Of a stretch of DNA of 43,080 bases, positions 1 through 43,080 are shown in pieces; the first letter of the stretch is position 1; each line of letters starts with the position of its first letter. The notes below the pieces were generated by a model. It worked only from the letters and a program-made list of their open reading frames with translations. It had not been told where the DNA came from and searched no databases. Source of the DNA: Nocardioidaceae bacterium (GTDB lineage: Bacteria; Actinomycetota; Actinomycetes; Propionibacteriales; Nocardioidaceae); NCBI GenBank assembly GCA_029268205.1, contig JAJUGK010000004.1, positions 1 through 43,080 on the forward strand, in the 5' to 3' direction. A program made the position numbers and the translations under genes.

Positions 1-1352
1 CGCGCGACCTCGGCGGCGAGTGCGGGTTCGGCCGCCAGGGCGTCCTGTGCCTCGCGCAGGGCGCGGTCGGCGTCCTCGCGCAGCGCGGGCAGTGCGGCGG
101 CCTCCCGGCGTACGCCGGCCAGTGCGGTGCGTGTCTCATCGAGGCGTCGCCGCGCCGACGCGGACTCGCGCCGGGCGCGCTCGACCTCCGTCACGGCCGG
201 TCGCAGGTCGTCGAGCACCGCGAGGCGGGCGGTGAGCCGCTCGACCTCTGCCTCGGTGTGGGCCTCCGGGTCGGCGAGCGCGTCCCCGTCGGAGGGCCCA
301 TCGGACGGCACTTCGAGATCTGGCAGCCCGGCACGGCGCAGCGCTGCCGCGCGGCGCTCGCGGGTCTCGTCGTGCTCGGTGAGGAGCGGGCGCAGGGCGC
401 GCGCGGCCTCGTGGGCGGTGAGGGCCTCCCGCGCGGCGTCGAGGGCGTCCTGCTGCGCAGCGACCCGGGCCGCCCGCTCCTCGGCGGTCGCCCGCCGGGT
501 CCACCAACGGGCCCAGTCCTCGGCCGCGGCGCAGGTCGTGCGAGCAGCCGCGAGCTGGGCCCGGGCCTGGTCGAGCCGGGCGGTCGCGCGGGTGTGGTCG
601 TCGGCGAGGCGACCGAGCAGATCGATGGACCAGGCCCGCCAGGACGTCGCGGTCTCCTCGGGGACCGGCGCGGCCGGCGGCGCCTCGACCCCGGCACGGT
701 CGGCGAGGCTGTGCAGGCGCTTGTCGGCCTGCGCGCGGAGCTCCTCGGCGCGGCGGGTGGTCGCGCGACTGTGCTCGGCGATCCACTCCTCGATCGCGGA
801 GAACCGCTGGGTGCCGAAGAGCCGGGTGAGTACGGCCTGCCGCTCCTCGCTGTCGGCGAGCAGGAACTGGTGGAAGCGACCCTGGGGCAGCATCGCCACC
901 TGTTGGAACTGGGTCGCCGTCATGCCCAGGAGCAGTCCGATCTCGTGTCCGACCTCCTGGGCGCGCGAGGAGAGCAGGACCTCCGCGTCGCCGCGGATCT
1001 CGTGCAGCGTGACCGCCGCCCGCTCCACGGTGGTGCCGTCTCCGCGCCGCTTCGGGCGCACCCACTCCGGCGTACGACGCAGGCGCAGGCGCCGTCCGCG
1101 GACGGTCAACTCGAGCTCGACGAGCGGCGCGACGCCGTCGGCGGCGTGCTGGGAGCGCAGTGCGCGCTCGTCGCGGACGCCGGGGACCCGCCCGTAGAGG
1201 GCGAAACAGACGGCGTCGAGGAGGCTGGTCTTGCCGGCCCCCGTCGGGCCGGAGAGCAGGAAGAGCCCGGCCTCGTGGAGGCTGTCGAAGTCGACGTCCT
1301 CGGTGTCGCCGAACGGGCCGAAGGCCCGGACCCGCAGGTGGTGCAGGCGCAT
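1..1352 (-). CDS. sbcC: Exonuclease SbcC (SMC-like AAA ATPase), N-terminal part, truncated at left window edge
   Basis: Reverse-strand reading from ATG at 1352: MRLHHLRVRAFGPFGDTEDVDFDSLHEAGLFLLSGPTGAGKTSLLDAVCFALYG... with Walker A GPTGAGKTS; open to the window edge; start overlaps the sbcD stop (TGATG). Not in the supplied ORF list, probably because it runs off the edge. Confidence 0.93.
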   Translation of the reverse strand, partial: MRLHHLRVRAFGPFGDTEDVDFDSLHEAGLFLLSGPTGAGKTSLLDAVCFALYGRVPGVRDERALRSQHAADGVAPLVELELTVRGRRLRLRRTPEWVRPKRRGDGTTVERAAVTLHEIRGDAEVLLSSRAQEVGHEIGLLLGMTATQFQQVAMLPQGRFHQFLLADSEERQAVLTRLFGTQRFSAIEEWIAEHSRATTRRAEELRAQADKRLHSLADRAGVEAPPAAPVPEETATSWRAWSIDLLGRLADDHTRATARLDQARAQLAAARTTCAAAEDWARWWTRRATAEERAARVAAQQDALDAAREALTAHEAARALRPLLTEHDETRERRAAALRRAGLPDLEVPSDGPSDGDALADPEAHTEAEVERLTARLAVLDDLRPAVTEVERARRESASARRRLDETRTALAGVRREAAALPALREDADRALREAQDALAAEPALAAEVA

Positions 1353-2554
1353 CAGCCCGCCGCCCGATCGGTGCCGCCGGCCGCGAACGGGTCGGCGTCC
1401 TCGGCGATGCGGCACGAGTCGCAGGCCAGCTGGAGCAGGAGCTCCTCCTCGGTGGTCGCCTCGAGGTCGCGGACCTCCTGGACGAACCCGAGGGCGACGT
1501 CGAGGTCGCTGCGCCCCATGACCCGGGGAGTGACCAGCCCCGCCCGCGGGGCACGCCCCTCGGGCTGGAAGTCGAGCACGACGGTGTGGGGGAACCGGGC
1601 GCGCAGCCGCTGCATGGTCTGGTCGGGACGTTGCGGGTCGGTCACGACCACCTGCAGCCAGTGGTCCTCGTAGCGGGCGAGCCCCGGGTCGTCGAGCAGG
1701 TCCCGGAGCCGGCCGCGCAGGGTGGCGAGCGGACGGGGCACCGGGGCGGGCACGAACGTGGACCGCGCGGGGGTGCCTGGCGCGCCGAGCTCGACGAGCC
1801 AGGACCCCTTCTCGTGGCTGGTCTCGGAGAAGGAGTAGGCCAGCGGCGCGCCGGAGTAGCGCAGGTGCTCGCCGAGCACGTGGGGGGAGTGGAGGTGGCC
1901 GAGCGCGACGTAGTCGATGCCGTCGAAGAGGGTGGCCGGAGCCACCTGGACCCCGCCCACGGACAGGTCGCGCTCGCTGTCGCTGGCGAGCTCCTCGGGG
2001 CGGTCGCCGACCCGCGCCACGAAGGCGTGGGCGAGGACGATGCTGCGGGTGTGCCGCCGCCGGGCGAGGTCGGCTCGGACCCGCGTCATCGCCGCGCCGA
2101 GCGCCGCCTCATGGCTGCGGGCCGGCAGCTCCCAGGCGGCCCGGACGGCATCGGGCTCGAGGTAGGGCAGCCCGTGCACCGCGACCGGGCCGTGGTCGTC
2201 CTCCAGGAGCACCGGGGTGCCGACACCCTGCCAGCGCGTGCGGAAGTGGACGCCGGCGGCGTCGGCCAACGCGGCATTGGCCCCGAGCCGTGCCGGGGAG
2301 TCGTGGTTGCCGCTGGTGACGACCACGCGGGCGCCGGTCGCTGCCAGTCGGGCGAATGCCTCGCTGGCGAGCTCGACGGCGTCGACCGGGGGCAGCGCCC
2401 GGTCGAAGATGTCGCCGGCCACGAGCACGGCGTCGATGCGCTCGGCGCGCACCACCTCGACCAGGTGGTCGAGGTGAGCGGCCTGCGCGTCGAGCAGACC
2501 CTGCTGGTGGAACGACCGGCCCAGGTGCCAGTCGGAGGTGTGGAGCAACCGCAT
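1352..2554 (-). CDS. sbcD: Exonuclease SbcD (metallophosphoesterase, Mre11 family)
   Basis: MRLLHTSDWHLGRSFHQQGLL..., VAGDIFDRALPP, SGNHDSPARL, ALGHLHSPH metallophosphoesterase motifs; directly upstream of sbcC. Confidence 0.96.
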   Translation of the reverse strand: MRLLHTSDWHLGRSFHQQGLLDAQAAHLDHLVEVVRAERIDAVLVAGDIFDRALPPVDAVELASEAFARLAATGARVVVTSGNHDSPARLGANAALADAAGVHFRTRWQGVGTPVLLEDDHGPVAVHGLPYLEPDAVRAAWELPARSHEAALGAAMTRVRADLARRRHTRSIVLAHAFVARVGDRPEELASDSERDLSVGGVQVAPATLFDGIDYVALGHLHSPHVLGEHLRYSGAPLAYSFSETSHEKGSWLVELGAPGTPARSTFVPAPVPRPLATLRGRLRDLLDDPGLARYEDHWLQVVVTDPQRPDQTMQRLRARFPHTVVLDFQPEGRAPRAGLVTPRVMGRSDLDVALGFVQEVRDLEATTEEELLLQLACDSCRIAEDADPFAAGGTDRAAG

Positions 2555-2615
2555 GCTGCGACCCTAGGAGTCGGCACCGACAGCGCCGGTGAGGACGCGC
2601 GGGCGGACGCGTACC

Positions 2616-3500
2616 TCACGCGGGGGAGAGGGTGATCCGTTCGGGCGCGGTGTAGACGACGCACCGCTCCTCGCGGAGGAACCCGACCACCGTGAGCCCG
2701 GCCCGGGCGGCGAGGTCGAGGGCGAGACTGCTCGGTGCGCCGACCCCGGCGAGGATCCCCACGCCCGCGGCGGCCGCCTTCTGGGCGAGCTCGAACCCGA
2801 TCCGGCCGCTGACGACGAGCACCGGCAGGTCGGTGGGTGCTCCGCCGAGGACCCGTGCCCCGACGACCTTGTCGACGGCGTTGTGCCGCCCCACGTCCTC
2901 GCGGATGACGACGGGCTCGCCGGCGGCGGTGAAGTACCCGGCTGCGTGCAGACCCCCGGTGCGACCGAACACCCGCTGTCCCCGGCGGAGCCGTTCGGGG
3001 AGGGCGCCGAGGGTCCCGGCGGGGATCCGGAGATCGGGGTGCGGCGGGTCCGCGCGCAGGTGGACGCCGAGGGCCTCGCCGACGGAGTCCTTGCCGCAGA
3101 CGCCGCAGGCGGCCGCGCCGGCCGTGGGCCCGGCGTACCGGGGTGCCGGTTCGCGCAGCGGCGGGGCGTTGAGGCCGACGGTGACGACGTTGAACTCCTC
3201 CTCCGGGGAGAGCCCGACGTCGGTGCAGTAGGCCACCGAGGCGAGGTGGTCGGGGGTCAGGACGCCCTCCGCGAGCAGGAAGCCGACGGCGAGCTCGAAG
3301 TCGTGACCCGGGGTGCGCATCGTCACGGCCACCCGTCGTGCGGCCGCCCCGGGCGACTCGATCCGGATCTCCAGCGGCTCCTCGGTCACGACCCGGTCCT
3401 CGCGCGTACGCCGGGGGTGCGCGGTGCTGGCAGGCTGGAACTCGACCACCCGCACCCGCACCGAGGGGCCGGGGCGCCGTGGGAGCATCGATCCAGTCAC
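2616..3500 (-). CDS. fdhD: Formate dehydrogenase accessory sulfurtransferase FdhD
   Basis: RTPGHDFELAVGFLLAEGV, CGVCGKDSVGEAL, GGLHAAGYF, REDVGRHNAVDKVVG motifs. Confidence 0.93.
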   Translation of the reverse strand: MTGSMLPRRPGPSVRVRVVEFQPASTAHPRRTREDRVVTEEPLEIRIESPGAAARRVAVTMRTPGHDFELAVGFLLAEGVLTPDHLASVAYCTDVGLSPEEEFNVVTVGLNAPPLREPAPRYAGPTAGAAACGVCGKDSVGEALGVHLRADPPHPDLRIPAGTLGALPERLRRGQRVFGRTGGLHAAGYFTAAGEPVVIREDVGRHNAVDKVVGARVLGGAPTDLPVLVVSGRIGFELAQKAAAAGVGILAGVGAPSSLALDLAARAGLTVVGFLREERCVVYTAPERITLSPA

Positions 3501-3526
3501 CGATCCAGTCTAGGAGGAGGGCGCGC

Positions 3527-4252
3527 GTGCAACGGTGGTCGCGACGCGGGCCCCGGTCGCGGTTCCTGGCCGACGAATGGAGCACGGAGGTCACCTCCGG
3601 CTTCGCACTGGCCGGATTCCTCGCCCTCGTGCTGGCCGGGTTCACGGTGCTGGCGATGGGCCCGCTGACCCGGATCGACGTCTACTTCAACCTCGACCCG
3701 GCGCCGGACCGGTGGACGCCGTTGCTGACGGTGCTCGACCGGATCGGCCAGCGCGCGGTCTGCCTGCCGATCCTGGGTGCGGTGGTGCTCGTGCTGGTGC
3801 GCCGCTGCCGGTCGTGGCGGCCGGCCGTCGTGGCGGCCGGGGGCGTGGTGGCACTCAACCTGGTCGTGCTGGTCCTGAAGGTGGCGTTCGGGCGGTCCTT
3901 CCCGCTCACCGCGGACCCGTCGTTCTTCACCGGCGGCATGGCCTACCCGTCCGGCCACGGGGCGAACGTCGTGTTCGTCTACGGGCTCGTCCCCTACCTG
4001 CTGTCGCGATACCTGGGGTCGCACCGGTTGCGCAGCATCCTGCTGTGGGCAGCGGTCGCCCTGCTCTCGGCGGTCATGGTGGTGGTGTCACTGACGTTGA
4101 ACTGGCACTGGTTCGCCGACCTGGTCGCGGGTCTGCTCGTGGGCGCGATCGTGCTGCAACTGGTCGAGGCGGTCGATCGGGCGGTCGGTGCTCACCCCGG
4201 ACGGGTCAGGTCCGTCACGTCGGGCAGCGCCACGAACCCCGCCGCCTCGTAG
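3527..4252 (+). CDS. Phosphatase PAP2 family membrane protein
   Basis: KVAFGRSFP..., YPSGHGAN, SLTLNWHWFADLVAG (PAP2 signature motifs); multiple hydrophobic segments; GTG start at 3527 preceded by AGGAGG. Confidence 0.85.
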   Translation: MQRWSRRGPRSRFLADEWSTEVTSGFALAGFLALVLAGFTVLAMGPLTRIDVYFNLDPAPDRWTPLLTVLDRIGQRAVCLPILGAVVLVLVRRCRSWRPAVVAAGGVVALNLVVLVLKVAFGRSFPLTADPSFFTGGMAYPSGHGANVVFVYGLVPYLLSRYLGSHRLRSILLWAAVALLSAVMVVVSLTLNWHWFADLVAGLLVGAIVLQLVEAVDRAVGAHPGRVRSVTSGSATNPAAS

Positions 4253-5067
4253 GTGGCGACCGCGCCCGCGTTCGACCGCGGCGTGCACACGGTGGCCGAC
4301 GACGCGCCGAGCCCGGCGAGCACCGCGGCCGCGCCGAGGCCGATGGCCCGCCCGTAGCCCCGTCCGCGGTGGGCCGGATCCACCCCGAGCGGCTCGAGCA
4401 GGCCGGGTCTGCCCGGTCCGGCCGACCACACCGTCACCGCGGCGACCGCCTCCTGCCCGGCGTACCCCACGACGCATCGCGCCCGGGCGTACGGCGCCCC
4501 GCCCGCCATCGCGTGCCAGCGCTCCGGGGTGAACGTCGACCGCGGGAAGGCGGCCCGTTGCACCGCGCAGCGTGCCGCCACCAGGGAGTCCGGGTGGTGC
4601 TCGTGGTCGAGGAGGACGATCCGGAGGTCGGGATCCACTTCGGGCGGATCGCCGGCGAGGTCGCGCCGCAGCGGAGTCCAGGGCTCACCGTCGACCCACC
4701 CGTCCCCCCGCAGGGCGTCGGTCAGCGCGCCGGTCCACCGGGCCTCGACCTGGGCGGCAGCGCCGGACAGGACGCCGGTAGCCGGATCGTCGAGGTCCGC
4801 GCGGATCTCGTCGGCCAGATCCCGGTCGGTCCATGCGTCGGGGGCGCAGGCGAGGCGCAGCAGGTCGGGTCCGTCGAGCATCCCGACCGCGAGCAGGCGT
4901 CCGTCACGGCTCCAGGTGCGCAGCGCGCCCGCCGTCGCGTCGGCGCCGAATCGCCACAGCCAGCCGACGTCGCCCGGGTGGAGCGGGACCGGCGCTGCGT
5001 CGTGCTGCCAGGTGGCGAGGGCGTCGACGAGGTCCGGCAGGTCGCCCGGGGAGGGGGTCGTGACCAC
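4192..5067 (-). CDS. GNAT family N-acetyltransferase (two-part, GCN5-like)
   Basis: LLEPLGVDPAHRGRGYGRAIGLGAAAVLAGLGASSATVCTPRSNAGAVATYEAAGF GNAT acetyl-CoA binding motif. Confidence 0.8.
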   Translation of the reverse strand: MVTTPSPGDLPDLVDALATWQHDAAPVPLHPGDVGWLWRFGADATAGALRTWSRDGRLLAVGMLDGPDLLRLACAPDAWTDRDLADEIRADLDDPATGVLSGAAAQVEARWTGALTDALRGDGWVDGEPWTPLRRDLAGDPPEVDPDLRIVLLDHEHHPDSLVAARCAVQRAAFPRSTFTPERWHAMAGGAPYARARCVVGYAGQEAVAAVTVWSAGPGRPGLLEPLGVDPAHRGRGYGRAIGLGAAAVLAGLGASSATVCTPRSNAGAVATYEAAGFVALPDVTDLTRPG

Positions 5068-5074
5068 GCCGCGC

Positions 5075-6115
5075 TCAGCCCAACCGCACGAGCATCTTGC
5101 CCGTGTTGATGCCGCGGCCGAGACCGAGGAAGGCGTCGACGGCGTTGTCGAGCCCGTCGACGAACGTCTCCGGCGTGTGCAGGCGGCCCTCGGCCAGCCA
5201 GGTCGTGGCCCGCTCCAGGTACTCCGGGTTGACCTCGGGGTGGTCGGTGACGATGAAGCCGCGCAGCTCCAGCCGACGCTGCACCGCGAGGAAGAGGTTG
5301 CGCGGTCCCGGCTCGGGCCGCTCCAGGTCGTACTGGGAGATCGCCCCGCACAGCGCCAGTCGGCCGAAGTCGCGCATGTGGGTCAGCGCCGCCTCGAGGT
5401 GCGAGCCACCGACGTTGTCGAAGTAGACGTCGATGCCGTCGGGCAGGGCTTCGCGCAGCTGTGCGCCCAGCTTCCCGTCCTTGTAGTTGAACGCGGCGTC
5501 GAAGCCGAGCTCCTCGGTGAGCAGGGCGACCTTCTGCGCGGTGCCCGCCGAGCCGACCACGACCGAGGCGCCGAGGTTGCGGGCGATCTGGCCCACGAGG
5601 CTGCCGACCGCGCCCGCCGCGCCGGAGACATAGACGCGGTCGCCCTCCGCGAGCCGGGCGATGCGGGTGAGCCCGACGTACGCGGTGAGACCCGGCATCC
5701 CGAGCACACCGAGGTACGCCGATGCGGGCGCGCGCTCGACGTCGACGGCCCGGAACGACCGCGGGGGCAGGACGGCGTGCTCACGCCACCCGAGACCGTG
5801 CACCACGTGGTCGCCGACCGCGATCCGCGGATCGTTGCTCGCCAGCACGACCCCGACGGCGCCACCCTCGAGCGGGGCGTCGAGCGCGTAGGGCTCGACG
5901 TAGGAGCGCGTGTCGTTCATGCGCCCGCGCATGTAGGGGTCGACCGACATCACCACGTTGCGCACGAGCACCTCGCCCTCGCCCAGCGCGTCGGGTGCGG
6001 GCAGCGGGGTCTCGACCAGACGGAAGTCGTCGTGGGTCGGCACACCCCGCGGCCGGGCGGCGAGGTGGATCTCGCGGGTGGCGGTGGGGACGCTGGTGGA
6101 AGCGGACGTGCTCAT
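5075..6115 (-). CDS. NADP-dependent medium-chain oxidoreductase (CurA/zinc-independent MDR family)
   Basis: MSTSASTSVPTATREIHLAARPRGVPTHDDFRLVETPLP...VMSVDPYMRGRMND...VSGAAGAVGSLVGQIA...DVYFDNVGG; internal ATG at 6115 chosen over the longer ORF. Confidence 0.88.
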   Translation of the reverse strand: MSTSASTSVPTATREIHLAARPRGVPTHDDFRLVETPLPAPDALGEGEVLVRNVVMSVDPYMRGRMNDTRSYVEPYALDAPLEGGAVGVVLASNDPRIAVGDHVVHGLGWREHAVLPPRSFRAVDVERAPASAYLGVLGMPGLTAYVGLTRIARLAEGDRVYVSGAAGAVGSLVGQIARNLGASVVVGSAGTAQKVALLTEELGFDAAFNYKDGKLGAQLREALPDGIDVYFDNVGGSHLEAALTHMRDFGRLALCGAISQYDLERPEPGPRNLFLAVQRRLELRGFIVTDHPEVNPEYLERATTWLAEGRLHTPETFVDGLDNAVDAFLGLGRGINTGKMLVRLG

Positions 6116-6726
6116 CGTGGGATGTCCTCCGGACGTCGGGGGCGGTCGAGGGCCACCACGCGGGGTGTCAGGCCCCATTCGTTGCGGCCCAAGCGGCTGA
6201 GCGGGCGGAGCCGGTCGACGAGGGGGTAGCCGTCCTCGCCGAGGGTGTCCTCGCGGACCACGACCAGCAGCACCCGGGCGACCACGAGCGTGGTGTCGCC
6301 CAGCTCCTGGGTGGAGTGCAGCCGGCACTCCAGCGCCACCGGTGCGTCGGCGACGCGCGCCGGCGCGACCCGGTGGCTCGGGCTGGTCGCGATGCCGAGG
6401 GCAGCGGCCTCGTCGACCTCGGGCGCGAAGCGTGCCGAGGTGGCGTTGACCTCGGCCATCGCCGGCTCGGACGCCAGGTTGACCACGAGCTCGCCGGTGG
6501 CCTCGACGTTGGTGAGCGTGTCCTTGCGGGTGACCGAGGCGAAGGCGACCATCGGCGGGTGCGCGCAGGCGACGGTGAAGAACGAGTGCGGCGCGAGGTT
6601 CGGCACGCCGTCGGCCGACACGGTGGAGATCCAGGCGATGGGGCGGGGGAGCACGACCGAGTTCAGCCACCGGTAGCCGTCCACGCCGTCGTCGTCGGGG
6701 TCGACGGTCCTCCAGCTGCTGGGCAT
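6112..6726 (-). CDS. Flavin reductase family protein (FMN-binding split barrel)
   Basis: YRWLNSVVLPRPIAWISTVSADGVPNLAPHSFFTVACAHPPMVAF, typical of flavin reductase-like FMN-binding proteins; 4-nt overlap with the downstream oxidoreductase. Confidence 0.85.
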   Translation of the reverse strand: MPSSWRTVDPDDDGVDGYRWLNSVVLPRPIAWISTVSADGVPNLAPHSFFTVACAHPPMVAFASVTRKDTLTNVEATGELVVNLASEPAMAEVNATSARFAPEVDEAAALGIATSPSHRVAPARVADAPVALECRLHSTQELGDTTLVVARVLLVVVREDTLGEDGYPLVDRLRPLSRLGRNEWGLTPRVVALDRPRRPEDIPR

Positions 6727-6796
6727 GGGCTCAACCTACGTGCCGGGCCGTGACCGGCTCCGGACGACACGTGCCCCCGGCGGGCAGGATGGGTCC

Positions 6797-7702
6797 ATGA
6801 ACCTCGTGACGAAGCTGCTCGGGACCGGTGGCTGGTCCCTGACCGATCTGCCCTCCCAGTCCGGCCGCCGGTTCGTCGTGACCGGGGCCTCCAGCGGCCT
6901 GGGGGTCGAGACCGCCCGCGCCCTGGCGGGAGCGGGCGCCGAGGTCGTCCTCGCCGTGCGCGACACCGACAAGGGGGCGCGGGTCGCCGCGACCATGCCG
7001 GGGGTGACCGATGTCCGCCGGCTCGACCTCGCCGACCTGGGGTCCGTACGTTCCTTCGTCGACGAGCTCGGGGGCGAGGTCGACGTGCTGATCAACAACG
7101 CCGGCATCATGGCGGTCGCCGAGGGACGCACGGTCGACGGGTTCGAGCAGCAGTTCGGCACCAACCACCTCGGCCACTTCGCGCTCACCTGTCTGCTGTT
7201 CCCCCGCATCCGGGAACGGGTGGTCACGGTGTCCTCGTCGCTGCACAAGCAGGGCCGGATCGACCTCGACGACCTCAACTGGGAGCGCCGGCGCTACCAG
7301 CCGTGGCCGGCGTACGGCCAGTCGAAACTGGCGAACCTGCTGTTCACCACCGAGCTGCAGCGCCGCCTGGCCGCACGGGGCTCCGCGGTGCGCGCGGTGG
7401 CCGCGCACCCGGGCTACAGCAGCACGGCGCTGCAGACGCGGACCGGCAACCCGGTCGTCAACGCCCTGTCGTCGATCGGCAACGCGGTCGTGGCCCAGTC
7501 GTCGCGGGACGGTGCGCTGCCGACGCTGTACGCCGCCACGATGGACGTCCCCGGGGACGGGTTCGTCGGACCGCAGGGACTGGGGGAGATGCGGGGTGGG
7601 CCGACCCTCGTCGACCGGTCCAGCGCCGCCAAGGACGGGGAGACCGCCCGTCGGCTGTGGGAGCTCTCCGCCGAGCTCACGGGGGTCGACCTCCCCGGGT
7701 GA
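6797..7702 (+). CDS. SDR family NAD(P)-dependent oxidoreductase
   Basis: VVTGASSGLGVETARAL (TGxxxGxG), NNAGIMA, YGQSKLANL catalytic YxxxK. Confidence 0.9.
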   Translation: MNLVTKLLGTGGWSLTDLPSQSGRRFVVTGASSGLGVETARALAGAGAEVVLAVRDTDKGARVAATMPGVTDVRRLDLADLGSVRSFVDELGGEVDVLINNAGIMAVAEGRTVDGFEQQFGTNHLGHFALTCLLFPRIRERVVTVSSSLHKQGRIDLDDLNWERRRYQPWPAYGQSKLANLLFTTELQRRLAARGSAVRAVAAHPGYSSTALQTRTGNPVVNALSSIGNAVVAQSSRDGALPTLYAATMDVPGDGFVGPQGLGEMRGGPTLVDRSSAAKDGETARRLWELSAELTGVDLPG

Positions 7703-7886
7703 GGTCCATCCCTCCCGGGCGACCGGCCCCTCCTGCACGGTTCTGCACTGCCCAAACCTGACCCGCTCCGGCCCTGTCGGTCGGCCCGGCATCGCTCCTA
7801 GCGTCGGCCGGGACCCGCCGGGCGCGACCCGCCCGCCGGGCCAGGAGCGGGGGCGACCAGCGCCCCTGCGCAACAGGGGAGATCAG

Positions 7887-9089
<1,203 letters not shown>

Positions 9090-9117
9090 GGGTTCCGCAC
9101 CAGCTCCACCTCCACGA

Positions 9118-9149
9118 CGGCCCCGCCGGACCTCCCTCCGGCGGGGCCG
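9118..9149 (+). terminator. Rho-independent-like hairpin after the S8 peptidase gene
   Basis: Perfect 13-bp inverted repeat CGGCCCCGCCGGA-CCTCCC-TCCGGCGGGGCCG starting 29 nt after the stop codon. Confidence 0.75.
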
Positions 9150-9171
9150 TCGCATGCGGCAGGCTGGGGCC

Positions 9172-9708
9172 ATGACTGTGTTCCCCGCGCTCGACAGCGT
9201 TCCCTACGCCGAGGCACCCGAGCTCGTGGCGGCGCCCGTGCGCGCCGCACTGGCGGCCGACGGCGACCTCGCCGCCGCGGCACACGTCGTCGCGATCGAC
9301 CCCACGCTGGCCGACACGGCGGCGTTGACGGCCGCCTACGACCTGCCGGAAGCGGCCTCGGCCAACTGCGTGGTCGTGCTCGGGCGCCGTGGCGAGGAGG
9401 AGCGGCTCGCCGCCTGCGTCGCCCTGGCCGACAGCCGGGTCGACGTCAACCGGGCGGTACGCAAGCGGCTCGACGTGCGCAAGGCCTCCTTCGCCCCGCA
9501 GGAGCGGGCGGTCGGCGAGACCGGCATGGAGTACGGCGGCATCACCCCGGTCGGCGTACCGGCGACCTGGCCGGTGCTGGTCGACGAGCGCGTCGTCGCC
9601 CGTGACTGGGTCGTCCTCGGCAGCGGACTGCGGCGCTCCAAGCTGCTCCTGCCCGGAGCGCTCGTGGGCCGGCTGGCCGGCGCCGAGGTCGGCCCGTACG
9701 CCGCCTGA
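9172..9708 (+). CDS. YbaK/EbsC-family aminoacyl-tRNA deacylase-like protein
   Basis: EAASANCVVVLGRRGEEERLAACVALADSRVDVNRAVRKRLDVRKASFAPQE...GMEYGGITPVGVP motifs. Confidence 0.82.
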   Translation: MTVFPALDSVPYAEAPELVAAPVRAALAADGDLAAAAHVVAIDPTLADTAALTAAYDLPEAASANCVVVLGRRGEEERLAACVALADSRVDVNRAVRKRLDVRKASFAPQERAVGETGMEYGGITPVGVPATWPVLVDERVVARDWVVLGSGLRRSKLLLPGALVGRLAGAEVGPYAA

Positions 9709-9716
9709 GCACGCCG

Positions 9717-10295
9717 ATGCAGGTCACCACCTGGACGCTGGAGCAGACCACGCGGCCCGCCACACCGCCCGGACCGCTGCCGGCGGACGTCCGGGTCGAC
9801 CGGGCGCTCCGGATCTCGCCGGAGTACGCGCGCTTCCTCTACGGCCTGGTCGGCGGGCCGTGGAGGTGGGTCGACCGCCTGGGCTGGGACCGGGCGCGCT
9901 GGGAGCAGGAGCTGACGGTGCCCGGCACCGAGCACCTGGTGGCCTACGGCGACGGTCAACCGCTCGGCTACGCGCACCTGCAGCCGCAGGTCCACGCGGC
10001 CGGTTCCCAGGTGGAGCTGCGCTACTTCGGGCTGGTCGAGACTGCGATCGGCCGCGGCCTGGGGCGCGCGCTGCTCGAGCGCGCCGTCGCCGCTGCCTGG
10101 ACGCTGCCGGAGCGCCATCACCTGCCACCGGTGCGGAGGGTCTGGCTGCACACCTGCTCGTTGGACGGCCCGTCAGCACTTGCCAACTACCGCGCCCGGG
10201 GCTTCGTCGTCCTCGACGAACGGGTCACCGACGAGGACGTGCCGAGCGCCCCGCTGGGCTCCTGGGTCTCGACCGGAGGGCCCGGCGCCGGCTGA
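9717..10295 (+). CDS. GNAT family N-acetyltransferase
   Basis: RYFGLVETAIGRGLGRALLERAVAAAW...RVWLHTCSLDGPSALANYRARGFVVLDE. Confidence 0.83.
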   Translation: MQVTTWTLEQTTRPATPPGPLPADVRVDRALRISPEYARFLYGLVGGPWRWVDRLGWDRARWEQELTVPGTEHLVAYGDGQPLGYAHLQPQVHAAGSQVELRYFGLVETAIGRGLGRALLERAVAAAWTLPERHHLPPVRRVWLHTCSLDGPSALANYRARGFVVLDERVTDEDVPSAPLGSWVSTGGPGAG

Positions 10296-10327
10296 CCGGG
10301 CCCGGCCGACCGGGGCCGACCGGGGCC
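10294..10327. repeat. Short direct repeat of GACCGGGGCC between convergent genes
   Basis: Two perfect 10-bp units (10308-10317, 10318-10327) preceded by a degenerate copy GACCGGGCCC; GC-rich, may form hairpins with adjacent GGCC/CCGG runs. Confidence 0.5.
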
Positions 10328-10341
10328 GGCCGGGCGGCCGC

Positions 10342-11646
<1,305 letters not shown>

Positions 11647-11658
11647 TCAGGATCAGCC

Positions 11659-11672
11659 TGGAACGCGTTCCA
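11659..11672. promoter_or_regulatory. Putative KstR-type operator 2 (CYP125 side)
   Basis: TGGAACGCGTTCCA: perfect 14-bp palindrome and full match to TNNAACNNGTTNNA, 46 nt upstream of the P450 GTG start. Confidence 0.68.
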
Positions 11673-11718
11673 CTTCCGGTGCGGACGCGTCCGGACTTCT
11701 CCTTCGAAAGGTGGCACT

Positions 11719-12963
11719 GTGACGATCAGCCCCCCGGTACCGGTCGGGTTCGACCCCACCGACCCCGATGTCAACGGGAAGGCGTTCCCGCACGACGAGT
11801 TCCGCGCGCTGCGCCAGAACGCGCCCATCCACTGGGTCGACCAGAGCGCCACGCCCGAGGCGTACGCCGGGCAGGCCGGTCCTCCCGGCTACTGGGCGCT
11901 GAGCCGGCACCAGGAGGTGCGTGACGTCTCGAAGAACAACGACGACTGGACCACGCACGAGAACGGCGTGATCATCCGGTTCGCGCCCGACATGACGCGC
12001 GACCAGGTCGAGGTCCAGCGCGCGATGCTGATCAACAACGACCCGCCGGACCACACCAAGATGCGCGGCATCGTCTCGCGCGGTTTCACCCCGCGGGCGA
12101 TCGGCGCCATGCACGACCTGCTGCGCGAGCGGGCCTACAGCATCGTCGAGGCGGCGAAGCAGAGCGGCAGCGGTGACTTCGTCGAGCAGGTGGCCGCCGA
12201 GCTGCCGCTGCAGGCGATCGCCGACCTGCTCGGGGTGCCCCAGGAGGACCGCAGGAAGCTGTTCGACTGGTCCAACCAGATGATGGCCTACGACGACCCC
12301 GAGTACGACATCGACCCGGCCGTCGCGTCGATGGAGATCCTGGCCTACTTCGACCAGATCGCGAACGACCGCCGCGAGAACCCGCGCGACGACATCGTGA
12401 CGAAGCTGATCAACGTCGGGGCCGACGACGACCACGGCGCGCTGACCAACGACGAGTTCGGGTTCTTCGTGATCCTGCTGACCGTGGCCGGCAACGAGAC
12501 CACGCGCAACGCGATCTCGCAGGGCATGCACGCCTTCTTCCAGCACCCCGACCAGTGGGAGCTGTGGAAGCGCGAGCGTCCGGACTCGATGGTCGACGAG
12601 GTGATCCGGTGGGCCACGCCGGTGACGGTGTTCCAGCGCACCGCCAAGCGCGACTGCGAGGTCGCGGGCCAGCAGGTGAAGGAGGGGGAGCGGGTCGGGC
12701 TGTTCTATGCCTCGGCCAACTTCGATGACGCGGTCTTCGAGGACCCGTTCACCTTCGACATCACCCGCAACCCGAACCCGCACGTGGCGTTCGGCGGGCA
12801 CGGGGCGCACTACTGCATCGGCGCCAACCTGGCGCGGATGGAGGTCAAGCTCATCTTCGATGCGCTCGCCGACCTCTGCCCCGACATCGAGCAGCTCTCC
12901 GAGCCGCGCCGGCTGCGCTCCGGTTGGCTCAACGCCGTCAAGGAGATGCAGGTCCGCTACTGA
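11719..12963 (+). CDS. cyp125: Cytochrome P450, CYP125 (steroid C26/27-monooxygenase)-like
   Basis: AGNETTRN I-helix motif, ExxR (DEVIRWATPV), heme ligand FGGHGAHYCIGANLAR; extended similarity to remembered Mtb CYP125 (ENGVI.RF, VEVQRAMLINNDPPDHTKMRGIVSRGFTPRAIG, QAIADLLGVPQEDRRKLFDWSNQM). GTG start at 11719 preceded by GAAAGG. Confidence 0.92.
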   Translation: MTISPPVPVGFDPTDPDVNGKAFPHDEFRALRQNAPIHWVDQSATPEAYAGQAGPPGYWALSRHQEVRDVSKNNDDWTTHENGVIIRFAPDMTRDQVEVQRAMLINNDPPDHTKMRGIVSRGFTPRAIGAMHDLLRERAYSIVEAAKQSGSGDFVEQVAAELPLQAIADLLGVPQEDRRKLFDWSNQMMAYDDPEYDIDPAVASMEILAYFDQIANDRRENPRDDIVTKLINVGADDDHGALTNDEFGFFVILLTVAGNETTRNAISQGMHAFFQHPDQWELWKRERPDSMVDEVIRWATPVTVFQRTAKRDCEVAGQQVKEGERVGLFYASANFDDAVFEDPFTFDITRNPNPHVAFGGHGAHYCIGANLARMEVKLIFDALADLCPDIEQLSEPRRLRSGWLNAVKEMQVRY

Positions 12964-12981
12964 CCCGCACCCGCGCGTACG

Positions 12982-13014
12982 CCGGCCCGTTCCCCCGCCC
13001 GGGGAACGGGCCGG
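12982..13014. terminator. Hairpin terminator between P450 and convergent map gene
   Basis: Perfect 14-bp stem CCGGCCCGTTCCCC / GGGGAACGGGCCGG, 5-nt loop, 18 nt after the P450 stop. Confidence 0.8.
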
Positions 13015-13043
13015 TGGCGTTTCGCCGCCGGTGGGTCGGGCGG

Positions 13044-13805
13044 TCACGCGGTCAGGACGAGCGGTCCGTCCTCGGTGATCGCGACCGTGTGCTCGCTGTG
13101 GGCGCCACGGGACCCGTCGGCGCTGCGCAGCGTCCATCCGTCGGGGTCCATCACGAGCTCGTCGGTGGTGTGCAGGAACCACGGCTCGATGGCCAGCACC
13201 AGGCCGGGCTGCAATCGCAGGCCCCGGCCGCGCCGGCCGTCGTTGGGCACGTGCGGGTCCTCGTGCATGGTGCGGCCGACACCGTGTCCGCCGAACTGCA
13301 GGTTGACCCGGAGTCCGGCCTCGCGCGCGACGTCGCCGATGGCGGCGGAGATATCGCCGATGCGGTTGCCCGGGCGTGCCCGGTCGATCGCGGCGTCGAG
13401 GGCGCGGCGGGTGGTGGCGATGAGCGCCTCGTCCTCCGCTCGGGGCGTCCCGACGATCAGGCTGGTCGCGGCGTCGGCGACCCAGCCGTCCACGGCGCAG
13501 GCGAAGTCGAGGGTGAGCAGGTCGCCGTCCTGCAGCCGGTAGGAGCGCGGGAGGCCGTGCAGGACGGCGTCGTTGACCGAGGTGCACAGCACCTTGCCGA
13601 ACGGCATCGCGCCGAACGACGGGTGGTAGTCGATGTAGCACGACGTTGCACCGCGATCGCGGATCATGCGGTGGGCGAGGGCATCGAGTTCGAGCAGGTC
13701 GACCCCCACGTCGGCCGCGGCCGAGACGGTGTCGAGCACCTCCCGCACGAACGCACCGGCCGCGCGCATCTCCTCGATCTGGGCGGGGGTTCTGAGCTCG
13801 ACCAT
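13044..13805 (-). CDS. map: Type I methionine aminopeptidase
   Basis: MVELRTPAQIEEMRAAGAFVREVLD...GATSCYIDYHPSFGAMPFGKVLCTSVNDAVLHGLP...LDFACAVDGWVADAA...GHGVGRTMHEDPHVPN...LAIEPWF...HSEHTVAITEDGP. Confidence 0.93.
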   Translation of the reverse strand: MVELRTPAQIEEMRAAGAFVREVLDTVSAAADVGVDLLELDALAHRMIRDRGATSCYIDYHPSFGAMPFGKVLCTSVNDAVLHGLPRSYRLQDGDLLTLDFACAVDGWVADAATSLIVGTPRAEDEALIATTRRALDAAIDRARPGNRIGDISAAIGDVAREAGLRVNLQFGGHGVGRTMHEDPHVPNDGRRGRGLRLQPGLVLAIEPWFLHTTDELVMDPDGWTLRSADGSRGAHSEHTVAITEDGPLVLTA

Positions 13806-13820
13806 GCCGGCGAGCCTAAC

Positions 13821-13852
13821 GGCCGGCCGCCCACGGGTCGGGGCGGCCGGCC
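13821..13852 (-). terminator. Hairpin downstream of the thiolase-like operon (minus strand)
   Basis: GGCCGGCCGCCC-ACGGGTCG-GGGCGGCCGGCC, perfect 12-bp inverted repeat between the map start and the thiolase-like stop. Confidence 0.65.
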
Positions 13853-13868
13853 GGCAGTGCGGAACGGA

Positions 13869-15032
13869 TCAGTGGGAGGGCTTGTCGGACCCGACGACCC
13901 ACATCGCGAAGAACTGCGAGCCGCCGCCGTATGCATGCCCGAGGGTGCGCCGCGCGCCGTCGATCTGGTGCTCGCCGGCCAGGCCGCGCACCTGCAGCGC
14001 CGCCTCGGCGAAGCGGAGCATGCCGGAGGCGCCGATCGGGTTGGACGACAGCACGCCGCCGGAGCTGTTGACCGGGATCTCGCCGTCCATCGCCGTGGCG
14101 CCGGACTCGGTGAGCTTCCAGCCCTCGCCGGACTCGGCGAAGCCGAGGGACTCCAGCCACATCGGCTCGAACCACGAGAACGGCACGTAGATCTCGGCCG
14201 CGTCGATCTCGCGCCGCGGGTCGGTGATCCCCGCCTGCTTCCACAGGTACGCCGCGGCGTCGCGCGAGGCCTGGGGGTTCACCTGGTCCCGCTCGGCGGC
14301 CGAGGTGGCCTCCGAGCGCATGACGGTGCCGTGCACCCACGCCGGATTGGGCGACGACGCGGCGGTCGCCTCGTCGACGATCACCATGGCGCAGGCGCCG
14401 TCGGAGGAGGGGCAGGTCTCGTCGTACCGGATCGGGTCCCACAGCACCTGCGAGGCCAGCACGGACTCGACGGTGGTGTCGGGATTGCGCAGATGGGCGT
14501 AGGGGTTCTTCAGGGCGTTGGTGCGGTCCTTGGCCGCGACGATCGCGCCGATGTGCTCGGGCGCCCCGGAGCGGCGGATGTAGGAGCGCACGTGCGGGGC
14601 GAAGTAGCCGCCGGCGCCGGCGTGCACCGGCATGCTGAAGGGCACGGGCACCGACAGCGCCCACATCGCGTTGGACTCCGACTGCTTCTCGTAGGCCACC
14701 GTCAGCACCTTGCGGTGCACCCCGGACTGGACCAGCGACGCGGCGACGATGGAGGTCGAGCCGCCCACCGACCCGGCGGTGTGCACCCGCAGCAGCGGCT
14801 TGCCGGCGGCGCCCAGGGACTCGGCCAGGAACAACTCGGGCATCATCACGCCCTCGAACAGGTCCGGCGCCTTGCCGACGACGATCGCGTCGATGTCGTC
14901 GAGGGTCATGCCGGCGTCCTCGAGCGCGCGGTCGATGGCCTCACGGCACAGGCCCGCCATCGAGACGTCCTCGCGCTTGGCGCGGTGGTGGGTCTGGCCG
15001 ATCCCGATCACGGCCGCGGGCTGCTTGGTCAT
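13869..15032 (-). CDS. Thiolase-fold protein (Ltp3-like lipid-transfer/aldolase family)
   Basis: MTKQPAAVIGIGQTHHRAKREDVSMAGLCREAIDRALEDAGMTLDDIDAIVVGKAPD...; thiolase fold with HTAGSVGGS at the nucleophile position and NSSGGVLSSNPIGASG at the C-terminal loop. Order DUF35-thiolase-thiolase matches Rv3521-Rv3523. Confidence 0.8.
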   Translation of the reverse strand: MTKQPAAVIGIGQTHHRAKREDVSMAGLCREAIDRALEDAGMTLDDIDAIVVGKAPDLFEGVMMPELFLAESLGAAGKPLLRVHTAGSVGGSTSIVAASLVQSGVHRKVLTVAYEKQSESNAMWALSVPVPFSMPVHAGAGGYFAPHVRSYIRRSGAPEHIGAIVAAKDRTNALKNPYAHLRNPDTTVESVLASQVLWDPIRYDETCPSSDGACAMVIVDEATAASSPNPAWVHGTVMRSEATSAAERDQVNPQASRDAAAYLWKQAGITDPRREIDAAEIYVPFSWFEPMWLESLGFAESGEGWKLTESGATAMDGEIPVNSSGGVLSSNPIGASGMLRFAEAALQVRGLAGEHQIDGARRTLGHAYGGGSQFFAMWVVGSDKPSH

Positions 15033-16096
15033 CGAGACCCTCCGTTGGTCGAGGCATCCATCACACACACGAGGTTCTGCTGCAGGGCCGGTCCGCTGGT
15101 CGCATGGCCCAGGGTCCGGGAGGCGGTGCCGTCCCAGATCCGGCGGGCCGCCTCGCCGACGCGGATGCCGCCGGCGGAGAAGAGCGGGTTCCCGACCAGC
15201 GCGCCGCCGGAGGGGTTGACGCGGACGTCGTCACCGAGGCCGAGCTCGCGCCGCAGCACCAGCTCCTGGTGGCTGAACGGCGCATGCAGCTCGGCGACCT
15301 CGACGCCCGCGGTCCCGGCGGCGACCGCTGCCCGCTGCGCCGACGGGGCCCGGGTCAGGTCGCGGGTGCCCATGCTCATCGGGTCGATCGAGTGGGCGAT
15401 GCCGGTGATCCACGCGGGTCGCTCCCGGACCTCGCGGGCCCGGTCGCCGGCGGCCAGCACGATCGCCGCCGCGCCGTCGGTGACCGGCGCGCAGTCGTGC
15501 TTGCGCAGCGGGTCGGCGTACATCGGCCGGGCGAGCAGCTCCTCGACCGAGGAGCCGCCGCGGCGCAGGGCGTGCTCGTTGTCCTCGGCGTCGGTCAGCG
15601 ACCGCTGCGCCACCTCGGCCATGGCCCGCTCGTCCCAGGCGCCGGCGTCGATGCCCGCGCGGGCCTGGAGGCCGGCGAGGGACACGGTGTCGGGCCACAG
15701 CGGCGTCATCGTGTACGGGTCCAGCTGCAGGGCGAGGGTGCGGCGGAGCTGCCCGGCCGAGCTCTTGCCGAAGGCGTAGACCAGCGCGGTGTCGACCTCG
15801 CCGGTCTGGATCTTCACCCAGGCCTCGTACATCGCCCAGGCGAGGTCCATCTCGACGTGGGACTCGTTGACCGGCGGCATCACGCCGATCGCGTCGACCG
15901 CCTGGACGAACGAGAACGACCGACCGGCGAGGTAGTCGGAGGACCCCGAGCACCAGAAGCCGATGTCCTGTCGGGTCCACCCGGTCTGCTCGTAGCACTC
16001 GGCGAACAACGGGACCAGCAGCTCCACGCAGGTGGGCGACCCGTCGAACTCTTCCATCTGTCGCTGGGCGAACCCGACGACGGCAACGTCTCTCAC
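15029..16096 (-). CDS. Thiolase-fold protein (Ltp4-like lipid-transfer/aldolase family)
   Basis: MRDVAVVGFAQRQMEEFDGSPTCVELLVPLFAECYEQTGWTRQDIGFWCSGSSDYLAG...NPSGGALVGNPLFSAGGIRVGEAARRI; start codon of the next gene overlaps its stop. Confidence 0.8.
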   Translation of the reverse strand: MRDVAVVGFAQRQMEEFDGSPTCVELLVPLFAECYEQTGWTRQDIGFWCSGSSDYLAGRSFSFVQAVDAIGVMPPVNESHVEMDLAWAMYEAWVKIQTGEVDTALVYAFGKSSAGQLRRTLALQLDPYTMTPLWPDTVSLAGLQARAGIDAGAWDERAMAEVAQRSLTDAEDNEHALRRGGSSVEELLARPMYADPLRKHDCAPVTDGAAAIVLAAGDRAREVRERPAWITGIAHSIDPMSMGTRDLTRAPSAQRAAVAAGTAGVEVAELHAPFSHQELVLRRELGLGDDVRVNPSGGALVGNPLFSAGGIRVGEAARRIWDGTASRTLGHATSGPALQQNLVCVMDASTNGGSR

Positions 16097-16148
16097 TAGT
16101 TCTCCTGGTTGATCGAAGCGACCCTGGTCGATCGAGCTCGTCGAGATC

Positions 16149-17111
16149 TCAGAGGTGGTGCTTGTAGGTGTCGTAGTCCGCGTCCGGCTCGCCGGTGGGC
16201 GCGAAGTGGCTGATGTTCTCGATGGTCGTGCCCCACTCCTCGCGCGGCTTCCAGACCGCCTTGACCCGCATGCCCATGCGGACCTCCTCGGCGGGGATGT
16301 CGAGGATCAGGTGCAGGAAGGCGATGTCGGCGCCGTCGAGCAGGACGTAGGCCGAGACGTAGGGGGGCGTGATCTTCTGGCCCAGGAACGGGACGTTGAC
16401 CACGCAGAATGTGGTGACGGTCCCGGTGTCGGAGAGCTCGACCTCCTCGGCGGTCGGGGTGCCGTCCGCCGGGCACGCACTGCGCGGGGGCACGTACACC
16501 TTGCCGCACTCCGGGCACCGCTGACCGACGATGCGACCGTCGGCCAGGGCGCGGTAGAACGACGACTCCTCCGGGGAGGCGGCGTAGACGTAGTCCACCG
16601 AGACCGGCGTGACGATGCCGGTGACCGGGTCGACCTCGGTGTCACCCGGGCTGAAGGCCCCCTCCGCCTCGCCGGGCGCGAGGGGCTCCACCCCCGCGAT
16701 GTCGGTGAGGTGGCCGGTGCGCTCCTGCGCCCACCGCACCCGGACGCGCATGCCGGTGCGGACCTCGTCGGGCGAGGCCACGTCGAGCGCGTGCAGCATC
16801 GGCGCGGTGGTGCCGTCGAACCGGACGAGCACGAAGGCGAAGGGCTGGTCGAACGGCTGGCCGTCGACCGGCTCGGGCACCCAGGTCCACGACGTCACCG
16901 TGCCGACGGGCGAGACCTCCACGAGGTCCGTCACGGGCCGGTGGGTGACCGGGTCGTACTCCGGCGGGGGGAGCACGACCGAGCCGTCGGACAGCGTGGC
17001 GGCGAGCAGACGGCCGTCGCGCAGGCCGCCGAAGAACCGGCCGAGAACTGGACCTGTGGACCGGGTGTAGTCGAAAGCGACGGTCACCGGCGCGGAGAGG
17101 GTGCGGGACAT
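16149..17111 (-). CDS. Tandem DUF35/OB-fold (Zn-ribbon) acyl-CoA-associated protein (Rv3521-like)
   Basis: C-terminal half GQRCPECGKVYVPPRSACPADGTPTAEEVELSDTGTVTTFCVVNVPFLGQ is a DUF35 rubredoxin-like + OB domain; N-terminal half is a second, Cys-less copy. Confidence 0.82.
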   Translation of the reverse strand: MSRTLSAPVTVAFDYTRSTGPVLGRFFGGLRDGRLLAATLSDGSVVLPPPEYDPVTHRPVTDLVEVSPVGTVTSWTWVPEPVDGQPFDQPFAFVLVRFDGTTAPMLHALDVASPDEVRTGMRVRVRWAQERTGHLTDIAGVEPLAPGEAEGAFSPGDTEVDPVTGIVTPVSVDYVYAASPEESSFYRALADGRIVGQRCPECGKVYVPPRSACPADGTPTAEEVELSDTGTVTTFCVVNVPFLGQKITPPYVSAYVLLDGADIAFLHLILDIPAEEVRMGMRVKAVWKPREEWGTTIENISHFAPTGEPDADYDTYKHHL

Positions 17112-17121
17112 GGTTCGGAAG

Positions 17122-17135
17122 TGAAACACGTTCTA
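17122..17135. promoter_or_regulatory. Putative KstR-type operator 3
   Basis: TGAAACACGTTCTA fully matches TNNAACNNGTTNNA; in the divergent region between the DUF35 gene (start 17111) and the LLM oxidoreductase (start 17234). Confidence 0.65.
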
Positions 17136-17233
17136 GAATCCCGCACAAGAACCGGTCCCACTGACCTGTACTTCCTCTAGGGTCGGGGCGAACCGGCCGA
17201 CGACCCGTCGGCCCCGATGAGGCGAGGAGACCC

Positions 17234-18280
17234 ATGAAGCTGGGCCTGCAACTCGGATACTGGGGCGCACAGCCCCCCGCCAACGCCGGCGATCTGGTCG
17301 CCGCCGCCGAGGAGTCCGGCTTCGACGCCGTCTTCACCGCCGAGGCCTGGGGATCCGACGCGTTCACCCCGCTGGCCTGGTGGGGCCGTGACACCAGCCG
17401 GCTGCGGCTGGGCACGAGCATCGTGCAGATGTCGGGCCGTACGCCGACCTCGATCGCCATGCACGCGCTGACCCTGGATCACCTCAGCAACGGCCGGGTC
17501 ATCCTCGGCATGGGCGTCTCCGGCCCCCAGGTCGTCGAGGGGTGGTACGGCCAGCCGTTCGCCAAGCCGCTCGCCCGCACCCGCGAGGTGGTCTCGATCA
17601 TCCGCAAGGTGCTCGCGCGCGAGGCGCCGGTGACCAACGACGGCCCGCACTACCCGCTGCCGTACGCGGGCGAGGGGAGCGTCGGCCTCGGCAAGCCGCT
17701 GAAGCCGATCGTCCATCCGCTCCGCGCCGACCTGCCGATCTGGCTGGGCGCCGAGGGCCCGAAGAACGTCGCGCAGACCGCCGAGATCGCCGACGGCTGG
17801 ATCCCGATCTTCTACACCCCGAAGTCCGCCGGGATGTACCAACCCTGGCTCGACGAGGGGTTCGCGCGCCCGGGTGCGCGGCGGACCCGCGAGGACTTCG
17901 AGATCGCCGCGACCTGCCACCTGGAGATCACCGCCGACGACGGTCCGGCGAAGCAGGCCGTGATCGACGGCCTCAAGCCGGTGCTCGCCCTCTACATGGG
18001 CGGGATGGGCGCCAAGGACCAGAACTTCCACAAGCAGGTCTTCGAGCGGATGGGGTACGCCGAGCTGGCCCAGCAGGTGCAGGAGCTCTACCTCGCCGGC
18101 GAGAAGGACCGGGCGACGGAGCTGATCCCCGACGAGCTGGTCGACGACATGCACATCATCGGCAGCGCGGGGGCGGTCAAGGAGCGCGTCGCGCAGTGGC
18201 AGGAGACCGGGGTGACCACGCTGCTGCTCAGCTTCCGCGACGCCGACGAGCTGCGCCGCACCGCCGACCTGCTCGCCTAG
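17234..18280 (+). CDS. LLM-class F420-dependent-type oxidoreductase (Rv3520c-like)
   Basis: MKLGLQLGYWGAQPPANAGDLVAAAEESGFDAVFTAEAWGSDAFTPLAWWG... luciferase-like fold; GAGGAGA RBS. Confidence 0.9.
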   Translation: MKLGLQLGYWGAQPPANAGDLVAAAEESGFDAVFTAEAWGSDAFTPLAWWGRDTSRLRLGTSIVQMSGRTPTSIAMHALTLDHLSNGRVILGMGVSGPQVVEGWYGQPFAKPLARTREVVSIIRKVLAREAPVTNDGPHYPLPYAGEGSVGLGKPLKPIVHPLRADLPIWLGAEGPKNVAQTAEIADGWIPIFYTPKSAGMYQPWLDEGFARPGARRTREDFEIAATCHLEITADDGPAKQAVIDGLKPVLALYMGGMGAKDQNFHKQVFERMGYAELAQQVQELYLAGEKDRATELIPDELVDDMHIIGSAGAVKERVAQWQETGVTTLLLSFRDADELRRTADLLA

Positions 18281-18320
18281 CGGGCCGGCGGATCCGGCCG
18301 GCCCGGTCCAGGCCGGCCCG
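18281..18320. terminator. GC-rich inverted-repeat region between convergent LLM and enoyl-CoA hydratase genes
   Basis: CGGGCCGG (18281-18288) / CCGGCCCG (18298-18305) around GGATCC, followed by a further GGCCGGCCCGCCGGCC segment. Confidence 0.5.
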
Positions 18321-18330
18321 CCGGCCGGGC

Positions 18331-19119
18331 TCAGCGGCCGGTGAACTGCGGCGCGCGCTTCTCCGCGAACGCGCGCGGACCCTCCTTGGCGTCCTGGGAG
18401 GCGAAGACGGCGGCACCGACCCGGGCGTCGTCGGCCCAGCAGTCGTTCTCGTGCTTGCCCTCGGAGTCCCGGATCGTCTTGAGGATCGCCTGCACGGCGA
18501 GCGGGCCGTTGTTCTCGATCATCGCCGCGAGCTCGAGCGCCTTCTCCAGCGCCTGCCCGTCGGGGACGACATGGCCGATGAGGCCGAGCTCCTTGGCCTC
18601 CGGGGCGAGGATGTGGCGTCCGGTCAGGAGCAGGTCGGCGGCGACGGTGTAGGGGATCTGGCGGGGGAGTCGGACCGCCGAGCCCCCCATCGGGTAGAGG
18701 CTCCAGCGGGCCTCGGAGATGCCGAACTTCGCCGACTCGCCGGCGACCCGGATGTCGGTGCCCTGCAGGATCTCGGTGCCGCCGGCGATGGCCGGTCCCT
18801 CGACCGCGGCGATCAGCGGCTTGGTGAGCCGGAAGCCCTTGAGCAGGCCCTTGATCACCGACGGGTCGTACTCGCCGGATTCGAAGGCCTCGGTCGGGGC
18901 CTTCTTGTTCATCGACTTCAGATCGGCGCCCGCGCAGAAGTAGCCGCCGGCCCCGGTGAGGACGCAGACCCGGATGTCGTCGTCGCTGTTCACCCGGTCC
19001 CAGGCCTGGGACATGATGTCGAGCATCTCCCCGGAGAGCGCGTTGCGCGACTCGGGGCGGTTCATCGTGACGATGAGGGTGTGGTTGCGCTGCTCGACCA
19101 GGGCGTGGGGCTCGGACAC
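18331..19119 (-). CDS. echA19: Enoyl-CoA hydratase/crotonase (EchA19-like)
   Basis: [29 protein letters not shown]...[22 protein letters not shown]...[53 protein letters not shown]; very close to remembered EchA19; adjacent to fadD19-like gene. Confidence 0.88.
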
Positions 19120-19173
19120 GTCGCGGCTCTCTTCCGTACGGCGGCTGGGGTGGGAGGAACTCTAGTCACAAAC

Positions 19174-19187
19174 GAGAACGTGTTCTA
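19174..19187. promoter_or_regulatory. Putative KstR-type operator 4 (echA19/fadD19 divergent region)
   Basis: GAGAACGTGTTCTA (reverse complement TAGAACACGTTCTC, identical to operator 1 core); AGAAC-GT-GTTCT inverted repeat. Confidence 0.67.
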
Positions 19188-19198
19188 GTCTCCAACCC

Positions 19199-20848
19199 GT
19201 GACCCTCAACATCGCCGATCTCTTCGAACACGCCGTCGACGCCGTGCCCGAGAAGCCCGCCGTGAAGGTGGGCGACCGGACGGTCAGCTTCGCGGAGTTG
19301 GAGGCCGACTCCAACCGCCTCGCCCACTACCTGCAGTCCCAGGACGTGGTCCCCGGCGACCACGTGGCGATCTACGCGAAGAACAGCATCGAGCACGTTG
19401 TCGCCCTGCTGGCGGTCCTCAAGATCCGGGCCGTGCCGATCAACGTGAACTACCGCTATGTCGAGGGTGAGCTCAACTACCTGTTCGACAACGCCGACGT
19501 GGTGGCGGTCCTCTTCGAGCGCCCGTACGCGCCGCTCGTCGCCGCCTGCATGCCGCAGCACGACAAGCTGCGACTGGCGATCGGGATGCCCGACGCGATC
19601 GAGCCCGACGACGCCAGCGACATCTCCGCCTTCGGCGGCGTGTGGTGGGACGACGCGATCGCGGGGCGGAGCGCCGAGCGCGACTTCGGTCCCCGCAGCC
19701 CCGACGACCTGCACATCATCTACACCGGCGGCACGACCGGGTTCCCCAAGGGCGTGATGTGGCGCCACGAGGACTTCTGGCGCGTGCTCGGCGGCGGCAT
19801 CGACTTCATGACCGGCACCGTCCTCGACGAGTACGACCAGTCGAAGCAGGCGCTGGAGCCGCGGATGGTCACCTTCCCGCTGAGTCCGCTCATGCACGGC
19901 GGCGCCCAGGCCGGCCTGCTCATGCACCTGTTCGCCGGGCACCTGACGATCCTGGAGCCCAAGTTCGACGCCGTCCGCACCTGGGAGATCATCGAGCGCG
20001 AGGGCGTCCAGCTGATCTTCATGACCGGCGACGCGATGGCCCGCCCGCTGATCGAGGAGTACGAGCGCAGGGCCGCGACCGGCACGCCGTACGACGCCTC
20101 GCAGCTCATCGCGGTCTCCTCGAGCGCGGCGATCTTCAGCCCGCCGGTCAAGGAGCGGTGGATGACGGCATTCCCCCACGCCTTCTTCACCGACTCCATC
20201 GGCTCCTCCGAGACCGGGTTCCAGGGCTCGGGCCTCCAGGACGCCGCGCACATCTCCACCGACGGGCCGGTCGTGACGCCCGGTCCGCACGTCGTCCTCC
20301 TCGACGAGGACAACGCGATCATCCCGATCGACGAGGCCAACGTCGGTCGGGTCGGGCGCACCGCCCGCGGGGGTCACGTGCCGGTGGGCTACTACAAGGA
20401 CGAGAAGAAGTCCGCCCAGACCTTCTTGGTCGTCGACGGCGAGCGGTACGCCGTCCCCGGCGACTTCGCGCGGGTCGAGACCGGTGGTCGGCTGACCCTG
20501 CTCGGGCGCGGCTCGAACTGCGTCAACACCGGTGGGGAGAAGGTCTACCCCGAGGAGGTCGAGATGGCGATCAAGGGCCACCCGGCCGTCTACGACGTCC
20601 TCGTCGTCGGCATCCCCGACGAGCGCTTCGGCCAGGCCGTGGCCGCGGTCGTCGAGCTCCGCGAGGGAGCGTCGCTCGAGCTGGAGGAGCTGCGCACCTA
20701 CCTGCGCGCCCACCTCTCGGGCTACAAGCTGCCGCGCAGCCTCACCGTCGTGCCGGAGATCCCGCGCAACGCCACCGGCAAGGCGCAGTACCCCCGGGCC
20801 AAGGAGCTGGCCCTGGCATCCACCACCCGACAGCAGGCAGGAGCCTGA
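19199..20848 (+). CDS. fadD19: Acyl-CoA synthetase (FadD19-like steroid side-chain CoA ligase)
   Basis: TLNIADLFEHAVDAVPEKPAVKVGDR...IYTGGTTGFPKGVMWRHED (AMP-binding)...DSIGSSETGF...LLGRGSNCVNTGGEKVYPEEVEMAIKGHP...; GTG start. Confidence 0.9.
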   Translation: MTLNIADLFEHAVDAVPEKPAVKVGDRTVSFAELEADSNRLAHYLQSQDVVPGDHVAIYAKNSIEHVVALLAVLKIRAVPINVNYRYVEGELNYLFDNADVVAVLFERPYAPLVAACMPQHDKLRLAIGMPDAIEPDDASDISAFGGVWWDDAIAGRSAERDFGPRSPDDLHIIYTGGTTGFPKGVMWRHEDFWRVLGGGIDFMTGTVLDEYDQSKQALEPRMVTFPLSPLMHGGAQAGLLMHLFAGHLTILEPKFDAVRTWEIIEREGVQLIFMTGDAMARPLIEEYERRAATGTPYDASQLIAVSSSAAIFSPPVKERWMTAFPHAFFTDSIGSSETGFQGSGLQDAAHISTDGPVVTPGPHVVLLDEDNAIIPIDEANVGRVGRTARGGHVPVGYYKDEKKSAQTFLVVDGERYAVPGDFARVETGGRLTLLGRGSNCVNTGGEKVYPEEVEMAIKGHPAVYDVLVVGIPDERFGQAVAAVVELREGASLELEELRTYLRAHLSGYKLPRSLTVVPEIPRNATGKAQYPRAKELALASTTRQQAGA

Positions 20849-20849
20849 G

Positions 20850-21950
20850 ATGCGTACTCCCCTCTGCGAGGAGTTCGGGATCGACTACCCGATCTTCGCC
20901 TTCACCCCCTCCGAGCACGTCGCGGCCGCGGTCTCGCGCGCCGGCGGTCTCGGCGTCCTCGGCTGCGTGCGGTTCAACGACCCCGACGAGCTCGAGCAGA
21001 CGCTCACCTGGATGGACGAGAACACCGACGGCAAGCCGTACGGCGTCGACGTCGTGATGCCGATGAAGATCCCCACCGAGGGCACCTCGGTCGATCTCGG
21101 CGCGATGATCCCCGAGGAGCACAAGAGGTTCGTCGACGAGACGCTGCTCAAGCTGGGCGTCCCGCCGCTGCCCGAGGGGGAGGGGCGCGAGGGCGTGCTG
21201 GGCTGGCTGCACTCGGTCGCGCGCTCCCACGTCGACATCGCGCTGCAGCACCGCCCGGTCCTCATCGCCAACGCGCTGGGGTCGCCGCCGGTCGACGTGA
21301 TCGAGAAGGCCCACGAGCACGGTGTGAAGGTCGCCGCCCTGGCGGGTGCCGCCAAGCACGCGCTGAGCCACGTCGCCAACGGCGTCGACATCATCGTCGC
21401 CCAGGGCTACGAGGCCGGCGGCCACACCGGTGAGATCGCCGGGATGGTGCTCACCCCCGACATCGTCGATGCCGTGGGCGATGTCCCCGTGCTCGGCGCC
21501 GGTGGCATCGGCTCCGGGCGTCAGGTGGCCGCGTCGCTGGCGCTCGGCGCCCAGGGCGTGTGGACCGGCTCGATCTGGCTCGGCACCGAGGAGTACCAGA
21601 ACCTGCAGTCCAACGCCGGCTGGACCGAGGCCTTCACCCGAGCGACCTCGTCCGACACCGTGCGCACCCGCATCTACACCGGCAAGCCGGCCCGGTTGCT
21701 GAAGACGAAGTGGACCGAGGCCTGGGCCGAGGAGGGCGCACCGGCCCCGCTGCCGATGCCCCTGCAGAACCTGCTGGTGGCCGAGGCCCACAACCGGATC
21801 AACGCCTCGGGCGACCCCGACGTGATCTCGATGCCGATCGGCCAGATCGTCGGGCGGATGAACGAGGTGCGCCCGGTCGCCGAGGTGATGGCCGACCTGG
21901 TCGCCGAGTTCGAGCAGACGGTCGCACGCCTGGAGAAGGTGCGCGGCTGA
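20850..21950 (+). CDS. Nitronate monooxygenase / NPD-family flavin oxidoreductase
   Basis: MRTPLCEEFGIDYPIFAF...SRAGGLGVLGCVRF...VDIIVAQGYEAGGHTGEI...VPVLGAGGIGSGRQVAASLALGAQGVWTGSIWL; start 1 nt after the fadD stop. Confidence 0.85.
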   Translation: MRTPLCEEFGIDYPIFAFTPSEHVAAAVSRAGGLGVLGCVRFNDPDELEQTLTWMDENTDGKPYGVDVVMPMKIPTEGTSVDLGAMIPEEHKRFVDETLLKLGVPPLPEGEGREGVLGWLHSVARSHVDIALQHRPVLIANALGSPPVDVIEKAHEHGVKVAALAGAAKHALSHVANGVDIIVAQGYEAGGHTGEIAGMVLTPDIVDAVGDVPVLGAGGIGSGRQVAASLALGAQGVWTGSIWLGTEEYQNLQSNAGWTEAFTRATSSDTVRTRIYTGKPARLLKTKWTEAWAEEGAPAPLPMPLQNLLVAEAHNRINASGDPDVISMPIGQIVGRMNEVRPVAEVMADLVAEFEQTVARLEKVRG

Positions 21951-21963
21951 CGCGACGTGCCGT

Positions 21964-22010
21964 ACGACGATGGCCCGTTCCCCGGCGTCGGGGGAGCGGG
22001 CCTTCGTCGT
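21964..22010. terminator. Long hairpin between convergent nitronate monooxygenase and acyl-CoA dehydrogenase genes
   Basis: ACGACGA-T-GGCCCGTTCCCC ... GGGGAGCGGGCC-T-TCGTCGT: ~20-bp stem with two non-Watson-Crick positions and a 7-nt loop. Confidence 0.78.
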
Positions 22011-22040
22011 GGTCCTTCGTCGTCTCGGAGGGTCGGAACC

Positions 22041-23153
22041 TCACGCGGGCTCGGTCGCGAGCGCCCGGCCGATCGCCAGCGCCTGCTCGGTGGCCCCGCC
22101 CAGGCTGAACTCCAGCCGCTTCGCCGTGGTGAAGTAGCGGTGGGCCTCGCCGTCGAGGTCGATCCCGACACCGCCGTGGATGTGCACCGTGGTGTGGGCG
22201 AGTCGGTGGCCCGCGTCCGCGGCCCAGAGCTTCGCCACCGCGACCTCGGTGGCCGCGGGCAGCCCCTCGGCCAGCCGCCAGGCCGCCTGCCACAGCGTCA
22301 ACCGCGCCCCCAGCACGTCGATGAATCCGTCGGCGAGCCGCTGGGCCACCGCCTGGAAACTGCCGATCGGCCGTCCGAACTGCTCGCGGGTGCGGGCGTA
22401 GCCGCTGGTCAGCGCCAGCGCGCCGTCCACGACGCCGAGGTGGAACGCACAGGTCGCGACCGTGAGTCGCTCGTGCAACCAGCGCGCCACGCTCCCGTCG
22501 GCGGTCCCCAGCAGTCGGTCGTCGTCGAGTGCGACCGCGGCGAGGCGGACCAGGGCGACCCGCTCCCGGCCGGTCGCTGCCTGCGGGGTGATCTCGACCC
22601 CCGCATCGTCGGCGCGGACGACGAAGACGCCGGTCCCGCTGTCGGTGGTCGCGGTGACGAGCAGGGCGTCGGCGTCGGCGCCGACGGGCACGACCGTCTT
22701 CGTCCCCTCCAGGGTCCAGCCGCCGCCGGTGCGCGTGGCCGTCGTCGCCGGGGCAGCCGGCAGCGACTCGCGCTCCTCGCCGGCGGCCACCGTCAGCACC
22801 AGCGACCCGTCCGTGGCGCCCGGGAGGAGGGCCTGCTGCAGGCCCGGGTCGGCATGCGCGGCGACGGTGAGGGCGGCGACGGTGTGCGGGACGACCGGGA
22901 CCGGGGCGACCGTGCGGCCGCACTCGACCAGGACGCGCGCGAGCTCGAGGAAGCCCATCCCGCCCCCACCGTGGGCCTCGGGCACGGCGATACCGAGCAG
23001 CCCGGCGTCGGCCAGGGCCCGCCACAGGGTGCGGTCGAAGCGGTGCCCGTCCGCCTCGACGGCCTTCTGGCGCTCGTTGGTGCAGTGGTCCTTGAGGATC
23101 GTCGCCGCGAGCTGCGCGGCCTCGTCCTGCTCGGTCGTGAAGGTGAAGTCCAT
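22041..23153 (-). CDS. fadE27: Acyl-CoA dehydrogenase subunit (FadE27/ChsE5-like)
   Basis: MDFTFTTEQDEAAQLAATILKDHCTNERQKAVEADGHRFDRTLWRALADAGLLGIAVPEAHGG...TREQFGRPIGSFQAVAQRLADGFIDV...HIHGGVGIDLDGEAHRYF; 370 aa, paired with a FadE26-like subunit. Confidence 0.85.
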   Translation of the reverse strand: MDFTFTTEQDEAAQLAATILKDHCTNERQKAVEADGHRFDRTLWRALADAGLLGIAVPEAHGGGGMGFLELARVLVECGRTVAPVPVVPHTVAALTVAAHADPGLQQALLPGATDGSLVLTVAAGEERESLPAAPATTATRTGGGWTLEGTKTVVPVGADADALLVTATTDSGTGVFVVRADDAGVEITPQAATGRERVALVRLAAVALDDDRLLGTADGSVARWLHERLTVATCAFHLGVVDGALALTSGYARTREQFGRPIGSFQAVAQRLADGFIDVLGARLTLWQAAWRLAEGLPAATEVAVAKLWAADAGHRLAHTTVHIHGGVGIDLDGEAHRYFTTAKRLEFSLGGATEQALAIGRALATEPA

Positions 23154-23188
23154 GGGGTGTCCTCAGCAGATGGCGGGCGGTCGCGGGG

Positions 23189-24370
23189 TCAACGGCGCGT
23201 GGCGGGCGGGAGTCCCAGGCCGACCATGCCGATGATGTCGCGCTGGATCTCGTTCGTACCGCCGCCGAAGGTCATCACCAGCGAGGAGCGGTAGTAGCGC
23301 TCGAGGCGACCGTGCAGCACGGCCCCCTCCGACCCGCCCGCGACGACGGCGTGCGGGCCGACGATCTCCATCAGCGAGCGGTAGACCTCGGTCGCCAGCT
23401 CGCTCCCGTAGACCTTGGTCGCCGAGGCCTCGGCGGGGGAGAGGTCGGTGGTGTCGGATGCGAGCTTCCAGTTCAGCAGGCTCAGCATCTCCGCCCGCGC
23501 GTGGGCGCGACCGAGGGCGACCTGCACCCACTCGGTGTCGATGACGCGGGAGCCGTCCGGGTTCTTGGTGGCGATGGCCCACTCGCGCACCAGCGCGATG
23601 GAGTGGGTCAGGGGAGCCGCGGAGGTGAGGGCCACCCGCTCGTGGTTGAGCTGGTTGGTCATCAGCGCCCAGCCCCCGTTGAGCTCGCCGACGAGGTTGC
23701 CCTTCGGCACCCGGACGTCCTCGTAGTAGGTCGCGCTGGTGCCGACCCCGGCCACGGTGTGGACCGGGGTGTAGGAGAAGCCCTCGGCGTCCGCGGGCAC
23801 CAGGATCATCGACAGCCCCTTGTGCCGTGGCAGGTCGGGATCGGTGCGGCAGGCGAGCCAGATGTAGTCGGCGTACTGGATCAGGCTGGTCCACATCTTC
23901 TGCCCGTTGATGACCCACTCGTCACCGTCGAGGCGGGCGCGGGTCTGCAGGCTGGCCAGATCGGTGCCCGAGCCGGGCTCGGAGTAGCCGATGGAGAAGT
24001 GCATCTCGCCCCGGAGGATCGCGGGGAGGAACTTCTCCTTCTGCTCGTCGGTGCCGAAGCGCATGATCGTCGGCCCCACCGTGTTGAGCGTGAGGTACGG
24101 GATCGGCACGCCGGCGATCGCCGCCTCGTCGGTGAAGATCAGCTGCTCGATCATCGAGCGCGCCTGGCCGCCGAACTCCTCCGGCCAGCCGATGCCGAGC
24201 CAGCCGTCGGTGCCGAGCTGGCGGATGACCTCCTTGTAGACACCGGCGTCGCCGAACTCCCCGGAGGCGGCGGCGAGCCCGGCGCGGCGTTCGGGCGTGA
24301 CGAGCTCGGCGAAGTAGCCGCGGAGCTCCTGACGGAGCGCCTCCTGCTCACGGGTCAGGGCGACGTGCAT
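23189..24370 (-). CDS. fadE26: Acyl-CoA dehydrogenase subunit (FadE26/ChsE4-like)
   Basis: MHVALTREQEALRQELRGYFAELVTPERR...LGIGWPEEFGGQARSMIEQLIFTDEAAIAGVPIPYLTLNTVGPTIM...FSIGYSEPGSGTDLASLQTRA...MWTSLIQYADYIWLACRT; internal ATG at 24370. Confidence 0.86.
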   Translation of the reverse strand: MHVALTREQEALRQELRGYFAELVTPERRAGLAAASGEFGDAGVYKEVIRQLGTDGWLGIGWPEEFGGQARSMIEQLIFTDEAAIAGVPIPYLTLNTVGPTIMRFGTDEQKEKFLPAILRGEMHFSIGYSEPGSGTDLASLQTRARLDGDEWVINGQKMWTSLIQYADYIWLACRTDPDLPRHKGLSMILVPADAEGFSYTPVHTVAGVGTSATYYEDVRVPKGNLVGELNGGWALMTNQLNHERVALTSAAPLTHSIALVREWAIATKNPDGSRVIDTEWVQVALGRAHARAEMLSLLNWKLASDTTDLSPAEASATKVYGSELATEVYRSLMEIVGPHAVVAGGSEGAVLHGRLERYYRSSLVMTFGGGTNEIQRDIIGMVGLGLPPATRR

Positions 24371-24426
24371 GGCGTCTCCTCGCCGACCGTCTCCGGCCGT
24401 TCGACTGGTCTTCGGGTCGGCGAAAC

Positions 24427-24440
24427 TATAACCTGTTCTC
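24427..24440. promoter_or_regulatory. Putative KstR-type operator 5 (fadE26/kshA divergent region)
   Basis: TATAACCTGTTCTC: 13/14 match to TNNAACNNGTTNNA with a degenerate left half-site, in a locally AT-rich stretch. Confidence 0.6.
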
Positions 24441-24521
24441 GTTTTGCGGGGGAGAGGTACTTCCACCTCTCATCCGCGACACTGGTGGTGGGCACCCGGC
24501 CCACGCGACGAGGAGGTTGCC

Positions 24522-25697
24522 ATGAACGCCGTCCAGGCTCCTGAGCACGCCCGGCAGCTCGACCGGGGCGTTGCCCCCATCCGCTACGCCCGGGGCTGGC
24601 ACTGCCTCGGGGTGGAGCGCCAGTTCCGCGACGGCAAGCCGCACGGCATCGAGGCGTTCGGCACCAAGCTCGTGGTCTGGGCCGACTCCAAGGGCGACAT
24701 CAACGTCATCGACGGCTACTGCCGGCACATGGGTGGCGACCTCACCCAGGGTTCGGTCAAGGGCGACGAGGTCGCCTGCCCGTTCCACGACTGGCGCTGG
24801 GGCGGCGACGGCAAGTGCAAGGCCATCCCGTACGCCCGCCGCGTGCCGCTGCGCGCGCGCACCCAGAAGTACCCCGTGGTCATCCGCAACGGCCAGGTGC
24901 TGATCTGGCACGACCCCGAGGGCTCCGCGCCCGACATGGACATCCTCCCGCCCGAGCTCCCGGGCATCGGCACCGACGAGTGGACCGACTGGTTCTGGGA
25001 GGTCAACCCGATCGAGGGGTCGCACTGCCGCGAGCTCATCGACAACGTCGTCGACATGGCGCACTTCTACTACGTGCACCTGTCCTTCCCGACCAGCTTC
25101 CGCAACGTGTTCGAGGGGACGCAGGCGACCCAGTTCATGGAGTCCAAGGGGCGGCCCGACGTCTCCGGCGGCTACGGCTCCCCGGACCTGTTCCTCAAGT
25201 CCGAGGCGACCTACTACGGACCGGCCTACATGATCAACTGGCTGTGGGTCGACTACAAGGGCTTCGAGACCGAGGTCGTCCTCATCAACTGCCACCTGCC
25301 CACCGGGCCGGACTCCTTCACGCTGCAGTACGGCATCGCGGTCCGCAAGCCCGAGGGCCTCGACGAGGACTCCGCGCAGTACATCGCCAAGAAGTACGCC
25401 GACATGTTCGGCGACGGCTTCCTGCAGGACGTGCACATCTGGAAGAACAAGGTGCCCGTGCAGAACCCGCTGCTGTGCGAGGAGGACGGGCCCGTCTACC
25501 AGCTCCGCCGCTGGTACGAGCAGTTCTACGTCGACGTCGCCGACATCGAGCCGGAGATGGTCGAGCGCTTCGAGTTCGAGGTCGACACGACGATGGCCAA
25601 CGTCAACTGGGAGGCGGAGGTCGCCGAGAACCTGCGCCGTCGCGCCGAGGAGGAGGCGGCCGCCACGCAGGGCGCCGACGCCGGGGCGGGGGCCTGA
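24522..25697 (+). CDS. kshA: 3-ketosteroid 9-alpha-monooxygenase oxygenase component (Rieske non-heme iron)
   Basis: Rieske CRHMGGDLTQGSVKGDEVACPFHDW (CxH...CxxH), mononuclear Fe site ELIDNVVDMAHFYYVHLSFPTSFRNVFEG; AGGAGG RBS. Confidence 0.92.
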   Translation: MNAVQAPEHARQLDRGVAPIRYARGWHCLGVERQFRDGKPHGIEAFGTKLVVWADSKGDINVIDGYCRHMGGDLTQGSVKGDEVACPFHDWRWGGDGKCKAIPYARRVPLRARTQKYPVVIRNGQVLIWHDPEGSAPDMDILPPELPGIGTDEWTDWFWEVNPIEGSHCRELIDNVVDMAHFYYVHLSFPTSFRNVFEGTQATQFMESKGRPDVSGGYGSPDLFLKSEATYYGPAYMINWLWVDYKGFETEVVLINCHLPTGPDSFTLQYGIAVRKPEGLDEDSAQYIAKKYADMFGDGFLQDVHIWKNKVPVQNPLLCEEDGPVYQLRRWYEQFYVDVADIEPEMVERFEFEVDTTMANVNWEAEVAENLRRRAEEEAAATQGADAGAGA

Positions 25698-25993
25698 TGG
25701 TCTCCTTCGCTCCGACGAGCGACGAGACCCTGGCCGACCAGCGCCTCTACACGGAGGCGAGAATGGTGGAGGTCGCCTGCCAGGACTGCCTGGCGGTCGT
25801 CCGCGTGAAGAAGAACAGCGAACACCACACCTCCGTGCAGTGGAGCACGAAGGCCCAGCAGGACTGCCAGGAGTTCAACCGCACCGGCGCGGGCGAGCGG
25901 GCGGTCCACCAGCCGTGCAGCCGGCTGCGCGACAGCATCGCGCGGGCGGTCGAGGACGGCACGATCCAGATCGGAGCCGAGGATGGCTACTGA
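25697..25993 (+). CDS. 98-aa Cys-containing protein of unknown function between kshA and kshB
   Basis: ATG at 25697 overlaps the kshA stop (ATGA-type 1-nt overlap); C-terminus overlaps the kshB start by 11 nt; MVSFAPTSDETLADQRLYTEARMVEVACQDCLAVVRVKKNSEHHTSVQWSTKAQQDCQEFNRTGAGERAVHQPCSRLRDSIARAVEDGTIQIGAEDGY. Confidence 0.8.
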   Translation: MVSFAPTSDETLADQRLYTEARMVEVACQDCLAVVRVKKNSEHHTSVQWSTKAQQDCQEFNRTGAGERAVHQPCSRLRDSIARAVEDGTIQIGAEDGY

Positions 25994-27071
25994 CTCCTAC
26001 GAGCTGTCGGTGCTCGACGTCATCGAGGAGACCGCCGACGCCCGCTCGATCGTGTTCGAGATCCCGGCCGACGCCGCCGAGGCGTTCGACTACCGGCCCG
26101 GGCAGTTCCTCACCCTCGCCGTCCCCAGCGACCTGACCGGCGTCGCGGCGCGCTGCTACTCGTTGTCGAGCACCCCCGGCGACGACGTCCTCAAGGTGAC
26201 GGTGAAGCGCACCGCCGACGGCTACGCCTCGAACTGGATCTGCGACAACCTCCGCCCCGGGGACACGATGCGGGTGCTGCCGCCCAGCGGCATCTTCACC
26301 CCCGCCTCGCTCGACGCGGACCTGCTGCTGTTCGCCGGCGGTAGCGGCATCACCCCGATCATCTCGATCACGAAGGCAGCGCTGAGCCGCGGGACCGGCC
26401 GGGTCGTGCTGGTCTACGCCAACCGTGACGAGCGGTCGGTGATCTTCGCCGAGGAGCTGCGCCACCTGGCCGAGCAGTACGGCGACCGGCTCGTGGTCGT
26501 CCACTGGCTGGAGTCCGTCCAGGGGCTCCCGGCCCCCGACCAGATTCGCGGGATCGCGGCGCACTTCCCGACCTACGACGCCTTCGCCTGCGGTCCCGCG
26601 CCGTTCATGAAGTGCGTGATCGGCGTCCTCAAGGAGCTCGACTTCCCGCGCGAGCGGCGGCACCAGGAGAAGTTCGTCTCGCTGGCGGGCAACCCGTTCG
26701 GCGATGTCGAGGAGGCGGCCATCGCCGAGGCGGAGGTCTTCGAGGCCGAGCACGAGCCCGACGACGCCCCCGCCCCCGAGCCGCAGCCGCAGGGAGCGGT
26801 CCATGTCGAGGTCGATCTCGACGGCACGACCTACGAGTTCGACGACTGGCCGGCCACCAAGCCGCTGCTCGACCACCTGCTGGCCAAGGGGGTGCCGGCG
26901 CCGTTCTCGTGCCGGGAGGGCAACTGCAGCGCGTGCGCCTTCCGGATCCTCGAGGGCGAGGTCAAGATGGAGCACAACGACATCCTCGACGACGACGACA
27001 TCGCCGACGGCATCCGACTCGGGTGCCAGGCCTACCCGGTCACCGACACCGTCAAGGGCACCTACAGCTGA
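25983..27071 (+). CDS. kshB: 3-ketosteroid 9-alpha-monooxygenase ferredoxin reductase component
   Basis: FNR-type FAD domain (RCYSLSSTPG), NAD domain (LLLFAGGSGITPIISI), C-terminal plant-type 2Fe-2S CREGNCSACAFRILEGEVKMEHNDILDDDDIADGIRLGCQA. Confidence 0.92.
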   Translation: MATDSYELSVLDVIEETADARSIVFEIPADAAEAFDYRPGQFLTLAVPSDLTGVAARCYSLSSTPGDDVLKVTVKRTADGYASNWICDNLRPGDTMRVLPPSGIFTPASLDADLLLFAGGSGITPIISITKAALSRGTGRVVLVYANRDERSVIFAEELRHLAEQYGDRLVVVHWLESVQGLPAPDQIRGIAAHFPTYDAFACGPAPFMKCVIGVLKELDFPRERRHQEKFVSLAGNPFGDVEEAAIAEAEVFEAEHEPDDAPAPEPQPQGAVHVEVDLDGTTYEFDDWPATKPLLDHLLAKGVPAPFSCREGNCSACAFRILEGEVKMEHNDILDDDDIADGIRLGCQAYPVTDTVKGTYS

Positions 27072-27755
27072 CTACCAGCCGCGGTCGCGCCACTCCCGCA
27101 GGTGCGGGCGCTCGGCGCCGAGCGTCGAGTCGGCGCCGTGACCGGGGTAGAACCACGTGTCGTCGTCGTACGCGCCGAAGATCTTCGTCTCCACGTCGTC
27201 GATGAGGGTGGCGAACGCGTCGGCGTCGCCGAAGGTGTTGCCGACCCCGCCGGGGAAGAGCGAGTCGCCGGTCCACAGGTGGGTGTGCCCGGTCGGGTCG
27301 TCGTAGGCGAGCACGATCGAGCCGGGCGTGTGACCGGTCACCCGGATCACCCGCAGGGTGCTCGCCCCGACCCCGATGGTGTCGCCGTCGGTGACCGTCC
27401 GGTCGACCGGCACGCCGGTCTGCTCGGTGACGGCGGCGGCGTCCGGCTCCCCGACGACCACCTGCGCGCCGGTCGCCGCCACCACCTCGGCGAGGGCCCG
27501 GTGGTGGTCCCAGTGCTGATGGGTGGTGACGACCGCCGCGAGCCCGCCGTCGCCGACGAACTCGAGGATCCGGGGCGCGTCGTCGGCCGCATCGACCAGC
27601 ACCTGCTCGCCGGTCTCCCGGCAACGCAGCAGATAGACGTTGTTGGCCATCTTCTCGTCGACGGCGAGCTTGCCGATCGTCAGCCGGTCGAGCTCGCGGA
27701 CCGCGGCCGGCCCGCCGGGCGTCACCACGCCGTCGTACGGAGTCATGGTCGTCAC
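27072..27755 (-). CDS. MBL-fold metallo-hydrolase
   Basis: [14 protein letters not shown] (HxHxDH-like), [46 protein letters not shown]. Confidence 0.88.
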
Positions 27756-27863
27756 ATCTCCTCGCTACGGGGAAGAACCGGGCGCTGGGTACGTTATCCA
27801 AGGGTGGTGGAACAGACCGCCTCGCGGCGCTGGCGCGTCGTCTTGCAACCCTCCGCCTGATGG

Positions 27864-27877
27864 CGAACACTTGTTCG
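27864..27877. promoter_or_regulatory. LexA SOS box-like site upstream of uvrA
   Basis: CGAACACTTGTTCG; CGAAC-N4-GTTCG perfect inverted arms as in Gram-positive/actinobacterial LexA boxes; 45 nt upstream of the uvrA GTG. Confidence 0.8.
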
Positions 27878-27922
27878 AGTGACCACCACCGGCACCGGCC
27901 GGTCACCCGACGAAGGAGACCC

Positions 27923-30901
<2,979 letters not shown>

Positions 30902-30925
30902 TCCGACCCAGGAGAGGATGCGCGC

Positions 30926-31363
30926 ATGAGCCAACCCGGAGGTCCCGCGATCTGCCTGTCGCGCCGTCGTGCCCTCGGCGGTGCGGCCCTCGCCGGTGTC
31001 GGGGTCCCGCTGCTGGCCGCCTGCGGCGGCGACGACGACGCGCCCGTCGAGCCCGGTGCCTCGGCACCGCCCCCGGGCGAGCCGCTGGTCGCGGTCGCCG
31101 ACGTGCCGGTCGGGGGTGCCTACATCGACACCGAGCAGCGCCTGGTGGTCACCCAGCCGACCGCGGGGGAGTTCAAGGCCTTCGACGGCACCTGCCCGCA
31201 CGCCCGGTGCGCGGTCAGCCAGCAGGCGCAGCGGCAGGTGATCTGCACCTGCCACGGCAGCCGGTTCGCGATCGAGGACGGCGCGGTGCTCGACGGCCCC
31301 GCCCCGGAGGGACTCGCCGAGATCGCGATCACCGTCGAGGGCGACCAGGTCGTCCGTGCCTGA
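30926..31363 (+). CDS. Rieske [2Fe-2S] protein with Tat-type signal and lipobox
   Basis: SRRRALGGAALAGVGVPLLAACGGDDD (twin-Arg plus LAAC lipobox); Rieske ligands CPHARC...CTCHGSRF. Confidence 0.87.
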   Translation: MSQPGGPAICLSRRRALGGAALAGVGVPLLAACGGDDDAPVEPGASAPPPGEPLVAVADVPVGGAYIDTEQRLVVTQPTAGEFKAFDGTCPHARCAVSQQAQRQVICTCHGSRFAIEDGAVLDGPAPEGLAEIAITVEGDQVVRA

Positions 31364-31394
31364 GCACGTCGGCACGCCCTCGTAGGCTGGCACC

Positions 31395-33377
31395 GTGGCC
31401 GATCCGTCGACGTACCGTCCTGCGCCGGGATCGATCCCGACCCAGCCCGGCGTCTACCGCTTCCGGGACGCCCGGCGACGGGTGATCTACGTCGGCAAGG
31501 CCAAGAACCTCCGGGCCCGCCTCTCCTCGTACTTCCAGGACATCGCCGCCCTCCACCCGCGCACCGCGACGATGGTCACCACCGCGGCCAGCGTCGAGTG
31601 GACGGTGGTCGACACCGAGGTCGAGGCGCTCCAGCTCGAGTACTCCTGGATCAAGGAGTACGACCCCCGGTTCAACGTCAAGTACCGCGACGACAAGTCC
31701 TACCCCTGGCTGGCCGTGACCGTCGGCGAGGAGTTCCCCCGGGTGATGGTCGGCCGCGGGGCCAAACGCAAGGGCACGCGGTACTTCGGCCCGTACTCCC
31801 ACGCCTGGGCGATCCGCGAGACCGTCGACCAGCTGCTGCGGGTCTTCCCGATGCGCTCGTGCAGCAACGGCGTGTTCAAACGTTCGCAGCAGATCGGGCG
31901 GCCGTGCCTGCTGGGCTACATCGACAAGTGCGCCGCCCCCTGCGTCGGTCGGGTCGACGCGGCCGAGCACCGGCGCATCGTCGACGACTTCTGTGCCTTC
32001 ATGGGCGGACAGACCAACGCGTTCGTCAAGCGGGTCGAACGCGAGATGTACGCCGCCAGCGAGGCTCTCGACTTCGAGCGCGCGGCGCGGCTGCGCGACG
32101 ACCTCGGGGCGCTGCAGCGGGCGCTCGAGAAGCAGACCGTGGTGCTCGGCGACGGCACCGACGCCGACGTCATCGCGCTGGCCGAGGACCCGCTCGAGGT
32201 CGCGGTGCAGATCTTCCACGTCCGCGGCGGACGGATCCGCGGACAGCGGGGGTGGGTGGCCGACCGCACCGACGACTCCGACACCGCCGAGCTCGTCGAG
32301 GTCTTCCTCCAGCAGCTCTACGCGGGCGAGAGCGGCGACGGCGTCCCCCGCGAGGTGCTCGTGCCGGCGGTGTCGGCCGACCCCGGCCACCGCGAGGCCC
32401 TGGAGGCCTGGTTGACCGAGCTGCGCGGATCGCGGGTCAGCGTCCGGGTCCCGCAACGCGGTGACAAGCGGTCGCTGCAGCAGACCGTCGAGCGCAACGC
32501 CAAGCAGGCGCTCGCGCTGCACAAGACCAAGCGCGCCTCCGACCTCACCACGCGCAGCCGGGCCCTGGAGGAGATCCAGGCCGCACTGGAGCTCCCCGAG
32601 GCCCCACTGCGCATCGAGTGCTTCGACATCTCCAACCTGCAGGGCACCGAGGTCGTCGGGTCGATGGTCGTCTTCGAGGACGGGCTGCCGCGCAAGGGGG
32701 AGTACCGCCGGTTCGTGGTGCGCGGGGTCGACGGGCAGAACGACGTCGCGTCGATGCACGAGGTGATCACCCGGCGCTTCCGGCGGCTGCTCGACGAGCG
32801 GGCCGACATCCCCGAGATCGGCGCGACCTCGGGGGAGGGGCCGGCCCTGGTCGACCCCGACACCGGTCAACCGCGCAAGTTCGCCTACGCGCCCGGTCTC
32901 GTCGTGGTCGACGGCGGCGCGCCGCAGGTGGCCGCCGCGCAGCGGGCCCTCGACGAGCTGGGCATCGACGACATCGCCGTCTGCGGGCTGGCCAAGAAGC
33001 TGGAGGAGGTCTGGCTCCCCGGGCAGGAGGACCCGGTGATCCTGCCGCGCTCCAGCGAGGCGCTCTACCTCCTGCAGCGGGTCCGCGACGAGGCGCACCG
33101 GTTCGCGATCACCCACCACCGCAACCGCCGGTCGAAGACCATGGTCGAGAGCGTCCTCGACGACGTACCGGGACTCGGGGAGGTACGCCGCCGCACCCTG
33201 CTGCGACACTTCGGATCGCTGCGCAAGCTGCGCGCGGCCACGGTCGAGGAGATCGCCGAGGTGCCCGGGATCGGTCCGCGCACCGCCCGGGCGATCGCCG
33301 ACGCGGTGGCCCGGGCGCCGGGACGCGGCCAGACAGTGCGGGTGAACACCGCGACCGGAGAGGTGGAGGAGGGGTAG
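31395..33377 (+). CDS. uvrC: Excinuclease ABC subunit UvrC
   Basis: [34 protein letters not shown] (GIY-YIG), UVR motif region, [25 protein letters not shown]-terminal HhH domains. Confidence 0.98.
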
Positions 33378-33381
33378 TGCG

Positions 33382-34257
33382 ATGACGCGGACGGCGGACG
33401 CAGCCGGCGAGCTCGTGGTGGTGAGCGGGATGACCGGCGCCGGCCGGAGCACCGTGGCCAAGGAGCTGGAGGACCTCGGCTTCTACGTGGTCGACAACCT
33501 CCCGGCCGAGCTCGTGCCCGAGGTCGTGCGCCTCGTCGACGAGCGGCACGGACGTCAGCGTCCGGTCGCCGTCGTGGTCGACGTCCGCTCCGGGGTCTTC
33601 TTCGACCGGTTGGAGGAGATCCTCGCCACCAACGCGACGGGGCGGCCGACCAGCCTGGTCTTCGTCGAGGCCGACGACGACGTGCTCGTCCGTCGCCAGG
33701 AGGCCGCCCGGCGACCGCACCCGCTCCAGGGCAGCGGTCGGCTCCTCGACGGCCTCGTACGCGAGCGTGCCGTGCTGGCGCCCCTGCGCGGCGACGCCGA
33801 CCTGTTGATCGACACCACCAACACCAACGTGCACCAGCTGACCGACCGGGTCGCTGCGGCCTTCGGCACGCAGGAGACCACCCGGCTCAAGGTGACCGTG
33901 ATCAGCTTCGGGTTCAAGTACGGCATCCCGGTCGACGCCGACCTCGTTGCCGACATGCGGTTCATCCCCAACCCGCACTGGGTGCCGGAGCTGCGGCCGC
34001 AGACCGGTCGCGACGCGCCCGTGTCCGACTACGTGCTCGCCCGACCCGAGGCGCAGCGGTTCCTGGAGCAGTACGTCCCGGTCGTGGGCACCCTCGCCGA
34101 GGGCTACCTGCGCGAGGGCAAGCGGTTCATGACGATCGCGATCGGCTGCACCGGCGGCAAGCACCGCAGCGTCGCGATGACCGAGGAGATCGCCCGTCGG
34201 CTGGCGGCGCAGGGCCTCGACGTCCGGGCCACCCACCGCGACCTGGGGCGGGAGTGA
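33382..34257 (+). CDS. rapZ: RNase adapter/nucleotide-binding protein RapZ (YvcJ)
   Basis: VVSGMTGAGRSTVAKELEDLGFYVVDNLPAEL; VISFGFKYGIPVDADLVADMRFIPNPHWVPELRPQTGRD; AIGCTGGKHRSVAMTEE. Confidence 0.96.
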   Translation: MTRTADAAGELVVVSGMTGAGRSTVAKELEDLGFYVVDNLPAELVPEVVRLVDERHGRQRPVAVVVDVRSGVFFDRLEEILATNATGRPTSLVFVEADDDVLVRRQEAARRPHPLQGSGRLLDGLVRERAVLAPLRGDADLLIDTTNTNVHQLTDRVAAAFGTQETTRLKVTVISFGFKYGIPVDADLVADMRFIPNPHWVPELRPQTGRDAPVSDYVLARPEAQRFLEQYVPVVGTLAEGYLREGKRFMTIAIGCTGGKHRSVAMTEEIARRLAAQGLDVRATHRDLGRE

Positions 34258-35237
34258 GCGCCGACCGCGCGCAGGCGGTCGTGGCCCTCGGCGGGGGCCA
34301 CGGGCTGCACGTGTCCCTGCGTGCCCTGCGCCGGTTGCTCGACGAGGTCCTGCTCGACGAGCTCGCCGCCATCGTCACCGTGGCCGACAACGGCGGCTCC
34401 TCGGGTCGTCTGCGGGGGGAGTTCGGCGTCCTGCCCCCGGGCGACCTGCGGATGGCGCTCGCCGCGCTCTGCGGTGACGATCAGTGGGGCCAGACCTGGG
34501 CCCGGGTCCTGCAGCACCGGTTCGCCGGCGACGGCGAGATGCGCGGGCACGTGGTCGGCAACCTGCTGATCGTCGCGCTCTGGGAGCAGCTGCGCGACGA
34601 TGTCGCGGCGCTCGAGTGGGTGGGTCGGTTGCTCGGCGCCCGCGGCCGGGTCCTGCCGATGGCGCTCGCGCCGCTCGACATCGTCGCCTCCGTCGCGGGG
34701 CTCGACCCCGGCGACCCGACTGCGCTGCAGGAGGTCCGCGGTCAGGTCGAGGTCGCCACGACCTCCGGGCGGATCCGGTCGGTGCGCCTCGAGCCCGCCG
34801 ACGCACCGGCGAGCCCGGCCGCGCTGGCCGCCGTCGCGGCCGCCGACTGGGTGATCCTCGGTCCGGGATCGTGGTTCACCTCGGTCCTGCCGCACCTGCT
34901 GGTGCCCGAGCTGCGTGCCGCCCTGCTCTCGACGCCCGCCCGGGTGCTCGTCGTGCTCAACCTGACCGAGCAGGAGGGCGAGACCGGCGGGTTCGGTCCC
35001 GCCGACCACCTCGCCGTGCTGCTGGCCTGCGCCCCCGACCTGTGCATCGACACCGTGCTGGCCGACCGGGCCAGCGTCGGGGACGGCGCGGCGGCCCTCG
35101 AGGCTGCCGTCGAGCAGTGCGGGGCGCGGCTGGTGCTCGACGACGTGGCCGCGGGTCCGGGGAGCGCCGAGCACGACCCGGCCGCCCTGGCTGCGGCGTA
35201 CGAGGCGATCATGACCCGACCGCGGCCACGCGATTGA
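34254..35237 (+). CDS. yvcK: YvcK/GlmR family UDP-sugar-binding gluconeogenesis factor (CofD-like)
   Basis: [71 protein letters not shown]; overlaps the rapZ stop by 4 nt. Confidence 0.95.
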
Positions 35238-35259
35238 CCTTCGTGGGAGGATGCGCACC

Positions 35260-36240
35260 ATGGCGATGACGGCACAGGTGAAGGCCGAGCTCGCGAGCAC
35301 GCCGGTCACGAAGACCTGCTGCCGCAAGTCCGAGGTCTCCTCCCTCCTGCGGTTCGCCGGCGGGCTGCACATCGTGAGCGGCCGGATCGTGGTCGAGGCG
35401 GAGCTCGACACCGGCGCCGCCGCGCGGCGGGTCCGGCGCGACATCGCCGAGATCTACGGCCACCACTCCGACGTGGTGATGGTCTCCGGCAACGGCATCC
35501 GCAAGGGGAGCCGCTACCTGGTCCGCGTGGTGCGCGACGGCGAGGCACTGGCCCGGCAGACCGGACTCCTCGACAACCGCGGCCGCCCGGTCCGCGGTCT
35601 GCCGACCCACGTCGTCAGCGGCGGCACCTGCGACGCGGTCGCCGCCTGGCGCGGCGCGTTCCTCGCGCACGGCTCGCTCACCGAACCCGGCCGGTCGTCC
35701 TCGCTCGAGGTCACCTGCCCGGGCCCCGAGGCCGCGCTCGCGCTGGTCGGGGCGGCCCGTCGCCTCGACATCGGGGCGAAGGCGCGCGAGGTCCGGGGCG
35801 TCGACCGCGTCGTCATCCGCGACGGTGACGCTATCGGCGCGCTGCTCACCCGGCTCGGCGCCCACGAGTCCCTGATGGCCTGGGAGGAGCGCCGGATGCG
35901 CCGGGAGGTGCGCGCGACCGCCAATCGGCTCGCCAACTTCGATGACGCCAACCTGCGCCGCTCCGCCAGGGCGGCCGTGGCTGCGGGTGCGCGCGTCGAG
36001 CGCGCGCTGGAGATCCTCGGCGACGAGGTCCCCGACCACCTCCGGTTGGCCGGCAAGCTCCGGCTGGAGCACAAGCAGGCCTCGCTCGAGGAGCTCGGCC
36101 AGCTGCACGACCCGCAGTTGACCAAGGACGCGATCGCCGGACGGATCCGACGCCTGCTGGCGATGGCCGACAAGCGCGCCGAGGACCTCGGCATCCCCGA
36201 CACCGAGGCGTCGCTGACGCCCGAGATGCTGGCGGACTGA
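35260..36240 (+). CDS. whiA: DNA-binding protein WhiA
   Basis: [37 protein letters not shown]...; C-terminal [41 protein letters not shown]; start chosen 9 nt after GGGAGG rather than the ATG at 35251. Confidence 0.95.
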
Positions 36241-36284
36241 CCCGCGCGTCCGGGGGCTGGACCACCCCGCCCACGCGTCCGTGA

Positions 36285-37349
<1,065 letters not shown>

Positions 37350-37357
37350 GCGACGCC

Positions 37358-38551
37358 GTGGGCACCTACGCGGGTCTCGCCGTCGCCGGCAAGCGGGTCC
37401 TGGTCCGCTCGGACCTCAACGTCCCGCTCGACGGCGGGCGGATCACCGACGACGGCCGCATCCGGGCCAGCCTGCCGACGCTGCGCGCCCTGTCCGACGC
37501 CGGGGCCCGGGTGGTCGTCACCGCCCACCTGGGCCGGCCCAAGGGTGCGCCGGACCCGGCGTACTCGCTGGCGCCGGTGGCCGCGCGGCTCTCGGAGCTG
37601 CTCGGCCGGCCGGTCGCCTTCGCCACCGACACGGTGGGGGAGAGCGCACGGGAGGTCGTCTCCGGCCTCGCCGACGGCGACGTCGCCCTGCTGGAGAACG
37701 TCCGGTTCAACGCCGGGGAGACCAGCAAGGACGACACCGAGCGGGGCGCGTTCGCCGACCAGCTCGCCGCCCTCGCCGACGCGTTCGTCAGCGACGGCTT
37801 CGGCGTCGTCCACCGCAAGCAGGCCTCGGTCTACGACGTCGCGCAGCGGCTGCCGCACGCCATGGGCGGCCTGGTCTCGGCCGAGATCGACGTGCTGCGC
37901 CGCCTGACCGAGTCCCCGGAGCGGCCCTACGCCGTGGTGCTGGGCGGGTCGAAGGTCTCCGACAAGCTCGGCGTGATCGACAACCTGCTCGGCAAGGCCG
38001 ACACGTTGCTCATCGGCGGCGGGATGGTCTTCACCTTCCTCGCCGCGCAGGGGCACGAGGTCGGCACCAGCCTGCTGGAGACCGACCAGCTCGAGACCTG
38101 CCGCGCCTACCTCGCGCGCGCCGAGGAGAGCGGGGTCCGGCTCGTGCTGCCGACCGACGTGGTCGTGGCCCCGAGCTTCCCCTCCGGCCCCGGCCCGCAC
38201 GCCGCGACCGTCGTACCGGCCGACGCGATGCCGGCCGACCAGATGGGTCTGGACATCGGGCCGGAGTCGGCGCGCGCGTTCGCCGAGGCCCTCGCGCCGG
38301 CGCGGACGGTGTTCTGGAACGGCCCGATGGGTGTCTTCGAGCACGCCGAGTACGCCGAGGGCACCCGGGCCGTCGCGCAGGCACTGACCGCCATCGACGG
38401 CCTGTCGGTCGTCGGCGGGGGCGACTCCGCGGCCGCGGTCCGCCAGCTCGGGTTCGCCGAGGACGCCTTCGGGCACATCAGCACCGGCGGCGGGGCGAGC
38501 CTGGAGTACCTCGAGGGCAAGCCGCTGCCCGGCATCGACGTCCTGTCCTGA
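37358..38551 (+). CDS. pgk: Phosphoglycerate kinase
   Basis: [32 protein letters not shown]...AHLGRPKG...[11 protein letters not shown]...[19 protein letters not shown] start at 37358. Confidence 0.97.
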
Positions 38552-38574
38552 CCCACCTGCACCGAAGAGAGACC

Positions 38575-39372
38575 ATGGCCAAGAGCACCCGTACGCCGTT
38601 GATGGCGGGCAACTGGAAGATGAACCTCAACCACCAGGAGGCAGTCGTCCTGGTGCAGAAGCTCGCCTGGGGCCTGTCGGACAAGAAGCACGACTACGAC
38701 CAGGTCGAGGTGGTGGTGCTGCCGCCGTTCACCGACCTGCGCAGCGTGCAGACGCTCGTCGACGGCGACCGGCTCCGGATCCGCTACGGCGCCCAGGACG
38801 TCTCCGTGCACGACGAGGGCGCCTACACCGGCGAGATCTCGGCGGCCATGCTCGCCAAGCTCGGATGCTCCTACGTGGTCGTCGGGCACTCCGAGCGCCG
38901 GGAATACCACCAGGAGACCGACGAGGTCGTCAACGCGAAGGCCCGCCGGGTGCTCGCGCACGAGATGACCCCGATCGTCTGCGTCGGCGAGGGCCTCGAG
39001 GTCCGGAGGGCGGGGGAGCACGTCGCCCACACCGTCGCCCAGGTCGACGGCTCGCTGGCCGAGCTGACGGCCGAGCAGGTGGCCGGTCTGGTCATCGCCT
39101 ACGAGCCGGTCTGGGCGATCGGCACCGGCGAGGTGGCGACCCCCGACGACGCGCAGGAGGTGTGCGCCGCGATCCGCGCGCGGATCGCCGAGACCTTCTC
39201 CGACGAGGCCGCGCAGGGCGTACGGATCCTGTACGGCGGTTCGGTGAAGACCACCAACGTCGCCGGCATCATGGAGAAGGCCGACGTCGACGGCGCACTG
39301 GTCGGCGGTGCCAGCCTGCAGGCCGACGAGTTCGGTGGGATCTGTCGCTACTACGCCATGCCCGTCCTCTAG
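38575..39372 (+). CDS. tpiA: Triose-phosphate isomerase
   Basis: [17 protein letters not shown]...[13 protein letters not shown]...[16 protein letters not shown]...[16 protein letters not shown]. Confidence 0.98.
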
Positions 39373-39398
39373 ACGCGCGTGAGTTAGGCTTCGCAACC

Positions 39399-39635
39399 GT
39401 GGTTACCACCTTCACCATCCTGCTCATGATCACGAGCTTCCTGATGATCGTGCTGATCCTCCTCCACAAGGGGCGGGGCGGCGGTCTGTCCGACATGTTC
39501 GGTGGCGGCAGCAGCTCGAGCCTCGGCGGCTCGTCGGTGGCCGAGCGCAACCTCGACCGGATCACGGTCGGCACCGGTGTGCTCTGGTTCACCTGCATCA
39601 TCGCGCTCGGCCTGCTCCTGAAGGCCGGCGCCTGA
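39399..39635 (+). CDS. secG: Preprotein translocase subunit SecG
   Basis: VVTTFTILLMITSFLMIVLILLHKGRGGGLSDMFGGGSSSSLGGSSVAERNLDRITVGTGVLWFTCIIALGLLL; GTG start. Confidence 0.93.
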   Translation: MVTTFTILLMITSFLMIVLILLHKGRGGGLSDMFGGGSSSSLGGSSVAERNLDRITVGTGVLWFTCIIALGLLLKAGA

Positions 39636-39706
39636 CGCCACCCCCACTGCGCCGGGCCGGCAGCGCCGGTACCGGGCGTCTCTGAGCGACGAGGAGCACG
39701 ACGAGC

Positions 39707-40066
39707 GTGGCAGGTGCAGGGAACGCGATCAGGGGGAGCCGGATCGGTTCGGGCCCCATGGGCGAGGCCGAGCGCGGCGAGGCGGCCCCCCGCAAGACCG
39801 TGACGTACTTCTGCTGTCAGGGTCACCGGGCGGTGATGACCTTCGCCCTGGAGGCGGAGCCGCCCGAGCAGTGGGACTGCCCGCGCTGCGGGCTGCCGGC
39901 GAGCCTGGACTCCGACAACCCGCCGCCGCCGCCGAAGGTGGAGCCCTACAAGACCCACCTGGCGTACGTGAAGGAGCGGCGCAGCGACGCGGAGGCCGCG
40001 ACCATCCTCGACGAGGCGATCCAGACGCTGCGCGCCAAGCGCAAGGCCGGCGAGATCATCTTCTAG
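39707..40066 (+). CDS. rbpA: RNA polymerase-binding protein RbpA
   Basis: AIRGSRIGSGPMGEAERGEAAPRKTVTYFCCQGHRAVMTFALEAEPPEQWDCPRCGLPASLDSDNPP...KTHLAYVKERRSDAEAATILDEAIQTLR; GTG start. Confidence 0.95.
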   Translation: MAGAGNAIRGSRIGSGPMGEAERGEAAPRKTVTYFCCQGHRAVMTFALEAEPPEQWDCPRCGLPASLDSDNPPPPPKVEPYKTHLAYVKERRSDAEAATILDEAIQTLRAKRKAGEIIF

Positions 40067-40797
40067 CCCGGCGGCGCAGCAGCCTCGTCGACGTAGTAGA
40101 TCGTCTCCTGCCGCCCCCGCACCCCGCGGGCCGGGATCTCCCCGACCGGCCCCGGCTCCAGGGAGCGGCGTACGGCCTCGGCCTTCTCGGCACCGCTGGC
40201 GAGGAACCACACCGCATCGGCCCGGTTGAGCGCCGGCAGGGTGAGGCTGATCCGCGCGGGCGGCGGCTTGGGGGAGTTCGGCACCGCCACGGTCATGGCG
40301 TCGTCGACGTCGACGGCGGCGTGCCCGGGGAAGAGCGAGGCGATGTGGCCGTCCGGGCCGATGCCGAGCAGCAGCACGGTGAAGCTGCCGGCGCCGTGGG
40401 CGCGCAACCGGTCGGCGTACTCGCGGGCGCCACGGGCCACGGAGGCGGCCGGCTCGGTCCCGGGCTCGAGGGCGGGCGCCTCGTGCACGTTGTCCGGGTC
40501 GATCGGCAGCGCATCGAGGAACGCGCGGCGGGCCTGCAGGGCGTTGCGCTCCGCGTCGTCGGCGGGGACGAAGCGCTCATCGCCCCACCAGAAGACCACG
40601 CGCGACCAGTCGACCTCGCCCGGCGCCGCGGCGACGGCGCGGTGGAACCGGTCGGCGATGCCGCCGCCGGTGAGCCCGACCTGCGGCACCGCGCCGGCGG
40701 CCTGGGCGGAGGCGAGCCGGTCGACGAACGCGGCCGCCGCCGCCTCGGCGAGCGCGTCGGCGTCGGCGTGCACCAGGACGCTCGGCCGGGTGCTCAC
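40063..40797 (-). CDS. pgl: 6-phosphogluconolactonase
   Basis: VGLTGGGIADRFHRAV...VDWSRVVFWWGDERFVPADDAERNA...VLLLGIGPDGHIASLFPGHAAV. Confidence 0.95.
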   Translation of the reverse strand: MSTRPSVLVHADADALAEAAAAAFVDRLASAQAAGAVPQVGLTGGGIADRFHRAVAAAPGEVDWSRVVFWWGDERFVPADDAERNALQARRAFLDALPIDPDNVHEAPALEPGTEPAASVARGAREYADRLRAHGAGSFTVLLLGIGPDGHIASLFPGHAAVDVDDAMTVAVPNSPKPPPARISLTLPALNRADAVWFLASGAEKAEAVRRSLEPGPVGEIPARGVRGRQETIYYVDEAAAPPG

Positions 40798-42476
40798 GCT
40801 CCGACCCCCAGCAGCGCCCGCAGCCGGCGGTAGGCCGGGCCCTCGGGGCTCGGGTCGCGCAGGTGCAGCCGGAGCACGGGCCGGTCGAGGTCGGCGAGGA
40901 CCCGGGCGTCGCCGCTGGCCTGCGCCGCGACGAGCTGTCCGAACCCGAACGGTCGACCGGGGATCGGCAGGTCGGCGCGCGGGGCGGCGGTGATCTGCAG
41001 GAACACGCCCACGGGGGGACCACCCTTGTGGAACTGGCCGGTGGAGTGCAGGAACCGTGGACCCCAGCCGAAGGTGACGGGACGTCCGGTGCGCCGGGCC
41101 AGCGCGGGCCGGGCCGCGGCCAGGTCGGGGTAGGCGGCCCGCTCGAGGTAGGCCATCACCGCCAGGTAGCCCCGGTCGCCCTCGGCCGCGAGCCGGTCGA
41201 GGAGCGCGGCGAGGGCCGCCTCCGGGTCGCCCGTTGCGGTCAGCGACTCCGCCAGTCCGGCACCGAGTGCCCGGACCTCGATCCCGTCGGCGACCAGGAG
41301 GGCCGGCTCGTCCTCGGGCGTCGCGTCCAGCAGGGCACGCGCCGCCTGCTTGGCGCTCTCGACGTCGGGCTGGTCGAAGGGGTTGATCCCCAGGACGCGA
41401 CCGGCCACCGCGGTGGCGACCTCCCAGGTCAGGAGCTGTGCGCCGAGGGTCCCGTCGACGGCGGCGCCCCAGCCGGACACGGGGGAGACGGTGTCGAAGA
41501 CGAACTCCGGTCCGTAGGTTGCGAGGATCGCGTCCGTCGTGGACGGCTGGATGCCCGGGGCGTCGGTGCCCTCGACCACGACCGGCAGGATCCCGGTGCC
41601 GTTCTTGCCGGTGGACTCCGCGACGAGCTGCTCGACCCAGTCGCCCAACCCGGCGTACGCCGCCCCGCCGGACGCCAGGACCAGCTTGTCGACGCCCGCC
41701 CGGGCGGCGTGTCCGAGGAGCGCGCCCAGGCGCAGCGCCGGGTTGTCGGGGGAGTCGGTGATCAGCGCGTCGTGCACGTCGGCGGCGCCGTCGAGGAGCG
41801 CGCCGATGTCGGCGCCGGCCAGCCCGCTGGGCACGAGACCGAAGGCGGTGAGGGCGGAGTAGCGGCCGCCGACGTCGGGGTCGGCGAGGAAGGTCCGGTA
41901 GCCCGCCTCCTCCGCGGACTGCGCGAGCGGGGAGCCCGGGTCGGTGACCACGACGATGCGCTCGGCGGGGTCGATGCCGGCGTCGGCGAAGGCCTGCTCG
42001 AAGGCGCGGCGCTGGCTGTCGGTCTCGACCGTCCCGCCGGACTTCGACGACACGACCACCACGGTGCGCTCGAGGTCGGTGCCGGTGGCGGCTCGCACGG
42101 AGTCGGGGTCGGAGGCGTCACACACCACGAGCGGCAGGCCCTCGGCACCGCAGACGACCTCCGGCGCGAGGGACGAGCCGCCCATGCCGCACAGCACGAC
42201 CCGGTCCAGACCTGCGGCCCGCAGCTCGTCGCGCAGTGCGCGGATCGGCTCCACCAGCTCCCGCGACGCGCGCGGCAGGTCGATCCAGGCGAGGCGCTTC
42301 GCGGCCTCCTCCTCGGCCTCGGGGCCCCACAGGGTGGCGTCGCGGCGGGCGATGCCCGAGGCGACGCCCGCGGTCACAAGCGCGTCGAGGGTCTCGCGCA
42401 GACCGGCCTCGTCGGCGTAGCCGAGGACCAGGCTGAGCCCGGGCGCCTCGATGCGGGCGAGGTCGGTCGCCGTCAC
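40794..42476 (-). CDS. pgi: Glucose-6-phosphate isomerase (actinobacterial ~560-aa type)
   Basis: [81 protein letters not shown] start overlapping the tal stop. Confidence 0.93.
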
Positions 42477-43080
42477 TGTGCCGCCTTGGCGAGCTGGTCG
42501 CGGACGGTGGCTTGGAGCTCCTTCCACGAGTCCACGAACTTCTCCACGCCCTCGCGCTCGAGGACGGCGATCACGTCGTCGTAGTCGATGCCCACAGCGC
42601 GTAGGTCGTCCATCGTGCGCTGGGCATCGGCGTAGTGGGGTCGCACGGTGTCACCGGTGATCTCGCCGTGGTCGGCGACGGCCTCGAGGGTCTTCTCCGG
42701 CATCGTGTTGACGGTGCCCTCGACGACCAGGTCGGTCACGTACAGGGTGTCGGGGTAGTCGGGGTTCTTCACCCCGGTCGAGGCCCACAACGGGCGCTGC
42801 GGGCGCGCCCCGTCGGCGGCCAACGACGCGAACCGGTCATCGCCGAAGACCTCCTCGTGGGCCCGGTAGGCGAGCCGGGCGTTCGCCACGGCGGCTCGGC
42901 CCTTGAGCCCCACCGCGTCGCCACCGATCGCGTCGAGCCGCTTGTCGATCTCGGTGTCGACGCGGGAGACGAAGAACGAGGCAACCGAGTGGATCTGCGC
43001 GATGTCGTGCCCGGCCTCGCGGGCCCGCTCCAGACCGGTGAGGTAGGCGTCCATGACCTGCCGGTAGCGGTCGAGGCCGA
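42473..43080 (-). CDS. tal: Transaldolase, C-terminal part, truncated at right window edge
   Basis: ...[52 protein letters not shown]...[46 protein letters not shown]; open beyond 43080. Confidence 0.96.

Follow-up and report, generated by a model that had tools for sequence, protein, structure and literature searches.

Organization of the kshA-X-kshB locus

The window (the whole 43,080-nucleotide stretch of Nocardioidaceae DNA analysed here) contains a small open reading frame, referred to below as X, that is flanked directly upstream by a gene for KshA, with Rieske and KshA_C domains, and directly downstream by a gene for KshB, with FAD, NAD and plant-type [2Fe-2S] domains. The features of the locus are as follows.

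24425–24443 (+): predicted KstR-like operator ACTATAACCTGTTCTCGTT, 78 bp upstream of the kshA start
24522–25697 (+): kshA, 391 aa, Rieske oxygenase subunit of 3-ketosteroid 9-alpha-hydroxylase (PF19298, E=5e-83, and PF00355)
25695–25699 (+): TGATG, where kshA ends and X begins (kshA stop TGA, 25695–25697; X start ATG, 25697–25699; 1-nt overlap)
25697–25993 (+): X, 98 aa plus stop, four-Cys putative partner of KshA (C28-x2-C31, C57, C74; KNSEHHTSVQW; C-terminal DGY)
25983–25993 (+): overlap of the 3′ end of X with the kshB start, 11 nt, read from the sequence
25983–27071 (+): kshB, 362 aa, FAD/NAD/[2Fe-2S] reductase subunit (PF00970, PF00175, PF00111)

The original prediction had X starting on the stop codon of kshA and ending inside the start of kshB, and overlaps of 1 nt and 11 nt, together with the PF19298/Rieske and FAD/NAD/Fer2 domains found in the neighbouring proteins, bear this out. 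In relatives, 190 of 194 X genes start either at the kshA stop or no more than 20 nt from it, 64 of them with TGATG. The operator ACTATAACCTGTTCTCGTT is an exact match to ACTRTAACNTGTTCTNGTT, a pattern modelled on the published KstR site at Rv3525c/Rv3526 (PMC1995591) and for which 0.01 chance matches are expected at up to three mismatches. From the overlaps and the KstR-type operator it therefore follows that kshA, X and kshB probably form one KstR-controlled, translationally coupled operon. The DGY C-terminus of X is retained at 40 of 42 Nocardioidaceae-type loci, where kshB lies from −11 to +58 nt away, and because it is kept whatever this distance, we take it to be a feature of the protein and not a by-product of the overlap.

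Several other aspects of the window are worth recording. Further KstR-like sites are present at 11659–11672, 17122–17135 and 19171–19189, besides that at 24425–24443, and TNNAACNNGTTNNA has 10 matches in the window at one mismatch or fewer compared to 1.4 expected, suggesting that the window is an island of steroid catabolism under KstR control. A small open reading frame at 30926–31363 (+), between uvrA-like and uvrC-like reading frames, encodes a Rieske-like C-P-H / C-T-C-H motif pair and has an apparent export or lipobox-like N-terminus.

Sequence conservation of X

X is a real gene and not a chance open reading frame. Two same-genus orthologues share 93% and 79% identity with it, at dN/dS values of 0.39 and 0.20, reflecting purifying selection; homologues are present in 156 of 346 genomes of the same family, and the gene order in the 31 family-level orthologue loci examined is kshA-X-kshB. 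All four cysteines noticed at the outset (C28-x2-C31, C57 and C74) are invariant across 114 non-redundant sequences, as are V35, Q48 and W49, with K39, T45, L77, I81, A84 and G88 nearly so. The His/Lys-rich segment that had also been remarked upon is real, its conserved part being K-x-S-x-x-(H/Q)-T-S-(V/I)-Q-W, and the window protein carries the complete family motif, C-x2-C ... K-x-S-x-x-(H/Q)-T-S-(V/I)-Q-W ... C ... C.

The expectation that X would match no nameable family also held, in that it has no curated family and no match in Pfam, NCBIfam, PHROGs or PDB sequences; with PHROGs silent, a known phage-type small protein was rejected. Neither Fer2, Fer4, Rubredoxin nor any other redox family in Pfam or NCBIfam matched the window protein or 26 family members. 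The cysteine pattern consists of one CxxC and two single cysteines, and the only family signals are weak, sub-threshold matches of some members to zinc ribbons or knuckles (e.g. Zn_ribbon_RPAB4 in five of the 26, best E = 0.002).

Four invariant cysteines in a protein encoded, in the window, between an oxygenase and its reductase could point to a small Fe-S or rubredoxin-like electron carrier, either as the missing third component that hands electrons from KshB on to KshA or as a link between the latter and other redox enzymes of steroid metabolism. This is the main rival to the accessory-subunit reading developed below, and we regard it as unlikely: KshB has FAD, NAD and [2Fe-2S] domains of its own, and the spacing C-x2-C-x25-C-x16-C fits neither ferredoxins nor rubredoxins, an identity that we rejected for lack of a profile match.

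Association of X with KshA

In a sample of 395 genomes of the class, X is present in 54 and bona fide KshA (a KshA_C match with E below 1e-70) in 54, and the two sets are identical, with the holders of both falling in the same 15 of 138 genera. Naively, the hypergeometric probability of this co-occurrence is 10^-67 counted over genomes and about 10^-20 counted over genera, values that both overstate its significance because relatives are not independent. A survey of gene neighbourhoods, proposed in the original prediction as a check, showed that homologues adjoin kshA elsewhere too: 78 of 82 X genes immediately follow a strong KshA gene at its 3′ end, in the same orientation, and one more sits behind a fragmented KshA (locus L062). 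The remaining three are in Rhodococcus-type clusters, 4–11 kb from KshA, with KstD-like or old-yellow-enzyme-like genes as their neighbours; these were considered as counter-evidence to the pairing and dropped as such, KshA being in the same clusters. Placement of some copies beside KstD within KshA clusters would suit an electron carrier. We note that copies beside KstD-like or old-yellow-enzyme-like genes are found at L068:1814–2074, L071:2089–2349, L070:2061–2312 and around 13001–13213 of L236, and that no CDS is annotated over the X copy of the R. erythropolis plasmid.

The position of kshB is more variable. All three genes are together in Nocardioides-like genomes, Tsukamurella and a few others, the order in Tsukamurella being kstD-kshA-X-kshB with X annotated as ‘hypothetical protein’. 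In the related strain N. simplex the kshA genes are KR76_14170 and KR76_27070 and the kshB genes KR76_14160 and KR76_27080, according to transcriptome tables in PMC7807495; the unlisted locus tag that falls between each pair is presumably X. Plasmid 6 of Tsukamurella tyrosinosolvens (L235), a circular replicon of 18.7 kb, carries a compact steroid-ring module of hsaB-C-D-A, kstD, kshA, X and kshB. A long distance separates kshA from kshB in Rhodococcus and M. tuberculosis (PMC5270728), and in mycobacteria and Pseudonocardiaceae-like genomes X adjoins kshA with kshB not adjacent; family and genus labels of this kind were assigned from genome size, gene content and the named loci. Because X adjoins kshA even where kshB is absent nearby, it is tied to KshA rather than to KshAB, and a gene that accompanies kshA and not kshB is poorly explained as an electron carrier. 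The idea with which we started, of a third component or accessory subunit of Ksh, is thus supported and can be sharpened to a partner of KshA.

The distribution of X has apparent limits. All seven holders in a 247-genome sample of the phylum belong to the same class as the window, with none in the other classes, and X was not found at proteobacterial KshA loci in the plasmid collection; scans of named sequences used the mycobacterial subset of X as query. The reading frame downstream of a Sphingobium kshA appears to encode a different protein, without the CxxC or QW motif. In-frame KshA-X or X-KshB fusions, which would have proved contact directly, do not occur among the loci checked. Three observations had been named beforehand as contrary to the original prediction, namely no homologues beside kshA, unconserved cysteines, or a match to a known family; all were looked for and none was seen.

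Co-inheritance and KshA genes without X

Distance matrices for 86 KshA-X pairs correlate with r = 0.85 in a mirror-tree comparison, against a permutation maximum of 0.10, and the nearest X neighbour is in the same KshA clade for 74 of 76 named-clade members, including several copies from one genome. KshA and X therefore duplicated and diverged as pairs, and this co-evolution supports a putative physical complex of the two.

An adjacent X is lacking from 19 distinct KshA genes. Thirteen of these constitute a single actinobacterial clade (SH-aLRT 99; loci L206, L211, L216, L207, L208, L205, L210, L221, L215, L212, L214, L222 and L220), three have X elsewhere in the cluster, and three are isolated and look like losses of X. 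Every one of the X-less genes sits in a genome with X elsewhere, and the clade provides a useful natural negative control. Only seven KshA positions separate the X-paired from the X-less clades (P19, E/Q76, K100, T155, V176, Y246 and K277, numbered by index in the 2ZYL chain), and these await the structure of a complex for their reading.

Another alternative is that X is a hitch-hiking operon gene, its linkage to kshA a matter of inherited gene order and its function in another steroid step. By gene content all X holders appear to be steroid degraders, so that many catabolic genes would co-occur in this way. However, the surroundings of KshA-X pairs vary, with kshB, acyl-CoA genes, a sulfotransferase or an SDR nearby, and include plasmid-borne KshA paralogues; that 78 of 82 X genes are directly 3′ of KshA throughout these surroundings, and that X has duplicated together with KshA, make hitch-hiking the least probable of the alternatives, and a very improbable one.

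DUF35 zinc-ribbon proteins are accessory partners of steroid aldolases, and by analogy X might be a substrate-handling subunit that helps KshA to recruit or orient bulky steroid-CoA thioesters. Such thioesters are reported to be physiological substrates for the Ksh of M. tuberculosis (cited in PMC6593523), a conserved basic Lys/His segment adjoins the Q-W of X, and different KshA clades have diverged X proteins of their own. This explanation ranks behind the electron carrier and is improbable, since profile searches brought up neither DUF35 nor a CoA-binding family.

Mycobacterial relatives and Rv3527

A mycobacterial KshA adjoining X is 84% identical to the M. tuberculosis KshA of structure 2ZYL, and the nearest KshA relative found, at 95% identity, is followed by an X of 149 aa. 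In M. senegalense the order is KshA, X, sulfotransferase-like, SDR and a gene of no known function, which fits the M. tuberculosis genes Rv3526, Rv3527, Rv3529c, Rv3530c and Rv3531c (gene list in PMC6429209). X therefore corresponds by position to Rv3527, the hypothetical protein beside kshA (Rv3526), and apparently travels with KshA across steroid-degrading actinobacteria, M. tuberculosis included, the link to Rv3527 being positional and drawn from orthologues in close relatives. The description of X as something undescribed needs qualifying in this light: no function for Rv3527 or X was found in the literature searched, but the positional M. tuberculosis orthologue is already catalogued as a hypothetical protein.

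One compilation counts Rv3527 as essential to survival in macrophages and in mice, and it is not listed among the genes required for growth on cholesterol, whereas kshA and kshB are (PMC6429209). PMC2905415 places it among genes repressed in hypoxia and induced on reaeration. Such expression, and the presence of a small four-Cys protein within a KstR-type operon, could be accounted for if X sensed redox state or metals and regulated the steroid operon, or the synthesis of KshA, and were not a subunit of the enzyme. This we hold to be less probable again than substrate handling, since no DNA-binding domain or fold was matched, the operon is probably already under KstR control, and tight one-to-one co-evolution with each KshA paralogue is unexpected of a general regulator.

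Compared to the window protein, mycobacterial X has an extra N-terminal helix (PDVDRLARSMLLLHG) and an Asp/His-rich linker. Examples are L193:1019–1465 (−) and L143:3809–4291 (+), in which the conserved N-terminal helix is followed by a variable Asp/His-rich stretch (for example LGHDDHHDDHHDGH) that is possibly metal-binding.

Predicted structure of X

The AlphaFold model of the window protein is of moderate quality (pLDDT 72.7), and the AF2 model of the 149-aa mycobacterial X is better (pLDDT 85.3, with residues about 50–140 at 91–97). The latter is compact and is predicted to contain a long helix and a unit of three strands whose first turn, a beta-hairpin knuckle, carries C80-x2-C83; C109 falls between two short helices, and C128 immediately precedes the last helix. 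Searches of PDB folds with both models gave no significant match; an IscU fold match (E = 2.4) and recurrent short matches to ribosomal proteins were non-significant and were dropped.

A putative accessory subunit of KshA

We propose, with a probability of roughly 0.58, that X is an accessory subunit specific to KshA, with four cysteines that form a structural site, probably for zinc, and that it matures, stabilises or tunes a labile oxygenase. Through coupled translation X would be made right after KshA, and it would act on KshA and not on KshB. The four invariant cysteines would hold a structural metal, probably zinc, with the CxxC forming a knuckle and the other two ligands at helix ends; a structural metal is suggested because the cysteines are invariant, there is no obvious export signal and no redox family was matched. 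The K-x-S-x-x-(H/Q)-T-S-(V/I)-Q-W strand and the C-terminal helix of X may provide the surface that contacts KshA, and X might help the KshA trimer to fold, to acquire and retain its Rieske cluster and mononuclear iron, or to stay active in an oxygenated cell.

The biochemistry of KshA is relevant here. The KshA of M. smegmatis loses its activity when purified, that of R. rhodochrous stays active only if KshB is purified along with it, and for that of M. tuberculosis anaerobic purification was used (PMC4064121). Even so, KshA and KshB by themselves show activity, both in vitro and in whole cells of E. coli (PMC4064121), which means that turnover does not strictly require X; that the two suffice in vitro also weighs against an intermediate electron carrier. 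A stabilising role for X would fit an oxygenase that is labile in vitro and yet active without X if kept anaerobic or with KshB. Counting against an accessory subunit are the at least 16 KshA paralogues without X nearby, the proteobacterial KshA loci without it, and the X genes beside those of KstD or old-yellow-enzyme type.

On balance the textbook two-part Ksh enzyme probably has a third part. The chances are evenly balanced that X represents a new class of accessory proteins for Rieske oxygenases, that its fold is absent from the PDB, and that it is an obligate third subunit of actinobacterial Ksh in the cell (Rv3527 in M. tuberculosis).

Comparison with known systems

KshAB is the enzyme that opens the steroid ring; it yields intermediates for the steroid industry, and M. 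tuberculosis needs it for pathogenicity (PMC4064121). The enzyme is well known, but the conserved third gene is without a described function in the literature searched, and its fold is without a detectable relative in the PDB. If X is a third subunit of Ksh, then the accepted two-component description is incomplete, and a conserved gene co-inherited with kshA would explain the fragility of KshA in vitro. Co-expression of X could improve 9-alpha-hydroxylation biocatalysts, the hypothetical gene Rv3527 gains a testable role, and a general question is raised as to whether other Rieske oxygenases have partners that do not transfer electrons.

Both X and the DUF35 partners are small, Cys-rich proteins paired one-to-one with a steroid enzyme, although they have no detectable similarity in sequence or fold. 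Another precedent is the steroid 9-alpha-hydroxylase of Nocardia sp. M117, the first purified, which is summarised in PMC4064121 as a flavoprotein and two iron-sulphur proteins (Strijewski 1982). As with X, this system has a third protein besides oxygenase and reductase, and the three-component preparation keeps the electron-carrier explanation alive; in that summary, however, the third component is called an iron-sulphur protein, whereas X has no recognisable Fe-S motif. Ksh as published has two components, both of which flank X here with all of their expected domains, whereas the kshA-X-kshB operon and its relatives contain a third conserved gene tied to kshA.
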